Assembly: GCF_003611275.1 (NCBI RefSeq)
Contig: NZ_CP020694.1
Coordinates: 2,666,001 to 2,730,000 of the forward strand
From: Sulfitobacter sp. D7
GTDB taxonomy: Bacteria > Pseudomonadota > Alphaproteobacteria > Rhodobacterales > Rhodobacteraceae
Direction of reading: 5' to 3'
DNA length: 64,000 nt
Below the pieces are notes generated by a model, which was given only the letters and a program-made list of their open reading frames with translations, made no database searches and was not told the DNA's origin. Shown piece by piece: positions 1 to 64,000 of the stretch; position 1 is the first letter of the stretch, and every line of letters begins with the position of its first letter. The position numbers were made by a program, and so were the translations under genes.

Positions 1-980
1 ATTGCGCCGCGCAGGGCATCACCGGTCTGCATCTGATGGATGGCAACCGCTATCAGCTTGAGCTTCTGTCTGAGTTGGAGGCCGAGGGCCGCCTGCTCTG
101 CCGCTGCCATGTGCCCTTTCACCTCAAAGGCACGGACACTGTCGCGCGTCTGACCCGCGAAGCCCCTGCCCTGCGCGATGACTTTGAAGGGGATAAGGTC
201 CGCTGTAGTCACGTCAAAATGTTCATCGACGGGGTGATCGAAAGCGGGACCGCACTGATGCTGCAGCCCTATCCGGGGGAGATGGGCAAAGATGGCAATT
301 GCGGCGATGAGGTTTTCACCCAAGAGCATTTCGTCGCCGCCTGTGTCGAAGCGGATCGTCTGGGGTTTCAGATCGCCGTTCATGCCATCGGAGACGCCGC
401 CGTGCGCCGAACGATCGACGCCTATGAGGCCGCCCAAAAGGCGAATGGAAAACGCGACAGCCGCCACCGGATCGAACATATCGAAGTGATCCACCCGGAT
501 GACATTCCCCGGCTCGCCGATCTGGGCATCGTCGCCTCCCTCCAGCCCGGCCACGCGCCCCGGGGCCATGTCTTTCCGCCCACTGGCGTCGGGGACTATA
601 TCCGCCCCGAGCAGATCGAAGGGGCCTATGCGTGGCAAACCATTCGTGACACCGGGGCCCGGGTGATCTTCTCAACCGATTGGCCGGTCATCCCGGTGGA
701 TGTGATGTCCACGCTCAAGGCGGCCATCGCGCCGCTGGACCTCGGCGGCGATTGGCCGGATCAGACCCAGACCCTCCAAGATACCCTCGCAAGCTATACC
801 CTCGACAACGCTTGGGCGGAGTTTGCCGAAGATACACGCGGACGGCTGAAAGAAGGCATGGACGCCGACATTGCCGTTCTGAGCCATGATCTGACCCGAT
901 GGCCCGCCGAGACGATTACCGACGTAGATGCGATCACCGCCATTATGGACGGTCAGATCACGTTTCAGCGCGGGCATTGA
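1..980 (+). CDS. amidohydrolase family protein (YtcJ-like), 5' truncated
   Basis: This is the C-terminal part of a metal-dependent amidohydrolase of the YtcJ type. The reading frame is open to the left edge (first full codon at position 3), so the N-terminus lies outside the window and the ATG at 36 is only an internal Met. Visible family features are the KMFIDGVIESGTA stretch, the metal-ligand-type histidines in AVHAIGDAA and in RIEHIEVI, and the late STDWPV aspartate motif. It ends with the usual small beta segment. Substrate is unknown; relatives act on N-substituted amides or formamides. The next gene downstream is an unrelated epimerase. Confidence 0.85.
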   Translation, partial: CAAQGITGLHLMDGNRYQLELLSELEAEGRLLCRCHVPFHLKGTDTVARLTREAPALRDDFEGDKVRCSHVKMFIDGVIESGTALMLQPYPGEMGKDGNCGDEVFTQEHFVAACVEADRLGFQIAVHAIGDAAVRRTIDAYEAAQKANGKRDSRHRIEHIEVIHPDDIPRLADLGIVASLQPGHAPRGHVFPPTGVGDYIRPEQIEGAYAWQTIRDTGARVIFSTDWPVIPVDVMSTLKAAIAPLDLGGDWPDQTQTLQDTLASYTLDNAWAEFAEDTRGRLKEGMDADIAVLSHDLTRWPAETITDVDAITAIMDGQITFQRGH

Positions 981-1204
981 TGTAAATCTTCGCGCATCCC
1001 TTCGCCCTCTGATCGCGCAGCCCGCGAACCGTTTTGCCTTGCCGGGGCTTGATTTACGCCCCGCCAGCAAGTGCTTTGCCGTTTCTATGCCAAATTTAAC
1101 CAAATTTTCAGCATTCACATCCCAACCTTGATCAGGACATGGAAAAGGCAACTCAAGCCGCAGGCTCAATGGGCGCGGCATGCCGCATGCGCGAGGATGC
1201 CAGA

Positions 1205-2227
1205 ATGGACAGCACGCAGAGGATACTGGTCACCGGCACGGGCGGTTTCATCGGCTTTCACCTTGCCCGCCTGCTGCTGGCCGAGGGCGCGCGGGTGCAG
1301 GGCTATGACGGGATGACCGACTACTACGACGTCACCTTGAAACAACGCCGCCACGCGATGCTGCTTCAGCATGAGCATTTCACGACCAAAGAGGCGCTGC
1401 TGGAAGACCGCGAGACCTTCGATGCGCTGGCCGATGACTTTCAGCCAGACATGATCGTCCACCTCGCGGCGCAAGCGGGCGTGCGCCACAGCATCGACCA
1501 CCCCCGCGCCTTTCTCGAAGCCAATATCACCGGCACTTTTAACGTAATGGAAGCCGCGCGACGGCTGGAGGTCAAACATCTGCTCATGGCCTCATCCTCT
1601 TCGATCTACGGGGCCAATACCGATATGCCCTTTGGCGAAACCGGGGCCACCGACCGGCCCCTGTCGATCTACGCCGCCACGAAAAAGGCGAATGAGGGGA
1701 TGGCCCATGCCTATGCCCATCTGTGGAACCTGCCGACGACGATGTTTCGCTTTTTCACCGTTTACGGGCCTTGGGGGCGCCCCGACCTAGCCTTGAGCAA
1801 ATTCGTCGATGCGATCCTCGATGGGCGTCCGATCGATATCTACAATCACGGCGAGATGTACCGCGATTTCACCTGTGTCGATGATCTGGTGCGCGGCATC
1901 CGTCTGCTGATGGACTGCGTTCCGCCCCAACCGGGCAGCGCAGCGCCGCCGCCGGAATGGGATTCGCTCTCTCCTGCAGCGCCCTACCGGGTGGTGAATA
2001 TCGGCAATTCAGAAAAGGTCCGCTTGCTTGATTTCGTCGAAGCGATCGAAGCCGCGCTCGGCAAGCGGGCGGTGCGCAACTATATGGGCATGCAGATGGG
2101 CGACGCCCCCGCCACATGGGCCGATGCAACGCTGCTACACCGGCTTACCGGCTATCGCCCGCAAACCAACATTCACGAAGGCATCGCGCGTTTCGTCGCC
2201 TGGTTTCGCGACTATCACGGCAAATAG
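1205..2227 (+). CDS. NAD-dependent epimerase/dehydratase, probable UDP-glucuronate 4-epimerase
   Basis: This 340-residue short-chain-type sugar epimerase probably interconverts UDP-glucuronate and UDP-galacturonate for surface polysaccharide. It opens with the Rossmann motif TGTGGFIG, has HLAAQAGVRHSIDHP, the YAATK catalytic Tyr-Lys pair and the FFTVYGPWGRPD segment typical of this subfamily. I chose the ATG at 1205 because a GAGGA ribosome site lies just upstream and the protein then begins directly with the beta strand before the NAD motif. A longer start at 1139 would add 22 residues without homology character. It converges on ptsP with a 9-base gap. Exact sugar specificity is inferred. 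Confidence 0.82.
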   Translation: MDSTQRILVTGTGGFIGFHLARLLLAEGARVQGYDGMTDYYDVTLKQRRHAMLLQHEHFTTKEALLEDRETFDALADDFQPDMIVHLAAQAGVRHSIDHPRAFLEANITGTFNVMEAARRLEVKHLLMASSSSIYGANTDMPFGETGATDRPLSIYAATKKANEGMAHAYAHLWNLPTTMFRFFTVYGPWGRPDLALSKFVDAILDGRPIDIYNHGEMYRDFTCVDDLVRGIRLLMDCVPPQPGSAAPPPEWDSLSPAAPYRVVNIGNSEKVRLLDFVEAIEAALGKRAVRNYMGMQMGDAPATWADATLLHRLTGYRPQTNIHEGIARFVAWFRDYHGK

Positions 2228-2236
2228 CTGCGGGCC

Positions 2237-4480
2237 TCAATGCTGGTGCTGCTGACGCACGTAGTCCATCACCGCGCCTCTTACCGACATCTCACCCCGC
2301 TCGCGCGCCGCGTGGATAACCTCGCGCACGTCATCAAGGTTGCAGCGCCGCAGCAGGCTCTTGACCGGCCCGATTGAGGCCGGGCGCATCGACAGGGTCT
2401 TGAGCCCGATAGCCGCGAAACACAGCGCCTCGACCGGGCGGCCCGCATCCTCACCGCAGAAAGACAGTGCCGTATCGGTTTGCGCACAGCGCTCCACAAT
2501 GCCCTCAAGGAAGGTCAGGAAAGAGACGTTCAGCGTGTCATACCGCCGCCGCACCCGCTCGTTCTCACGGTCAGCGGCGAAAAAGAACTGTTTCAGATCG
2601 TTGCCCCCGATCGACAGGAACTCAACCTCTTCAAAGAACTTCTTTGGCGCAAAGGCGAGGCTGGGCGTCTCAAGCATGGCGCCGACTTCCAGCTTTTCGG
2701 GCAACACATGGCCCAAGATACGCTCGCGCTCCATTGCCTTGTCGACCTCGGCGCGGGCGGCGCGGAATTCCTCGAACTGGGCGATAAAGGGAAACATCAC
2801 CGCCAGCGGGCGGCCCGCAGCGGCGCGGATCAAGGCTTGCAACTGCATGCGCATGACACCGGGTTTGTCCAGGCCCACCCGGATCGCGCGCCAGCCCAAA
2901 GCCGGGTTCGGCTCATCATGAGGCTTCATATAGGGCAGTACCTTGTCCGAGCCGATGTCGAGCGTGCGAAACACCACCCGGCGGCCATGCGCGGCATCAA
3001 GCACGCGCGCGTAAAGCGCCGCAAGCTCGGTCCGGCGGGGCATCTGGTTGCGCACCAGAAACTGCAATTCGGTGCGGAACAGCCCCACGCCCTCGGCCCC
3101 CGACCCTTCGAGCGAGGGCAGATCGGCCATCAACCCCGCGTTCATCTGCAGACTGATGATCCGCCCGCATTTCGTCTCAGCCGGTTTATCGCGGATCGAG
3201 GCATAGCGCTCCTGCGCCGCCGCTTGCATCGCGATCTTGTCACGAAAGGCCGTGGCCACGGTATCATCGGGCCGCAGATGCACCACACCTTGTTCCCCAT
3301 CCACCATGATGTGATCGCCATTCAGCGCATCATTGGTGATGCGGCTCGCGTGGACGATCAGTGGAATCGCCAGTGCCCGCGCCACAATAGCCGCGTGCGA
3401 CCCGACAGAGCCGCCCTCCAACACGATGCCGCGCAGCGTCCGGCCATAGTCCAGCAATTCTGCCGGGCCGATGTTGCGCGCCACAAGGATCGGATCGACC
3501 GGCATCTCCGCCCCGGTATCACTGCCCTGCCCCGTCAGATTGCGCAGCAGACGGTTCGACAGATCATCCAAATCCGACAGACGTTCCCGCAGATAAAGGT
3601 CGTTGACCTGCCCCAGACGGGCGCGGGCCATGGATTGTTCTTTCTCGACCGCAGCCTCGGCGCTCAGCCCGCTTTGAATATCCTCCACCATGCGCCGCAT
3701 CCAGCCTTTGGAATTGGCGAACATGCGGTAGGCTTCGAGCACCTGTTGCTGCTCTTTGTCGGCGGTAAGGCTTAACAATTGGTCAACGCTGACGCGCAAT
3801 TGCTCGACCGCTTCGGTCAAACGCTCCGTCTCGCGCTCCGGGTCATCGGCGATGGGGTTGGATACCACCACCCGCGGCTCATGCAGCCAGACATGGCCCT
3901 CGGCCACGCCCTCTTGCCCTACGGTGCCGCGCAGCAGAACCGGCTGGCTGTGGCGCGCCGACATCGCCGCGCCCTCGCCGACAAAGGCACCAAGCTCGGC
4001 CATTTCGGCCAGCACCATGGCCACGACCTCAAGCGCGTAGACCTCATCTGCCGAGAATTCGCGTGCCTGTTTCGACTGCACCACCAAGACGCCCAGCGTC
4101 TCGCCCAGGCGTTGAATCGGCACGCCAAGGAACGAAGAATAAATCTCCTCCCCCGTCTCTGGCATGAAACGGAAACCGGCAGCCTGCGGCGCATCGGGCG
4201 TATTGATCACCGTGCGGCGTTTAGCCACGCGCCCCACCAGACCTTCACCCAGTTTCATACGGGTTTCATGCACCGCCGCCTCGTTCAGACCTTCGGTGGC
4301 ACAAAGCTCAAGCGTGTCTTCGTCGCGAAACAGATAGATCGAGCAGACTTCGCAGCCCATGGAGTTGGCGATCAACTGGGTGATCTTATCGAGCCGCGCT
4401 TGCCCCGCCACATCACTGGCCATCGCATCACGCAGCCGCCCCAGCAGCTTGCGGCTTTCTGTTTCAACCCGTTCGGCCAT
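2237..4480 (-). CDS. ptsP: phosphoenolpyruvate-protein phosphotransferase, nitrogen PTS enzyme I
   Basis: Enzyme I of the nitrogen-related phosphotransferase system takes phosphate from phosphoenolpyruvate and passes it to NPr. The 747-residue protein has an N-terminal GAF sensor domain (about 1-165), then the PTS enzyme I N-domain, the phosphohistidine swivel domain with GGSVGSHAAIVARA (active His about residue 362), and the PEP-binding barrel with VGLFRTELQFL and the CGEDAGRP loop near the end. Length fits EI-Ntr rather than the shorter sugar EI. It lies downstream of lysC in the same direction, a pairing common in alphaproteobacteria. A hairpin sits between the two genes. Confidence 0.95.
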   Translation of the reverse strand: MAERVETESRKLLGRLRDAMASDVAGQARLDKITQLIANSMGCEVCSIYLFRDEDTLELCATEGLNEAAVHETRMKLGEGLVGRVAKRRTVINTPDAPQAAGFRFMPETGEEIYSSFLGVPIQRLGETLGVLVVQSKQAREFSADEVYALEVVAMVLAEMAELGAFVGEGAAMSARHSQPVLLRGTVGQEGVAEGHVWLHEPRVVVSNPIADDPERETERLTEAVEQLRVSVDQLLSLTADKEQQQVLEAYRMFANSKGWMRRMVEDIQSGLSAEAAVEKEQSMARARLGQVNDLYLRERLSDLDDLSNRLLRNLTGQGSDTGAEMPVDPILVARNIGPAELLDYGRTLRGIVLEGGSVGSHAAIVARALAIPLIVHASRITNDALNGDHIMVDGEQGVVHLRPDDTVATAFRDKIAMQAAAQERYASIRDKPAETKCGRIISLQMNAGLMADLPSLEGSGAEGVGLFRTELQFLVRNQMPRRTELAALYARVLDAAHGRRVVFRTLDIGSDKVLPYMKPHDEPNPALGWRAIRVGLDKPGVMRMQLQALIRAAAGRPLAVMFPFIAQFEEFRAARAEVDKAMERERILGHVLPEKLEVGAMLETPSLAFAPKKFFEEVEFLSIGGNDLKQFFFAADRENERVRRRYDTLNVSFLTFLEGIVERCAQTDTALSFCGEDAGRPVEALCFAAIGLKTLSMRPASIGPVKSLLRRCNLDDVREVIHAARERGEMSVRGAVMDYVRQQHQH

Positions 4481-4593
4481 ATGATCTGGTCCCTGTCCCT
4501 CTGGAGCAGGGTTTAGCGCACTCGCGCAAGGATAGAAATGCTATTCGCGACATACCCTGCATCCTCTGCCAGCATATCGGCGGGATGCTGCAG

Positions 4594-4622
4594 TTTTACG
4601 CGAGGCGCGACCTCGCGTAAAA
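4594..4622. repeat. perfect 12-bp inverted repeat between lysC and ptsP
   Basis: TTTTACGCGAGG at 4594-4605 and its exact complement at 4611-4622 flank a 5-base loop. It lies 20 bases past the lysC stop and 114 bases before ptsP. The A/T ends are inside the stem and there is no extra U-run on either strand, so it may be a processed hairpin or weak terminator for lysC rather than a classic intrinsic terminator. Confidence 0.75.
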
Positions 4623-4641
4623 CCCATTTGATCGCAGATGC

Positions 4642-5880
4642 TTAAGCGGCTTTATCAAGCTCGAAAGCATCATGAAGCGCCTGCACGGCCAGCTCCATAT
4701 ACTTGCGGTCAATCAACACGCTGATCTTGATCTCAGAGGTGGTGATAACCTTGATGTTGATCCCCTCATCCGAGAGGACTTTGAACATCTTAGCGGCCAC
4801 GCCGGTGTGGCTGCGCATGCCGATGCCCACCACGGAAACCTTGGCCACACCCTTGTCGGCGATCAACTCTTGATAGTTGATGATGCCCTCTTCATGGGCT
4901 TTCTCCATGGCCTTTTCGGCGCGGATCACCTGATCGACGGGGCAAGACCACGTCATATCGGTGCGGCCTTCTTCGGCGATGTTTTGGACGATCATGTCGA
5001 CGTTCACGCCACCTTCGCTGAGCGCGGTAAAGATCGTCGCCGCGATGCCGGGGCGGTCCGCCACGGACACCAAGGTCATCTTTGCCTCATCACGGGAAAA
5101 CGCGACCCCGGCCACCACATTGCTTTCCATGATTTCCTCCTCATCGCAGACGAGCGTCCCGGCATCGTCAGATTGTTCTTCGAAACTGCTCAGCACGCGC
5201 AGTTTAACCTTGTAGCGCATCGCCAGCTCGACCGACCGGGTTTGCAAAACCTTCGCCCCGAGAGAGGCCAGTTCCAGCATCTCTTCAAAGGAAATCTTGT
5301 CAAGTTTGCGTGCTTTGGATTCGACCCGCGGGTCGGTCGTGTAAACGCCGTCCACGTCGGTATAGATATCGCAGCGCTCCGCACCGAAGGCCGCGGCAAA
5401 GGCCACGGCGGTCGTGTCCGACCCACCCCGGCCCAGCGTGGTGATCCGGCCCTGCGGGCTGATGCCCTGAAAGCCTGCGACCACGGCAACCTTCATGCCT
5501 TCGCCGAATTTGGCGGTGATGTTGTCTGTTGGAATTTCCTCAATCCGCGCGGCGGAATGGGCATCGGTGGTACGCACCGGCACCTGCCAACCCTGCCAAG
5601 ACCGCGCGGGCACGTCCATTTCCTGCAAGGTCAGCGCCATCAGCCCGGCGGTGACATTCTCGCCACTCGACACGATCGCATCATATTCGCGCGCGTCATA
5701 AAGCGGCGAAGTCTCGTTGACAAAGCCCACCAGCTTGTTCGTCTCGCCCGACATGGCCGAAACGATGACGATCACGTCATAGCCTTTGGCCACCTCAACG
5801 CCGACGCGCTTTGCCGCGCGGCGGATACGGTCCAAAGTGGCGACCGAAGTCCCACCGAATTTCATAACCAGAACAGGCAT
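4642..5880 (-). CDS. lysC: aspartate kinase
   Basis: Phosphorylates aspartate, the first step towards lysine, threonine and methionine. The 412-residue protein starts MPVLVMKFGGTSVA, the classic kinase N-terminus (KFGGTSVA at 7-14), carries the GRGGSDTTAVAFA nucleotide loop and YTDVDGVYTTDPR, and ends with two ACT domains (about 265-412) that usually bind lysine or threonine for feedback inhibition. Its full length matches a monofunctional aspartokinase. thrC, further along the threonine branch, lies in the same window but in another transcription unit. A 12-bp inverted repeat follows its stop. Confidence 0.97.
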   Translation of the reverse strand: MPVLVMKFGGTSVATLDRIRRAAKRVGVEVAKGYDVIVIVSAMSGETNKLVGFVNETSPLYDAREYDAIVSSGENVTAGLMALTLQEMDVPARSWQGWQVPVRTTDAHSAARIEEIPTDNITAKFGEGMKVAVVAGFQGISPQGRITTLGRGGSDTTAVAFAAAFGAERCDIYTDVDGVYTTDPRVESKARKLDKISFEEMLELASLGAKVLQTRSVELAMRYKVKLRVLSSFEEQSDDAGTLVCDEEEIMESNVVAGVAFSRDEAKMTLVSVADRPGIAATIFTALSEGGVNVDMIVQNIAEEGRTDMTWSCPVDQVIRAEKAMEKAHEEGIINYQELIADKGVAKVSVVGIGMRSHTGVAAKMFKVLSDEGINIKVITTSEIKISVLIDRKYMELAVQALHDAFELDKAA

Positions 5881-5967
5881 ATTGTCCCCCGCGCAACAGT
5901 CCAGCGCGGTCTAAGCCCACGGCACGGCAAGGGCAAGCCTATTTAACATGACGTTATGTCGAGTGCC

Positions 5968-6612
5968 CTAGAACGGATGCGCCCGGCCATCCCATGTCTC
6001 AAACGCGCCCGTCCGCGCCAGATCAAGCGCAGCGATCCGCTGGGCAAGACCTTGGGCAGACTCCGCCACGCTGATTTCGCCCTGATCACCACCCATATCA
6101 GTGCGCACCCAGCCGGGGTGGTAAATCCCCACCGCGATGCCCTCTGGCTTCAGGTCCACCGCCAAATTGCGCCCCAGATTGATCGCCGCCGCCTTGGAGG
6201 CGCGGTAGATATAGCTGCCCCCCGGTGCCCGCGTCTGCGACCCCATCTGCGAGGCGATAATCGCAATTTTCGCGCTCTTTGCCGCACGCAGGTTCGGCAG
6301 GAGCGATTGCACCGTCAGAAAAACCCCGGTCACATTGGTCGCGAAACTCTGCGCCCAGAGGTCGGGCCCAAAGCCCGCATCCAGATCATCGCCCTTATCC
6401 AGATAGACGCCTGCATTGCAGATCAGCAAGTCCAGCGGACGGTCCGCGAGGCTTGCGGCAAAAGCGGCGTGGCTTGTCGGGTCGGTCACATCCAACACGG
6501 CCTCCGCCCCCGCGCCGCGGGCGGTGCCGATCACCTCTTCGCCTGCATCTTTATACTGTGCGGCCAGCGTCGCGCCGATGCCGCGGCTCGCGCCTGTGAT
6601 CACAATGGTCAT
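5968..6612 (-). CDS. SDR family oxidoreductase
   Basis: A 214-residue short-chain dehydrogenase with a complete catalytic set: cofactor motif TGASRGIG (6-13), NAG (66-68), Ser121, Tyr136 and Lys140 in YRASK, and the HPGWVRTDMGG loop. The compact form with a short C-terminus resembles the CsgA/YciK-like subgroup. It is likely a cytosolic NAD(P)H-dependent reductase. The substrate cannot be read from sequence. It is followed on the same strand, 58 bases upstream, by the DUF1178 gene, so the two may be cotranscribed. Confidence 0.88.
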   Translation of the reverse strand: MTIVITGASRGIGATLAAQYKDAGEEVIGTARGAGAEAVLDVTDPTSHAAFAASLADRPLDLLICNAGVYLDKGDDLDAGFGPDLWAQSFATNVTGVFLTVQSLLPNLRAAKSAKIAIIASQMGSQTRAPGGSYIYRASKAAAINLGRNLAVDLKPEGIAVGIYHPGWVRTDMGGDQGEISVAESAQGLAQRIAALDLARTGAFETWDGRAHPF

Positions 6613-6670
6613 GGAGGGTCCTTTATCAGAATCGGCCTTTACCAGAATGCGCCTTTGCGAGAATGCGCCT

Positions 6671-7129
6671 TCAGGAAAGTTGGCGTTTGGGTTTGAACGG
6701 CAGGGGCATCAGCGGGACGCCTTCTTCGATCAAGGCGCGGGCCTGATCCAGCCGCGCTTCGCCATAGATCGCGCGTTCGGGCGTGCGCCCCGCGTGCATG
6801 TCGCGCGCTTCCCGAACGAAATTCTTGCCGACATAGTCCGAGGTCGCCTCGACCTTGTTGCGCAGCGCGGTCAGCGCTTTTTCCACATCGCTCGCCGGAT
6901 TGGACAGGACCGGCGCGGGTTTCTCGGCGGGCTGCGGTTTCTCGACCGCTTCGGGGGCGCACTCGCCCGAGGTGACCCGCGGGGCCATCAGCGATTTACG
7001 CACCTCGGCCGACCCACAGACGGCACAGCTCAGATGGCCGCCGCGGGCGAGGCTGTCAAAGGCTGCCGCCGATTGGAACCAACTGTCGAAGCCATGTCCG
7101 GCCTCGCATTTCAACGCATAACGGATCAT
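6671..7129 (-). CDS. DUF1178 family protein
   Basis: A 152-residue protein of the DUF1178 family, known mainly from alpha- and betaproteobacteria. It opens MIRYALKCEAGHGFDSWFQS, with Cys8 and the CAVC pair (35 and 38) forming a probable zinc-ribbon-like N-terminus. A Pro/Ala-rich linker then leads to a conserved C-terminal part with YVGKNFVREARDMHAG and IYGEA. Biochemical role is not established. It sits between a Nudix hydrolase and an SDR gene on the same strand, with a 94-base gap to the former. Confidence 0.85.
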   Translation of the reverse strand: MIRYALKCEAGHGFDSWFQSAAAFDSLARGGHLSCAVCGSAEVRKSLMAPRVTSGECAPEAVEKPQPAEKPAPVLSNPASDVEKALTALRNKVEATSDYVGKNFVREARDMHAGRTPERAIYGEARLDQARALIEEGVPLMPLPFKPKRQLS

Positions 7130-7223
7130 TCACCCGGTCCTTGAACTCTCTGCTCTAAATGGGCTGCCGCAGGAACGAGGTCAAGACAGGCGGGATCGGC
7201 CCGCACGTGCCATTGTCGCGCAA

Positions 7224-7691
7224 TCAGCCCGCCAGACCGCCGCTGCGCGGATCGAAATCGCGGATCAACCGCGCCAGATCGGGCGCATCCACCAGCCGCG
7301 CAGCTTTCCGGCGCGAGCACCACAGCCGCTTGCGCTGTCCCTTCTCGGGGAACTGTTTCGCCAATGTCTTGACCTTCACCGGGTAAAGCATTGCCAAACA
7401 GGGCACTGCCCCATCCTCCCCGGTTTTGGCATAGCTATAAACGCCCAGACATTGCCCGCGCACCTGCCCCACGACGCCGCCTTCCTCCCATGCCTCGACC
7501 AGAGCCGAAGCGGCGGGGGTTTTACCGTCCATCGGCCAGCCCTTGGGAATGATCCAACGCTTGCTGCCGCGCGAGGTAATCAGCAAGATCTGCAACTTGC
7601 CACGTTTACGACGCCAGCAAAGTGCTGAAAATTGAATGCGCAGATCGTCCTTTTGTCCGCCGTTCAGCGATATCGGTGCCTGTGTCGTCAT
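7224..7691 (-). CDS. NUDIX hydrolase
   Basis: This 155-residue Nudix protein is similar to the diphosphoinositol/diadenosine-polyphosphate hydrolase group. The box GWPMDGKTPAASALVEAWEE is recognisable, with the metal-binding core EAWEEGG kept. The first Glu of the classical box is Lys and the Arg before the Glu is Val, as in the GWPMDGKTP subgroup. I place the start at 7691 (MTTQAPISLNGG), because the in-frame upstream extension to 7781 is Arg/Lys-rich and unlike the family. That leaves a 111-base gap to the divergent modA. Substrate is not known. Confidence 0.85.
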   Translation of the reverse strand: MTTQAPISLNGGQKDDLRIQFSALCWRRKRGKLQILLITSRGSKRWIIPKGWPMDGKTPAASALVEAWEEGGVVGQVRGQCLGVYSYAKTGEDGAVPCLAMLYPVKVKTLAKQFPEKGQRKRLWCSRRKAARLVDAPDLARLIRDFDPRSGGLAG

Positions 7692-7767
7692 CCGTCGCAG
7701 CCGCGCCCTCTGGCTGGTTGTTTTCGCCTTCACCCTAGCGCGGCAATCCTTGTCTGGCCATATGCAC

Positions 7768-7796
7768 TTGCCCCCCTTCAATGCATCAAAGATACT
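7768..7796 (+). promoter_or_regulatory. possible sigma70 promoter for modABC
   Basis: TTGCCC (7768-7773), a 17-base spacer and GATACT (7791-7796). Each box matches 4 of 6 consensus bases. The modA ATG at 7803 lies where transcription would begin, and no Shine-Dalgarno sequence precedes it, so a leaderless transcript is possible. I see no molybdate-repressor-like palindrome. Confidence 0.35.
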
Positions 7797-7802
7797 ACCA
7801 AA

Positions 7803-8540
7803 ATGATAAGATTTTGCGCCCTTCTGACCCTGCTCTGCGGCCTTGCCCTCCCCCTTCGGGCCGAGGCTCCGCTGACCGTCTTTGCCGCCGCCAGCCTACG
7901 CGGCGCGCTGGAGGAGATCGCAGAAGCGTTCCCCGCGCCATTGGTCGTGGCCTACGGCGGTTCGGGCACGATGGCGCGTCAGGTCGCTGCCGGAGCACCT
8001 GCGGATGTCGTCCTTCTGGCGAACACAGATTGGATGGATTGGCTGTCAGATCAAGGGGTTAGCACCGCCGAGCAGGCCCAGATCGTCGCCCGCAACCACT
8101 TGGTGCTGATCGCCCCCCGTGGCACCGCCGCGCTGTCCCAGCCTGCCGACCTGCCCGCCCGGCTGGGCCGCATGGGGCGGCTCGCCATGGGCCAACGCGA
8201 TGCGGTGCCCGCAGGCAGCTATGCCCGCGAATGGCTGACCCATGAGGGTCTATGGGAGAGCCTGCAAAGCCAATTGGCCGAGACCGACAATGTCCGCGCC
8301 GCACTGGCTTTGGTCGCGCGCGGTGATACGCCTTTTGGCGTGGTCTATGCCAGTGACGCCCATGCCGAGGAGGACGTGCAGATCGTCTATGAGGTGCCTG
8401 CCGATACCCATGCCCCCATCACCTATCCCGCCGCTGCCCTGACGCCGGAAGGCACCGCGCTGGTCGATTTCCTGATCACGCAAAAGGCGCAGACGATCCT
8501 TGAGGATCATGGTTTCCTTCGGGCCGATCATGGATCTTGA
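7803..8540 (+). CDS. modA: molybdate ABC transporter substrate-binding protein
   Basis: Periplasmic binding protein that captures molybdate (or tungstate) for the ModBC importer. The 245-residue product has a Sec signal peptide (about 1-20, MIRFCALLTLLCGLALPLRA). It is followed by the typical mature start LTVFAAASLRGALEEIAEAF and the YGGSGTMARQVAAGAPADV oxyanion-binding stretch. The open frame extends upstream to 7632, but the ATG at 7803 places the signal peptide at the N-terminus. It overlaps modB by 11 bases and heads the modABC operon. Confidence 0.93.
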   Translation: MIRFCALLTLLCGLALPLRAEAPLTVFAAASLRGALEEIAEAFPAPLVVAYGGSGTMARQVAAGAPADVVLLANTDWMDWLSDQGVSTAEQAQIVARNHLVLIAPRGTAALSQPADLPARLGRMGRLAMGQRDAVPAGSYAREWLTHEGLWESLQSQLAETDNVRAALALVARGDTPFGVVYASDAHAEEDVQIVYEVPADTHAPITYPAAALTPEGTALVDFLITQKAQTILEDHGFLRADHGS

Positions 8541-9222
8541 CGCTGCCGCTTGGGCCGCGCTCTTGTTGTCGCTGCGGGTGGCGACTGTGGCGATGCTCTG
8601 CTCTCTGCCGCTGGCGCTTTGGGTTGCGTGGATCCTCGCCCGGAAGGAGTTTCGCGGCAAGGGCGTGTTGAGCGCGTTGGTCCATCTGCCACTGGTTCTG
8701 CCGCCAGTGGTGACGGGCTATCTGCTGCTGTTGAGCTTTGGCCGCAACGCCCCCATGGGTCGTCTGTTAGAGAGTTTCAGCATCGGCCTTGCCTTCCATT
8801 GGACCGGCGCAGTGCTGGCTGCTCTGATCATGAGCTTTCCGCTGATGGTCCGCGCCATGCGGCTGGCGATCGAAGCCGTTGACCCACGGATCGAGGCCGC
8901 CGCCGCCACGCTTGGCGCGCCGCGCATCAGCGTGTTCTGCCGCGTCACCCTTCCACTGATCTTTCCCGGCATCCTTGCCGGGGCGGTGATGGGCTTTGCC
9001 AAGGCGATGGGCGAATTCGGTGCCACGATCACCTTCGTTGCCAATATCCCCGGCCAGACCCAAACCCTGCCGAGCGCGATTTGGACGGCATTGCAGGTGC
9101 CGGGCGGTGAGAGCCGCGCGCTGACCATGGCGGCGCTGGCCGGGCTGGTGGCGCTGGCCGCCGTGCTGCTTTCCGAAGCTTTGGCCCGGCGGGTCGCCAG
9201 ACGCATCGCGGGGGCGCGCTGA
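8530..9222 (+). CDS. modB: molybdate ABC transporter permease
   Basis: Inner-membrane permease of the molybdate importer, 230 residues with about five transmembrane segments. The EAA loop that contacts the ATPase is visible as EAAAATLGAPRISVFCRVTLP, and MGFAKAMGEFGATITFVANIPGQTQTLP is the family hallmark after it. I start at the ATG at 8530 (MDLDAAAWAALLLSLRV), which overlaps the end of modA by 11 bases; a start at 8500 would overlap further. Its stop overlaps the modC start by one base (TGATG), indicating translational coupling. Confidence 0.95.
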   Translation: MDLDAAAWAALLLSLRVATVAMLCSLPLALWVAWILARKEFRGKGVLSALVHLPLVLPPVVTGYLLLLSFGRNAPMGRLLESFSIGLAFHWTGAVLAALIMSFPLMVRAMRLAIEAVDPRIEAAAATLGAPRISVFCRVTLPLIFPGILAGAVMGFAKAMGEFGATITFVANIPGQTQTLPSAIWTALQVPGGESRALTMAALAGLVALAAVLLSEALARRVARRIAGAR

Positions 9223-10307
9223 TGCTGGAGGTCACGCTGCGGCATCGGTTCGACGGCTTCGATCTGGACCTGTCATTCACCACCGAAGGGGGCATCACCG
9301 CGCTTTTTGGCCGCTCTGGTGCGGGCAAGACGACCGTGATCAACGCGCTTGCCGGATTGCTGCGCCCTGATGTCGGCCGCGTGGTGTTGGAGGGTGAGGT
9401 GCTCTTGGATACGCAGCGCGGCATCTGGGTGCCGCCACATCGCCGCAGGCTGGGCTATGTCTTTCAGGATGCGCGGCTTTTTCCGCATCTTGATGTGCGC
9501 AAGAACCTGACCTTCGGCGCGCGCTATGCCCCGCGCGGCAGCCAAGGTGCGGACTTTGAGGATGTCGTGGCGCTTCTGGGGCTTGAACCCTTGCTCGTCC
9601 GTGCCCCGGCGACCCTGTCGGGCGGAGAAAAACAGCGTGTTGCCCTTGGTCGCGCCCTGCTTTGCCATCCGCGCCTGCTGCTGATGGACGAACCATTGGC
9701 GAGCCTCGATGGCCCGCGCAAGCAAGAGATTTTGCCCTATCTCGAACGCCTGCGCGACGGGGGATTGGGCCTGCCGATCCTCTACGTCAGCCACGCGGTG
9801 GATGAGATTGCCCGGCTCGCCGATCGGCTGGTCTTGTTGCAAAACGGGCGGCTAAAGGCGCAGGGCGCGCTGTTTGATGTCATGGCCGACCCCGCCGCCG
9901 TGCCCCTGCTGGGCGTGCGCGAAGCGGGTGCGGTGCTGGAGGCTGACGTCATCGCCCATGCAGAAGACGGGCTTTCGACCCTCGCCGTGCGAGCGGGGCA
10001 GCTGGAATTGCCGGGGGTGCAAGCGCCGATAGGCACGCGGGTGCGGCTGCGGGTCTTGGCGCAGGATGTGATCTTGTCGCGCCAGCGGCCCGAGGGGCTG
10101 TCTTCGGTTAACATTCTGCCCGTGCGGGTGGATGCCGTGCACCCCGGTGACGGGCCGGGCGCTGCCATTGCGCTGGACGCGGGCGGTGACCGCCTGCTTG
10201 CCCGCGTCACGGCGCGGGCAGTGCGCGATCTTGATCTGCGCGAGGGGATGGGGTGCTACGCCATCATCAAGGCCACCACCGTAGCGCCGGGCAGTATCGG
10301 GCGCTGA
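9222..10307 (+). CDS. modC: molybdate ABC transporter ATP-binding protein
   Basis: Cytoplasmic ATPase that powers ModAB. The 361-residue protein has Walker A GRSGAGKTT (30-38), Q-loop FQDARLFPHLDV, the signature LSGGEKQ (132-138), Walker B LLLMDEP (152-158) and the switch His in YVSHAVDE. A C-terminal MOP/TOBE domain (about 290-361) is expected to bind molybdate for feedback. It starts by overlapping the modB stop. The downstream gene is on the opposite strand and converges with no gap. Confidence 0.96.
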   Translation: MLEVTLRHRFDGFDLDLSFTTEGGITALFGRSGAGKTTVINALAGLLRPDVGRVVLEGEVLLDTQRGIWVPPHRRRLGYVFQDARLFPHLDVRKNLTFGARYAPRGSQGADFEDVVALLGLEPLLVRAPATLSGGEKQRVALGRALLCHPRLLLMDEPLASLDGPRKQEILPYLERLRDGGLGLPILYVSHAVDEIARLADRLVLLQNGRLKAQGALFDVMADPAAVPLLGVREAGAVLEADVIAHAEDGLSTLAVRAGQLELPGVQAPIGTRVRLRVLAQDVILSRQRPEGLSSVNILPVRVDAVHPGDGPGAAIALDAGGDRLLARVTARAVRDLDLREGMGCYAIIKATTVAPGSIGR

Positions 10308-11075
10308 TCAGATCTTGGGCGGCATCCGACCCATTTTCTGTCGCAGTCGGGCAACCAGATCCTCTTGCGGGATATCCGCCTCTATCGCCAGTCTGCGCAG
10401 GCCGAAATGCACATGGGCCATGTCTTGGTAATAGCTGGTATAGGCATAGTTTGTCGCCGCCCCGGCCACAGCGCCCAGCACCGGCACCGCCTGCGCGGCT
10501 AGCTTTTGCCCCATCACCAATGCCAGCCGTGGGGCCACGCGGGCGATCACCGCGTTCATCGCGCGGCCCGTCAGCGCCATGCGGACCGTCAGAAACCCCA
10601 GATCGGCACTATCGTCATCGGCCAACGGCCCTGCAGCGGTGAAGACATGGACGCAGTCGAACTGCACATTCTCAGCCGCCGGATCAAACCCATGTTCTGC
10701 CGCCACGCCTTGGATGACACGCAAAAGCAGCGTTGTGGTCACGGGCAGTTCGGCCAATGCAGTGGGCAGCCCCCCGGCCCCGCCAGCGGCCCCCATGGCG
10801 GTTGAGACCGCTTGGTTCAGCCAGCCCTGCTGGTCCTTCACATAGCTGCGGCTGGAATGGGCGGCCTGCATGGCATGGCCGAGCGCCTTCATCGTCGCCC
10901 CTTCGAGATTGCGGCGCACTGCACCCGGCAATCGGTCGATCAACCCATCCGCGCTGCCGCCGATGAGGTTCAGCACATGAATGCCCACGCCGCCCGCCTG
11001 TTTATAGCGGCGGGCGATTTCATCCAGCCGGGCGTCGACATCAATAGTGCTGAGCAGGTTGCTTTCGATCTGCAT
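10308..11075 (-). CDS. EcsC family protein
   Basis: A 255-residue member of the EcsC family (named from Bacillus subtilis; function unknown). Recognisable parts are LNLIGGSADGLIDRLPGAVR, the AHSSRSYV region, the glycine-rich MGAAGGAGGLPTALAELPVTTTL segment that may associate with membranes, and the C-terminal VPVLGAVAGAATNYAYTSYY. No signal peptide is evident. It converges with modC with no spacing. It is probably a single-gene unit, and nothing next to it indicates a pathway. Confidence 0.82.
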   Translation of the reverse strand: MQIESNLLSTIDVDARLDEIARRYKQAGGVGIHVLNLIGGSADGLIDRLPGAVRRNLEGATMKALGHAMQAAHSSRSYVKDQQGWLNQAVSTAMGAAGGAGGLPTALAELPVTTTLLLRVIQGVAAEHGFDPAAENVQFDCVHVFTAAGPLADDDSADLGFLTVRMALTGRAMNAVIARVAPRLALVMGQKLAAQAVPVLGAVAGAATNYAYTSYYQDMAHVHFGLRRLAIEADIPQEDLVARLRQKMGRMPPKI

Positions 11076-11126
11076 GGGCGTCCCTCTTTGAGCTTAGGCT
11101 CAATGTGGGTCGGGTCTGGGGTAAAA

Positions 11127-11606
11127 TCAATCGTGCCAGCGGCGAACCTTGCCGGTGACCCCGGCCCAAGCCCCCTCGGCCAAGGCGCGGCCCAAGATGC
11201 GCGCGGGGTTCGTGGGCGGGGGCATCTCTACGTCTTGCAGCAGGGTAAAGCCGAAGCGGTTGTAATAAGGCGCGTCGCCCACCAGCATCACACGTTCCCA
11301 CCCCAGCGGGGCCGCTTGCTCTAGTGAGGTTTCGATCAGCCCCGCGCCCAGCCCTTCGCCTTGCCTTGTCGGGTGCACAGCCACCGGGCCAAGCAACAGT
11401 GCGTTCGCCGCGCCGATGCGCACGGGCCAATAGCGGATCGCGCCCGCCAGAATGCCCGCACTGTCGCGCGCCACATGGCTCAGCCCCGCCACAGGCGGCA
11501 CGCCGTCGCGTAGCCGGTAAGACGACAGCGCCTCGCGCCCCGGCGCGAAACAGGTGTCGTAAAGCGCTTCGACCTCCCAATGGTCGGCGGGCCCCTCCGG
11601 GGTCAT
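11127..11606 (-). CDS. GNAT family N-acetyltransferase
   Basis: An acetyl-CoA-dependent N-acetyltransferase of the YhbS type, 159 residues from the ATG at 11606. The acetyl-CoA loop appears as LGPVAVHPTRQGEGLGAGLI (a QxxGxG-like motif), followed by VMLVGDAPYYNRFGF, which is characteristic of this subgroup. A TTG codon at 11627 could add seven residues, but MTPEGPADHWEVEALYDTCF is the usual-looking N-terminus. The acetyl acceptor is unknown. It is divergent from the flavin reductase gene, with about 105 bases between the starts. Confidence 0.83.
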   Translation of the reverse strand: MTPEGPADHWEVEALYDTCFAPGREALSSYRLRDGVPPVAGLSHVARDSAGILAGAIRYWPVRIGAANALLLGPVAVHPTRQGEGLGAGLIETSLEQAAPLGWERVMLVGDAPYYNRFGFTLLQDVEMPPPTNPARILGRALAEGAWAGVTGKVRRWHD

Positions 11607-11711
11607 CTTGTAGGGCGTCTGATGCAAGGCCGGAGGCTTTCAGGAGCAATTGCGGGTGGCGCTGGACGTAGCATGAGGCTAGCCATGGGTGCAAACCATC
11701 AAGGAGTGTTC

Positions 11712-12317
11712 ATGTTCTATCGTCCCGAAGACGGCCATGGTCTGCCGCATAATCCGTTCAACGCCATCGTCAGCCCCCGCCCCATCGGCTGGATCTCCAG
11801 CCGTGACGGTCAGGGCCGCGACAACCTCGCGCCCTATTCTTTCTTTAACGCTGTGGCCTATGTGCCGCCGCAGGTGATGTTCGCCTCGACCAGCGCCAAG
11901 GAAGACGTGGACGGCACCAAGGATTCCGTGGCCAACATCCGCGAGACCGGGGTGTTTTGCGTAAACGTGGTGGAATATGCGGCGCGCGACGTGATGAACG
12001 TGACCTCGGCCACCCTGCCCCATGGCGAAGACGAATTCGCGCGCGCCGGGATCGACAAAGCCGAATGCGAACAGATCGCCTGCGCGCGGGTGGCCAATGC
12101 GCCTGCCAGCCTCGAATGCAAGCTGACGCAGATCGTGCAACTGCCGGGAGAGGCGAACTTCGCGGTTTTCGGTGAGGTCGTGGGCGTGCATATGCGCGAT
12201 GATTGTGTGGTGGACGGACGGTTTGACGTGACGCAGTTCCAGCCGCTGTCGCGTCTGGGCTATCGCGATTACACGGTGGTGCGGGATGTGTTCGAGTTGA
12301 AGCGGCCGGATGATTGA
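11712..12317 (+). CDS. flavin reductase family protein
   Basis: A 201-residue FMN-binding flavin reductase-like protein. The fold is shown by the N-terminal FNAIVSPRPIGWISSRD and LAPYSFFNAVAYVPPQVMFAS stretches that line the flavin site. The ATG at 11712 is preceded by AAGGAG at 11701-11706, an ideal ribosome site, so upstream in-frame Met codons are disregarded. It may reduce free flavin or bind FMN as an oxidoreductase; the partner is unknown. A 291-base gene-free stretch rich in hairpins follows. Confidence 0.88.
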   Translation: MFYRPEDGHGLPHNPFNAIVSPRPIGWISSRDGQGRDNLAPYSFFNAVAYVPPQVMFASTSAKEDVDGTKDSVANIRETGVFCVNVVEYAARDVMNVTSATLPHGEDEFARAGIDKAECEQIACARVANAPASLECKLTQIVQLPGEANFAVFGEVVGVHMRDDCVVDGRFDVTQFQPLSRLGYRDYTVVRDVFELKRPDD

Positions 12318-12348
12318 AGGCTGAGGGCTGCCGTCGAGATGCAAGGGT

Positions 12349-12551
12349 CATCGCCTGCCCGCGGGTCGGCGATGAGACAAGGCCAACTGCCACTTTATGG
12401 TTCAGTCGTGATGTGCGTTCTCTATGTCGCGCCTAGCCTCGCCGGATCGCCTACCCGGTCGCACCGGAGGTGCGCTCAGAATGATACGGCACGCCTTTGG
12501 CGTGACGGGCGGGCAGGCGATGGCCCGGCGCCTTCGGCTTGTTTCCGGGCC
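12349..12551. other. gene-free stretch with nested and alternative hairpins
   Basis: Between the flavin reductase and SulP genes no coding frame looks real. CATCGCCTGCCCGC (12349-12362) has an exact 14-base complement at 12509-12522. The same 5' arm can instead pair locally, CATCGCC with GGCGATG at 12368-12374. Further hairpins are GCACC/GGTGC (12461-12473), CACGCC/GGCGTG (about 12491-12505) and GGCCCGG/CCGGGCC (12522-12551). It could be a structured RNA, a long 3' UTR or a repeat element; strand is undecided. Confidence 0.5.
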
Positions 12552-12574
12552 GGTGGTAACCTCGAACAAAAAAC

Positions 12575-12604
12575 AAAACCCGGCACCTCTTGGCGCCGGG
12601 TTTT
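12575..12604 (-). terminator. intrinsic terminator of the SulP gene, probably bidirectional
   Basis: AAAACCCGGC (12575-12584) pairs perfectly with GCCGGGTTTT (12595-12604). On the minus strand the stem ends in TTTT and is followed by GTTTTTTG, a good U-run just past the SulP stop. On the plus strand it could also end transcripts from the flavin reductase side. Confidence 0.88.
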
Positions 12605-12608
12605 CCAT

Positions 12609-14240
12609 TCAGTGCCCGCCCAGAACCCCGGTGCGCACGTCGTAATCAACCGCCAGTTCATAATCAGGGTCGTCATCGCTATCGACCATCAGATGCCCCG
12701 CCTTGGTCAGCAACCGGTGACAATCGCGGCTCAGGTGACGCAACTGCAGACGCTTGCCCGCCGCCTCGTATTTCGCAGCCATCGCCTCAATCGCCTGTAG
12801 CGCGGATTGATCCACCACCCGGCTGTCGGCGAAATCGACGATCACGACCTCGGGGTCGTTTTCCACATCGAAAAGCTCGGCAAAACCATCGGAGGAGCCG
12901 AAGAACAGTGGCCCGTGGATCTCATAGACCTTGGCCCCTTCCTCGCGCACCGACTGACGGGTGCTTGCATGGATGCGCCGTGCGTTGTTCCAGGCATAGG
13001 CCAGCGCCGAGACGATCACACCGACGACCACCGCCACGGCGAGGTCTTCCATCACGGTCACCACCGTCACCAGAATGATGACGAAGGCATCGATCAGCGG
13101 CACTTTCCGCAGGATGGTGAGCGAGTTCCAAGCGAAGGTGCCGATCACCACCATGAACATCACGCCAACGAGGGCGGCAAGCGGGATAAGTTCAATCACC
13201 GAGGAACCAACGAGGATGAAAAGCAGCAAGAACACTGCCGCCGCGATCCCGGCAACACGGGTGCGACCACCGGATTTCACGTTGATCATCGACTGACCGA
13301 TCATCGCGCAGCCGCCCATGCCACCGAAGAAACCGGTGACCGTGTTGGCCACACCTTGGGCAATACACTCTTGGCTGGCGCCGCCGCGCTTGCCGGTAAG
13401 ATCACCCACAAGGTTCAGTGTCAGCAAGCTTTCGATCAGGCCAATGGCGGCGAGGATCACGGCATAGGGCAAGATGATCTCAAAGGTTTCCCAAGTGAGC
13501 GGCACCATGGGGATATGCAGGCTCGGCAGTCCGCCTTGGATCGAAGCCAGATCGCCCACCCGCGGCACGTCGAGGCCGAAACCGATCACCAGAGCGGCAA
13601 TCACCCCGATGCCCGCAAGCGGCGCGGGGATCAGTTTGGTGATGCGCGGGGTGATCCAGATGATCGCCATGGTTGCCGCCACCAGCGCCAGCATCAGGTA
13701 GAGCGGCTGGCCCGAAAGCCATTCGCCACCGCCCATGCCGTGGCCGGTATCGACCATGGTGCCGGGCACTTTGAACTGGCTCATCTGGGCAAGGAAAATC
13801 ACGATGGCAAGGCCGTTGACGAAGCCCAACATCACCGGATGCGGCACCAGCCGGATGAACTTGCCCCACTGCATGACCCCTGCGAAGATCTGCAAAAGCC
13901 CCATCAGCACCACGGTGGCAAAGAGGTATTCAACCCCATGCTGCGCCACCAAGGCCACCATGACCACCGCCAGCGCGCCTGTGGCGCCCGAGATCATACC
14001 CGGCCGACCACCGATCAGCGCGGTGATGAGACCAACGAGGAAGGCGGCATAAAGCCCGACCAGAGGGTGTACCCCGGCGACAAAAGCAAAAGCCACCGCT
14101 TCGGGCACCAAGGCCAGCGCCACGGTCAGCCCCGACAGCAATTCGATGCGCAGCCGCCCGATGGAGAAACCGTCATCCGGCATCCAACGCAGATCGGTCA
14201 CATCAAGGTTCTTGGCAAAATTGTGCAGCGTGGCGCGCAT
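12609..14240 (-). CDS. SulP family inorganic anion transporter with STAS domain
   Basis: A 543-residue SLC26/SulP membrane transporter for an inorganic anion such as sulfate or bicarbonate. About 10-12 membrane segments include the conserved ELLSGLTVALALVPEAVAFAFVAGVHPLVGLYAA opening (residues about 31-65). The cytoplasmic C-terminus (about 440-543) is a STAS domain with VVIVDFADSRVVDQSALQAIEA. I start at the ATG at 14240, which has AAAGGA upstream; the open frame continues 24 residues further without family character. Ion specificity cannot be told from sequence. A terminator follows the stop. Confidence 0.92.
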   Translation of the reverse strand: MRATLHNFAKNLDVTDLRWMPDDGFSIGRLRIELLSGLTVALALVPEAVAFAFVAGVHPLVGLYAAFLVGLITALIGGRPGMISGATGALAVVMVALVAQHGVEYLFATVVLMGLLQIFAGVMQWGKFIRLVPHPVMLGFVNGLAIVIFLAQMSQFKVPGTMVDTGHGMGGGEWLSGQPLYLMLALVAATMAIIWITPRITKLIPAPLAGIGVIAALVIGFGLDVPRVGDLASIQGGLPSLHIPMVPLTWETFEIILPYAVILAAIGLIESLLTLNLVGDLTGKRGGASQECIAQGVANTVTGFFGGMGGCAMIGQSMINVKSGGRTRVAGIAAAVFLLLFILVGSSVIELIPLAALVGVMFMVVIGTFAWNSLTILRKVPLIDAFVIILVTVVTVMEDLAVAVVVGVIVSALAYAWNNARRIHASTRQSVREEGAKVYEIHGPLFFGSSDGFAELFDVENDPEVVIVDFADSRVVDQSALQAIEAMAAKYEAAGKRLQLRHLSRDCHRLLTKAGHLMVDSDDDPDYELAVDYDVRTGVLGGH

Positions 14241-14528
14241 GGGGGCGTCCTTTGACTTTCGGAAAACGGATATAGCGCCCTGACCGCGGATGCGGGGCGC
14301 TTTTGGCTGCATCTAGAGGAATTTCGCCGCAAAGAAAAGCGTATTGCCTCCCCTCGGGCAGAGTTTGCTGCAATGCAGAAACACTTTGGCGGACCGAGTA
14401 AGCGGCGCAGGACCGGTACCTCCTGACGCAGACGTGTCGCGTCTCTTGGCAAAAACACTTGATCCCCGTGGCATTCTATGAGGTTCTTTGGGCCTTACCG
14501 GCAACCATCCAAGGCACAGGCTCCCTCC
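14241..14528. other. divergent intergenic region between the SulP gene and mtnP
   Basis: 288 bases with no convincing gene. Promoters for both divergent genes must lie here. I could not settle on a well-spaced -35/-10 pair or an operator. Confidence 0.5.
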
Positions 14529-15401
14529 ATGACAGATACGAAAATCGCCGTGATCGGCGGCTCCGGCATTTACGACATCGACGGGCTTCAGGATGCCGAT
14601 TGGGTCACGGTTGAGACTCCTTGGGGCGCGCCGTCGGATCAGGTGCTGACCGGAACGCTGAACGGGGTCGCCATGGTCTTTCTGCCGCGCCATGGCCGGG
14701 GGCATGTGCATACGCCGACCTCTGTCCCCTACCGCGCGAATATCGACGCGCTCAAGCGATTGGGCTGTACGGATGTGATCAGCGTTTCCGCCTGCGGGTC
14801 GTTCCGCGAGGAGATGGCACCGGGGGATTTCGTGGTCGTCGATCAGTTCATCGACCGCACCATGGCCCGCGAGAAAAGCTTTTTCGGCCCCGGCTGCGTG
14901 GCCCATGTCTCTGTCGCCCATCCCACCTGCCCGCGGTTAAGCGACGCCTGCGAGACCGCCGCGCGGGACGCGGGCATTAACGTGCACCGTGGCGGCACCT
15001 ATCTGGCAATGGAGGGGCCGCAGTTCTCGACATTGGCGGAATCGAAAATGTACCGCGAAAGCTGGGGCGCGGATGTGATCGGCATGACCAATATGCCCGA
15101 GGCGAAATTGGCCCGCGAGGCAGAGCTTTGCTATGCCTCTGTCGCAATGATCACCGACTATGACAGCTGGCATCCGGATCACGGTGAGGTGGATGTAACG
15201 CAGATCATCGCCACCTTGATGGGCAATGCCGACAAGGGCCGCGCCATGGTCTCGCGCCTGCCCGCGCTTTTGGGTGCCGAGCGCGCGCCCTGCCCGCATG
15301 GCTGTGACCGGGCGCTGGAGTTTGCGATCCTGACCCAGCCGGATGCGCGCGATCCTGAGTTGCTGGCCAAGCTGGATGCGGTGGCGGGGCGGATGCTTTG
15401 A
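14529..15401 (+). CDS. mtnP: S-methyl-5'-thioadenosine phosphorylase
   Basis: Phosphorolyses methylthioadenosine to adenine and methylthioribose-1-phosphate, removing the by-product of polyamine synthesis. The 290-residue protein begins MTDTKIAVIGGSGIYDIDGL and has the phosphate-site PRHGRGHVHTP, SACGSFREEMAPGDFVVVDQ and MEGPQFST, which place it in the MTAP/PNP family. An upstream in-frame ATG at 14478 would add 17 residues and is less likely. The adenine produced is the substrate of apt 168 bases downstream, so the pair forms a short salvage route to AMP. Confidence 0.95.
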   Translation: MTDTKIAVIGGSGIYDIDGLQDADWVTVETPWGAPSDQVLTGTLNGVAMVFLPRHGRGHVHTPTSVPYRANIDALKRLGCTDVISVSACGSFREEMAPGDFVVVDQFIDRTMAREKSFFGPGCVAHVSVAHPTCPRLSDACETAARDAGINVHRGGTYLAMEGPQFSTLAESKMYRESWGADVIGMTNMPEAKLAREAELCYASVAMITDYDSWHPDHGEVDVTQIIATLMGNADKGRAMVSRLPALLGAERAPCPHGCDRALEFAILTQPDARDPELLAKLDAVAGRML

Positions 15402-15436
15402 CCGCGGGCGGAGGCCCTGCTTGGCTGAGTGCGGAC

Positions 15437-15457
15437 GGTATTTAAGAAAGGATGAAG
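15437..15457 (+). repeat. dispersed 21-bp AT-rich motif, copy 1
   Basis: GGTATTTAAGAAAGGATGAA plus G, in the mtnP-apt gap. Its first 20 bases recur exactly, inverted, at 49210-49229, and a near-copy lies at 49058-49078. It stands out as AT-rich in a GC-rich background. Confidence 0.7.
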
Positions 15458-15569
15458 GGAGGGGGGTTGGCGCCCCTTTCTGGATGTTGTGCGGCGGGCG
15501 CAGATGGGGGGTTCGCCCGGGCGGCGCGTTGCGCTAAGACGGGTCCGGTCAAACACGCGGAAGGGCGGC

Positions 15570-16100
15570 ATGAAACAGGTTCAGGATTATATTCGCACGA
15601 TCGTAGATTTCCCCCATGAGGGAATCATGTTTCGTGACGTGACAACGCTTTTTGCCGATCCGCGCGGGTTTCGCATGGCGATCGACCAGATGCTGCATCC
15701 CTATGCGGGGATCAACATCGACAAGGTGGTCGGGTTGGAAGCGCGCGGTTTCATCCTTGGCGGGGCGATTGCGCATCAATTGAGCGTGGGTTTTGTGCCG
15801 ATCCGCAAGAAGGGCAAGCTGCCCGGCACGGTGATCAGTCAAGAATATAAGCTTGAATATGGCGAGGCCATTGTTGAGCTGCATGACGATGCGATCAAGC
15901 CGGGCGAGAAGGTTTTGGTTGTGGACGATCTGCTGGCCACGGGTGGTACGGCGGAGGCCGGGATCAAACTGATTGAGCGTTTGGGGGGTGAGATCGTCTC
16001 TTGCGCCTTTATCATTGATCTGCCCGAATTGGGCGGGCGCAAGCGTTTGGAAGCGCTTGGCAAAGAGGTCCATGCGCTTTGCGCTTTCGACGGGCTTTAA
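15570..16100 (+). CDS. apt: adenine phosphoribosyltransferase
   Basis: Converts adenine and PRPP to AMP. The 176-residue protein has the PRPP-binding motif [14 protein letters not shown] (115-128) and the family N-terminus [21 protein letters not shown]. The ATG at 15570 follows AAGGG; upstream in-frame codons to 15489 are Arg-rich and unlikely to be translated. It probably acts with mtnP in the methylthioadenosine salvage route. Its stop overlaps that of the convergent oxidase gene by four bases. Confidence 0.95.
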
Positions 16101-17512
16101 CCGCGTAGGACGGCACCGGGGTTCATGATGCCCTTGGGGTCGAGGGCCGTTTTGATCGCCCGCATGGCGGCGAGCTTGGCGGGGTCGCCGTAGCGTTCGA
16201 GGTCATCGACCTTGACGCGGCCCACGCCATGTTCCGCGCTGAATGACCCGCCGAGTTCATGGACGAGATCGTGGACCAGACCTTTCACATCATCGCGTTG
16301 ATCTTCGTAATCGGCGCGGGTTTTGCCCTTTGCGGGGAAGACGTTGTAATGCAGGTTGCCGTCTCCGACATGGCCGAAGCAGTTGATGCGGAAATCGCCG
16401 AGGGCGTTCAGCGCTTTGGTGGCGCGGGTGATGAATTCGGGGATTGCGCCGAGCGGTACCGAGATGTCGTGGCTGGAGACCGAGCCGATCAGGCGGTTGG
16501 CCTCTGGGATGGTTTCGCGGATCGTCCAGAAATCTTGGGCCTGCTGGGCGTTTTGGGCGATGACACCGTCCGAGACGAGCCCTGCGTCGAGGGCGGCGGC
16601 GAAGAGTGTCTCTAGCGCGGCGTGGGTATCGATCTCTCCGGGGGTGCCGATGTCGATCAAGACGCTCCATTGCGGGGTTTCGGCGAAGGGTTGGCGGATG
16701 TTGGGCAGGGTTTCGTTAAGGAAATCGAAACTTCTGCGGTGCATCAGTTCGAAAGCGCTGATCATTTCGCCCAAGTGGTCCCGCGCGAGGGAGAGAAGCG
16801 TCAGCGCCGCCGCTGGGCTTTCGACGACCATCAACGCGGTGCCACTGCGGGCCGGGCGCGCGTAGAGTTTGAGGGCGGCGGCGGTGATCACGCCGAGCGT
16901 GCCTTCGGCGCCGATCAGCAGGTTGCGCAGGTCGTAGCCGGTGTTGTTTTTGCGTAGGCGCGTGAGGCCGTGCCAAATCTGGCCGTCGGGCAGGACGGCT
17001 TCGAGACCGAGGCAAAGGTCGCGGGCATTGCCGTAGCGCAGCACGCCGGTGCCGCCTGCGTTGGTCGAGAGTGTGCCGCCGATGCGCGCCGTCCCTTCGG
17101 CGGCGAGGGACAAGGGGTAGAGGCGGTTTGCTTCTTCGGCGGCGGTTTGGACATCGGCGAGGATGACGCCCGCTTCGGCGACCAGCACATTCTCTTCGGG
17201 CAGGACGGCTCGTATGCGGTTCATGCGTTCGAGGGAGAGGATCAGGGGTGCTGGGCCATCGCCGCTGATCTGGCCGCCGACAAGGCCGGTACCGCCACCA
17301 TAGGGCACCACCGGCACGCGGGCGGCATGGGCGGCGCGGATCAGGGTGGCGACCTCTTCGGTGCTGCGCGGCAGGGCCAGCACACCGCCCTGCCCGGCGT
17401 AGCGGCCTCGGGGTTCTTCGAGGTAGCGCTGTTCGGGCTTGCGCAGCACGTCGTCGGGCAGTTGTGCGCGCAGGGTATCGGTGAAGGCTGTGTCGGCGGG
17501 GTTCAGTGTCAT
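16097..17512 (-). CDS. FAD-linked oxidase of the GlcD / D-2-hydroxyacid dehydrogenase type
   Basis: A 471-residue flavoprotein with an N-terminal FAD-binding domain (PCMH type, about 40-180). It contains [19 protein letters not shown] and [20 protein letters not shown]. The C-terminal substrate domain ends in [17 protein letters not shown] and [11 protein letters not shown]. These are the marks of the GlcD/DLD/D-2-hydroxyglutarate dehydrogenase family, which oxidises a 2-hydroxyacid to a 2-oxoacid and passes electrons to the respiratory chain or an electron-transfer flavoprotein. Glycolate, D-lactate and D-2-hydroxyglutarate are all possible. No glcE/glcF partner is adjacent, which argues against a classical glycolate oxidase. 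Confidence 0.88.
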
Positions 17513-17656
17513 GGTCCTTTGATCCTGCGCAGGGCGGGAGGATGCAAGGGCAAAGCGTATGAACAGTCGGTGCGGATGCTTGATGGGGATGGGGGAGTGT
17601 TCCCCCTGTGTGAACCCTGCGGGACCCGGGGGACGTTTCGGACAGCGCCCGGAGAC

Positions 17657-18241
17657 CTAGCCGACATCCGTGCGGCCGCGCCGATCTTTACGGAGGGAGG
17701 CATAGAGCACATGGGTCCGCCAGCGGCCATCGATTTGCAAATAGCTTTGCGCGACGCCCTCATATTTAAAGCCCGCCTTTTCGAGCAGGCCGCGGGAGGC
17801 TTGGTTTTCCGGCAGGCAGGCGGCCTCGATGCGGGACAGATCTAGCCGGGTGAAGGCCTGATGCACCGTCGCCTCTATCGCCTCGCGCATGTAGCCTTGG
17901 CGGGCGAAGGGTTCGCCCGTCCAATAGCCGAGCGTGCCGGATTGCGCGGGGCCGCGGCGGATGTTGTCGAGCGTGATGGCGCCGACGAGGTTTTGATCGC
18001 TGCGGCGGATCAGGAAGAGTGGCATGGCGTTGCCCGAAGACACCGAGCGCTGCGCCCAGTAGACGCGGTTGGTGAAAGCCTTGCGGGTGAGGTGATCCTC
18101 GGCCCATGTCGGCTCCCACGGGCGCAGGTAGTCGTTGCTGGCGCGGCGCAGGGCGGACCAGGCGCGGAAATCGGCATGGATCGGCGGACGCAGGGTCAGC
18201 CGTTCCGTTTCGATCCGCAGTTTGCGTCGCCCCAGCAGCAT
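17657..18241 (-). CDS. RimJ/RimL-type GNAT acetyltransferase
   Basis: A 194-residue acetyltransferase resembling RimJ, which acetylates the N-terminus of ribosomal protein S5. It has the subgroup N-terminus RIETERLTLRPP, the NLVGAITLDNI strand, GYWTGEPFARQGYMREAIEA as the acetyl-CoA loop and LPENQASRGLLEKAGFKYEG. Its ATG overlaps the stop of the M16 peptidase gene by one base, so it is translated as the tail of the thrC-peptidase unit. The natural acceptor protein is inferred only from the family. Confidence 0.85.
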   Translation of the reverse strand: MLLGRRKLRIETERLTLRPPIHADFRAWSALRRASNDYLRPWEPTWAEDHLTRKAFTNRVYWAQRSVSSGNAMPLFLIRRSDQNLVGAITLDNIRRGPAQSGTLGYWTGEPFARQGYMREAIEATVHQAFTRLDLSRIEAACLPENQASRGLLEKAGFKYEGVAQSYLQIDGRWRTHVLYASLRKDRRGRTDVG

Positions 18242-19503
18242 CAGGCGGCGCGTCTGCTGTGAAGCTCGTCGAGCGTTGGTGCGCTGTCGACCGGGCCGTA
18301 GAGGGCCAACGCCGCCGGAGCTTGGGTCGCCATGCGCTCGGCGAAATCGCGCACATCGCCGGTGGTGACGGCGTCGATCTGGGCCACGGTCTCTTCGAGG
18401 GGCGGAACGCGGTCCCAGATTTGGATGAGGCGGGCCAGACGTTCGGCGCGGTTCGAGGGGCTTTCCAGCCCCATGAGCAGTCCGGCTTTCATCTGGGCGC
18501 GGGCGCGGGCGACTTCGGCGGGGGACATGTCAGAGGCCGCGCGCTTCATCTCGTCAATGGTGATGTTTGCCAGTTCGGGCAATTGCTCGGCGCTGGTGCC
18601 GGCGTAAATCGTGGTCATCCCGGTGTCGGCATAGGCGCCTGCTTGGGCAAAGATCGTGTAGCAGAGGCCGCGGTTTTCGCGGATCTCTTGAAACAGGCGC
18701 GAAGACATGCCGCCGCCCAAGGCAGAGGCGTAGATTTGGGCGATGTAGATGTCATCCGAGCGGTAGCCGGGGCTTTCAAAGCCGAGGGCGAAATGGGCCT
18801 GCTCAAGCTGCTTGACCTGCCGGAACTCGCCCCCGCCGAAACGGGCGCTGTCGATCTGGTAGAGCTTTTTCGAGGGCATGTCGCCAAAGAGGCTTTCGGC
18901 CAGTTTTACGATCTTGTCGTGGTCCACGGCACCGGCAGCCGAGAGGATCATCTGCTCGGGGCCGTAGTGGTCCGCGATGAAGCGTTGCAGATCGTCGCGC
19001 GAGAAGGCCGAGACTCGTTCGGACGGGCCGAGGATGGTGCGGCCGATGGGTTGATCTGGATAGGCCTGCTCTTGGAGCCAGTCGAAGATCACATCGTCGG
19101 GCGTGTCGAGGGCTTGGCCGATCTCTTGCAGGATCACGCCGCGTTCGACTTCAACCTCAGAAGGGTCCAGCACCGGGTTGCGCAGGATATCGGCGATCAC
19201 GTCGAGGCCGAGCGCCACGTCGTTTTCCAGCACTCGGGCGTAATAGGCGGTGACTTCGCGCGAGGTATAGGCGTTGATATAGCCGCCCACGTCTTCGATC
19301 GCTTCGGCGATTTGCAGCGACGAACGGGTGGCGGTGCCCTTGAAGGCCATGTGTTCAAGGAAATGCGCGATGCCGTTTTGTTGAGGCGTTTCGTGTCGTG
19401 CGCCTGCGTTCACCCAGACGCCGATGGCGGAGGAGGCGAGCCCCTCCATATGTTCGGTGACGATCCGGAAGCCGTTGGGCAATGTGGTCTGTTGGAGGCT
19501 CAC
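18241..19503 (-). CDS. M16 family zinc metallopeptidase (processing-peptidase-like)
   Basis: A 420-residue insulinase-family peptidase with the inverted zinc motif HFLEH (His47, Glu50, His51) and a downstream EVEVERGVILQEIG helix supplying the third ligand. Length and motif resemble the catalytic subunit of mitochondrial processing peptidase and its bacterial counterparts; no signal peptide is seen. The start codon is GTG (19501-19503), overlapping the thrC stop in a GTGA, so it is translationally coupled to thrC. Natural substrates are unknown. Confidence 0.9.
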   Translation of the reverse strand: MSLQQTTLPNGFRIVTEHMEGLASSAIGVWVNAGARHETPQQNGIAHFLEHMAFKGTATRSSLQIAEAIEDVGGYINAYTSREVTAYYARVLENDVALGLDVIADILRNPVLDPSEVEVERGVILQEIGQALDTPDDVIFDWLQEQAYPDQPIGRTILGPSERVSAFSRDDLQRFIADHYGPEQMILSAAGAVDHDKIVKLAESLFGDMPSKKLYQIDSARFGGGEFRQVKQLEQAHFALGFESPGYRSDDIYIAQIYASALGGGMSSRLFQEIRENRGLCYTIFAQAGAYADTGMTTIYAGTSAEQLPELANITIDEMKRAASDMSPAEVARARAQMKAGLLMGLESPSNRAERLARLIQIWDRVPPLEETVAQIDAVTTGDVRDFAERMATQAPAALALYGPVDSAPTLDELHSRRAA

Positions 19504-20888
19504 GCGGGGAGGTTTCCTTTGATATGCGCTTTCAGCGCGTCGAGGTCATTGGGCAGCCGGGTGAAACGTTCTTCCCGGTCGAAAAGGTCCGCCATGCGCG
19601 GCGGCAGGGGCGGGCGAATGCCGGTGGCGGCTTCCACCGCGTCGGGGAATTTGGCCGGATGCGCGGTGGCCAGCGTGACCATCGGGGTGGCCGGATCGCG
19701 CAGCTCATCTGCGACTTTCACGCCAACGGCGGAATGTGGGCAGAGCAGCTCGCCCGTGGTGCGGCGGCGGTCGGTGATGGTGGCACTGGTTTCTTCTTCC
19801 GAGGCGCGGCCCGAGCGGTAGGTGTCTTGCAGCGCCTGCATGGCGCCTTGGGAGACATCGAAACCGCCCTGCCCCAATTCGTCCATCAGTTGCGCCACGG
19901 CACCGGCGTCGCGGTCGTATGCATCAAAAAGGGCGCGTTCGAAATTGGACGAGACCTGGATGTCCATCGAGGGGCTGATTGACGGGGTTACGCCGCCTTT
20001 GTGGTAGCCTTGGCCTGAGAGACAGCGGTGCAGGATGTCGTTTTGGTTGGTGGCGACGACCAGATCGGCAATGGGCAGGCCCATGCGTTTGGCGATGTAG
20101 CCAGCAAAGATGTCACCGAAGTTGCCGGTGGGCACGGTGAAGCTGATTTCGCGGCCCGGTGCGCCGAGGCTGGTAGCGGCTGTGAAGTAGTAAACCACCT
20201 GCGCCAGCACCCTGCCCCAGTTGATCGAGTTCACCCCTGCCAGCCGCACGGAATCGCGGAAGTCAAAATCGTTGAACATGTCTTTCAGGCGCGCTTGGCA
20301 GTCGTCGAAATCGCCATCGATGGCCAGCGCGTGGACGTTGGACTCCGCTGGCGTGGTCATCTGGCGGCGCTGCACGTCAGACACCCGACCATGCGGGTAG
20401 AGGATGAAAACATCGACGTTATCAAGCCCCTTGAAGGCTTCGATCGCGGCCGAGCCGGTGTCGCCCGAGGTCGCGCCGACGATGGTCACCCGCTCGCCCT
20501 TGCGACCCAGAGCGGCCTGAAACATCTGGCCGATCAACTGCATGGCGAAGTCTTTGAACGCCAATGTCGGGCCGTGGAAGAGTTCCAGCAGGAAGTGGTT
20601 CGGAGCCAGTTGCACCAGGGGTGCGCGGGCGGTGTGGCCGAAACCCTCGTAGGCGCGGGCGATGATGGCGCGGAATTCGTCGTCGGTAAACGTGTCGCCG
20701 ATGAAGGGGCGCATAACCGTAAAGGCGACCTCTTCGTAGCTTTGGCCCTGCATGGCGTTGATTTGCTCAGGCGTAAGCGTCGGGATGGTTTCGGGCACAT
20801 AGAGCCCGCCGTCACGGGCAAGGCCGGTCAGCATCGCTTCTTCGAAGGACAGGACAGGGGCGGTGCCACGGGTAGAGATATAGCGCAT
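19500..20888 (-). CDS. thrC: threonine synthase
   Basis: A PLP enzyme converting O-phosphohomoserine to threonine. The 462-residue protein begins MRYISTRG, the usual start of this class, and has the PLP lysine in GPTLAFKDFAMQ (Lys112), the phosphate-binding GATSGDTGSAAIEAF and the GNFGDIFAGY loop. It belongs to the longer class found in proteobacteria and yeast. It follows the SURF1 gene with a 4-base gap and overlaps the M16 peptidase gene, a linkage typical of Rhodobacterales. There is no biochemical link to cytochrome oxidase. Confidence 0.96.
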   Translation of the reverse strand: MRYISTRGTAPVLSFEEAMLTGLARDGGLYVPETIPTLTPEQINAMQGQSYEEVAFTVMRPFIGDTFTDDEFRAIIARAYEGFGHTARAPLVQLAPNHFLLELFHGPTLAFKDFAMQLIGQMFQAALGRKGERVTIVGATSGDTGSAAIEAFKGLDNVDVFILYPHGRVSDVQRRQMTTPAESNVHALAIDGDFDDCQARLKDMFNDFDFRDSVRLAGVNSINWGRVLAQVVYYFTAATSLGAPGREISFTVPTGNFGDIFAGYIAKRMGLPIADLVVATNQNDILHRCLSGQGYHKGGVTPSISPSMDIQVSSNFERALFDAYDRDAGAVAQLMDELGQGGFDVSQGAMQALQDTYRSGRASEEETSATITDRRRTTGELLCPHSAVGVKVADELRDPATPMVTLATAHPAKFPDAVEAATGIRPPLPPRMADLFDREERFTRLPNDLDALKAHIKGNLPA

Positions 20889-20892
20889 AGGG

Positions 20893-21579
20893 TCAGTCGA
20901 CTTTCGGCGTTGCAGGGGCGCGGCGGCGGCGCAGGAAAAGAACGGTCATCGCCAGCCAGATGGCGGCGAGGGAAAACCAGGTGATCGCATATTGCAAGTG
21001 ATCGTTGGGGATACGGGCGGTATCCACGGGCAGCGGCGTGATCTTGGGGTCCGGCCCGCTGCCGTCGCGGACCACGACGAGGAGCGGCTCGGTGTTGAGC
21101 GTGTCAGCCATGACCTCCACATCCCGGGCGAACCAGATGTTGCTTTCGGTGTCGGCTTCGGGCGTGAAACTGTCGACCTCTTGGGGCCATTGCAAGTTGC
21201 CGGTCAGGGTGGCGCTGCCCGCGGGGGCGATGGCGTCTTTGTTCGCTGTGGCGGTAAAGCCGAGGTCGACGAGGATGCGGCGGCTATCCTCCAAGGTCAT
21301 GGGCGCGATGACACGGTAGCCTGCGCCTTTCTGCTTCTGGCTGACCAGCACATGCAGCGCCTCGGCCCCGATCTCTCCGCTGACCGTGACGGGCAGATAG
21401 GCGTCGGCTTGTGGGTCAGGATCGCGGGGCAAGGCCACCGGAGCGGCGGTGATCCGGGCGTTGATATCGGCGATGATCGCCTCTTTCCATGCCAGCCGCT
21501 GCACCTGCCAGGCCCCGAGTGCGACGAGGATGGCTGCCCCGCCAAGGCCGACGATGATGAAGAACAGGCTGCGCCGCAT
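20893..21579 (-). CDS. SURF1 family cytochrome oxidase biogenesis protein
   Basis: A 228-residue inner-membrane protein with a transmembrane helix at each end (about 8-25 and 200-217) and a periplasmic loop between, the SURF1 topology. Family signs are ALGAWQVQRLAWKEAII near the N-terminus and PNDHLQYAITWFSLA before the second helix. SURF1 helps insert heme a into subunit I of aa3 oxidase. It follows ctaE after a hairpin and precedes thrC by four bases, so it bridges the oxidase cluster and the threonine genes. Confidence 0.92.
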   Translation of the reverse strand: MRRSLFFIIVGLGGAAILVALGAWQVQRLAWKEAIIADINARITAAPVALPRDPDPQADAYLPVTVSGEIGAEALHVLVSQKQKGAGYRVIAPMTLEDSRRILVDLGFTATANKDAIAPAGSATLTGNLQWPQEVDSFTPEADTESNIWFARDVEVMADTLNTEPLLVVVRDGSGPDPKITPLPVDTARIPNDHLQYAITWFSLAAIWLAMTVLFLRRRRAPATPKVD

Positions 21580-21602
21580 TCGAATCTCTCTGGCTGAAAC
21601 GA

Positions 21603-21632
21603 CAAACGCGCGAAGAGGGCTTCGCGCGTTTG
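21603..21632 (-). terminator. hairpin between ctaE and the SURF1 gene
   Basis: A perfect 13-bp stem, CAAACGCGCGAAG with CTTCGCGCGTTTG, and a 4-base loop. The U-run is weak on both strands, so it may be a partial terminator or an mRNA-stabilising hairpin that lowers SURF1/thrC expression relative to ctaE. Confidence 0.6.
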
Positions 21633-21674
21633 GGTTTTACGGGTGTGGGGCGCGGATGCAACCCCGCCTTATGT

Positions 21675-22481
21675 TTAGGGCTGGCCCCACATGTAGACGG
21701 CAAAGAAGAGGAACAGCCAGACCACGTCAACGAAGTGCCAGTACCACGCCGCCGCCTCGAAGCCGACGTGGCGTTCGGGGGTGAAGTGGCCGCGCATGGC
21801 GCGCAGCAGGCAGACGAAGAGGAAGATCGTGCCGATCACAACGTGGAAGCCGTGGAAGCCGGTCGCCATGAAGAAGCTGGAGAAATACATATCGCCGCCG
21901 AAGGTCCAATCGTCATGGACCAGCAGTTCGTAGTATTCGTAAGCCTGCAACGCGGTGAAGAGCACGCCGAGGATCACGGCGATGGTCAGGCCCGAGATCA
22001 GGTCCTTGCGGTTGTTCTCATGCGCCAGCGCGTGGTGGGCCCATGTCACGGCACAGCCCGACAGCAGCAGCACCAGCGTGTTGATCAGCGGCAGGTGAAA
22101 GGCGTCAACCGCGTGGATTTCGGGCTGGACGTACTCTGAGCCGACATACTCATACATCGGGTAAAGGGCCTGTTTGAAGAAGGACCAGAACCACGCGACG
22201 AAGAACATGACTTCGGACATGATGAACAGGATGAAGCCATAGCGCAGGCCGATCCGCACCACACCGGTGTGATCGCCCACTTCGCTTTCAGAGACCACTT
22301 CGGACCACCATGCGAACATGACGTAAAGTGTGGCGACCAGCCCGCCCAAGAAGACGAAGGGCGTCATTCCGTGCATCCACAGGACGGCGCCCGCCAGCAT
22401 GGCAAATCCGCCTACCGACCCCAAAAGCGGCCAGGTCGAGGGGGGGAGAATATGGTAGTCGTGGTTTTTTGCATGGGCCAT
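21675..22481 (-). CDS. ctaE: cytochrome c oxidase subunit III
   Basis: Subunit III of aa3-type oxidase, 268 residues with seven predicted membrane helices. It starts [22 protein letters not shown], typical of alphaproteobacterial and mitochondrial CoxIII. It has the conserved [15 protein letters not shown], the membrane Glu in [14 protein letters not shown], and the C-terminal [14 protein letters not shown] and [14 protein letters not shown] motifs. The gene follows ctaG by 35 bases. Subunit I is not in this window, as is usual for this group. Confidence 0.96.
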
Positions 22482-22516
22482 GGTTGCGGGTCCCTCACCT
22501 TTGTTTAATCAGGTCG

Positions 22517-23092
22517 TTAATTCGTTGATGTGGCGCTGTCCTGATCGAGGGCGGCATAGCCCTCGGGCAGGTCAATTTCGTAGAATGTATAGGACAGAGT
22601 GATGGTATGTACAAACTTCCCATCGCGGTCTTCGACCATTTCCGGATCGACGAAGAAGCTTACCGGCATCTGCACGCGCTCGCCCGGTGCCAGCACCTGT
22701 TCGGTAAAGCAAAAGCAGTCGATCTTTTCGAAAAACGGCCCGGCGGTATAGGGGGTCACGTTGTAGCTGGCCTGCCCCGCGACGGCGTGGTCGGTGGGGT
22801 TATAGGCTTCGTAGAAGGCCAGTCCGGTCTCGCCGATCCGCACTTCCATTTCACGCACCACGGGTTTGAACTCCCACGGCATGCCATCGTTGAGCGAGCC
22901 GTCAAAGCGGACCTTGACGGTCTGGTCGAGCACATCCGCGCTGCCTTCCGATACCTGCCCCGGCGTCCCGCCGAAGCCTGTCACGCGGCAGAACCAATCG
23001 TAGAAAGGGACAGATGCCCAAGCCAAACCGCCCATCAGCACCACGACACTCACGGTTTGCATCACTGTTTTCTGAGGACCGGAAAGCGCCAT
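22517..23092 (-). CDS. ctaG: cytochrome c oxidase assembly protein CtaG/Cox11
   Basis: A copper chaperone that delivers copper to the CuB site of subunit I. The 191-residue protein has one N-terminal membrane helix (about 10-28) and a periplasmic beta domain carrying the CFCF copper motif (Cys126, Cys128) with another conserved Cys at 35. Its ATG overlaps the stop of the upstream 55-residue membrane protein gene by one base, so both are translationally coupled. It is the standard partner of ctaC-ctaB in Paracoccus-type oxidase operons. Confidence 0.95.
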   Translation of the reverse strand: MALSGPQKTVMQTVSVVVLMGGLAWASVPFYDWFCRVTGFGGTPGQVSEGSADVLDQTVKVRFDGSLNDGMPWEFKPVVREMEVRIGETGLAFYEAYNPTDHAVAGQASYNVTPYTAGPFFEKIDCFCFTEQVLAPGERVQMPVSFFVDPEMVEDRDGKFVHTITLSYTFYEIDLPEGYAALDQDSATSTN

Positions 23093-23259
23093 TACTGGGT
23101 CACCTCACGCTGATTGGCCGGCAGTTCAAAATCCGTTTGCGTGATCTTGACGTAGGTCAGCGCCATGATCAGCACCACGAAGGCACCCAGCATCAGGCCC
23201 ACGCCGATGTTGCGGCCCCGGCGGCGTTCGTGAAGCTCGTGTTCTGGTCGGATGCCCAT
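23092..23259 (-). CDS. short single-pass membrane protein of the cta operon
   Basis: A 55-residue reading frame starting [21 protein letters not shown] basic N-terminus precedes one membrane helix (about 18-37) and a periplasmic tail of about 18 residues. It fits exactly between ctaB and ctaG, sharing one base with each (TAATG at both junctions), which is strong evidence that it is translated. A small frame in this position is known in Paracoccus and Rhodobacter oxidase operons and is sometimes called CoxF. I cannot assign a function; a role in oxidase assembly is inferred from context. Confidence 0.85.
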
Positions 23260-24194
23260 TACCAGCCCCCCAATCCAAAGGTGCGCAGGGCCGCTTCGCC
23301 CAGAATCGCCCCGAAGTGCAAAAAGAGATAGGCCAGCGACAGGCGGAAGAACTTGCGCTCTTCGGCATAATCGTCCCCCTCAGCCATAACCTCGTCCCGC
23401 TTCCAGATGCGGTAAGCGCCCAGCAGGAAGGCGGCGTTCAAGATCAGCGCCACGGCGAAGTAGAAGATGCCACCGATGGCGGTGAAGGCTGTGCCAATGG
23501 CCAACGCGGCCAGCAGAACCGTGTAGACGAGGATATGCAGTCGCGTCGCCAGGCGGCCGTGGGTCACGGTCAGCATGGGCACTTTGGCATCGTCGTAGTC
23601 AGAGCGCATGAAGAGCGCCAGCGCCCAGAAATGCGGCGGGGTCCACATGAAGATCAGTGCGAACATCAACCATGCCTCGACCGAGAAGCTGCCCGTGGCG
23701 GCGACCCAGCCGATCACCGGCGGGAAGGCCCCGGCGGCACCGCCGATGACAATGTTCTGCGGCGTCAAACGCTTGAGCCACATGGTGTAGAACACGGCGT
23801 AGAACAGGATGGTAAAGAGCAGCATCCCCCCCGCCAGAAGGTTGGTCGCCAGACCCAGCATCATCACCGACAGACCCGACAGCGCCACACCGAGGGTCAG
23901 CGCCTCTCCGGGTTGGACCCGGCCCGAGGGGATCGGACGCCCGCGCGTGCGGCGCATCACCGCGTCGATATCGGCATCCCACCACATGTTGAGCGCGCCC
24001 GAGGCGCCGCCGCCGATGGCAATGAACAAGATCGCGCAAAAGCCGATGACGGGATTGACCGAGACCGGTGCGGCCAACAGCCCCACGAAGGCCGTGAAGA
24101 CGACAAGCGACATGACGCGGGGTTTCAGCAGGGCGAAGTAATCCCCCAGCTGCGCGTCGTATTCACGTGTTGGCGTATTGGTGATGTCAGTCAT
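23259..24194 (-). CDS. ctaB: protoheme IX farnesyltransferase (heme O synthase)
   Basis: Adds a farnesyl group to heme B to make heme O, the precursor of heme A. The 311-residue UbiA-type membrane protein has the prenyl-diphosphate motif [19 protein letters not shown] and a second aspartate-rich loop with [12 protein letters not shown]. It has about nine helices. I choose the ATG at 24194 ([20 protein letters not shown]) over an upstream codon at 24218. It lies 60 bases downstream of ctaC across a hairpin and overlaps the small membrane protein gene by one base. Confidence 0.95.
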
Positions 24195-24215
24195 CCCGAA
24201 CCTTCCAAGGGTAAA

Positions 24216-24246
24216 CACGGGGCACGGGCCTGCGCCCTGCCCCGTG
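24216..24246 (-). terminator. hairpin between ctaC and ctaB
   Basis: CACGGGGCA (24216-24224) pairs with TGCCCCGTG (24238-24246), with an inner GGGC/GCCC extension. On the minus strand it is followed by TTTACCC, a weak U-run. It may attenuate transcription so that ctaC mRNA exceeds that of the assembly genes. Confidence 0.6.
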
Positions 24247-24254
24247 GCACTGGC

Positions 24255-25172
24255 TTACTTAGAGGCGACGGTCAGCGGCTGTTCGATGCCAGCATATTCC
24301 GCCTTGGCGTTGCCGAGCCATTCCGCATAGGCCTCTTCCGAGACGACTTTGACGGTGATCGGCATATAGGCGTGGGCCTGACCGCAAAGCTCGGAACACT
24401 GACCGAAGTAGACGCCTTCCTGTTCGGCGGTGAACCACAGTTCCGCCAAACGGCCCGGCACGCCGTCCTGTTTCACGCCGAAAGCGGGGATGGTCCAAGA
24501 GTGGATCACGTCGCTTGCCGTAACCTGCACCACGATGGTCTTGCCCACGGGGATCACCACCGATGTGTCGGTGGCCAGCAGGAAGTCTTCGCGGGCATAG
24601 CCTTCGTCTTCGAGCTTGGCGACCATCGCGTCGTTCAACACGAAGGGGGTCACATCTTCGTCGCCGTCACCCAGCGTGGCAGGAGCACCGATCATGTAGC
24701 TGTCAAAGGCAATCTCTTCGTCGACATATTCATAGGTCCAGTACCACTGGTTGCCGATGGCCTTGATGGTGATGTCGGCTTCGGGGATTTCCTGCTGGCG
24801 GAACAGGATCGGCAGCGAATAGGCACCGATCAGCACAAGGACCAGAATCGGCAGGATCGTCCAAGCGATCTCAATCGGGGTGTGGTGCGTGAAGGACGAG
24901 GGGTTCGGGTTCCGCTTCTTGTTGTAACGGATCATGACCCAGATGATCAGACCGGTCACGAAAATGGTGATCAGCGTGATGATCACGAGAATCAGGTAAT
25001 CCAGATCGTGAATATCCTGCGCCACCCGCGTCACAGCGGGTTGAAAGCCTGTCTCGCCGTCAACAGGTCTGCCGATGACATCAAGCCCGTCAATGCGCAG
25101 GCTGTCCTGTGCCAATGCAGGCAGGGCGGCAAGGCTGGTCAAAAGACCGGAAAGGGGGAGTAGATGTTTCAT
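24255..25172 (-). CDS. ctaC: cytochrome c oxidase subunit II
   Basis: Subunit II accepts electrons from cytochrome c through the CuA centre. The 305-residue precursor has a signal peptide (about 1-21), two membrane helices and a periplasmic cupredoxin domain with the CuA motif CSELCGQAHAYM. The aromatic GNQWYWTYEY patch is the electron entry region. The ATG at 25172 places the signal peptide correctly; in-frame codons to 25220 are not needed. It is the first gene of the ctaC-ctaB-small ORF-ctaG-ctaE-SURF1 series and has a good promoter about 90 bases upstream. Confidence 0.96.
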   Translation of the reverse strand: MKHLLPLSGLLTSLAALPALAQDSLRIDGLDVIGRPVDGETGFQPAVTRVAQDIHDLDYLILVIITLITIFVTGLIIWVMIRYNKKRNPNPSSFTHHTPIEIAWTILPILVLVLIGAYSLPILFRQQEIPEADITIKAIGNQWYWTYEYVDEEIAFDSYMIGAPATLGDGDEDVTPFVLNDAMVAKLEDEGYAREDFLLATDTSVVIPVGKTIVVQVTASDVIHSWTIPAFGVKQDGVPGRLAELWFTAEQEGVYFGQCSELCGQAHAYMPITVKVVSEEAYAEWLGNAKAEYAGIEQPLTVASK

Positions 25173-25264
25173 ATGTCGTCCTGATCTTGTGACCATTAAG
25201 AAGCCGATAAGGCACCCCAAACCGCTGCTGCGACCCGGTGCCGTTGTAATCCTGGATGCTTACA

Positions 25265-25293
25265 ATCATATTCTGCCTACAAGATAAAGTCAC
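25265..25293 (-). promoter_or_regulatory. sigma70-type promoter for ctaC
   Basis: On the minus strand GTGACT (25293-25288), a 17-base spacer and TATGAT (25270-25265). The -10 box matches 5 of 6 consensus bases and the -35 box 4 of 6. Transcription would start near 25258, leaving a leader of about 85 bases before ctaC. Confidence 0.6.
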
Positions 25294-25352
25294 ATGCTTG
25301 CGTCATAGAGCCGCGCGAGACAGTTTTGTGACAGCAAGCAAGGATACCCCCA

Positions 25353-26774
25353 ATGAGCCGCGCGCATTTCACCCCCTTCGAGGCCGATCTGGACCGAGAA
25401 ACCGCTCTGAGCGTGCTGCGCGAGGCCGTGGCCGGTGCCGATGACGGGGAATTGTTCCTCGAACGCCGCCGCTCAGAGGCGCTGGTGTTCGACGACGGAC
25501 GCCTCAAAACCGCCAGCTACGATGCCGCCGAGGGCTTTGGCCTGCGCGCCGTGCGCGGTGAGGTTGCAGGCTACGCCCATTCCACCGAACTCAGCGAGGC
25601 GTCCCTGCGCCGCGCGGCGGAGACGGCGCGGCTGGCGGTGGGCGATGGCGGCGGCACGTGGGCCGATGCCCCGCAGGCCAGCAACAAGCGGTTTTATACG
25701 GACGAAGACCCGATCGCGGGCCATGCCTTTCCGGTCAAGGTCGATACCCTGCGCGAGATCGACGCCTATGCCCGCAGCCTCGATTCCCGCGTGGTGCAGG
25801 TGAGTGCGACAATCGCGGCCAGCATTCAGGAGGTCGAGATCCTCCGCCCTGAGGGGCATTCAGTGCGCGACGTGCGCCCGATGACACGGGTCAATGTCTC
25901 GGTCATCGTGGAGCAAGACGGTCGCCGCGAAAGTGGCGGTGTCGGCGGCGGCGGGCGGATTGGGCTTGATGGCATGCTCGCGCCCGACGACTGGCAGGCC
26001 AAGGTCCGCGAAGCCCTGCGCATCGCCTGCGTGAACCTAGAGGCCGTCCCTGCTCCGGCGGGCGTGATGGACGTGGTGCTTGGCCCCGGCTGGCCCGGCA
26101 TCCTGCTGCACGAAGCCATCGGACACGGGCTTGAGGGCGATTTTAACCGCAAGGGCTCCAGCGCCTTTGCCGGGCTGATGGGCCAACAGATCGCGGCAAA
26201 GGGCGTGACCGTGCTGGACGATGGCACGATCCCCGACCGGCGCGGCTCGATCTCGGTCGATGACGAGGGCACCCCCTCGGTGCGCAATGTGTTGATCGAG
26301 GATGGCGTGCTGGTGGGCTATATGCAGGACCGTCAGAACGGGCGGCTGATGGGCGGAGCCTCAACCGGGAACGGACGGCGGCAATCCTATGCCCATATCC
26401 CGATGCCGCGCATGACCAACACCTATATGCTAGGCGGCGATGCGGCACCGGAGGACATCGTGGCCGACCTCAAAGATGGGATTTATGCCATCGGATTTGG
26501 CGGCGGTCAGGTCGATATCACCAACGGCAAGTTCGTATTTTCCTGCACCGAGGCCTACCGCGTGCAAAACGGCAAGATCGGCGCGCCGGTCAAAGGAGCC
26601 ACGCTGATCGGCGACGGGGCCACGGCGCTGCAGCAGATCCGCGCCATTGGCAATGACCCGACGCTGGACCCCGGAATGGGCAACTGCGGCAAGCAGGGCC
26701 AATGGGTGCCGGTTGGCGTGGGCCAGCCGACCCTGATGATCGGCGGGCTGACCGTGGGCGGGGCCGCGACCTGA
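25353..26774 (+). CDS. tldD: metalloprotease TldD
   Basis: The catalytic subunit of the TldD/TldE protease, which degrades unfolded peptides and matures some peptide antibiotics. The 473-residue protein carries the zinc motif HEAIGHGLEGD (His253, Glu254, His258). It also has DDEGTPSVRNVLIEDGVLVGYM and the C-terminal PTLDPGMGNCGKQGQWVPVGVGQP, all conserved in TldD. It is divergent from ctaC across 180 bases. The partner TldE/PmbA is not in the window. Confidence 0.96.
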   Translation: MSRAHFTPFEADLDRETALSVLREAVAGADDGELFLERRRSEALVFDDGRLKTASYDAAEGFGLRAVRGEVAGYAHSTELSEASLRRAAETARLAVGDGGGTWADAPQASNKRFYTDEDPIAGHAFPVKVDTLREIDAYARSLDSRVVQVSATIAASIQEVEILRPEGHSVRDVRPMTRVNVSVIVEQDGRRESGGVGGGGRIGLDGMLAPDDWQAKVREALRIACVNLEAVPAPAGVMDVVLGPGWPGILLHEAIGHGLEGDFNRKGSSAFAGLMGQQIAAKGVTVLDDGTIPDRRGSISVDDEGTPSVRNVLIEDGVLVGYMQDRQNGRLMGGASTGNGRRQSYAHIPMPRMTNTYMLGGDAAPEDIVADLKDGIYAIGFGGGQVDITNGKFVFSCTEAYRVQNGKIGAPVKGATLIGDGATALQQIRAIGNDPTLDPGMGNCGKQGQWVPVGVGQPTLMIGGLTVGGAAT

Positions 26775-26870
26775 CGACACGTCTGAGTTGAATCGAATGG
26801 GTTGGAGAAAATTCATAGGTTGTTAAGCACTAAATCCTATACCTGATTCTGCAACGGACGGAGCTTCGGG

Positions 26871-28031
26871 ATGACTGACAAGGACCTACATCCTTCTTCC
26901 ACTCACCCCCCACTCCCACCCACCCAGGAAGATGAACAGTTTGCCCGGCTTCGTCTGTTGCGCTCACGCAGGGTGGGCATTTCCACCTACCGGCGTCTGC
27001 TGGATGAACATGGCTCTGCGATCAATGCGCTGAACGCCTTGCCCGAAGTGGCGCAGGCCGCAGGCATTTCGAACTATCGCATTTGCCCCGAAGGGGTTGT
27101 TCAGGCCGAACTCAATGCCGCCCGCACCGCCGGGGCGCGGCTGCTGGTTCATGGACAGGCGCCCTACCCCGACCTATTGAATGATCTCGACGATGCCCCG
27201 CCCTTTTTGTGGGTGATCGGTGACCCATCCCTCCTCACCCGGCCTATGATTTCATTGGTCGGTGCGCGGAATGCCTCCTCGCTTGGGCTTCGCATGGCAC
27301 GCACCCTCGCGGCAGAGCTTGGGGAGGCTGGATTTGTCGTCGTCTCCGGCCTTGCGCGGGGCATCGACGCCGCTGCCCATTCGGCCGCGCTGGCCCATGG
27401 CACCATCGCCGTGCAGGCGGGCGGGGTCGACATTATATACCCAAGCGAGAATGCAGAACTGGCGGAACAGATCGCGGCGCAGGGGCTGCGCCTGTCAGAG
27501 CAACCCATGGGGCTGCAACCGATGGCGCGGCATTTCCCACGCCGCAACCGCATCATCTCTGGTCTGAGCCGGGCAACCGTGGTGGTTGAGGCGGCGGCCC
27601 GCTCGGGCAGTTTGATCACCGCACGCGATGCATTGGATCAGGGGCGCGACGTGCTGGCGGTGCCCGGCCACCCGATGGACGCGCGCGCGGCGGGCTGCAA
27701 CATGCTGATCCGCGATGGCGCAGTGCTGGTCCGCTCCGCCGTTGACGTGTTGGAGGTTTTGCCGGAGTTGGCCACACCGGGGCCCGAAACGCCCCGACGC
27801 AAGCCCGCGCCGCCCCCACTTCGGGCAAAAACGCCTCCGCCAAACCGCGGCCCCGTCGCAAAGCTCCATGCGCAAATCCTCGCCCGCCTCGGCCCCGCCC
27901 CGGTCGCAGAGGATCAGTTGATCCGCGATCTGCAAGTGCCCAGCAGTGACGTGGCCCCTGCCCTGCTTGATCTTGAGATGGAGGGGGAAATTCAGCGTCA
28001 GCCGGGCGGGTTGCTAAGCCGTTCCGCCTGA
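26871..28031 (+). CDS. dprA: DNA-processing protein DprA
   Basis: Loads RecA on incoming single-stranded DNA during natural transformation. The 386-residue protein has the Rossmann-like domain with SLVGARNASSLGLRMA and SGLARGIDAAAHSAAL, then FPRRNRIISGLSRATVVVEA and GSLITARDALDQGRDVLAVPGHP. A C-terminal winged-helix domain (about 320-386) is joined by a Pro-rich linker. The full-length gene suggests a functional competence pathway, or use in gene-transfer-agent uptake as in Rhodobacterales relatives. topA lies 242 bases downstream on the same strand. Confidence 0.95.
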   Translation: MTDKDLHPSSTHPPLPPTQEDEQFARLRLLRSRRVGISTYRRLLDEHGSAINALNALPEVAQAAGISNYRICPEGVVQAELNAARTAGARLLVHGQAPYPDLLNDLDDAPPFLWVIGDPSLLTRPMISLVGARNASSLGLRMARTLAAELGEAGFVVVSGLARGIDAAAHSAALAHGTIAVQAGGVDIIYPSENAELAEQIAAQGLRLSEQPMGLQPMARHFPRRNRIISGLSRATVVVEAAARSGSLITARDALDQGRDVLAVPGHPMDARAAGCNMLIRDGAVLVRSAVDVLEVLPELATPGPETPRRKPAPPPLRAKTPPPNRGPVAKLHAQILARLGPAPVAEDQLIRDLQVPSSDVAPALLDLEMEGEIQRQPGGLLSRSA

Positions 28032-28198
28032 CGGCGTCGCACATTTCGTCCCGGCCTGAGCAGAGTTGCGCCGTGGCACCTCCGCGAGCAACGCCCCCGA
28101 CCAAGGCGCTGCCGAAAGCCGCCCGCTAATAGCGGCAATACGGCCCATCTGCCCTGCCAAACCGCTGCGCGCCAAACCCCTCATCCGCAGCAGCCGCA

Positions 28199-28227
28199 TT
28201 GACAAACACCCCCGCCATCCCACATGA
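28199..28227 (+). promoter_or_regulatory. possible promoter for topA
   Basis: A perfect -35 TTGACA (28199-28204), a 17-base spacer and a poor -10 ACATGA (28222-28227). It lies about 47 bases before the topA start. The weak -10 keeps confidence modest. Confidence 0.4.
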
Positions 28228-28273
28228 GACAGCGCAAAGCCGCCCTCATTTTTGATCTAAGGTGCCTGTATTT

Positions 28274-30946
28274 ATGCCCGTCGTCGTTGTCGAATCCCCA
28301 GCCAAGGCCAAAACGATCAACAAATATCTGGGCGACGATTACACCGTTCTCGCCTCTTACGGCCACGTCCGGGACTTGCCGCCAAAGGACGGATCGGTCG
28401 ACACCGACGCCGATTTCGACATGAAATGGGAAGTCGCCTCTGACAGCAAGAAACACGTCAAAGCCATCGCCGACGCGCTGGCCAAAGACAACGCACTGAT
28501 CCTCGCGACTGACCCCGACCGCGAAGGCGAGGCGATCAGCTGGCACCTGCAAGAGGCGCTGACCAAGCGCAAGTCGATCAAGAAAGACACGCCCGTTAGC
28601 CGCGTCGTCTTTAACCAGATCACTAAAAAGGCCGTGACCGAGGCGATGCAGAACCCGCGTCAGGTCGATATGCCGCTGGTCGAGGCCTATCTCGCGCGCC
28701 GCGCGCTGGACTATCTGGTGGGGTTCAACCTCTCTCCCGTGCTTTGGCGCAAACTGCCCGGTGCGAAGTCCGCCGGACGTGTGCAATCGGTCACCCTGCG
28801 CCTGATCGTTGAGCGCGAGATGGAGATCGAAGCCTTCCGCGCCCGTGAATACTGGTCGGTGAAGGCCCTGCTCGCCACGCCGCGCGGCCAAGAATTCGAA
28901 ACGCGCCTCGTTTCTCTTGCGGGCAAAAAGCTGGATCGCTTCGATCTGGCCGATGCCACGCAGGCCGAGATGGCCGTGCAGGCGATCACCAGCCGCGCGC
29001 TGAAAGTGATGAACGTCGAGGCGAAACCGGCCAGCCGCAACCCCTCGGCACCATTTATGACCTCGACCTTGCAGCAGGAAGCCAGCCGCAAATTCTCCAT
29101 GGGCGCGCGCCAGACCATGTCGACCGCGCAGCGCCTCTATGAGGCCGGGCACATCACCTACATGCGGACCGACGGCATCGACATGGCGCCCGAAGCGGTG
29201 AGCATGGCGCGTGATGCGATCGCTGACCGTTTCGGCGCGGATTACGTGCCGAAAGAGCCGCGCATCTATAAAAACAAAGCGAAAAACGCTCAGGAAGCGC
29301 ACGAATGTATCCGCCCCACGGATATGACCAAAGACGCGAAGACACTGAAGCTCGATGCCGATCAGGCGAAGCTTTATGACCTGATTTGGAAACGCACGCT
29401 GGCCTGCCAGATGGAAAGCGCCCGGCTGGAGCGCACCACGGTTGAGGTCGGCAGCGATGACGGTCAGGTTGGCCTGCGCGCCAATGGTCAGGTCGTGCTG
29501 TTCGACGGGTTCTTGCGGGTCTATGAAGAAGGCCGTGATGATGTGGTCGATGAGGACGACAAGCGTCTGCCGCAGATCAGCCAAGGCGACGCGATGGACA
29601 AACGCGCCGTCACCCCGGAGCAGCATTTCACCCAGCCGCCGCCGCGCTATACCGAAGCCACGCTGGTTAAACGCATGGAAGAGCTCGGCATCGGCCGCCC
29701 CTCGACCTATGCCAGCATCGTCACCACGATTCAGGACCGCGAATATGTTCGCAAGGACGGCAACCGTCTGATCCCCGAGGATAAGGGCCGGCTGGTCACC
29801 GCATTTCTCGAAAACTACTTCCGCCGCTACATCGGCTATGATTTCACCGCCGATCTCGAAGACCAGCTTGATAAGGTCAGCGCGGGCGATGCCGCCTATA
29901 AGGAAGTGCTGCGTCGCTTCTGGCGTGATTTCTCGGCGGCGATTGCAGAAACATCCGAGTTGCGCATCACCGAGGTCTTGGAAAAGATCAATGAGGTGCT
30001 CGAGCCCCATCTTTTCCCGCCGACCGAAGACGGTGGCGACCCCCGGCTTTGCCCCAATTGCGAAATTGGCCGCCTGTCGATGCGCACGGCCCGTTCGGGC
30101 GGCGCCTTTATCGGCTGCTCGAACTACCCCGAATGCCGTTACACACGCCCCTTTGGCCCGCCCGATCCGGAGGCCGAAGCCTCGGCCATTCCGCCTGATG
30201 GCAAGCTTTTGGGTGAGGATCAGGGCGACGAAATCCGCGTTTTCAAGGGCCGTTTCGGGCCTTACGTCCAGCGCGGGCCGGTGACCGATGAAAACAAAAA
30301 ACCGCCGCGCCAGTCGATCCCCAAGGATTGGGTGCCCGAGGATTTGACGCTGGAACAGGGCGTGATGCTGCTCTCCCTCCCGCGGGAGATCGGCCCCCAC
30401 CCCGAGGACGGCGTGATGGTCTGGGCCAATATCGGCCGCTACGGGCCTTACATCAAACACGCCGAAAGCACCTCGGACCGGGGCGGCACCAATGCCAACC
30501 TTGAGGGCATCGATGAGGTTTGGACCGTGGGCATGAACCGCGCGGTGCAGCTTCTGGCCGAGAAGGTTGCCAGCCGTGGTGGCCGTGGCAAGGCCGCAAA
30601 ACCGATCCGCGAGATGGGCGATCACCCGGATATGGGCGGCGCGGTCAATGTCATGGAAGGCAAATACGGGCCTTACGTGAAGTGGGAAAAGGTCAACGCG
30701 ACGATCCCGAAAGAGATCGAACCGGCAGACCTGACCATGGAACGCGCGGTCGAGTTGATCGAAGAGAAGCTCGCCAAGTCCCCCGCCAAACGCAAGGCGG
30801 CGACCAAGAAGGCACCGGCGAAGAAAGCCGCGGCCAAAAAACCCGCGGCAAAGAAGGCGGCAGCCAAGAAAGCGCCCGCCAAAAAGGCTCCGGCCAAAAA
30901 ACCCGCCGCGAAGAAGCCGGCGGCGAAAAAGGCCGACAGCGCGTAA
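28274..30946 (+). CDS. topA: DNA topoisomerase I
   Basis: Relaxes negative supercoils. The 890-residue protein starts with the TOPRIM fold (MPVVVVESPAKAKTINKYL), has the catalytic tyrosine in ITYMRTDG (Tyr296) and one C-terminal four-cysteine zinc ribbon (CPNCEIGRL...CSNYPEC, near 590-620). It then carries repeated C-terminal modules with GRYGPYIKHA and KYGPYVKW. The last 60 or so residues are a run of Ala/Lys/Pro repeats (AKKAPAKKA type), probably binding DNA without fixed structure. I choose the ATG at 28274 with AAGG upstream; a GTG at 28262 is possible. A large hairpin terminator follows. Confidence 0.97.
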   Translation: MPVVVVESPAKAKTINKYLGDDYTVLASYGHVRDLPPKDGSVDTDADFDMKWEVASDSKKHVKAIADALAKDNALILATDPDREGEAISWHLQEALTKRKSIKKDTPVSRVVFNQITKKAVTEAMQNPRQVDMPLVEAYLARRALDYLVGFNLSPVLWRKLPGAKSAGRVQSVTLRLIVEREMEIEAFRAREYWSVKALLATPRGQEFETRLVSLAGKKLDRFDLADATQAEMAVQAITSRALKVMNVEAKPASRNPSAPFMTSTLQQEASRKFSMGARQTMSTAQRLYEAGHITYMRTDGIDMAPEAVSMARDAIADRFGADYVPKEPRIYKNKAKNAQEAHECIRPTDMTKDAKTLKLDADQAKLYDLIWKRTLACQMESARLERTTVEVGSDDGQVGLRANGQVVLFDGFLRVYEEGRDDVVDEDDKRLPQISQGDAMDKRAVTPEQHFTQPPPRYTEATLVKRMEELGIGRPSTYASIVTTIQDREYVRKDGNRLIPEDKGRLVTAFLENYFRRYIGYDFTADLEDQLDKVSAGDAAYKEVLRRFWRDFSAAIAETSELRITEVLEKINEVLEPHLFPPTEDGGDPRLCPNCEIGRLSMRTARSGGAFIGCSNYPECRYTRPFGPPDPEAEASAIPPDGKLLGEDQGDEIRVFKGRFGPYVQRGPVTDENKKPPRQSIPKDWVPEDLTLEQGVMLLSLPREIGPHPEDGVMVWANIGRYGPYIKHAESTSDRGGTNANLEGIDEVWTVGMNRAVQLLAEKVASRGGRGKAAKPIREMGDHPDMGGAVNVMEGKYGPYVKWEKVNATIPKEIEPADLTMERAVELIEEKLAKSPAKRKAATKKAPAKKAAAKKPAAKKAAAKKAPAKKAPAKKPAAKKPAAKKADSA

Positions 30947-30952
30947 TTACGC

Positions 30953-31010
30953 CGCCAGACCACAGCGGCCGCGCCGGGGATCGGCGCGGTTCCGCCTGTG
31001 GTCGGCGTTT
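30953..31010 (+). terminator. terminator downstream of topA
   Basis: A long interrupted stem: CGCC/GGCG, GACCACAG (30958-30965) with CTGTGGTC (30996-31003), CGG/CCG, and CCGCGCCG (30969-30976) with CGGCGCGG (30982-30989) around a GGGAT loop. It ends in TTT. It starts 7 bases past the topA stop. Confidence 0.82.
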
Positions 31011-31097
31011 ACATCCAACATCATGAATATGTGATTTGCCATCTCCCTTCGATTTTCCGATCAGGGAGCCGGCAAGACCAATATGAAAGGCAGATAG

Positions 31098-31685
31098 ATG
31101 TCAGGCATTAAATTCAGCCGACGTGGCGTGATCGCCGCAAGCGGTGCCGCGTTGCTCACCCCGCAGATCCTGCGCGCGCAGGAATTCGGCCAAGCGGCCC
31201 GCGAGTTTTCCAACGAAGCCCCTGTTTCGCGCAATGCGTCGAGCTTTGCCACGCAGCGTTGGCAGGACCACTTTGACAGTCTTGGCAAAGGCGCGATCGT
31301 GGCCGACACCATCAGCCGCGCCCTGCATTATTGGAGCGCCGACGGCCAGACCTACAAGGTCTACCCGACCTCCGTGCCCGCCACCGAAGAGCTGACCAAA
31401 CGCGGCTACACCGAAATCGTGCGCAAGAAAGAGGGCCCGGATTGGACCCCGACCGCGTCGATGATGGAACGCTTCCCGCACTACAAATACATGCCGCCCG
31501 GCCCCGATAACCCGCTTGGCACCCATGCGATGTATCTCAGCTGGCCCGCCTATATCATCCACGGCACCCATGACACGCGCAAGATCGGGCGACGGTCCTC
31601 GGACGGTTGTATTGGTCTCTATAACGAGAAGATCGAAGAGCTTTTCGGCATGTGCCCCGTCGGCACGCAAGTGCGTATCATCTGA
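31098..31685 (+). CDS. L,D-transpeptidase (YkuD family), exported
   Basis: A 195-residue exported YkuD-domain protein that would cross-link peptidoglycan or attach proteins to it. The N-terminus KFSRRGVIAASGAALLTP looks like a twin-arginine signal with a short hydrophobic core, cut near residue 28. The catalytic region has GTHAMYL, YIIHGTHDT (His155) and RRSSDGCIGLYN (Cys171). The usual S-H/S-G-C-I-R pattern is changed to S-D-G-C-I-G here: the catalytic Cys and upstream His are kept but the substrate-contacting Arg is Gly. It probably stands alone between topA and scoA. Confidence 0.87.
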   Translation: MSGIKFSRRGVIAASGAALLTPQILRAQEFGQAAREFSNEAPVSRNASSFATQRWQDHFDSLGKGAIVADTISRALHYWSADGQTYKVYPTSVPATEELTKRGYTEIVRKKEGPDWTPTASMMERFPHYKYMPPGPDNPLGTHAMYLSWPAYIIHGTHDTRKIGRRSSDGCIGLYNEKIEELFGMCPVGTQVRII

Positions 31686-31721
31686 CCCTTCCGGGCGGCC
31701 TCGCTGCGTAGCACCACGTAA

Positions 31722-31750
31722 TTGACACTGCGACGACGCAGGGTCACATA
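31722..31750 (+). promoter_or_regulatory. possible promoter for scoAB
   Basis: TTGACA (31722-31727) is a perfect -35 box. With a 17-base spacer the -10 would be CACATA (31745-31750), which is poor. It lies about 30 bases ahead of scoA. Confidence 0.35.
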
Positions 31751-31780
31751 TGGCGCAACGAAACCAGAGGGAGGTCGCCC

Positions 31781-32485
31781 GTGAACAAAATCTATGGATC
31801 CGCCGCCGAAGCGCTGGAAGGCGTTCTATCGGACGGCATGCTGATCGCCGCGGGGGGCTTTGGCCTTTGTGGCATTCCGGAATTGCTGTTGCAGGCGATC
31901 AAGGAAAACGGGGCCAAAGACCTCACCTTTGCGTCGAACAACGCGGGCGTCGATGATTTCGGCATCGGCATTTTGCTGCAATCGCGGCAGGTGAAAAAGA
32001 TGATCTCCTCCTACGTGGGCGAGAACGCCGAGTTCATGCGCCAGTACCTCTCCGGTGAGTTGGAGTTGGAGTTCAACCCCCAAGGCACCTTGGCCGAGCG
32101 CATGCGCGCCGGTGGCGCGGGCATCCCGGGCTTTTACACCAAGACCGGTGTCGGCACCCAGATCGCCGAGGGCAAAGAGGTCAAACAATTCCGGGGTGAG
32201 GATTACATCCTCGAAGAGGGCATCTTTGCCGATCTGTCGATCGTGAAGGCTTGGAAAGCCGACGACACTGGCAACCTGATGTTCCGCAAGACCGCGCGCA
32301 ACTTTAACCCGCCTGCCGCCATGTGCGGTAAGGTCTGCATCGTCGAGGTCGAAGAGATCGTCCCGCGTGGCAGCCTCGACCCCGATAAAATCCACCTGCC
32401 GGGCATCTACGTGCATCGCATCATCCAAGGCGATCACGAAAAGCGCATCGAAAAGGTCACGACACGCAAGCGGGAGGAAGCATAA
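31781..32485 (+). CDS. scoA: 3-oxoacid (succinyl-CoA:acetoacetate) CoA-transferase subunit A
   Basis: Subunit A of a class I CoA-transferase that activates acetoacetate or a similar 3-oxoacid using succinyl-CoA. The 234-residue protein has the glycine-rich AAGGFGLCGIPELLLQAI motif near the N-terminus, GAGIPGFYTKTGVGTQIAEGKE in the middle and the YILEEGIFADLSIVKAWKAD stretch typical of SCOT subunit A. Its start follows a GAGG ribosome site. Its stop overlaps scoB by one base (TAATG). Substrate choice is by family only; ketone-body or polyhydroxyalkanoate turnover are likely uses. Confidence 0.93.
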   Translation: MNKIYGSAAEALEGVLSDGMLIAAGGFGLCGIPELLLQAIKENGAKDLTFASNNAGVDDFGIGILLQSRQVKKMISSYVGENAEFMRQYLSGELELEFNPQGTLAERMRAGGAGIPGFYTKTGVGTQIAEGKEVKQFRGEDYILEEGIFADLSIVKAWKADDTGNLMFRKTARNFNPPAAMCGKVCIVEVEEIVPRGSLDPDKIHLPGIYVHRIIQGDHEKRIEKVTTRKREEA

Positions 32486-33108
32486 TGCCTTGGGATAGAG
32501 ATCAGATGGCGGCGCGGGCCGCAGAGGAACTCGAAGACGGCATGTATGTGAACCTCGGCATCGGGATTCCGACGCTGGTGGCGAACTACGTTGGCGACAA
32601 GGACATCACCCTGCAGTCGGAAAATGGCATGCTGGGCATGGGCCCTTTCCCTTTTGAGGGCGAAGAAGACCCCGACCTTATCAACGCTGGGAAACAGACC
32701 ATCACCGAGCTCAGCCGCACCGCCTATTTCGACAGCGCCATGTCCTTTGGCATGATCCGCGGCGGCAAGATCGCGGCGGCGATCCTCGGTGCCATGGAAG
32801 TGGCCGAGAACGGCGATCTGGCGAACTGGATGATCCCCGGCAAACTGGTCAAAGGCATGGGCGGCGCGATGGACCTTGTCGCCGGCGTCAAACGGGTCAT
32901 CGTGGTGATGGACCACCAGAACAAAGCGGGCGAGTCAAAGGTGCTAAAGGAATGCACCCTGCCGCTGACCGGCAAGGGCGTGGTCGACCGGATCATCACC
33001 AACCTTGGCGTGCTCGACGTGGTCGAAGGCGGTCTGAAGATCGTCGAATGCGCCGATGGCGTGACCGAGGACGAGCTGCGCGCCGCGACCCAAGCGACCA
33101 TCGTTTAA
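32485..33108 (+). CDS. scoB: 3-oxoacid CoA-transferase subunit B
   Basis: Catalytic B subunit, 207 residues, with the active-site glutamate in SENGMLGMGPFP (Glu46), which forms the CoA thioester intermediate. Other family marks are YVNLGIGIPTLVANYV at the start, MDLVAGVKRVIVVMDHQNKAGESK, and the C-terminal LKIVECADGVTEDELRAAT. It is coupled to scoA through a one-base overlap. It converges on the lytic transglycosylase gene with a hairpin in the 55-base gap. Confidence 0.94.
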   Translation: MPWDRDQMAARAAEELEDGMYVNLGIGIPTLVANYVGDKDITLQSENGMLGMGPFPFEGEEDPDLINAGKQTITELSRTAYFDSAMSFGMIRGGKIAAAILGAMEVAENGDLANWMIPGKLVKGMGGAMDLVAGVKRVIVVMDHQNKAGESKVLKECTLPLTGKGVVDRIITNLGVLDVVEGGLKIVECADGVTEDELRAATQATIV

Positions 33109-33114
33109 CAACCA

Positions 33115-33148
33115 CCCCGGCGGCACCCCTCGGCGGCATCCGCCGGGG
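33115..33148. terminator. shared terminator hairpin between scoB and the lytic transglycosylase gene
   Basis: CCCCGGCGG (33115-33123) pairs with CCGCCGGGG (33140-33148) around a 16-base loop. It lies between two convergent stop codons. U-runs are weak, so termination strength is uncertain. Confidence 0.6.
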
Positions 33149-33163
33149 GCACGGCTTTCGCGA

Positions 33164-33979
33164 TCAGTTCATCGCGGCAAAGACGCAGCCATCGCTGATC
33201 AGTTCCGGCGGTGTCAGGCAAAGCCCCTGCGCGACTTGAAAAGCGGCCAGTACCTTGGGCACGTAGTCGCGCGTCTCAGCAAAAGGCGGCACGCCCGCAT
33301 GTTTGCGCACCGACCCCTCCCCCGCGTTATAGCCCGCCAGTACGAGAATCGGATCGCGGTCGAACTCCCCCATCAGCCAATTAAGGTATTTGACCCCGCC
33401 TGAGATATTCTCGGCCGCGACCATACTGTCGCCCACGCCAAAGCGGGCAGCGGTATCGGGCATCAATTGCATCAGTCCAGCCGCCCCGGCCCGGCTTACC
33501 GCATCGGTACGTCCCGCCGATTCCACGCTGATCACCGCCAATACCAGCGCCGGAGAGACATTCGTGCCGACCGTGGCGCGCAGGATGTCCACCCCATTGC
33601 TGCGTGCGATATCTTGCAGGTGCTGCAGGCGCGGCGCGGGCACCTTGCCCGTTGAAAGCGCCGCCATCGCAGGCGCCAACCGCCCCGCCCCGCCGCGGTC
33701 CGCCGCGGGAGAGACCTTATCCCAGAACCAATCAAACTGCCCCGCACTCAAAGGCGCAATCGCGCCGCTTGGCGTGGCGGCCACTGCGGGGCCTGTGTCG
33801 ACCTTTGCCGCAGCGGCTGCGCGTGCGGCCGGGTCAATTTGCACGGTGATGCGTTTGGCCCCCGTCTTGGGCGGGCCGACCCGTTTGGCGGAAAACTCAG
33901 GAAAGGATTTCGGGCCCTCTGCCGCAACGGCAGGGGCCATAAGGGCCGTGACCAGCGAGAATGCCAATATACGATACAT
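33164..33979 (-). CDS. lytic transglycosylase (SLT domain), exported
   Basis: A 271-residue precursor of a peptidoglycan lytic transglycosylase. A signal peptide (about 1-20, MYRILAFSLVTALMAPAVAA) leads into an Ala-rich linker. The SLT domain (about 120-255) carries the catalytic glutamate in ISVESAGRTDAVS (Glu153), AGLMQLMPDTAARFGV and LAGYNAGEGSVRKH. I choose the ATG at 33979 for the signal peptide; the open frame extends to 34066. It is divergent from the tad pilus locus and could open the cell wall for pilus assembly. That link is inferred from position only. Confidence 0.9.
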   Translation of the reverse strand: MYRILAFSLVTALMAPAVAAEGPKSFPEFSAKRVGPPKTGAKRITVQIDPAARAAAAAKVDTGPAVAATPSGAIAPLSAGQFDWFWDKVSPAADRGGAGRLAPAMAALSTGKVPAPRLQHLQDIARSNGVDILRATVGTNVSPALVLAVISVESAGRTDAVSRAGAAGLMQLMPDTAARFGVGDSMVAAENISGGVKYLNWLMGEFDRDPILVLAGYNAGEGSVRKHAGVPPFAETRDYVPKVLAAFQVAQGLCLTPPELISDGCVFAAMN

Positions 33980-34337
33980 GCCTGCTCTACCTTGCGTCTG
34001 ACGCGCCTTTGTTCGGCAATATCTCACGAATCGTGGAATCGGACCAGCGTTTGAGGCGGGGATCATGGCGATTTCGCCGCAATTGTCCTTTCAGGCGACG
34101 GGAAAGCGGAGCAAGAAGGTCAGGTAGAAGAATTAAACTCCATTTAAACAGAGAGTTAGGAAGTTTTTGCAAGAAAAAAGCGAACGGTCTGAAAAAGGCG
34201 CAGTTGCTGCCAAATTCGCGCCCCAATCAGACGGCTATATAGGGTCATACCAAGTCGGACAGCCTCAATGAGAGAACGAGGCAAACCGGACGGCGAGGTT
34301 AAGACCTTTTACTCAGTGATCCTTGGAGGGACATGAC
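33980..34337. other. 358-base divergent control region ahead of the tad pilus locus
   Basis: No reading frame here looks real. It is the most AT-rich gap in the window. It contains a perfect CtrA-type site (34133-34147), a TATATA at 34236-34241 that could be a -10 box but has no matching -35, a small GCCTC/GAGGC hairpin (34262-34282) and the GGAGGG ribosome site of pilin 1. Confidence 0.6.
34133..34147. promoter_or_regulatory. perfect CtrA-type binding site ahead of the pilin gene
   Basis: TTAA (34133-34136), seven bases, TTAA (34144-34147) is the full alphaproteobacterial CtrA consensus. It lies about 190 bases before pilin 1 and 150 bases before the divergent lytic transglycosylase gene, so it could act on either. 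CtrA controls pilA in Caulobacter; the role here is inferred. Confidence 0.6.
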
Positions 34338-34541
34338 ATGATGAACTTTATCAAAAACTTCCGCAAAGACGAAGACGGTGCCGTGACAGTTGACTGGGTC
34401 GTTCTGACCGCAGCGATCGTTGGCCTGGCCGTGGTTGCCTTCAACACAATCGGTGACAACGTAGAGACAATGTCGGGCAATATCGCTGCAGATATCACTG
34501 CCTTTGAAACCACCTCTGATCGCACACCAGCGGCCAACTAA
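34338..34541 (+). CDS. Flp-type (type IVb) pilin, major candidate
   Basis: A 67-residue prepilin. A short basic leader ends at Gly14, followed by A-V-T-V-D-W and a hydrophobic helix (about 15-40). This matches the class IVb G/XXXXEY processing pattern except that position +5 is Asp instead of Glu and +6 is Trp instead of Tyr. The mature pilin would be 53 residues. GGAGGG at 34325-34330 is a strong ribosome site for the ATG at 34338 (a second ATG follows at 34341). A strong terminator follows, consistent with a highly expressed single-gene message. Confidence 0.88.
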   Translation: MMNFIKNFRKDEDGAVTVDWVVLTAAIVGLAVVAFNTIGDNVETMSGNIAADITAFETTSDRTPAAN

Positions 34542-34575
34542 GCGGATCAGAGCTAGCCGGCTCTACGAACAATTG

Positions 34576-34608
34576 GGACCGCCTCCCAACCTGGGAGGCG
34601 GTCCTTTT
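34576..34608 (+). terminator. strong intrinsic terminator after pilin 1
   Basis: A perfect 13-bp stem, GGACCGCCTCCCA (34576-34588) with TGGGAGGCGGTCC (34592-34604), loop ACC, then TTTT. It separates pilin 1 from the second pilin and the assembly genes. Confidence 0.93.
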
Positions 34609-34640
34609 GCATACCTAACGCTCAGCAAGCGGAGATACGC

Positions 34641-34808
34641 ATGCGCAGCCAATTCAAGAAATTCTTCTGTGACCAAAACGGCGCTGTCAGCGTTGATTGG
34701 GTTGTCCTGACCGCCGGACTGGTGGGCCTAGCAATCTTGGTGCTGGGCATATTCTCCGACAGCCTTGACGGGCTTGTCGAATACATCCGGGTCCAGCTGA
34801 CCGCTTAA
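34641..34808 (+). CDS. second small Flp-type pilin or pseudopilin
   Basis: A 55-residue reading frame, MRSQFKKFFCDQNGAVSVDW and on. Residues 14-25 (GAVSVDWVVLTA) match pilin 1 at the same positions except Ser for Thr at 17. It has the same leader length, the same Gly14 processing site and the same Asp/Trp at +5/+6. The mature form would be only 41 residues, nearly all helix. GGAG at 34631-34634 serves as ribosome site. It lies beyond the pilin 1 terminator, so it is probably made at a lower level, as a minor pilin or initiation subunit. A cysteine at 10 lies in the leader. Confidence 0.8.
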   Translation: MRSQFKKFFCDQNGAVSVDWVVLTAGLVGLAILVLGIFSDSLDGLVEYIRVQLTA

Positions 34809-34950
34809 GACAACGGCGCCGCAAAAACGCACCACGGCAAGCTTCATCGCATCGCCGCCGTGGCGACCAAATCTCGCCATATTCGGCGGCTAATCTGCCG
34901 AGGTGATCAAAGCGGGCCGAGACTCGCTTCCATAGCAAAGAGGTGATGAC

Positions 34951-35811
34951 ATGCGAGCCGTATTCGGATTGGTTCTTTTGGTAGGCATAGCGCTTGCCGG
35001 CGGGGCCGTTTATCTGGCGAAAGACCGGATTTCACAGTATCAAACCGCGAATGCGCAGGCCCAAGCTGCGCTGGCGCAAGTGGTGCCAACCAAAACCGTT
35101 TGGGTGGCCGACAAGCCCCTGAAATACGGTCAGCCCCTCACCCGCGAAGATGTGCGCGCCGTCAAATGGCCCGAGAATGCCATCCCCGAGGGCACATTCT
35201 TTGAGGAAACCGTGCTGTTTCCAGAAAACACCAAAGATCAACGCATCGTGCTGCGCAACATTGAGAAAGATGAAGCGATCATGGCCGTGAAGGTGACCGA
35301 GCCGGGCGAAGATTCCGGTCTGACCTCGCGTCTGGCACGTGGCATGCGCGCCTTTGCCCTCAAAGTCGACGTTTCCAGCGGCGTGTCGGGTTTCCTGCGT
35401 CCCGGCGACCGGGTGGATGTCTATTGGACAGGCCGCGTGAACGTGGGCAACCAATCCAGCAACGGCGATGTAACCAAACTGATCGAATCGGCCGTGCAGC
35501 TGATCGCCATCGACCAAAGCGCAGATGCGCTGGTGATGGGCGAAGCCTCAATCGCCAAGACCGTGACCGTGGCCGTGAACCCCCAACAGGTCGCCGCCCT
35601 TGCCCAAGCGCAATCAACCGGCCGTCTGTCCCTTGCTCTGGTCGGTACGAATGACGACACCGTGGCCGAGGCTATCGAAGTCGACCAACGCTCGCTTCTG
35701 GGCATCGAAGCGCAGGAAACCATCGCAGAGGTTGCCAAAGAAAAGGTTTGCACGATCCGCACCCGCCGCGGGGCCGAAGTGGTCGAACTGCCGATCCCCT
35801 GCACAAACTGA
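34951..35811 (+). CDS. cpaB: Flp pilus assembly protein CpaB (RcpC)
   Basis: A 286-residue periplasmic protein anchored by an N-terminal helix (about 5-23). The SAF domain begins near residue 48 with WVADKPLKYGQPLTREDVRAVKWP. A second domain (about 130-210) has VSSGVSGFLRPGDRVDVYWTG. CpaB is thought to line the secretin and support pilin passage. AAGAGG precedes its ATG. It follows pilin 2 after 142 bases containing small hairpins. A strong terminator after its stop suggests that cpaC is separately promoted. Confidence 0.93.
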   Translation: MRAVFGLVLLVGIALAGGAVYLAKDRISQYQTANAQAQAALAQVVPTKTVWVADKPLKYGQPLTREDVRAVKWPENAIPEGTFFEETVLFPENTKDQRIVLRNIEKDEAIMAVKVTEPGEDSGLTSRLARGMRAFALKVDVSSGVSGFLRPGDRVDVYWTGRVNVGNQSSNGDVTKLIESAVQLIAIDQSADALVMGEASIAKTVTVAVNPQQVAALAQAQSTGRLSLALVGTNDDTVAEAIEVDQRSLLGIEAQETIAEVAKEKVCTIRTRRGAEVVELPIPCTN

Positions 35812-35838
35812 TCCGATAACAACCTCTTGCTAAGCTAA

Positions 35839-35871
35839 AAAAGACGCCGCAGTCCCCCTGCGGCGTCTTTT
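35839..35871 (+). terminator. intrinsic terminator after cpaB
   Basis: AAAAGACGCCGCAG pairs with CTGCGGCGTCTTTT (35858-35871) around a TCCCC loop, a 14-bp stem ending in TTTT. It isolates cpaB from cpaC. Confidence 0.92.
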
Positions 35872-36016
35872 CCATTCTCTGTTATGTTGCGAATAGCCCA
35901 CATGCACAGCGCCCGCGAAGAGCTTGATTCTTGCAATAAAATTTGAATTGCCGCAGAGTGCTGCCAAACGAGGGCGAAAAGACCCATCCCGAGGCGTGAT
36001 CAAAAAGGCAGGTCAC

Positions 36017-37444
36017 ATGAAAATCGATAGATTTCTAAAAGCGGCCCTGTTGGGGCTGACACTGGGCGTGATGCCGATGGCATTGACCCTGCCCAGTTCA
36101 GCTGGCGCCGACACGCTGCGCGTCGTGAAACGCGGCACCAATTCCAGCCTCGACGTTCCGATGAACCGCGCTGTGGTGGTGGAAAGCGACATCCCCTTCG
36201 CGGAGCTTAGCATTGCCAACCCCGGCATCGCGGATATCTCATCTTTGTCTGACCGCACGATCTATGTGCTGGGCAAATCTCCGGGTCTGACCACGCTGAC
36301 GCTGCTCGACGCCGGGGGGCAGTTGATTACCAATGTCGATGTCCGCGTCGCAGCGGATGTGTCTGAATTCAAAGAACGTCTGCGCCAAATCCTACCGGGT
36401 GAGAAGATCGAAGTGCGCACCGCCAATGACGGCATCGTGCTCTCGGGCATCGTTTCTTCGACGCAGCGGCTGCAACGCGCGCTCGATCTGGCCGAACGCT
36501 ATGCACCCGAGCGGGTCAGCAATCTGATGAGCGTCGGCGGCATTCAGCAGGTCATGATGAAAGTCCGCTTTGCAGAGATGCAGCGCAACGTGTCGAAATC
36601 GCTCGGCTCTTCGCTGGCCATCAATGGCGGGTCCAACTTCAGTGCGGGCACAGGCGGCACGAATACTTCGGGCGGGGTCGCGACCTCGCTCGGCGGGTCG
36701 ATCCCATCGGCGAACCAGAACGCGGGCGCGGTGCTTTTCGGCTTCAACGCAGGCTCGACCCAAGTGGGCATCCTGTTGGAAGCACTGGAAGAAAAGGGCG
36801 TCGTGCGGTTCCTGGCCGAGCCGAACCTCGTGGCGCTTTCGGGGCAAGAGGCCAAGTTCCTCGCCGGGGGCGAATATCCCATCCCCGTGGCCCAGACCAG
36901 TGATACCGTTTCGGTGGAATTCAAACCCTTCGGCGTAGAGCTCGCCTTTATCCCGCGCGTCGTGGACAAGGATATCATCAACCTTGAAATGAACGCCGCC
37001 GTTTCGGCCATCGACGCGAGTAACAGCATCTCATTGGGCAACGGCATTGAGATTTCCGCCTTCACCCGCCGCGAAACCTCGACCACGGTCGAGATGCGCG
37101 ACGGTGAGAGCTTTGCCATCGCGGGCCTTCTGACCGACGACTTCACCGACAGCACGCGGCAACTGCCGTGGATCGGCGATGTGCCGGTGCTGGGCGCGCT
37201 GTTCCGGTCAGCGGATTATCAGCGCAGCCAGACGGAACTGGTCATCATCGTCACTGCGCATTTGGTCACGCCAACCCGTGGCGAGGCGCTGGTGCTGCCC
37301 ACGGACCGCATCAAACCACCGTCCGAGAAAGACCTGTTCTTGCACGGGCGCACGGCGGACGGCACCCGCACCCCCAGCCGGGGTGCTGCGGGCGAGGTCG
37401 CCAAACAGGACTTCCGCGGCTCCTACGGTTATGTACTGGATTGA
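36017..37444 (+). CDS. cpaC: Flp pilus secretin CpaC (RcpA)
   Basis: Outer-membrane secretin through which the pilus exits, 475 residues. It has a signal peptide (about 1-32), an N-terminal pilus domain with VVESDIPFAELSIANPGIADI and a BON-like part. The secretin core (about 250-430) contains VVRFLAEPNLVALSGQEAKFL and LPWIGDVPVLGALFRSADYQ. The tail has basic and threonine-rich stretches. I choose the ATG at 36017 for the signal peptide; an earlier in-frame codon at 35924 lacks support. It is followed four bases later by the OmpA-like lipoprotein gene. Confidence 0.94.
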   Translation: MKIDRFLKAALLGLTLGVMPMALTLPSSAGADTLRVVKRGTNSSLDVPMNRAVVVESDIPFAELSIANPGIADISSLSDRTIYVLGKSPGLTTLTLLDAGGQLITNVDVRVAADVSEFKERLRQILPGEKIEVRTANDGIVLSGIVSSTQRLQRALDLAERYAPERVSNLMSVGGIQQVMMKVRFAEMQRNVSKSLGSSLAINGGSNFSAGTGGTNTSGGVATSLGGSIPSANQNAGAVLFGFNAGSTQVGILLEALEEKGVVRFLAEPNLVALSGQEAKFLAGGEYPIPVAQTSDTVSVEFKPFGVELAFIPRVVDKDIINLEMNAAVSAIDASNSISLGNGIEISAFTRRETSTTVEMRDGESFAIAGLLTDDFTDSTRQLPWIGDVPVLGALFRSADYQRSQTELVIIVTAHLVTPTRGEALVLPTDRIKPPSEKDLFLHGRTADGTRTPSRGAAGEVAKQDFRGSYGYVLD

Positions 37445-37448
37445 TCCG

Positions 37449-38123
37449 ATGACACGCAGACATATCACGTTGATCGCTGGCACCGCGGCCCTCGCCGGGC
37501 TCGCCGCCTGCTCCCCCAGCAATGATCCGGTCTATACGCAGTTCTACCGCGAGGCAGGGTCGATCGTGGACACCGGTCAGTTCGGCAATGCCACGCTGCA
37601 CAACCGTCAGGTCATGACAGGCGAAAAGCGTGTAACCTTTGATCTGGCGAACCGCTTTGCCAGCGAGGTCCGCTCTACCGTGACTTTCGCCTTTAACTCC
37701 GACCGGTTGGACGCCAATGCGCAGGCGATCCTGCGCCAACAGGCTGGATGGATTCGCCAGTTCCCCGAGATTCGCTTCCGCGTTTACGGCCACACCGATC
37801 TGGTCGGCTCGCAGACCTATAACCGCGCCCTCGGGCTGCGCCGCGCGCAGGCTGTGGTGCGCTATCTCTCGACCTTGGGAATCAGCCCCAGCCGATTGGA
37901 AGCCGTTGTTTCCTTTGGCGAAACGCAGCCCCTGATCGTGACCCAAGGCCGTGAGCGCCGCAATCGCCGCACCGTGACCGAGGTCAGCGGCTTTGTTCAC
38001 GGCCACCCGATGCTGCTGGATGGAAAATATGCGCAGATCATCTACCGCGAGTATGTGGCCAGCGCCGTGCCCCCCTCGCAACTGAGCGCCAGTGCCACCG
38101 TCGCAGGTGGTGGCGGAGAGTAG
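37449..38123 (+). CDS. OmpA-family lipoprotein of the tad locus
   Basis: A 224-residue lipoprotein with a lipobox LAAC (Cys21) and an OmpA C-like peptidoglycan-binding domain (about 75-180). The domain shows STVTFAFNSDRLDANAQAIL, YGHTDLVGSQTYNRALGLRR and ERRNRRTVTEV. It occupies the slot where Caulobacter has CpaD, so it may stabilise the secretin at the outer membrane and anchor it to the cell wall. This role is inferred from position. It follows cpaC by four bases and is followed by a terminator. Confidence 0.88.
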   Translation: MTRRHITLIAGTAALAGLAACSPSNDPVYTQFYREAGSIVDTGQFGNATLHNRQVMTGEKRVTFDLANRFASEVRSTVTFAFNSDRLDANAQAILRQQAGWIRQFPEIRFRVYGHTDLVGSQTYNRALGLRRAQAVVRYLSTLGISPSRLEAVVSFGETQPLIVTQGRERRNRRTVTEVSGFVHGHPMLLDGKYAQIIYREYVASAVPPSQLSASATVAGGGGE

Positions 38124-38153
38124 GGCAAGCCCTTCTTTCGACAAAAGAATATC

Positions 38154-38183
38154 CCCCCGCACCTTCGGGCCGCGGGGGTTTTT
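38154..38183 (+). terminator. intrinsic terminator after the OmpA-like lipoprotein gene
   Basis: CCCCCGC (38154-38160) pairs with GCGGGGG (38172-38178), followed by TTTTT. It splits cpaC-ompA from cpaE onward. The remaining 229 bases before cpaE must hold its promoter; I could not identify convincing boxes. Confidence 0.85.
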
Positions 38184-38412
38184 CGTCCCAGCCCGTCCAT
38201 GGTCAATCGGGCGTGAATGGGCAGATCGTTTCAAGATACCCAACAATAGAGGCTTTTTGGCCCCAATCTCGCCCCAGTTGGGGGTGATATTCGACACAGA
38301 AGGATAAATGTGCCCGGCTCAAGGGCCGCGCATGAGGCAGAGGTCAGAGCGATCGCGGCGACAGAATATCGCCGCCCTCCGGCCAAACCGTTGATGTAAA
38401 GGACAAAAGGTC

Positions 38413-39657
38413 ATGAGCAGCACTATGCCCCACCCCGAAGCAGCGCCGATCGTTGCCTGCACAATCAGCCGCGATGTACAGAACTTCGACCTCTTGATCG
38501 AAGACATGGAGGCCACTCTGGGCGAAAGCTGGGGCGATCTGGGATTCGCCGAAGCGCTGGCGTTCTTTGGCCAGCCCGAGGCTGAGGCGATGGAATTTGT
38601 CGCCCTCGCCATGGATGAGACCGACGAAGACAACCTTGTTCTGATGACTGAGATCATCACGCAGGCCAAGGCCCGCGACATCCGGGTGATTCTGATCGCC
38701 GAAGACATGACTCCCGCCGCGCTGCATTCGCTGCTGCGTCAGGGTGCGGATGAATTCGTTCCCTATCCGCTGCCCGAAGGCGAGTTGGCCCAGGCCATCG
38801 CCCGCGTCCGCGCCGGAGAGAACGCGGCCCCTGCCCCCGCAGCCGAGGCCAGCGCCCCGCAACTGAAGGCCGGCGCGCAAAAGGATGGTGCCCTAATCGT
38901 GGTGCATGGGCTGGCTGGTGGCACCGGGGCCACGACCCTTGCCGTGAACCTTGCGTGGGAGCTGGCCAATGCGGACAAGAAAAATCCGCCCTCGGTCTGC
39001 CTGCTGGATTTCGACCTGCAATACGGCTCTGTCGCGACCTTCCTTGATCTGCAACGGCGCGAAGCCGTCTATGAGATGATGTCCGACACGGAAACCATGG
39101 ACGAGGAAATCTTTGGCCAAGCGTTGCAAACCTTCGAGGACAAGCTGCATGTGCTGACCGCCCCGGCTGAGATGCTGCCGCTCGATATCGTCACCAACGA
39201 AGACATTGATCGCATCCTCAACATGGCCCGCAACCAGTTCGACTATGTCATCGTCGACATGCCTTCGACGCTGGTGCAGTGGTCCGAGACCGTGCTGACC
39301 AGCGCGCATGTCTACTTTGCGATGCTGGAACTCGACATGCGCTCGGCCCAGAACGCCCTGCGTTTCAAACGGGCGCTGCAATCCGAGGAACTGCCCTTTG
39401 AAAAGCTGCGCTACGTAATGAACCGCGCACCCAAATTCACCGATCTCAGCGCCAAGAGCCGGGTCAAGCGGATGGCCGAATCGCTCAGCATCTCAATTGA
39501 CGTACAGCTGCCCGATGGCGGCAAAGCGGTGACGCAGGCCAATGACCATGGGCTGCCGCTGGCCAACTCTGCCCCGAAAAGCCCCCTGCGGCGCGAAATC
39601 GCCAAGCTGGCGAGCTCCATCCACGATCTCAAGGGCGAGCAGGCCAAAGCGGCCTAA
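38413..39657 (+). CDS. cpaE: Flp pilus localisation/assembly protein CpaE (TadZ)
   Basis: A 414-residue MinD/ParA-like protein that places the pilus machine at the cell pole. The N-terminal part (about 1-140) is a degenerate receiver-like domain, followed by an Ala/Pro linker. The ATPase-like domain begins near 155. Its P-loop reads AGGTGATT (168-175) instead of KGGxGKTT, so both the signature lysine and the Walker A lysine are Ala. The later part has LLDFDLQYGSVATFLDL and DYVIVDMPS. Nucleotide binding may be altered. It is the first gene of the cpaE-cpaF-tadB-tadC unit. Confidence 0.92.
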   Translation: MSSTMPHPEAAPIVACTISRDVQNFDLLIEDMEATLGESWGDLGFAEALAFFGQPEAEAMEFVALAMDETDEDNLVLMTEIITQAKARDIRVILIAEDMTPAALHSLLRQGADEFVPYPLPEGELAQAIARVRAGENAAPAPAAEASAPQLKAGAQKDGALIVVHGLAGGTGATTLAVNLAWELANADKKNPPSVCLLDFDLQYGSVATFLDLQRREAVYEMMSDTETMDEEIFGQALQTFEDKLHVLTAPAEMLPLDIVTNEDIDRILNMARNQFDYVIVDMPSTLVQWSETVLTSAHVYFAMLELDMRSAQNALRFKRALQSEELPFEKLRYVMNRAPKFTDLSAKSRVKRMAESLSISIDVQLPDGGKAVTQANDHGLPLANSAPKSPLRREIAKLASSIHDLKGEQAKAA

Positions 39658-39680
39658 GCCCCTAGCGAAAGAGCGTACCG

Positions 39681-41150
39681 ATGTTCTCCAAATACAAAAA
39701 ACCAGCCTCCGCGACCCCGAAAGCCGCTGCTCCGGTCCGAGAGGCCAAGCCTGTCAAAAAGGTCGAGCCCGCCCCTGCGGCCCCCACCCCCGCCCCTGCC
39801 GAGGCGGTTAGACCGGTTTCGATGCGCCGGGCCGTCAAACCCGCCGCCGCTTCGCCCGAGGATCGCGAGGTCAAGCGCAAGCAGCGGATGAGTGAGATCA
39901 AGCTCGAACTGCACCGCGCCCTGTTGGACAACCTCAACCTCGCCGCGCTGGAACATGCCTCCGAGGCCGATTTGCGGCAGGAGATCAACGATATCGCCGT
40001 CGAGGTTCTCTCGGAAAAGAGCATCGTGCTCAACCGCGAAGACCGCATGACGCTGAACTCCGAGCTTTATGACGAGGTGACCGGCCTTGGCCCCCTTGAG
40101 ACGCTGCTGAAAGACGACAGCGTCAACGATATTCTGGTGAACGGCCCGCAGCAGATTTTCGTCGAGCGGGACGGCAAGCTGCAGTTGACCGACGTGACGT
40201 TCAAGGATGAAAAGCACCTGCTGCGGATCATCGACAAGATCGTCTCGGCAGTGGGTCGGCGCGTGGATGAAAGCAACCCCTACGTCGATGCGCGTCTGAA
40301 AGACGGCTCGCGTTTCAACGCCATGGTGCCCCCCGTCGCGGTAGACGGCTCCTTGGTATCCATTCGTAAGTTCAAGAAAGACAAGCTGGGCATCGACGAT
40401 CTGGTGAATTTCGGGGCCTTCTCGGAAGAGATGGCCGCCTATTTGCAGGCCGCCGTGGCGACCCGTCTGAACATCATCGTTTCGGGCGGTACGGGTTCGG
40501 GTAAAACCACCACGCTCAACGCGCTGTCGTCGTTCATTGCCAACGACGAACGCATCCTGACCATCGAAGACACCGCCGAACTCCAACTCCAGCAGACCCA
40601 TGTGGGCCGGATGGAAAGCCGCCCGCCCAACGTCGAAGGCAAGGGCGAAGTCTCTCCCCGCGACTGTCTGAAAAACGCCCTTCGGATGCGTCCAGACCGG
40701 ATCATCGTTGGCGAGACGCGCGGCGAGGAGGTGATCGACATGCTACAGGCGATGAACACCGGCCACGACGGTTCCATGACCACGATCCACGCCAACTCGG
40801 CCCGCGATGGCGTCAGCCGTTTGGAAAACATGATCGCCATGGCCGGGATCGAAATGCCGCTCAAAGCCATGCGCAGCCAGATTTCCTCGGCTGTGAACCT
40901 GATCGTGCAGGCCAGCCGCTTGCAAGACGGCTCGCGCCGGATGACCTCGATCACCGAGATCACGGGCATGGAAGGCGAGGTGATCTCGATGCAGGAGATT
41001 TTCCGGTTCCAGCGCGTGGGCCTGACGCCCGAGAACAAGATCATCGGCCATTTCACCGCCACCGGCGTGCGCAGCCACTTCTCCGAGCGGTTCCGCATGT
41101 GGGGCTATGACCTGCCCGCCTCCATTTATGAACCCGTGGCGGCCCAGTAA
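39681..41150 (+). CDS. cpaF: Flp pilus assembly ATPase CpaF (TadA)
   Basis: The hexameric secretion ATPase driving pilus extension and retraction, 489 residues. A Pro/Ala/Lys-rich N-terminus leads to the N-domain with [20 protein letters not shown]. The ATPase core has Walker [16 protein letters not shown], an Asp box with EDTAELQL, a Walker B region [14 protein letters not shown] and the His box [12 protein letters not shown]. All motifs are intact, in contrast to CpaE. It is 23 bases downstream of cpaE and 11 bases ahead of tadB. Confidence 0.96.
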
Positions 41151-41161
41151 GGATTGATGCA

Positions 41162-42124
41162 ATGAGTGCCGAACCAATCATCTATGGTCTGATCTTTATT
41201 GGCGTCTTGGTGCTGGTCGAAGGGCTGTACCTTGTCGCATTCGGCAAATCCATCAGCCTTAACAGCCGCGTGAACCGACGGTTGGAAATGCTCGAGAAAG
41301 GGGCCCGCCGCGAAGAGGTGCTCGACAAGCTGCGCAAGGAAATGCAGCAGCATATGAACGCCAAGTCGATCCCACTCTATTCTCTGCTGTCAGAACGTGC
41401 GCAGAAGGCCGCGATTGCCTTCACGCCGCAGCAACTTTTGATGATTATGGCCGGTTTGGCCGTCTTGGCCTTTCTGGGGCTGACCATCGGCACCGATACA
41501 TCGGTGCCGGTGCGGGCCATGATGTCCGTCGGCATGGGCGTCGGCGCGGTGTTCTTTTGGGTGTCCCATAAAGCGGGCAAACGCATGGCGATGATCGAAG
41601 AGCAGCTTCCCGATGCGGTTGAGCTGATGGTCCGCAGCCTGCGGGTGGGCCACCCGTTCTCCAACGCGATCTCGATCGTGTCGAAGGAAATCCAAGACCC
41701 GCTCGCCTCCGAATTCGGGGTGATCGCGGATGAAGCCGCCTATGGCCGTGATCTGGGCGAGGCGCTCAAGGATATGGCCGAACGGCTCGACATGCAGGAT
41801 TTGCGCTTTCTGGCCGTGGCGGTGACCATTCAACAGCAATCGGGCGGCAACTTGGCCGAGATCCTCGCCGGTCTGGCCAAGGTGATCCGCGCCCGCTTCC
41901 GTCTGTTCCGCCGGGTCAAAGCGATCACGGCCGAGGCGAAATGGTCGGGCAAGTTCCTCTCGGGCTTCCCGCTGGCCGCGCTGGTGGTGATCAACCTTGG
42001 CGATCCGCATTACTACGACGAAGTGCGCGATCACCCCTACTTCATTCCTGCCTGTTTCCTTGTGGGCATCTTCCTTGTGCTGAACCTGTTCGTGATGCGC
42101 ATCCTTACCAATATCAAAGTCTGA
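41162..42124 (+). CDS. tadB: Flp pilus inner-membrane platform protein TadB
   Basis: A 320-residue polytopic membrane protein of the GspF family. One helix lies at the N-terminus, helices near 100 and 125, and a pair at the C-terminus. The cytoplasmic GspF domain has LPDAVELMVRSLRVGHPFSNAI and AVAVTIQQQSGGNLAEILAGL. TadB and TadC together form the platform that CpaF acts on. It is packed between cpaF and tadC with gaps of 11 and 7 bases. Confidence 0.94.
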   Translation: MSAEPIIYGLIFIGVLVLVEGLYLVAFGKSISLNSRVNRRLEMLEKGARREEVLDKLRKEMQQHMNAKSIPLYSLLSERAQKAAIAFTPQQLLMIMAGLAVLAFLGLTIGTDTSVPVRAMMSVGMGVGAVFFWVSHKAGKRMAMIEEQLPDAVELMVRSLRVGHPFSNAISIVSKEIQDPLASEFGVIADEAAYGRDLGEALKDMAERLDMQDLRFLAVAVTIQQQSGGNLAEILAGLAKVIRARFRLFRRVKAITAEAKWSGKFLSGFPLAALVVINLGDPHYYDEVRDHPYFIPACFLVGIFLVLNLFVMRILTNIKV

Positions 42125-42131
42125 GAGGCCG

Positions 42132-43112
42132 ATGATGGAATTTCTCAATCAGCTTAACGATCAGATCAACCAAGCCTTGGGGCCGATGGGCCTGATCATC
42201 ATCGTCGGTACTTTGGGCGTCACCTTGGTGGCGATCACGCTTGTGCTGATGCTGCGCCAGCCCGAAGACCCGCTGACCAAGCTCAAACGCACCAGCACGG
42301 CCCCCACGGGCGATAGCGCGCGCGAGAAGCTGCGCCAGTCCGACCAGAACGCGCAGTTGCAAAAGTTCGCCAAGTTTCTTGAGCCCGAAGACGTGGCCGA
42401 ACTCAGCGCCAAACAATTGATGCTGCGTCAGGCGGGTTATCGGTCGCGCGATGCGGTGCGGCTCTACTACTTCGCGCAGTTTGCCCTTGGGATGCTCGGG
42501 CTGGTGGGCGGCCTGATCTACACCAATGTCTTGGGCGGCGGCGAAGGGATGACCACGCAGCAGACCATGATGTGGGCCATCGGCCCCGGTGCGATTGGGT
42601 ATTACCTGCCCAAATACTGGGTCAAACGCCGTGTCGATTCCCGCAAAGAAGAGATTACCCGCGGTTTTCCCGACGCGCTGGATATGATGCTGGTCTGCGT
42701 CGAGGCGGGGCAATCGCTAGATCAATGTATCGTCCGCGTCGCCCGTGAACTGCGCGCCTCCTACCGGGCCCTGTCTGAAGAGTTCGAGATGGTCGCCTAT
42801 GAGATGAAGGCCGGCAAGGACAAGGTGTCGGTGCTCCACGACATGGGCGAGCGTTGCGGCGTGCAGGATGTCTCCTCCTTCGTGACCGTGCTGATCCAAT
42901 CGGCGGCCTTTGGCACCTCCATCGCAGACGCCCTGCGCGTCTATGCCGAAGAGATGCGCGACAAACGTGTGATGCGGGCCGAGGAAGCGGCAAACAAGTT
43001 GCCAACCAAGATGACCCTTGCCACTATGGGCCTTACCGTACCGCCGCTGTTGATCATTCTGGTCGGCCCCTCGGCGCATGGCATCTCGAAATTGGGTCAG
43101 ATGGGGAATTAA
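42132..43112 (+). CDS. tadC: Flp pilus inner-membrane platform protein TadC
   Basis: A 326-residue GspF-family membrane protein, paralogous to TadB. It has the domain signature FPDALDMMLVCVEAGQSLDQCIVRVARELR and SSFVTVLIQSAAFGTSIADALRVYAEEMR. The C-terminal helix pair has MTLATMGLTVPPLLIILVGPS. It starts at tandem ATG codons (42132 and 42135). Its stop overlaps the next lipoprotein gene by one base (TAATG), so tadC and tadD are translationally coupled. Confidence 0.94.
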   Translation: MMEFLNQLNDQINQALGPMGLIIIVGTLGVTLVAITLVLMLRQPEDPLTKLKRTSTAPTGDSAREKLRQSDQNAQLQKFAKFLEPEDVAELSAKQLMLRQAGYRSRDAVRLYYFAQFALGMLGLVGGLIYTNVLGGGEGMTTQQTMMWAIGPGAIGYYLPKYWVKRRVDSRKEEITRGFPDALDMMLVCVEAGQSLDQCIVRVARELRASYRALSEEFEMVAYEMKAGKDKVSVLHDMGERCGVQDVSSFVTVLIQSAAFGTSIADALRVYAEEMRDKRVMRAEEAANKLPTKMTLATMGLTVPPLLIILVGPSAHGISKLGQMGN

Positions 43113-43711
43113 TGACGGAGAAAATTCGGCGCAGCCTCGCCCGCGCCGTTTTCATCGGGCCGATCTTAGCCCTTGCTCTGGCCGCCTGTTCAACAGGCGG
43201 CTTTTCCGCGTTGCGCGGGGATCAGAAGCCCGAAAGCCTCTATGCCCCCGGCGTGAACCCGCGCGCAGAAGCTGTCGACGGCATCGAAGTGGGCCACAGG
43301 CTTATCGCGGCGGGACAGTATGAACTGGCCATCAAATCCTTCAACCGCGCCGCGCTGGATCACGGGCTAACGGGGGAAGTCCTCTCGGCTTTGGGCAGTG
43401 CCAACCTCGGGCTGGGGCGTTTGGGTCAGGCCGAAACCCTGCTGCGCCGCGCGGTTGAGAAGGACGCTGCCGAGCCAGAAGTCTGGAACAACCTTGGCGT
43501 TGTGCTGATGGAAAGCGGCCAGACCGCCGAGGCCGAGCAGATTTTCCGCAAAGCCTATGCCCTCGATAATGGCGAAAGTGACGCAATCCGGGACAATCTG
43601 CGCTTGGCGCTCGCAAAAACGGAAAAATCTGTTATAACAGAAGTCAATGAAGATAATTACAAATTGGTGCGGCGCGGCAGCGGGGATTACCTGATCCGTC
43701 CGACACCATGA
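43112..43711 (+). CDS. tadD: TPR lipoprotein TadD
   Basis: A 199-residue lipoprotein with a lipobox LAAC (Cys26) and three tetratricopeptide repeats (about 60-165). The repeats include AGQYELAIKSFNRAALDHG, LGRLGQAETLLRRAVEKDA and SGQTAEAEQIFRKAYALDN. TadD is needed for secretin assembly or localisation in other tad systems. It is coupled to tadC. The 3' end around 43620-43680 is more AT-rich than its surroundings. A second, longer TPR lipoprotein follows 27 bases later. Confidence 0.88.
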   Translation: MTEKIRRSLARAVFIGPILALALAACSTGGFSALRGDQKPESLYAPGVNPRAEAVDGIEVGHRLIAAGQYELAIKSFNRAALDHGLTGEVLSALGSANLGLGRLGQAETLLRRAVEKDAAEPEVWNNLGVVLMESGQTAEAEQIFRKAYALDNGESDAIRDNLRLALAKTEKSVITEVNEDNYKLVRRGSGDYLIRPTP

Positions 43712-43738
43712 CCCGGCAGAGCAGTAAAAGGACGCAAA

Positions 43739-44590
43739 ATGCGCCATCCAATCATTCTGGCCGTCTGCATGGCAGGCGTCACCGCCCTTGCTGGCTGCGG
43801 TGAAAAAGATGCGAACGCCACCGTTGAGCGGGCCTTCAAGGACGTCAATGTGGTGGATGAAACCAACCTCTCCGACGTGATGCTTACCGTGGCCGACCCC
43901 AATGAGGCGGTGAGTTACTTTGCGCGTTCCGTCAAGGAAAGCCCCGACCGGATCGACCACCAGCGCGGGCTTGCCGCATCGCTCGTGCGGGCCAAACGCT
44001 CCACCGAAGCTGTGGGCGCATGGGACAAGGTCACCAAGATGAAGGGCGCCACGCCCGAAGACAGTGTGCAATTGGCCGATGCGCTGATCCGCTCGGGCAA
44101 CTGGGCGCGGGCTGAGACGGTCCTCAACAGCATCCCCCCCACCCATGAGACATTCGCCCGCTACCGGCTCGAAGCCATGGTTGCCGACAGCAAGGAACAG
44201 TGGAGCCGCGCCGATAGTTTCTATGAAATCGCCGTTGGCCTGACCACGACCCCTGCCGCCGTGATGAACAACTGGGGCTACTCCAAACTAACCCGCGGTG
44301 ATTACCCCGAAGCCGAGAGGCTTTTTGGCGAGGCGATCCGTCAGGACAACACGCTTTTCACCGCCAAGAACAACCTCATCATGGCCCGCGCCGCACAGCG
44401 CGATTACACCCTGCCCGTCATGCCGATGGAGCAATCCGAACGCGCCCAGCTTTTGCACACGATGGCCCTGTCGGCGATCAAACGCGGCGATGTGGAGACC
44501 GGCAAGGGCCTGCTGCGCGAAGCGATCGACACCCATCCCCAGCACTTCGAAGCCGCCGTCCGGTCTTTGCGCGCGTTGGAAAACGGCTGA
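43739..44590 (+). CDS. second TPR lipoprotein of the tad locus (TadD-like)
   Basis: A 283-residue lipoprotein (lipobox LAGC, Cys20) with several tetratricopeptide-like repeats, for example NEAVSYFARSVKESPDRIDH, RGDYPEAERLFGEAIRQDN and RGDVETGKGLLREAIDTHP. Its layout is like TadD but longer, so it is probably a paralogue that arose by duplication and diverged. It may be a second pilotin or scaffold for the secretin. It follows tadD by 27 bases and precedes the prepilin peptidase gene by three. Confidence 0.85.
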   Translation: MRHPIILAVCMAGVTALAGCGEKDANATVERAFKDVNVVDETNLSDVMLTVADPNEAVSYFARSVKESPDRIDHQRGLAASLVRAKRSTEAVGAWDKVTKMKGATPEDSVQLADALIRSGNWARAETVLNSIPPTHETFARYRLEAMVADSKEQWSRADSFYEIAVGLTTTPAAVMNNWGYSKLTRGDYPEAERLFGEAIRQDNTLFTAKNNLIMARAAQRDYTLPVMPMEQSERAQLLHTMALSAIKRGDVETGKGLLREAIDTHPQHFEAAVRSLRALENG

Positions 44591-44593
44591 GCC

Positions 44594-45088
44594 ATGGCGA
44601 TCTCTGCCACGGCGGCCCTGTGGTTTCTGCCCTTCGTCCTGCCGATCTGCCTCTATGTCGCCTTCACCGACATGAAGCAGATGCGCATTACCAATCAGGC
44701 GGTCTTGGTACTCATCGCGATCTTCGTGGTGTTGGGTCTGTTCCTGCTGCCCTTTGAAACCTATCTCTGGCGCTTGCTGAGCCTCGTGATCGTCTTGGTC
44801 ATTGGCATCGTGCTGAACGCCGCTGGCGTCATGGGCGCAGGAGACGCCAAATTCGCCGCGGCTGCCGCGCCCTTTATCGCCATGGGTGATCTGCGCCTGC
44901 TGATGATGCTTTTCATGGCCACCCTTCTGGCCGCCGCTGCCACGCACCGCGGGGTGAAATACACCCCCCTGCGCCGCCTCGCGCCCGATTGGCAAAGCTG
45001 GCAGGAAACCAAGAAATTCCCCATGGGCCTCGCCCTTGGCACCACGCTGGGGCTCTATCTCATTCTAGGGGCGCGCTACGGGGTCTGA
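44594..45088 (+). CDS. cpaA: prepilin peptidase CpaA (TadV), A24 family
   Basis: A 164-residue inner-membrane aspartic protease that cuts Flp prepilins after the leader glycine. It is the short form with only the A24 peptidase domain and no methylase domain. The two catalytic aspartates are visible as FTDMKQMRITN (Asp26) and GAGDAKF (Asp84, the GxGD motif). About five helices are predicted. It would process both small pilins at Gly14. It lies directly after the second TPR lipoprotein gene and ends the tightly packed pilus unit. Confidence 0.92.
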   Translation: MAISATAALWFLPFVLPICLYVAFTDMKQMRITNQAVLVLIAIFVVLGLFLLPFETYLWRLLSLVIVLVIGIVLNAAGVMGAGDAKFAAAAAPFIAMGDLRLLMMLFMATLLAAAATHRGVKYTPLRRLAPDWQSWQETKKFPMGLALGTTLGLYLILGARYGV

Positions 45089-45216
45089 ACGCGCCCTGCC
45101 CGCCGCAACTTTCTTTTATTGCGGAATAAGCGTCCACATTCACGCCATATTCAAGATTTATCCTGCAGTCTGACCGACAAGCCGCACCGCCGCATGCTTT
45201 GCCAAGGAAGCCATTG

Positions 45217-46524
45217 ATGAACGCCCCGACCAGCACAGTGCTTGCCCCGCCGCCCCCCAAGCGGTTGGAGGATATGAAACTGCCCATCGTGATGATGCGC
45301 GACATCCTTCTGAAAACGATCTTTCGCAAGAACGTCGAAATGGTCAGCGATCTGGCCCAAGCGCTCTGCCTGCCGACCCAAGTCACGCAAGAAATGGTCG
45401 ACCAAGCCCGCGGCCAGCGCCTGCTAGAGGCGACAGGCACGCTCAGCGCCACCAGCGGCAATGAAATGGGCTATCAACTGACCGACGCTGGCAAAGCGCG
45501 CGCCTTGGATGCGCTGGCGCAATCGGAATATTTCGGCGCTATGCCCGTCCCGCTTGAGGTCTACCGCGAGCAGGTCAAACGCCAATCCGTGCGCAACGTG
45601 CAAATCACCCGCGATCAGCTCACCGGGGCCATGGGCCATCTGGTGCTGCCCGACAGCCTGTTGGACCACCTTGGGCCTGCCGTCTCTGCCGGGCGGTCAA
45701 TCTTGATGTACGGCCCGCCGGGAAACGGAAAATCAAGCATTTCCAACGGCATCCGCGACGCGCTTGGTGATAAGGTCTATGTCCCCCGCGCCATTGAATA
45801 CGCGGGCCAAGTCATCACCGTCTATGACCCGATCGTGCATTCCTCCGCCGAGGCAGAGGTCCAAGACCCGACCTCCCTGCGCCGTATCACCCGTTATGAC
45901 GCCCGCTATGTCTGCTGCGAACGCCCGACGGTCATCACCGGCGGTGAGTTGACGCTCGACATGCTCGATCTGGTCTACAACCCCACGGCCCGAACCTATC
46001 AGGCCCCGCTGCAACTCAAAGCCACCGGCGGCATCTTTATCGTCGATGACCTTGGCCGTCAGCAAGAGCCACCGCAAAGCATCATCAACCGCTGGATCGT
46101 GCCGCTTGAGGAAAGCAAAGACATCCTCGCCCTGCAATCGGGTGAGAAATTCGAGGTGCCCTTCGACACGCTGGTGATTTTCTCAACCAACTTCCACCCG
46201 AATGAGATTTTTGATCAAGCGGCCCTACGGCGTATTTTCTTCAAGATCAAAATCGACGGGCCGGACCAAGAGAACTTCCTCAAGATCTTTGCCATGGTCG
46301 CCCGCAAACGCGGCATGCCACTGGATGAAGCGACGCTGATCCATCTACTCAAGGTGAAATACCCGACCATCGACAACGTCTATGCGAACTATCAGCCGAA
46401 CTTCCTGATCGACCAGATGATCGCCATTTGCGATTTCGAAGGCATCCCCTATCAGATGAACCCCGATCTGGTGGACCGTGCATGGGCCAATATGTTCGTC
46501 CGCGATGAGGTGATCGTTAAATAG
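45217..46524 (+). CDS. AAA+ ATPase at the end of the tad locus
   Basis: A 435-residue ATPase not assigned to a named family. A Pro-rich N-terminus is followed by a helical domain (about 20-150). The AAA+ module has Walker A GPPGNGKSS (166-174) and a Walker B GGIFIVDDLGRQ (272-282). A sensor-1-like VIFSTN and RRIFFKIKI follow, and there is no signal or membrane segment. The ATG at 45217 follows AAGGAAG. A 128-base gap separates it from cpaA, so it may have its own promoter. Similar ATPases accompany tad genes in alphaproteobacteria; the function is unknown. Confidence 0.82.
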   Translation: MNAPTSTVLAPPPPKRLEDMKLPIVMMRDILLKTIFRKNVEMVSDLAQALCLPTQVTQEMVDQARGQRLLEATGTLSATSGNEMGYQLTDAGKARALDALAQSEYFGAMPVPLEVYREQVKRQSVRNVQITRDQLTGAMGHLVLPDSLLDHLGPAVSAGRSILMYGPPGNGKSSISNGIRDALGDKVYVPRAIEYAGQVITVYDPIVHSSAEAEVQDPTSLRRITRYDARYVCCERPTVITGGELTLDMLDLVYNPTARTYQAPLQLKATGGIFIVDDLGRQQEPPQSIINRWIVPLEESKDILALQSGEKFEVPFDTLVIFSTNFHPNEIFDQAALRRIFFKIKIDGPDQENFLKIFAMVARKRGMPLDEATLIHLLKVKYPTIDNVYANYQPNFLIDQMIAICDFEGIPYQMNPDLVDRAWANMFVRDEVIVK

Positions 46525-46569
46525 CCCTGGCCGCTGGCCCCACGGCCTGCCGATACTACATTGGCATTC

Positions 46570-49023
46570 ATGCGCGCCCTACCCCCCAAATTCGCCGATT
46601 GGTTCGCCCAGAACGGCTGGTCCCTGCACCCGCACCAGCAGGAAATGCTGGACCGTGCCGCGGCCCCCGCCCTGCTGCTCATCGCCCCCACAGGCGGCGG
46701 TAAAACGCTGGCCGGTTTTCTGCCCACCCTCGTTGATCTGGCCGAGCAAGAGCACGAGGGGATGCACACGCTCTACATCTCCCCCCTCAAAGCGCTGGCT
46801 GCGGATATCAAACGCAACCTGACCCGCCCGGTGGACGAAATGCGCCTGCCCATCCGCATCGAGGATCGCACCGGCGACACCCCGCAATCGCGCCGCCGCC
46901 GCCAGCGCGCCGACCCGCCGCATATCCTGCTGACCACGCCGGAAAGCCTCGCTCTGCTGACCTCCTACGAGGACGCCGCCCGCACCTTTCGCGGTCTCAA
47001 ACGCGTGGTGATCGATGAAATCCACGCCCTCGCCGAAAGCAAACGCGGCGACCAGTTGATGCTGGCACTGACCCGTCTTCAAGCCCTCTGCCCCGGCCTC
47101 AAACGGGTGGGCCTCTCGGCCACGGTCGAAGACCCTTCGGCCATCGCCCATCTCATGGCCCGCCACCCGGACCCTTGCGAAGTGCTGCTGGCCGATCCGG
47201 GCCCCGCCCCCGACATCCAGATGCTACACACCGAGGAAGCCCCGCCTTGGGCCGGGGGCGGTGCTGCCTATTCAATTCCAGCGGTGCTTGAGCAAGTGCG
47301 CCAACACAAGACCACGCTGATCTTCCACAACACCCGCGCGCAGGCCGAGATTTTCTTTCACAAACTCTGGCTCGCCAATGAAGACGCCCTGCCGATCGCG
47401 ATCCACCACGGGAGCTTGGATCGCGCCCAACGCGAAAAGGTCGAAGCCGCCATGGTGCGCGGCGATCTGCGCGCCATCGTCTGCACCGGCACGCTTGATC
47501 TTGGCATCGACTGGGGCGACGTCGACCTCATCATCCAGATCGGCGCCCCCAAAAACGTAAAGCGGCTGGTCCAACGCATCGGCCGCGCCAACCACCGCTA
47601 CAACGCGCCCTCCAAGGCACTTTTGGTGCCTGCCAACCGCTTTGAAGTGGTCGAATGCGTGGCCGCGCTAGAGGCTGTCCTCGAAGGCGCGCTCGACGGC
47701 GACCCGCGCGGCCCCGGCCCGCGCGATGTGCTGTGCCAACATATCCTCATCGCCGCCTGCGCAGGTCCCTTTGACGCTGACGACCTCTTCGCGCAGGTCC
47801 GTTCCGCCGGGGCCTACGCCGCACTGTCCCGCGCCGACTTCGACGCCTGCCTCGATTTCTGTGCCACCGGCGGCTATGCCCTGCGCGCCTACGACCGCTG
47901 GCAACGCCTGCTGCAACGCTCCGATGGCCAGTGGCAACTGCGTGACCCGCGCGCCGCCCAACGCATCCGCATGAACATCGGCACAATCCAAGATACCGAT
48001 AAGCTGAAGGTCCGCATGAAACGCAACCGCGGCGGCAAACCGCTGGGCGAGATCGAAGAAGGCTTTGCCGCAACGCTCACCAAAGGCGACACCTTTCTGA
48101 TCGGCGGCCAAATCGTACGCTACGAAGGCCTGCGCGAAACCGTTGTCGAAGTCAGCCGCAACGCCGCAAAAAAGCCCAAGGTGGCCACCTTCGGCGGCAC
48201 GAAATTCGCCACCTCCACCCAGCTTTCGGCCCGCGTGCAACAGATGTTCACGCAAGACAGTTGGCCCGAATTGCCGCGCCACACCGCCGAATGGCTGACC
48301 TTGCAACGTGAGGTCAGCCAATTACCACAACCCGGCACGCTGCTGGTCGAAAGCTTCCCCCATGACTTTGCCGAACAAACGGTCTTCTACGGTTTTGCCG
48401 GCCGCAACGGTCAGCAAACGCTAGGCCTCCTGCTGACCAAACGCATGGAAGACCTTGGCCTGCGCCCCTTGGGCTTCGTAGCAACAGACTATGCCACGCT
48501 CATCTGGGGCCTCTCCCCCGTCGACGACCCCGCGCCGCTGCTCGACCCCAGCGTGCTGCACGAGGGTCTCGACAGTTGGCTTGCGGGCAATGCCGTGATG
48601 AAACGTACCTTCCGGGCCGCGGCGACCATCGCCGGGCTGATCGAACGCAACAGCCCCAAAGCACGCAAATCCGGGCGACAGACGACCTTCTCCAGCGACA
48701 TCCTCTACGACACATTACAACGCTATGAACCGGACCATCTGATGCTCGACATCACCCGTGAGGAAGCCTTGAGCGGTCTGGTGGATTTTGGCAGGATCGA
48801 AGAGATGCTGGGCCGCATCGCCGGGCGCATCACCCACCGCAAACTGACCCGCGTAAGCCCGCTCGCCGCACCGCTGTTTCTGGAAATGGGCCGTGTGCCT
48901 GTCGAAGGCGCCGGACAGGAACGCATGCTGGCGGAAGAGGCCGAAAGACTGATGGAAGCCTCCGGCCTCGCGCAGCTCACTCCGCCGCCCTCGGATCAGC
49001 CGCCTTGGCGAGATGGGCGTTGA
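46570..49023 (+). CDS. ligase-associated DNA damage response DEXH-box helicase (Lhr-like)
   Basis: An 817-residue superfamily 2 helicase. Motifs are the Q-type HPHQQEML, Walker A APTGGGKT, DEIH in VVIDEIHALAESKRGDQ, SAT in GLSATVEDP, and the second RecA domain with FHNTRAQAEIFFHKLW, CTGTLDLGIDWGDVD and QRIGRANHR. The remaining half matches the Lhr-type C-terminus of the ligase-associated class. In other bacteria it is found with an ATP-dependent ligase, an exonuclease and PdeM. Here only pdeM follows, after 285 bases. I start at the ATG at 46570; a TTG at 46561 is also in frame. Confidence 0.92.
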   Translation: MRALPPKFADWFAQNGWSLHPHQQEMLDRAAAPALLLIAPTGGGKTLAGFLPTLVDLAEQEHEGMHTLYISPLKALAADIKRNLTRPVDEMRLPIRIEDRTGDTPQSRRRRQRADPPHILLTTPESLALLTSYEDAARTFRGLKRVVIDEIHALAESKRGDQLMLALTRLQALCPGLKRVGLSATVEDPSAIAHLMARHPDPCEVLLADPGPAPDIQMLHTEEAPPWAGGGAAYSIPAVLEQVRQHKTTLIFHNTRAQAEIFFHKLWLANEDALPIAIHHGSLDRAQREKVEAAMVRGDLRAIVCTGTLDLGIDWGDVDLIIQIGAPKNVKRLVQRIGRANHRYNAPSKALLVPANRFEVVECVAALEAVLEGALDGDPRGPGPRDVLCQHILIAACAGPFDADDLFAQVRSAGAYAALSRADFDACLDFCATGGYALRAYDRWQRLLQRSDGQWQLRDPRAAQRIRMNIGTIQDTDKLKVRMKRNRGGKPLGEIEEGFAATLTKGDTFLIGGQIVRYEGLRETVVEVSRNAAKKPKVATFGGTKFATSTQLSARVQQMFTQDSWPELPRHTAEWLTLQREVSQLPQPGTLLVESFPHDFAEQTVFYGFAGRNGQQTLGLLLTKRMEDLGLRPLGFVATDYATLIWGLSPVDDPAPLLDPSVLHEGLDSWLAGNAVMKRTFRAAATIAGLIERNSPKARKSGRQTTFSSDILYDTLQRYEPDHLMLDITREEALSGLVDFGRIEEMLGRIAGRITHRKLTRVSPLAAPLFLEMGRVPVEGAGQERMLAEEAERLMEASGLAQLTPPPSDQPPWRDGR

Positions 49024-49057
49024 ACACCGAGGTGCCGCAGGCGGAAAGGTTCTGCAA

Positions 49058-49078
49058 GGTATTTGAAAAAGGATGAAG
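49058..49078 (+). repeat. dispersed AT-rich motif, copy 2
   Basis: GGTATTTGAAAAAGGATGAA plus G, 35 bases past the helicase stop. It differs from copy 1 at two positions. With copy 3 it forms an inverted pair spanning 172 bases. Confidence 0.65.
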
Positions 49079-49081
49079 ATA

Positions 49082-49097
49082 TTAAGAGTTCTTTAAC
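49082..49097. promoter_or_regulatory. perfect CtrA-type binding site ahead of pdeM
   Basis: TTAA-GAGTTCT-TTAAC fits the full consensus TTAA-N7-TTAAC. It lies about 210 bases upstream of pdeM and four bases after motif copy 2. Confidence 0.5.
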
Positions 49098-49207
49098 CCA
49101 CGCGGCGCATCTTGATCCCGCGGTACAGGCTGCGGAGCCGATGACCGCAAAGGATGAAGGCGCGTCTCCGGTCAGGTTAACGCCCGGCTGCGGGGCGCGT
49201 TTTCTAC

Positions 49208-49229
49208 CTTTCATCCTTTCTTAAATACC
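49208..49229 (-). repeat. dispersed AT-rich motif, copy 3 (inverted)
   Basis: On the minus strand this reads GGTATTTAAGAAAGGATGAA followed by AG. The first 20 bases are identical to copy 1, 34 kb away. Confidence 0.7.
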
Positions 49230-49273
49230 GCTGCGCTGCCGTTTCCGGTCTTCTGACAATCGCGTTTATCCCC

Positions 49274-49302
49274 TTGCCAAATCGGCGGCGATCTCAGATG
49301 AA
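49274..49302 (+). promoter_or_regulatory. possible pdeM promoter
   Basis: TTGCCA (49274-49279; 5 of 6), 17 bases, GATGAA (49297-49302; 3 of 6). Initiation would fall at or near the A of the pdeM ATG (49309), giving a leaderless message. The -10 overlaps the LexA-type box. Confidence 0.4.
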
Positions 49303-49314
49303 CAAAGGATGAAC
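49300..49314. promoter_or_regulatory. LexA (SOS) box, alphaproteobacterial type, over the pdeM start
   Basis: GAAC (49300-49303), seven bases, GAAC (49311-49314) is the reverse complement of the direct repeat GTTC-N7-GTTC recognised by alphaproteobacterial LexA. It covers the pdeM ATG at 49309 and the end of the predicted -10 box, a position where LexA would block transcription. Confidence 0.65.
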
Positions 49315-49980
49315 AGCCTTAATTTTTCATTCGCCGGCGCGGCGCTTACCGCGCTTGGCTCTGGCGCGCTTTTGTGGCGCGACCGGGATTTGCTATGCGT
49401 AAGCGACCTGCATCTGGGCAAGTCTGAGCGGATCGCGCGGCGCGGCGGGTCGGCACTGCCGCCTTATGAGACCCGCGATACGTTGAACCGTCTGGCAGCG
49501 GATCTGTCCTTTACGCAGGCGCGACATGTGATCTGCCTTGGCGATAGTTTCGACGACCTTGGCGCGGCGCGAGCGCTGCCAGAGGAAGAGCGGTTGTGGA
49601 TACTGGGCCTGCAAGCCGGACGGCGGTGGGATTGGATTGAGGGCAATCATGATCCCGGCCCCGTAGGCTTGGGCGGCACGCATTTGGGAGAGATAGCGCT
49701 CGGCCCGCTGACCTTTCGGCATATCGCCGCGAGCGAGGGCCGGGGCGAGGTGTCGGGGCATTATCATCCTAAGGCATCGATCCGTGCGCGGGGCCGCAGC
49801 ATCTCGCGTCCGGCCTTTCTGTTTGACAGCAAGCGGCTGATCCTGCCTGCATATGGCACCTATACCGGCGGGCTGCGCAGCCAGTCGCGGGTGCTTTGTG
49901 ATTTGATGGGGCCGGAAGCCTGCGCGGTGCTGACAGGCGCGCAACCAGTGGCGATCCCCATGCCCGGAAAGGCGAGATGA
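49309..49980 (+). CDS. pdeM: ligase-associated DNA damage response endonuclease PdeM
   Basis: A 223-residue metallophosphoesterase-fold nuclease. All metal motifs are present: SDLHLG (Asp33, His35), GDSFDD (Asp79), GNHD (Asn113, His114) and SGHYHP (His151, His153). It is the usual partner of the Lhr-like helicase upstream. There is no well-placed Shine-Dalgarno site (AAAGG abuts the ATG), which fits a leaderless transcript from the promoter described here. A LexA-type box overlaps the start. Its last bases overlap the thioesterase gene (ATGATGG). Confidence 0.93.
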   Translation: MNSLNFSFAGAALTALGSGALLWRDRDLLCVSDLHLGKSERIARRGGSALPPYETRDTLNRLAADLSFTQARHVICLGDSFDDLGAARALPEEERLWILGLQAGRRWDWIEGNHDPGPVGLGGTHLGEIALGPLTFRHIAASEGRGEVSGHYHPKASIRARGRSISRPAFLFDSKRLILPAYGTYTGGLRSQSRVLCDLMGPEACAVLTGAQPVAIPMPGKAR

Positions 49981-50399
49981 TGGACCAGATTGAACACCGG
50001 GTGCGGGAGAGCTTTGGCAAACAGACCATGATGCAAACCTTGGGGGCGGAGATCATCGACGTGCAGCCCGGTTTGGTCCGGGTCACGGCACCGGTCCTGC
50101 CCGGCGCGATGCAGCAGCAGGGTTTTGGCCATGCGGGGCTGACATTTTCCATCGGCGATTCCGCGGCTGGTTATGCAGCGTTGAGCATGCTGCCGCCGGA
50201 GGTTGATGTTGTCACGTCTGAGATCAAGATCAACCTGCTGGCCCCCGCCCGTGGGGACCGGCTGATTGCCACGGGCCGGGTGGTAAAACCGGGCCGGCGG
50301 CTTTGTGTCGTAACCGCAGAGGTGCATGCGGAGACGGATGGCGCGGCCAAGCTCATCGCCATCCTGCAGGGCACCATCGTGCCTGTGTCTGCCTCTTAG
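49977..50399 (+). CDS. PaaI family thioesterase (hotdog fold)
   Basis: A 140-residue hotdog-fold thioesterase of the PaaI/YiiD type, which would hydrolyse an acyl-CoA. The hotdog helix region shows [24 protein letters not shown] and the strand after it [21 protein letters not shown]. Its start overlaps the pdeM stop by four bases, so it is translated with pdeM and would share its damage-linked control, an odd pairing for a metabolic enzyme. Its stop overlaps that of the convergent folD. Confidence 0.87.
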
Positions 50400-51286
50400 G
50401 CGGTCAGCCCTTCGGGTTCTTCCAACCCGTTGGCGCGGCAGCAGGCAGTAACCGTATTGGCCAGCAGGCAAGCGATGGTCATCGGCCCAACGCCACCCGG
50501 CACGGGTGTGATGGCCCCGGCGCGTTGGCTGGCACTGTCGAAATCCACGTCGCCGACCAGTTTGGTCTTTTCGCCAGTCTCAATCCGGTTGATGCCCACG
50601 TCGATCACCGTGGCGCCCTCTTTGATCCAATCGCCCGGCACCATCTCGGGGCGGCCAACGGCGGCGACGACGATATCGGCGCGGCGCACCACTTCTGGCA
50701 AGTCGCGGGTGCGGCTGTGCGCGATGGTCACGGTGCAGCTATCCCCCAAGAGCAACTGCGCCATCGGTTTGCCCACGATGTTTGAGCGGCCGACAACCAC
50801 CGCGTTCATCCCCGACAGATCGCCATGGTGGTCCCGGAGCATCATCAGGCAGCCAAGCGGGGTGCAGGGCACCATGCTTTTCTGCCCCGTGCCCAGCAGC
50901 CCGACGTTGGAGATGTGGAAACCGTCCACGTCCTTGGCGGGCGAGACGGCGTTGACCACGCGGGCTTCATCAAGATGATCCGGAAGCGGAAGTTGTACGA
51001 GAATGCCGTGTATCTCGGGGTCGTTGTTCAGCGCGTCGATCAGCTTGAGCAGGTCGTCCTGATCCACAGTCGCGGGCAGCTTGTGTTCGACCGATTTCAT
51101 GCCGACCTCGCGGGTCATTTTGCCCTTGGAGCGGACGTAGACTTGGCTTGCCGGGTCTTCCCCCACCAGCACCACGGCAAGGCCCGGCGTGATGCCGTGA
51201 TCCGTCGTCAGCCGGGCGACATGGCCCGCCACCTTGTCACGCACCGTTGCTGCAAAGGCTTTGCCGTCGATGATTGTCGCTGTCAT
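50396..51286 (-). CDS. folD: methylenetetrahydrofolate dehydrogenase/cyclohydrolase
   Basis: Bifunctional enzyme that interconverts methylene-, methenyl- and 10-formyl-tetrahydrofolate. The 296-residue protein has the active-site [15 protein letters not shown] (conserved Lys in the SKxK-like motif), [10 protein letters not shown], the NADP-binding [13 protein letters not shown] and [16 protein letters not shown] choose the ATG at 51286 ([12 protein letters not shown]). It lies 74 bases downstream of fhs on the same strand, so both carry out successive one-carbon steps and are probably cotranscribed. Confidence 0.97.
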
Positions 51287-51360
51287 ATCCGTCTCACTTT
51301 CGCTCGCTGCACGTTGAACACGCCCTACATCACCGCGACGGCGGGGCATTGCAACCCGCC

Positions 51361-53037
51361 TTAGAACAATCCCTCCACATCGCCATCGGCGTTGAGCTTA
51401 ATTGCCTCCGCAGAAGGCACCCGAGGCAGGCCCGGCATGGTCATGATCTCTCCGCAGATCACGACGACGAACCCCGCCCCCGCCGAAAGCCGCACCTCGC
51501 GGATTGGCACGCTGAAGCCTGTGGGCGCGCCGCGCAGGTCGGGATCGGTCGAGAAGCTGTACTGGGTCTTGGCCATACAGACCGGCAGATCGCCATAGCC
51601 CTGTGCCTCCCAGTCTTTTAACTGATTGCGCACCTTTTGATCGGCCAGCACCTCGTCGGCGCGGTAGATGCGTTTGGCGATGGTCTCGATCTTTTCGAAA
51701 AGCGGCATCTCGTCGGCATAGAGCGGGGCAAAGTTCGCGTGATCACCATCGGCAATCTCGGCCACGCGGGTGGCAAGATCGGCAGAGCCTTCGGAACCCA
51801 ACTCCCAATGGCGCGACAGGATCGCCTCCGCCCCTTGGGCCGCGACATAGTCCTTGACCGTGGCGACTTCGGCGTCGGTGTCGGTGACGAAATGGTTGAT
51901 CGCCACGACCACGGGCACGCCAAAGGATTTTACGTTCTCGATATGGCGGCCGAGGTTGGCGCAGCCTTTTTGCACCGCCTCTACATTTTCCGCCCCAAGG
52001 TCCGCTTTCGCCACGCCGCCGTTCATCTTCATCGCCCGCACCGTGGCCACAACCACGACCACCGATGGCGCGAGCCCCGCCTTGCGGCACTTGATGTTCA
52101 TGAATTTTTCGGCCCCGAGATCGGCACCAAAGCCCGCCTCTGTCACCACGTAATCCGCCAGTTTCAGCGCTGTGGTCGTGGCGATGACCGAGTTGCAGCC
52201 GTGCGCGATATTGGCAAATGGGCCGCCATGCACGAAGGCCGGGTTGTTCTCCAGCGTTTGGACGAGGTTGGGCTGCATCGCATCTTTCAAGAGCACCGTC
52301 ATGGCCCCATCCGCCTTGAGGTCGCGGGCATAGACCGGGCTGCGGTCGCGGCGGTAGGCCACGATCATCGCGCCAAGGCGCTCTTGCAGATCGCTGAGGT
52401 TCTTGGACAGGCAGAGGATCGCCATGACCTCGGAGGCGACGGTGATGTCGAACCCCGTCTCGCGCGGGAAACCGTTGGGCACGCCGCCCAAGGATGCGGT
52501 GATCTGGCGCAGGGCGCGGTCGTTCATGTCGACCACGCGCCGCCAAACGACGCGGCGGGTGTCGATCTCAAGCTCGTTGCCCCAGTAGATGTGGTTGTCG
52601 ATCATCGCCGCCAGCAGGTTATGAGCGCTGGTGATGGCATGAAAGTCGCCGGTGAAATGCAGGTTCATCTCTTCCATCGGCACGATCTGGGCATAGCCGC
52701 CGCCTGCCGCCCCGCCCTTCATCCCAAAGTTCGGCCCGAGGGAGGCTTCGCGGATGCAGACCGCCGCCTTTTTGCCGATCCGGTTCAATCCATCGCCGAG
52801 CCCAACAGTGGTGGTGGTCTTGCCCTCTCCCGCTGGCGTGGGGTTGATCGCGGTGACGAGGATCAACTTGCCGTTCGGCCGGTCTTGGACGGAATCGATG
52901 AACGTCTGGCTTACCTTTGCCTTGTCATGGCCATAGGGCAGCAGGTCGTCGCTGGAGATGCCCAGCTTTTCGCCGATCTCTTGGATAGGGCGTTTCGCCG
53001 CTTCGCGGGCGATTTGAATGTCGGTTTTGAAAGCCAT
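51361..53037 (-). CDS. fhs: formate-tetrahydrofolate ligase
   Basis: Makes 10-formyl-tetrahydrofolate from formate, ATP and tetrahydrofolate. The 558-residue protein has the P-loop [12 protein letters not shown] (66-77), [21 protein letters not shown] and [20 protein letters not shown], and matches full family length. The start at 53037 ([13 protein letters not shown]) is preferred over an in-frame codon at 53127. With folD it links formate to the folate pool. In marine roseobacters this feeds on C1 units from methylated compounds; that use is inferred. Confidence 0.97.
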
Positions 53038-53148
53038 GAGAGTCCCCTGTTGCCGTTGGTGGCGATTTTTATTCCTTAGCCATAGCGCGACAAGACCCCG
53101 ACGGGGGGCCGTGTTTCCGACACTCAAGCATCGCGAAACGGCGCGCGG

Positions 53149-53736
53149 TCAGCCGAGGTGGGGCCAGACGGGCTGGTTCGGCACGAAAAGCGTCAACCTG
53201 TCGCCCACGGCCAGCGGCCCTTCCCGCTCGACCCAAGCGGTCACGCCGCGTTTGCCCTGCGCGGCGGGTTTGAAGCCCTTGCCATGGCCGGGGGCGTCAA
53301 CCTCAATCTCACGCGCGGGCAGATTGCAGGGGCCATTTTCGATATCCACCACCAAGGTGGCGCCATGTGCGTTTTGCAGCCGCGATCCGGGCGGGACGAG
53401 CGTAAAGTCCGGGATGCCTTTGAGGATAATCGACGCGCCCAGCAGGGTCGGGTCAAGCTCAGGCAGGTCCATGGCGGCGGCAATCTGCGCCATCTCTTCG
53501 GCCGAGAGGATAGACAACTGGCGGGTATTGCGAATTTCCGTGCCCTTAGGATGCAGGTTGCGCACGCGGACGCAGGCCGGACGGGTCAGCCCGGCGTGGA
53601 AATCCCCCTCAAAGCCTGCATAGGTCGCCCGCGCCTGATCCATCGCGATCGAGCGGATGTTTTCGCGATCCTGAGGGACCATACCCAGCCAGGTGATTTC
53701 GGCGACATGGTCTGTCTTGCGTAGCTCGGGCATCAT
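53149..53736 (-). CDS. MOSC domain-containing protein
   Basis: A 195-residue MOSC-domain protein, related to the sulfur-carrier end of molybdenum cofactor sulfurase. It shows FHAGLTRPACVRVRN, RNTRQLSILSAEEM, the single conserved Cys in ENGPCNLPARE, and GKRGVTAWVEREG, the core fold of the domain. It probably moves sulfur to a metal centre or handles a Moco-type substrate. Two tandem ATG codons start it (53736 and 53733). It lies 111 bases upstream of fhs on the same strand. Its partner is unknown. Confidence 0.86.
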   Translation of the reverse strand: MMPELRKTDHVAEITWLGMVPQDRENIRSIAMDQARATYAGFEGDFHAGLTRPACVRVRNLHPKGTEIRNTRQLSILSAEEMAQIAAAMDLPELDPTLLGASIILKGIPDFTLVPPGSRLQNAHGATLVVDIENGPCNLPAREIEVDAPGHGKGFKPAAQGKRGVTAWVEREGPLAVGDRLTLFVPNQPVWPHLG

Positions 53737-53778
53737 GCGGTCCTTCGGGGTGGTTTGGGTGACTGCTGAACCCTAGGC

Positions 53779-54432
53779 TCACTGTCGGATCAAATGCACC
53801 TTAAATCCGCCACCGCTCAATGACGCCTTGGTGAGGGTGCCCGCGGTATAGACAAGCGCCATCCCGAAGGATTTTAGATAAAAGGGAGAGACATAGCCCG
53901 GCCCCATGACAACGCGGTAAGACATATCGCAATGTACGGCAGGGCCTTCCTCACGGACCTCTTGGGTCGCGACTTGGACCACGCGGCGGCCATCGTAGAG
54001 CGCCAGCGGAGAGGGGCAGCTATTGCCAGTGGCAAGGGCGGCGAAAAGCTCAGGCGGGAAGAGGACGCCGGGCGGCACCGCTTTGGCATCCGACAGTTCC
54101 GTCATTTCCGAAGACGGCGTGATTTCAACCGAGGTGACCCGCCCCGCCGTCCGGTCAATCTCGATATCGCGCGTCTCGCTCCCCCGGTTCGCACCCAGAT
54201 AGCTGGCCGTGTTCCCGTTAGACTGGGTGACCGCATTGAAGCTGCCGTTCTTGATGCCGAAAGGGGCGTTGTTGAGAGACAACAAAAACGCCGCGCTCCG
54301 GATTTGACCGTTGAACTGCAACGTGCCCAACTGACGCCCGCCCAATGCCACGGCGTAGGTCTGCGGATCGGCCCAAGCCGGACCGCCGGTAAGCGCAAAG
54401 AGAACGGCAAGGGCAGAGAGGATGCGGCGCAT
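53779..54432 (-). CDS. exported protein of unknown function
   Basis: A 217-residue protein with a clear signal peptide (about 1-21, MRRILSALAVLFALTGGPAWA). The mature part is beta-rich (YAVALGGRQLGTLQFNGQIR) and resembles periplasmic lipid- or precursor-handling DUF3108-type proteins in outline only. Two cysteines (NSCPSP and VHCDMS) could form a disulfide. I choose the ATG at 54432 over 54459. I do not recognise the family with certainty and assign no function. It lies between ftsH and the MOSC gene, on the same strand as both. Confidence 0.7.
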   Translation of the reverse strand: MRRILSALAVLFALTGGPAWADPQTYAVALGGRQLGTLQFNGQIRSAAFLLSLNNAPFGIKNGSFNAVTQSNGNTASYLGANRGSETRDIEIDRTAGRVTSVEITPSSEMTELSDAKAVPPGVLFPPELFAALATGNSCPSPLALYDGRRVVQVATQEVREEGPAVHCDMSYRVVMGPGYVSPFYLKSFGMALVYTAGTLTKASLSGGGFKVHLIRQ

Positions 54433-54533
54433 AAGACCCCGGCAGGTTAGGAATTCCACCCCTGTCTAACGCGGTAGCGGCTGTGAAGCGATAGGGGAAT
54501 TTCCGCCCATTGCCCAAGGGTCAGCCCAAAACG

Positions 54534-54556
54534 AAAAAACCCCGCCGAAGCGGGGT
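54534..54556 (-). terminator. intrinsic terminator of ftsH
   Basis: On the minus strand ACCCCGC, TTCG loop, GCGGGGT, then a run of T. The UUCG tetraloop makes the 7-bp stem very stable. It lies 24 bases past the ftsH stop. Confidence 0.92.
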
Positions 54557-54579
54557 CTTTCATAGGGTCGCAGGCCGGA

Positions 54580-56496
54580 TCACACCGAAGGTTCAGGCTC
54601 CATTCCGCCATCCTTCGGCGGGGTTTTCTTGCCCTTCGCCTTGGGGATCGCGGTGACGCTGGGTGCGCTGCCCGCGTCGGAGTTGTCGTCATCGGAGTCT
54701 TCGGCAGGCGGCAGACCATCCATGACACGTTTGATCTCATCGCCGGTGAGGGTCTCATATTCCAGCAGACCTTGGGCCAGACGCTCGAACTCCACCTCTT
54801 TCTCCGAGATGATTTTCATCGCATGGTCATAGCCGTCTTGGATGAACTGCTGCACCTCTTTTTCAACCAACTCCTTGGTGTTGGCCGAGACGGAGAACCC
54901 AGCGGTATTGCCCTGATAGCCCTGCGCGGCTTCGGAATAGTCGATGTTGCCGACCTTATCGGACATGCCCCATTGCAGAACCATCGCGCGCGCCAGCGCA
55001 GAAGCCTGCTGGATGTCGCCCGCCGGACCATTCGACACGGAATCGGGGCCGTATTTATGGATTTCCGCCGCCTTGCCGGCCATGGCCATGGCCAAGCGCT
55101 GGTGGCATTCGTCCTTGAACATGTTCAGCCGGTCGATCTCAGGCAGGCTCATCACCATGCCAAGCGCGCCACCGCGCGGGATAATCGTGGCTTTGTAGAC
55201 CGGGTCGCATTTGGGCAGCGTCATGCCGACCAGCGCGTGACCAGCTTCGTGGTAAGCGGTCATTTCCTTCTGCTCGGCGGTCATCACCATCGAGCGGCGC
55301 TCTGGGCCCATCATCACCTTGTCCTTGGCCTGTTCGAAATCGACCATGGTGACGAAACGGCGACCGACACGGGCAGCCATAAGTGCTGCCTCGTTCACGA
55401 GGTTCGCCAAGTCCGCGCCCGAAAAGCCCGGCGTGCCGCGCGCGATAATGCGCAGGTCAACATCCGGCCCCAGCGGGGTCTTGCGCGCGTGAACCGAGAG
55501 GATCTTTTCGCGGCCCTTGATGTCGGGGTTCGGCACGGTCACCTGACGGTCAAAACGGCCCGGACGCAGCAGCGCGGGGTCAAGTACGTCACGGCGGTTG
55601 GTCGCGGCGAGGATGATGACACCTTCGTTGCTCTCAAAACCGTCCATCTCGACCAGAAGCTGGTTCAAGGTCTGCTCACGCTCGTCATTGCCACCGCCAT
55701 AGCCTGCACCCCTGTGACGACCGACGGCGTCAATCTCGTCGATGAAGACGATACAGGGGGCGTTTTTCTTGGCCTGTTCGAACATGTCGCGCACACGGGA
55801 TGCACCGACACCGACGAACATCTCGACAAAGTCGGAGCCGGAGATAGTGAAGAAGGGCACGCCCGCCTCACCCGCGATGGCGCGGGCCAGCAGCGTCTTA
55901 CCGGTGCCCGGAGGGCCCACCAGCAACGCGCCTTTGGGGATCTTGCCGCCAAGGCGCGAGAATTTCTGCGGGTTGCGCAGGAATTCGACGATTTCCTCAA
56001 GCTCTTCCTTGGCCTCATCGATGCCCGCCACGTCGTCAAAGGTCACGCGGCCCTGCTTTTCGGTCAGCATCTTGGCCTTGGATTTGCCAAAGCCCATCGC
56101 CCCGCCTTTGCCGCCGCCCTGCATGCGGTTCATGAAGTAGATCCACACACCGATCAGCAGCGCGATGGGCAGAAGCGACATCAGGAAAGTCTGGAAACCA
56201 GACTGTTGCTGCGGACGCGCTTTGACCGGAATATCGTTGGAGATCAAAAGCTGGGTCAACTCGGCATCGCCGGGTTTGATCGTCAGGTAGTCGGCGCCAT
56301 CCGCCTTGCGGAACCGAACCTGCTCGCCATCCAATGTCACATTACGGACATCACCATCCTGTACGGAGGTGACGAATTCGGAATAGCTGACCTCATTGTT
56401 TTGCAGCGACCCGCTGGACCCGCTGAACAGGTTGAACAGCGCCAGTACCAGCAACATCAGGACAACCCAGAAGGCGAGGTTACGAACATTTCCCAA
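54580..56496 (-). CDS. ftsH: ATP-dependent zinc metalloprotease FtsH
   Basis: Membrane-bound AAA+ protease for quality control, 638 residues. Two N-terminal helices (about 5-24 and 103-122) flank a periplasmic domain. The AAA module has Walker A GPPGTGKT (194-201), [10 protein letters not shown] and the second-region [20 protein letters not shown]. The zinc motif is HEAGH (416-420). The start appears to be TTG at 56494-56496, with TAGGAG upstream and the usual N-terminus (M)[12 protein letters not shown]. No ATG fits this N-terminus; the nearest in-frame upstream start is at 56544. It is last in the ybgC-tol-pal-tilS direction. Confidence 0.96.
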
Positions 56497-56597
56497 GGGA
56501 ATTCTCCTAAATTCACATGGCCGCGGGCAAGTCCCGCGACCCAAGGGGCGCCCGTTCGGGCAACCACCACACTAAGATAGACATGATGCGCTCATGT

Positions 56598-57869
56598 TCA
56601 ATGCGATAATGGCGCGGTTTCGTTGCATTCCACGCCGCTTTCGCGCTGGACATGCCATTTCTCGTCCAGCCCGGCAAGGGGCGCTGCAAGCAGGCGCGCG
56701 CCCTGCCAGATCGCCGGGGTCGACAGCAGCATAGCACGGGGCCGCCCGAGGCTGCGCCAATCGGGGCATTGGGCAAGGCCCTCGGCCCCCAAGGCCCGCA
56801 ATTCAGCGCCCTGCGGCAGCCCCTCTGGGGGCGTCGCACGCCAGCGCCGGTCCCAAAGCTGATCCGCAGGCACCCGCAGGTCGTGCACCGCGTTATATTC
56901 CCGAAAGACCCAGATTTCACCGCGCCGAAGCAGCGCCTGACAGCCCCCCAGCGTGGCCGCCTGCCCCTCGGCCAACCCCGCGATCAGGGCCGCCACGGGG
57001 CCGCGGCGCGGGGGGTAGGTGCCGCCGTTGACCTGCCCAAGCGCATGAATCATCAAGCGGCGGCGGATCTCTTCGGGCGCGGCAAAAAAGCCCTCGGCCT
57101 GCATCACCTGTGCGCCCGCCTCCATGCGCAGAATATCGCCTGCCGTTCTGTCGGTCTGGCTTTTCAGCGCCTCCCGGGCGGTGGCCATGTTGCGCGCCAC
57201 CTCGGCCAAGGCCTCTACGTCGATGCCAAGCGGCGCGAGGGCGGCAAGACTTTGACGGGTTTGAATGCGGGCGAAACGCGGGTCATCGTTGCTGGGGTCG
57301 TCGACCCACTCAACGGCCGCGCGCCTCAGATGCCCTCGCAATGCCTCACGTCGGGCAAAAAGCAGCGGGCGCAGCCATGTGATGCCGTGCCGGTTGCTGC
57401 GCGGCGCCATGGCCGACAGGCCGTCCACCCCCGACCGCCGGGCCAATCGCATCAGCACCGTTTCGGCCTGATCGTCCGCCGTATGGCCAAGCGCCACGCA
57501 GGGCAGCCCGCGCCGCTCTGCCCAATCGGCCATCAGCCGATACCGCGCCTCACGCGCCGCGTTTTGGAGGTTGCCTTGACCGTCCCACCCACGCCAGCGC
57601 AGTGTTTCATGCGACAGGCCCAGAGCGCTGGCACGTCGCGCGACGAAGGCGGCCTCTCCGGCGGCTTCGGGGCGCAGACCATGGTCGACAGTCACGGTTT
57701 CAAGATCTGTGCCCGCCGCTGCCGAAAGCCCATGCAACAGCGACAGCAGAGCCATGGAATCGCCCCCGCCCGAGACTGCAACGCCAAGGCGGGGGGGCAG
57801 CGCACCGCCTAGCCCCGCCAGCAGCCCCTTGGCCAGCGCTGCATCAGCCGTCGCGGCAGGCGCAGTCAT
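56598..57869 (-). CDS. tilS: tRNA(Ile)-lysidine synthetase
   Basis: Modifies the wobble cytidine of tRNA-Ile(CAU) with lysine so that it reads AUA codons. The 423-residue protein has the PP-loop AVSGGGDSMAL (31-41) and LGHTADDQAETVLMRLARR, which binds the nucleotide. The C-terminal part is Arg-rich and less conserved. It lies six bases downstream of ybgF and about 100 bases before ftsH on the same strand. The tilS-ftsH order is common in bacteria. Confidence 0.95.
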   Translation of the reverse strand: MTAPAATADAALAKGLLAGLGGALPPRLGVAVSGGGDSMALLSLLHGLSAAAGTDLETVTVDHGLRPEAAGEAAFVARRASALGLSHETLRWRGWDGQGNLQNAAREARYRLMADWAERRGLPCVALGHTADDQAETVLMRLARRSGVDGLSAMAPRSNRHGITWLRPLLFARREALRGHLRRAAVEWVDDPSNDDPRFARIQTRQSLAALAPLGIDVEALAEVARNMATAREALKSQTDRTAGDILRMEAGAQVMQAEGFFAAPEEIRRRLMIHALGQVNGGTYPPRRGPVAALIAGLAEGQAATLGGCQALLRRGEIWVFREYNAVHDLRVPADQLWDRRWRATPPEGLPQGAELRALGAEGLAQCPDWRSLGRPRAMLLSTPAIWQGARLLAAPLAGLDEKWHVQRESGVECNETAPLSH

Positions 57870-57875
57870 CAGCGG

Positions 57876-58766
57876 TTAGGAACAACCCAGCGTCTGGCGC
57901 TGCGCTTCGGCTTGGCTCACCTGCGGGGCGCCCGGGAAACGCACAGCAACCTCCGCGAGGGTCACGCAGGCCTCTTGTGTTTGCTCCAACACGCCAAGCG
58001 CGCGCCCCAACTCAAACAGCGACTGCGGTGCCACCGGCCCTTCGGGATCGGTGCTGAAGGCCGCGAGATAGGCACGAGCCGCTTCGCGGTTGTCGCCCAA
58101 ACCGGTCAGCGCTTCGCCGCGGCGCATCTCGGCTTCGGCGGCTAACGGACCACCGGGATAGGTCTGACTGAAGGTCGCAAAGAGATCGGCGGCGCTGCGA
58201 AAGTCACCGTTTGCGAGCGCCCCCTGCGCCCGCTCGAAATCGGTCTTCTCGCTGACCGCCAGCTCTGCTTCGTTGATGGGGGTGATGATGCCGTTTGAAG
58301 GTGCCGCGCCACCGCTGCCGGGGGTCATCTCGACCACCTCGCGGTCGGCCTCGGGGGCGGGTGCGACCACGGTTGGGGCCTCCCCTCCGCCGAGGGTCGA
58401 GGTCTCTCCAAGCGTGCCCAGATCGCCGCCTTCAAGCTCAACCAGACGGTATTCCAGATCCCCGATCCGGTTGGTGCCATCGGCAACGATCCGGTTGATC
58501 CGGTTCTCCATCTCTTCGGTCTTGGAGGTGAGGCGTTGCAATTCGCTTTCCATGGTGCCGACACGCTCAAGCACGGAGCTGCCGCCGGTCTCAACCGAGC
58601 CGCCGCCCGTGGTTGAAAGTTCGCGGCGCAGCTTTTGCACCTCGACACTCAGCGCGGTCAACTGCTGGCGGATGTCCGCCAGCGTCTGATCGTTGTCCTG
58701 CGCCATAAGCGCGGCGGGGGCGGTCATCAGCCCCATCACCGCCACGAAGATATATCGCTTCAGCAC
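57876..58766 (-). CDS. ybgF: Tol-Pal system protein YbgF (CpoB)
   Basis: A 296-residue periplasmic protein with a signal peptide (about 1-22). A coiled coil (about 30-100, with heptads such as LADIRQQLTALSVEVQKLRR) follows, then an acidic linker. C-terminal tetratricopeptide repeats (about 175-290) are of the type FERAQGALANGDFRSAADLF. CpoB tunes cell-wall synthesis with the Tol machine. The start codon is GTG (58764-58766) with a strong AAGGAGG site upstream. It lies between pal and tilS. Confidence 0.93.
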   Translation of the reverse strand: MLKRYIFVAVMGLMTAPAALMAQDNDQTLADIRQQLTALSVEVQKLRRELSTTGGGSVETGGSSVLERVGTMESELQRLTSKTEEMENRINRIVADGTNRIGDLEYRLVELEGGDLGTLGETSTLGGGEAPTVVAPAPEADREVVEMTPGSGGAAPSNGIITPINEAELAVSEKTDFERAQGALANGDFRSAADLFATFSQTYPGGPLAAEAEMRRGEALTGLGDNREAARAYLAAFSTDPEGPVAPQSLFELGRALGVLEQTQEACVTLAEVAVRFPGAPQVSQAEAQRQTLGCS

Positions 58767-58809
58767 ATCGGCCTCCTTGGATTGGTCATTGCTTGGACTG
58801 TCGCCGCGA

Positions 58810-59340
58810 TTAGCTGGTCAGTGCGCCACCGGCCAGAACGGTCACGGCGCGGCGGTTTTTGGCATAGCAGGCCTCTTCCGAGCAAATCTCGATCGGGCGC
58901 TCTTTGCCGTAGCTGATGGTCTTGAGACGCGAAGCCGCAACACCGCGGGAAATCATATACTCGCGCACGGCATTGGCACGACGACCGCCAAGCGCGATGT
59001 TGTATTCACGGGTGCCCTGCTCATCCGCGTGACCCTCGATCACGGCTTGATAATCCGTATTGGTCTGCAGCCAAGCCACCTGCCCGTCGAGCGTGGCACG
59101 GCCTTGGTCGGTCAGCGTGGATTGGTCCACGAGGAACAGCACCCGGTCGCCGACAGCCTGCTGGAAATAGGCGGTGGAGGTGGGGTCGTTCGCGCTGCCC
59201 GGCACCACGCCGGCGTTGACCCCTGCGCCTGCATTGGCCCCGGCCCCGCCCATGCCATCGGCACCAAAACGGTCGGGGTTTGTACAGGCCGACACGGCCA
59301 ATGCGGAAATCAAAAGCGTGCTGGTCAAAATGCGTTTCAT
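58810..59340 (-). CDS. pal: peptidoglycan-associated lipoprotein Pal
   Basis: Outer-membrane lipoprotein that grips peptidoglycan and binds TolB. The 176-residue precursor has a lipobox VSAC (Cys19), a glycine-rich linker and an OmpA C-like domain with LVDQSTLTDQGRATLDGQVAWL and EGHADEQGTREYNIALGGRR, the peptidoglycan-binding helix. I choose the ATG at 59340 (MKRILTSTLLISALAVSAC). It is preceded by tolB and followed by ybgF. Confidence 0.96.
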   Translation of the reverse strand: MKRILTSTLLISALAVSACTNPDRFGADGMGGAGANAGAGVNAGVVPGSANDPTSTAYFQQAVGDRVLFLVDQSTLTDQGRATLDGQVAWLQTNTDYQAVIEGHADEQGTREYNIALGGRRANAVREYMISRGVAASRLKTISYGKERPIEICSEEACYAKNRRAVTVLAGGALTS

Positions 59341-59440
59341 GGGGGTCTGCCTTCTCTGTGGTGGCGTTGTTGTTGCTGGTGTTAACACAGGCGCGGGATC
59401 ATTGGAATTGCCCGCGCCCGTATGGGAGGTCTGGAAAACG

Positions 59441-60787
59441 TTACTGCTGCAGCGGTGACCAAGAGGGGTCAGAGCCGCCTTCGGGCGTACGCACCGGCTT
59501 GAGGTTGCGCCCCGAAATATCGACCGAATAGAGCGAGGACGACCCGCCTGCCCCTTGGGTTTCGCGGGCGAACATGATCACCCGGCCATTGGGCGCCCAA
59601 GTCGGACCTTCATCAAGAAAAGAGGCGGTCAGCAGGCGCTCTTCGGAGCCATCAAGCCGCATCACGCCGATGTGGAAACGGCCCTTGTTCTGCTTGGTGA
59701 AAGCCACCAAATCCCCGCGCGGCGACCAAACGGGCGTGCCATAACGCCCTTCGCCAAAGGAAATCCGCGTCGCCTCTCCGCCTGTGGCGGGCATGACGTA
59801 AAGCTGCGGACTGCCGGAACGGTCGCTCTCAAAGACGATTCTGCTGCCATCGGGAGAGAAGCTGGGTGCCGTCTCAATGGCGGGGGTATTGGTCAGGCGC
59901 ACCGATTGGCCGCTGTTGATATCCATCGAGAAGATATCGGTATTGCCGCCTTGGCTCAGCGAATAGACAACCGTTTGACCACTGGGCGAGAAGCGTGGCG
60001 CAAAGGCCATGGAGCCTTCGGCGCTTTGCAGCGCGCGGCGTTGGACGGTGCCGATGTCCAGCACATAAATGCGCGGGAAACCGCTTTCGTAGCTGGTATA
60101 GAGCACCCGGTCACCGCTGGGAGAGAATCGCGGGGCAAGCACGATGGAGCCGGAATCGGTCAGGTACTTCAGGTTGGCCCCGTCGTAGTCCATTACCGCC
60201 AAACGCTTCTGGCGGTCGTCCTTCGGCCCGGTTTCGGAAACAAAGACAACACGGCTGTCGAAATAGCCGCCCTCGCCGGTGATCCGGCTGTAAACCGCAT
60301 CGGCCACCTTATGCGCCATGCGGCGCCAGCCATCGACGGTGCCGCTGAATTGCAGACCGCCCTGCCCACTGCTGTCGAGCAATTCCTCGCCCGAGAAGAC
60401 ATCGTAGACGCGGAACTTCACATTCACGCTGTTGCCGGTGACATTGACCGCCCCGGTGATCAGCGCCTGCGCGTTGATCGCTTTCCAGTCGGCATATTCC
60501 ACCGGCGCGTTAAAGTCGCTGACGGTCGAGATATAGGCGCTGGCCGGGATTTCGCGGAAAAGGCCCGTGCCGGTCAGGTCTTCTGAGACGACGCGCGCCA
60601 GATCGACGGCCAGTTGCCCGGCCTCACCGCTTTCAGGCTGAAAGCTGGGCACGGCAAAGGGCAAAGGCTCAATCGTCGGGTCGTCGATCACGATGCGCAG
60701 CGGTTGGGCCTGCGACGCATTGGGGGCCAGCGTGAGCGTGGCCGCCGTGGCGCAGAGCGCCAGTAGTCCCAGAAGTCTAGTCAGCAT
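59441..60787 (-). CDS. tolB: Tol-Pal system protein TolB
   Basis: Periplasmic beta-propeller protein linking Pal and TolA, 448 residues. A signal peptide (about 1-27) precedes the N-terminal alpha/beta domain (about 30-160). WD40-like repeats follow with the recurrent pattern [39 protein letters not shown] and [18 protein letters not shown]. The last residues WSPLQQ are conserved in family members. It follows tolA with a one-base gap. Confidence 0.96.
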
Positions 60788-60788
60788 G

Positions 60789-61967
60789 TTATCGGCTCCT
60801 CATTGGGTCGAATGTCATCTCGATGTCTTGCCATTGGCTGTATTTTTCCTGCGGCAGTTTGTAACCGCTGCTGCCGCAACGAATGACCGCGCGTTTCGCG
60901 GCTTCAAAGGCTTGCCGCGCGGCGGTGTCGCTGCCGCCGCTGGAACTCAGCAATCGGATCGAACTGGCCACGGGCGTGCCGTCGGTGTTCATCTGCATGC
61001 CGACCACGACCGTGGTACGCGCCGCTTCGGTCGACAGCGCGCCGATGTTCCAGCAGGCCGATACCGCAACGCGCAAAGACTCGCGCTCACCGGATGACAG
61101 CGGCGGGCCGCTTGGCACGGGCGCGGTTGTCTCTGGCTGGCCCAAGACTTCGCTCAGCGCATCCGCGATGGCATCTTCGGTCGAGCTGGAGGTCGTGGGT
61201 TCCTCAACGGGCTCCGGGGTTGGCTCAGGCTCGGGCGTTGGTTCGGGCGTCGGGGCGGGCGCTGGCGTCTCGGCGGGTTCTTCCGGTGCCTCGGCCACCT
61301 CGACAGGCGGCGGCGGTGTCGGGCGGCGGCCCGGCGGACGCGCAGAAGCCGCCGGCGCTTTGTCGGCTTCGGTGACGATCTCGGTTGTGCTGTCCTCAGG
61401 CGTGCGGGCCTCTTGCGGCTCTTCCACGACGGTTTCCGCCTCGGCTTCGGCATCCGGCGCGACGGCGGGCTGCTCGTCCAGATCGGGGCGCAGTTCGGGG
61501 TCAGGCTGCTCTACCGGTTCGGGGGCCACGCGGGGCGCTTCGCGCGGGCGGGCTTCGGGCGCGATTTCGGGCACCAGCACGGCGGTATCGCCCACCGGCT
61601 CGTTCATTTCGGGCGGCGTGTCATCCACTTGGGTCTGCGGCGGCAACTCCAGCTCCGTCACCTCGGGGGGGAGGTCTTCGGGCGGGGTTTCGGTCTGCAC
61701 CGGCTCTGGCTGTTCGATCTGCGTGTCCGGCTCCGCCGTCACCTCGGGGGTCTGTTCGCTTACCTCAGGCGGCGCGGGCTGGGCCACTTCGGTGGCCGAC
61801 GCGGGCGGCTGCTGGGCCGCGACCAGCGCGTCATATTCGGCGGCCGAGATCACCGAGACCTCGGTCATCTCAACGGGCTCAGGCTCGGAGGTGAAGATGC
61901 TTCCAAACAACAGCCAGCCGATAAGACCCAGATGCCCGGCACCTGATATGTAATGCCCGGTATGCAC
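60789..61967 (-). CDS. tolA: TolA-like energy-transducing protein
   Basis: A 392-residue protein with one N-terminal membrane helix (about 12-30), a very long Pro/Glu-rich central stretch (about 35-285) and a C-terminal TolA/TonB-like domain (about 290-392) with [17 protein letters not shown] and [21 protein letters not shown]. TolA normally has an Ala/Lys-rich helical middle; here it is acidic and proline-rich, so probably extended. The start codon is GTG (61965-61967). It follows tolR by three bases and precedes tolB by one. Confidence 0.92.
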
Positions 61968-61970
61968 CGC

Positions 61971-62444
61971 TCAGCCACCCGACGTGTCGCTGCCGTCCAA
62001 CGCCGGGCCACCGATGTCGGTCACCAGACCGATGTTGGAAAAGCCGCCTGCGTTGAGCGCGCCCATGACTTCCATGACCTGCGCATAAGACACTTTGCCA
62101 TCCGCGCGCAAAAACACCCGGTCGCTGGCCCGTTCAGAGGCAATCGCCCGCAGCTTGGTAATCAGTTGGTCGCGGGGTGTGTCGGTGGTTTGGATTTGCA
62201 CGGCCCCCTCGGCGGTGAGCGTAACGGTCAGCGGCTCTTCCTGCTCGGATGGCAGGGCCGTGGCGGCGGTCTTGGGCAATTCCACCGGCACGCCCACAGT
62301 CAGCAGCGGAGCCGCGACCATGAAGATGATCAAGAGCACCAGCATCACATCGACGAAAGGCGTGACGTTGATCTCGGCCATCGGTTGCGCGCGTCCGCGA
62401 CGCCGCCCCTTGCCGCCTTGTTTTTTCATGACACCTGCGCCCAT
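61971..62444 (-). CDS. tolR: Tol-Pal system protein TolR
   Basis: A 157-residue inner-membrane protein of the ExbD/TolR family with one helix (about 30-50). It carries the proton-channel aspartate in INVTPFVDVMLVLLIIFMV. The N-terminus is unusually basic (KKQGGKGRRRGR). It is separated by three bases from tolQ and tolA on either side. With TolQ it uses the proton gradient to pull on TolA. Confidence 0.95.
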   Translation of the reverse strand: MGAGVMKKQGGKGRRRGRAQPMAEINVTPFVDVMLVLLIIFMVAAPLLTVGVPVELPKTAATALPSEQEEPLTVTLTAEGAVQIQTTDTPRDQLITKLRAIASERASDRVFLRADGKVSYAQVMEVMGALNAGGFSNIGLVTDIGGPALDGSDTSGG

Positions 62445-62447
62445 GGC

Positions 62448-63143
62448 TTAGCTGTCCAACTGGCGGCTGAGGATGGTGGCGAATTCGTCCGAGAAAGCCT
62501 CGTAATTGCCAAGGATGCGGTCACTGTCGGCGCTCAGCTTGTTGTAGAACACAACCGCCGGGATCGCGGCGAGGAGGCCGATGCCGGTCGCCAAAAGCGC
62601 CTCGGCAATACCGGGGGCGACGACGGCGAGGTTGGTGTTCTGCTGGGCTGCGATCTCGATGAAAGAGTTCATGATGCCGAAAACCGTCCCGAACAGGCCG
62701 ACGAAGGGCGCGGTGGACCCGACGGTCGCCAGCACCGGCAGCCCCTTTTGCAGACGCTCTGCCTCTTTGGCGATGGCCACGTCCATGGAGCGGTCGATCC
62801 GGGCAGTGGCACCGGGGATCAGCGCGCCATCTTCACGGTGCGAACGGCGCCATTCGGACATGCCAGCGGCGAAGATCTTTTCCGAAGGTCCATCCGGGTC
62901 AGCGCCGATGGTGTCAAAGAGCCCGTCGAGCGGCTCGCCCGACCAGAACGCCTGATCGAACTGCGCGGCCTCGGCACGGGCTTTGCGGTACTGGATGGTC
63001 TTTTGAACGATGATCGACCAAGACCAGAAAGAGGCCCCGATCAGCATGATCATTACAAGTTTGACCGTGACTGTCGCCTTCGCGAACAGACCCCACAGGG
63101 AAAAATCCATCCCCTGTGCCAATGCCAGCGTCTCTGCTTCCAT
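62448..63143 (-). CDS. tolQ: Tol-Pal system protein TolQ
   Basis: A 231-residue ExbB/TolQ-type channel protein with three helices. It has LFAKATVTVKLVMIMLIGASF at the start, and VGSTAPFVGLFGTVFGIMNSF and GIAEALLATGIGLLAAIPAVV in the channel helices, all conserved. It heads the tolQRAB-pal series. The 119 bases upstream towards ybgC hold a small GCCCC/GGGGC hairpin (63166-63178) and no gene. Confidence 0.96.
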   Translation of the reverse strand: MEAETLALAQGMDFSLWGLFAKATVTVKLVMIMLIGASFWSWSIIVQKTIQYRKARAEAAQFDQAFWSGEPLDGLFDTIGADPDGPSEKIFAAGMSEWRRSHREDGALIPGATARIDRSMDVAIAKEAERLQKGLPVLATVGSTAPFVGLFGTVFGIMNSFIEIAAQQNTNLAVVAPGIAEALLATGIGLLAAIPAVVFYNKLSADSDRILGNYEAFSDEFATILSRQLDS

Positions 63144-63262
63144 TTAACTATGCTCTTTTACTGCCGCCCCTTTGGGGCATTCTGCCTCTCGGGCCGTATT
63201 TTTCTGGCCTCAATTTGGAGCAAAGCTAACGGACTGCAACCGAGATTGCCAGAATTATGGTA

Positions 63263-63661
63263 TCACGCCGCAGGATCGCCGTCCGACAGGCGGAGTTTCG
63301 CTGGCAAACGGGTGGGTTTACCCGCTGTGGTCATGCAAACGGCGGTGACTTTGGCGCGAAAGATGACCTTGCCATCGCGCAACACGTCTTGGTCGAACAC
63401 CCACCGGACCGGCCCTTCGGCCTGATGGGTGGTCTGCACCTCCAACCGGTCGCCAAAGCGTGCGGCACCCAGATAATCCGCCTCTACCCGCGTCACGACA
63501 AAGACCAGCCCTTCATCGCGCATGGCGCGTTGATCAAGGCCAATCTGTTCGACGATATCCGAGCGCGCCCGTTCGATATAGCGCAGGTAGTTGGCGTAAT
63601 AGACCACGCCCGCCATGTCGGTGTCTTCGTAGAAAATGCGGACTGGAAAGGTATGGCTCAT
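63263..63661 (-). CDS. ybgC: acyl-CoA thioester hydrolase YbgC
   Basis: A 132-residue hotdog-fold thioesterase, the usual first gene of tol-pal clusters. It shows the active-site motif YYEDTDMAGVVYYANYLRYIERARSD in the part FYEDTDMAGVVYYANYLRY (9-27), with the catalytic Asp. It hydrolyses short acyl-CoAs in other bacteria; its link to Tol-Pal is unclear. Its start overlaps the end of the upstream gene by four bases (ATGA). Confidence 0.94.
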   Translation of the reverse strand: MSHTFPVRIFYEDTDMAGVVYYANYLRYIERARSDIVEQIGLDQRAMRDEGLVFVVTRVEADYLGAARFGDRLEVQTTHQAEGPVRWVFDQDVLRDGKVIFRAKVTAVCMTTAGKPTRLPAKLRLSDGDPAA

Positions 63662-64000
63662 GACGGCACCTGCACCCGCGCGGCAAGGCGCAGCGCATGG
63701 CTGGGATCGTTAGCGGCGGATGGCATCACCGGGTCATAGGCCGCGCGGATCACATCGGCGACCTCGGGCCGCAGCACCAGCGCCTCATCGGCCAGCGCCA
63801 GCGGCGACTGCTCGGCAAAGGCGTCCTCGGACCAGAGCAGGATGACCTGCACCGCTTGGCTCAGCGCCAAGACTTGCGCCGACATATCGCGCAAGCTGTC
63901 GTCCATGCGCAGGAAGACAAAGGCCGCCTTGATCGCGCCGTTTTCTTCAAAGCGGAAGAAACGGTACTGATTGGCCCCAGCGGCCTGCAAGCGTTCGACC
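63658..64000 (-). CDS. conserved hypothetical protein, 5' part missing
   Basis: The C-terminal 113 or so residues of a protein whose start lies beyond the right edge; the frame stays open through 64000 and the TTG at 63990 is not a credible start. The visible sequence (ANQYRFFRFEENGAIKAAFVF and a following hydrophobic LSQAVQVILLW) shows no motif I recognise. In Rhodobacterales a small hypothetical gene often sits between ruvB and ybgC, and this may be it. It overlaps ybgC by four bases, so the two are probably cotranslated. Confidence 0.6.
   Translation of the reverse strand, partial: VERLQAAGANQYRFFRFEENGAIKAAFVFLRMDDSLRDMSAQVLALSQAVQVILLWSEDAFAEQSPLALADEALVLRPEVADVIRAAYDPVMPSAANDPSHALRLAARVQVPS

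Follow-up and report, generated by a model that had tools for sequence, protein, structure and literature searches.

The operator of alphaproteobacterial LexA is GTTC-N7-GTTC, and its standard targets comprise lexA, recA, uvrA, uvrD/pcrA and mmcB, the last of which (PF06319) is a DNA-repair gene under SOS control in Caulobacter. The second system of interest here, the Lhr-Core/MPE repair set, is known from biochemical work, and its cellular use is obscure. LexA sites in Dinoroseobacter fall into GTTC and GAAC consensus groups, with lexA and recA among the predicted targets, and the main text of that report (PMC6473078) mentions neither a metallophosphoesterase nor a helicase. Expression of recA and lexA rises in a Sulfitobacter during phage superinfection (PMC7305329), and an SOS response therefore exists in this genus. 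Both lhr (CC2040) and lexA of Caulobacter are listed in PMC1839093, the word phosphoesterase being absent from the part of that paper that was covered, and, according to PMC8301817, 276 of 319 genomes have an MPE gene in the vicinity of a bacterial lhr. In the open literature searched, no report of pdeM, or MPE, as a LexA target came up. Reasoning from sequence, we predict that pdeM is a new member of the known LexA regulon.

The gene in question lies in a stretch of 64,000 nucleotides (the window) from the 3.96-Mb genome of Sulfitobacter sp. D7, and its protein is closest to those of other Sulfitobacter (a Sulfitobacter sp. MAG at 97% and S. dubius at 95%). It encodes a ligase-associated DNA damage response endonuclease of 223 aa (pdeM, 49309..49980, + strand), assigned as PdeM on a TIGR04123 score of 200.2 bits, above the cut-off of 150, and on the gene for a TIGR04121 helicase upstream. 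This ligase-associated DEXH-box helicase (lhr, 46570..49023, + strand, 1025 bits) lacks a canonical LexA box where the gene begins. As in the Lhr-Core/MPE/Exo/Lig cluster of Pseudomonas putida, lhr and pdeM are neighbours, and exo (TIGR04122) and lig (TIGR04120) are also in the genome; unlike in that cluster, exo and lig stand together elsewhere, 1.37 Mb from lhr-pdeM, with no canonical box nearer than ~13 kb to them in this genome. Among the four genes, only pdeM has a box at its start. This predicted LexA-type operator, GAACAAAGGATGAAC (49300..49314, + strand), matches GAAC-N7-GAAC without a mismatch (GAAC-AAAGGAT-GAAC, which reads GTTC-N7-GTTC on the other strand), with half-sites at 49300-49303 and 49311-49314. 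The perfect box and its placement over the pdeM start codon, both noticed in a preliminary description of this DNA, are thus present: the match begins 9 bases 5′ of the A of the ATG (49309-49311), encloses this codon and ends on the sixth base of the gene, so that its second half-site combines the G of the start codon with the Asn codon.

As a pattern match in a single sequence, the box is no better than chance. GTTC-N7-GTTC occurs once in the window, at pdeM, where shuffles lead one to expect 1.85 matches, and at least one match is seen in 87 of 100 shuffles of the window. Genome-wide there are 91 matches, against 178 for the pattern read backwards, and 57 of the 90 sites inspected (all but C6:75463) are intragenic by a home-made coding score. 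Since the pattern alone is not significant in one sequence, its significance has to be judged by conservation, and here the picture is very different. Among 81 orthologues (the best 80 named loci of 450 confirmed as relatives, plus the window), GAAC-N7-GAAC is found at exactly −9 from the start codon in 56, while all other offsets between −1000 and +700 yield in total four GAAC-oriented and three GTTC-oriented boxes. The 5-base spacer ahead of the ATG takes 25 different forms in these 56 genes, the AAAGG of the window being present in ten. Ruegeria pomeroyi (L072) is among the species with a box. The box is absent at −9 in the other 25, of which three (L035, L036 and L090) appear by eye to be one base off; these counts place the starts of L057 and L077 15 nt upstream, at an ATG outside the match, and treat as box-less L061, whose start is ambiguous and whose upstream in-frame ATG is also without box.

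A wider sample of the order, which partly overlaps the first in species, gives much the same result. From 149 Rhodobacterales genomes drawn, 133 had a pdeM over the cut-off, and 90 of these loci were examined (the top 30, the 40 that follow them and 20 chosen from the lower end, the genome of the window being among the 43 left out), 88 of which were parsed (all but L311 and L315). With preference given to the start that puts a box at −9 where several starts are possible, the box stands at −9 in 58 of 88, elsewhere near the start in four and nowhere nearby in 26. The four off-position boxes are reversed in L245 (at −29) and L293 (at −27), and just inside the gene in L259 and L284. Three members of the genus Sulfitobacter without a −9 box (L047, L245 and L293) carry a reversed one at −27/−29, between −35 and −10. 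The position and conservation of the box are far beyond chance. Its absence from orthologous promoters had been named in the preliminary description as an argument against LexA, and what is seen is a box kept at the same position in most genes of both samples. Since most of the relatives checked share this placement, DNA damage very probably turns pdeM on, and LexA control of this gene across Rhodobacterales is very likely.

That control would not be indispensable. On a tree of the 81 PdeM proteins, the presence of the box requires at least 15 changes, eight of them forced by well-supported branches, compared with a mean of 21.6 when labels are shuffled; the box is scattered across the tree, with repeated losses or gains. 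Together with the box-less orthologues (25/81 and 26/88), this means that LexA control can be dispensed with. Outside the order, in a class-wide sample, a box at the gene start was found in one of the best 30 of 97 genomes over the cut-off, which makes the control of pdeM look mainly like a Rhodobacterales trait. In this one locus, L216 (genome G236), from another alphaproteobacterial family, two GAAC-N7-GAAC boxes overlap, and the second stands at −9 relative to a GTG start codon, possibly an independent gain; its genus-mate L217 has no box near the pdeM start.

The preliminary description had also suggested that the helicase upstream is not under the same box, which is what we find. With lhr starts extrapolated from tblastn, no box is near the lhr start in the window, nor in 74 of the 75 loci tested (window included, six loci left out); the one exception, L065, is among five loci in which lhr and pdeM overlap by 4 nt, all of them without a −9 box, an arrangement met in none of the 56 box-bearing loci. 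With a box in 1/75, it is pdeM, rather than lhr, that looks like the SOS target. The distance between the two genes in the box-bearing loci is 31-47 nt in 33, 17 nt in two, 52-112 nt in 11 and 263-384 nt in nine, and in L045, in which lhr was not found upstream within the locus examined, the box and the CTTG element described below are still present. In the window and in L031-L034 the gap is 285-287 nt, with additional sequence separating lhr from the pdeM promoter (49024..49272, + strand) that contains an inverted pair of a dispersed repeat. Downstream, a gene for a hotdog-fold thioesterase (49977..50399, + strand; TIGR00369 at 62.4 bits, PF03061) overlaps the end of pdeM, with which it would be co-transcribed in this genome. 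The coupling of the two genes proposed earlier is not general: the thioesterase start lies at most 760 nt from that of pdeM in only 30 of 81 loci and is more distant in 18, and in the remaining 33 the gene was not found within the stretch examined (three of these stretches being short). Co-induction of the thioesterase would therefore be a by-product in part of the clade.

How could an operator be held at one exact distance from a start codon? A plausible answer comes from the sequence around it. A predicted −35 element, CTTGCC (49273..49278, + strand), places its CTTG 36 bases before the pdeM start codon, and CTTG is found within −38..−35 in 54 of the 56 box-bearing genes and in 17 of the 25 box-less ones, against a background of 95 in 4860 four-position windows. 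Since it is also present in box-less genes, this element argues for a promoter and not for LexA. A predicted −10 region, GATGAA (49297..49302, + strand), follows TTGCCA after 17 nt and overlaps the first half-site; it is otherwise a poor match to TATAAT, and a strict sigma-70 scan gave no promoter over threshold in the region of the pdeM start. Across the 48 non-redundant box-bearing orthologues, 46 have A at −11 and 39 have C at −1 (the window has G at −1, not the commonest C). This layout – TTGCNN at −35..−30, 17 nt, a hexamer at −12..−7 with A second and C|A at the start codon – would fit a housekeeping promoter starting at the A of the ATG, and CTTG with its 17-nt spacing leads us to predict a leaderless transcript from ~49309, the ATG itself; the lack of enrichment in Shine-Dalgarno-like 4-mers (see below) points to the same prediction. 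Such transcripts are known in the class, with 171 leaderless mRNAs in Sinorhizobium (PMC3616915) and 375 in Caulobacter (PMC4117421). A match to RF03141 (S4-Flavobacteria leader) at 49297-49332 scored 33.3 bits, below the gathering score of 35.2, and was taken as chance because L031-L034, which have the identical 15-mer, give no match.

We therefore propose, with high confidence, that this 15-base site is a true operator of LexA, by which a pdeM-specific leaderless promoter would be repressed and, after damage, induced separately from lhr. In undamaged cells, a LexA dimer on GAAC-N7-GAAC would sit across the −10 region and the transcription start, keeping the pdeM promoter off; upon DNA damage, RecA-stimulated self-cleavage of LexA would release this promoter, which would use the CTTGC −35 element at −36 and start at or beside the A of the ATG, giving a leaderless mRNA. 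Expression of pdeM, and here of the overlapping thioesterase gene, would thus rise independently of the upstream helicase. Some transcription may also reach pdeM by read-through from lhr. LexA binding, repression, the leaderless start and damage induction are what we infer for pdeM from these signals. The exact and fixed place of the box would be explained by LexA lying over the start point together with the latter half of the −10 region. The earlier reading is supported and extended: its statement that the box lies where a repressor would block initiation is correct as to the start being covered, and has to be amended as to the step, which is probably transcription and not the covering of a ribosome site. 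There is about an even chance that this amounts to a distinct Rhodobacterales leaderless SOS promoter, in which the −10 region, start point, start codon and operator are fused into one 15-base element, half of it coding for residue 2, and from which the nuclease is induced alone while the helicase remains independent.

Of the alternatives, the one that survives best would have pdeM transcribed from the lhr promoter only, with bound LexA acting as a road-block that halts read-through. The two genes are indeed close and in line (31-47 nt apart in those 33 of 56 box-bearing loci), but the fixed-distance CTTG at −38..−35 in 54 of 56 points to a separate pdeM promoter, and this element is kept both in L045, where no lhr was found, and in the nine loci with gaps of 263-384 nt, all of which makes a road-block unlikely. 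A second alternative leaves the preferred operator aside and sees the GAAC at −9 and the ATGAAC as serving translation, or a Met-Asn N-terminus, and not a DNA-binding protein. It draws on the make-up of the second half-site, in which the G of the start codon is followed by the Asn codon. However, codon 2 is AAC in all 56 box-bearing genes, while the 25 box-less genes have AAC in 12, the synonymous AAT in four and another codon in nine; the GAAC at −9 does not resemble a Shine-Dalgarno sequence, 4-mers of that type being found in 6/81 orthologues compared with 8/81 in reversed sequence; and the boxes of L047, L245 and L293 stand outside the start codon altogether. We regard this reading as very improbable.

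The third alternative comes from an aspect of the sequence that went unmentioned in the first reading. The 10-base core of the box, AAAGGATGAA, occurs four times in 49068-49313 (at 49068, 49149, 49210 on the minus strand, and in the box), which leaves three further copies in the 250 bases upstream of the box. It belongs to a dispersed genomic repeat, GTATTTNNNAAAGGATGAA, a form derived from the window's own copies (GTATTTNNNNNAAAGATGAA, a guessed form of the repeat, has no match in the window), which is present in 28 exact copies and four one-mismatch copies with AAAGAATGAA. The reversed control gives 0 and 1 matches on the two strands with up to two mismatches. The copies of the repeat in the window are the inverted pair at 49058-49077 and 49210-49229 and one at 15438-15456. 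Between lhr and the pdeM start, GTATTTNNNAAAGGATGAA is thus seen twice in full and its core twice bare, and the box could be a chance match inside such a copy. This was rejected because orthologues have same-place boxes with unrelated spacers (25 in 56), and because five Sulfitobacter loci (L037, L038, L050, L051 and L080) have the identical 15-mer with no other AARGATGAA up to 330 nt upstream. The repeat could then account only for the resemblance of the core, not for the box, and this reading has hardly any chance; the resemblance of a true operator to the AAAGGATGAA repeat is probably a coincidence. As for the repeat itself, another tight inverted pair is found at C1:1252882/1252924, and G-rich sequence appears, by eye, to follow many of the copies. 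In the extra lhr-pdeM sequence of the S. dubius clade, 49040-49240 folds through the inverted pair at −84.7 kcal/mol (z −4.1 versus shuffled), and a small RNA, a terminator or a mobile-element remnant are all possible.

The case for LexA as the protein reading the pdeM operator comes from the other boxes of this genome. There is one LexA gene (C1:1700834-1701523, minus strand), the box of which (C1:1701554-1701568) ends 30 nt before its ATG, and the same box precedes recA (C1:1986157-1986171), uvrA, uvrD/pcrA and a radical SAM repair gene (TIGR03916); further copies lie at the mmcB start and between an unnamed gene and an SRAP gene. Most of these assignments come from proteins truncated where a 1-kb stretch ended, with NCBIfam scores accordingly below the full-length cut-offs and E-values <1e-48. 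The pdeM site thus has the operator pattern of the alphaproteobacterial SOS regulon, is free of mismatches, lies near a gene start, is conserved at orthologues and is shared with lexA and recA. That some other repressor of the same specificity uses it is scarcely credible: although the genome has 91 matches to the pattern alone, lexA, recA, uvrA and uvrD/pcrA are all preceded by this box, which is also present at mmcB. What differs is placement: the boxes of lexA, recA, uvrA and uvrD/pcrA begin (far edge of the box) 45-104 nt before gene starts set by the home-made score, whereas that of pdeM straddles its start codon at a fixed position.

A positive control is mmcB, for which the top 30 loci from 61 Rhodobacterales genomes (L334-L363) were examined in addition to the genome's own copy (L146). 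A GTTC box is found just ahead of the gene in 27 of the 30, and the remaining three each differ, by eye, at a single base of one half-site. In ten of the 27 boxed loci, an in-frame start codon is preceded by CTTG at a distance of exactly 36 nt, which suggests a leaderless SOS transcript here too. The mmcB box begins 26-27 nt before this CTTG-spaced start, in the orientation opposite to that of the pdeM box over the start codon, and the reversed boxes of the pdeM genes in L047, L245 and L293 lie about where the mmcB box lies. In the genome of the window, the true mmcB start may be an ATG 18 nt past the ATG inside the box.

Should the LexA reading of pdeM hold, it would have functional implications for the Lhr-Core/MPE set: (i) a conserved SOS operator confined to its gene would mean that the nuclease is needed after RecA-activating damage, and (ii) helicase and nuclease need not be co-produced. 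The pdeM box would also be an example of an operator whose position is pinned by a start codon, a placement worth attention.

Two other boxes of this genome can be mentioned. One (L017, G000:C1:560743-560757) begins 85 nt before a gene for an MT-A70 methyltransferase (PF05063), a candidate SOS-controlled modification gene. The other, a GAAC-N7-GAAC on another contig (L192, G000:C3:30789-30803), is placed by the home-made coding score inside the end of an upstream ORF and begins 84 nt before a gene for a DarG-type antitoxin (NF048014), raising a possible link between the SOS response and a DNA-ADP-ribosylation toxin-antitoxin pair.
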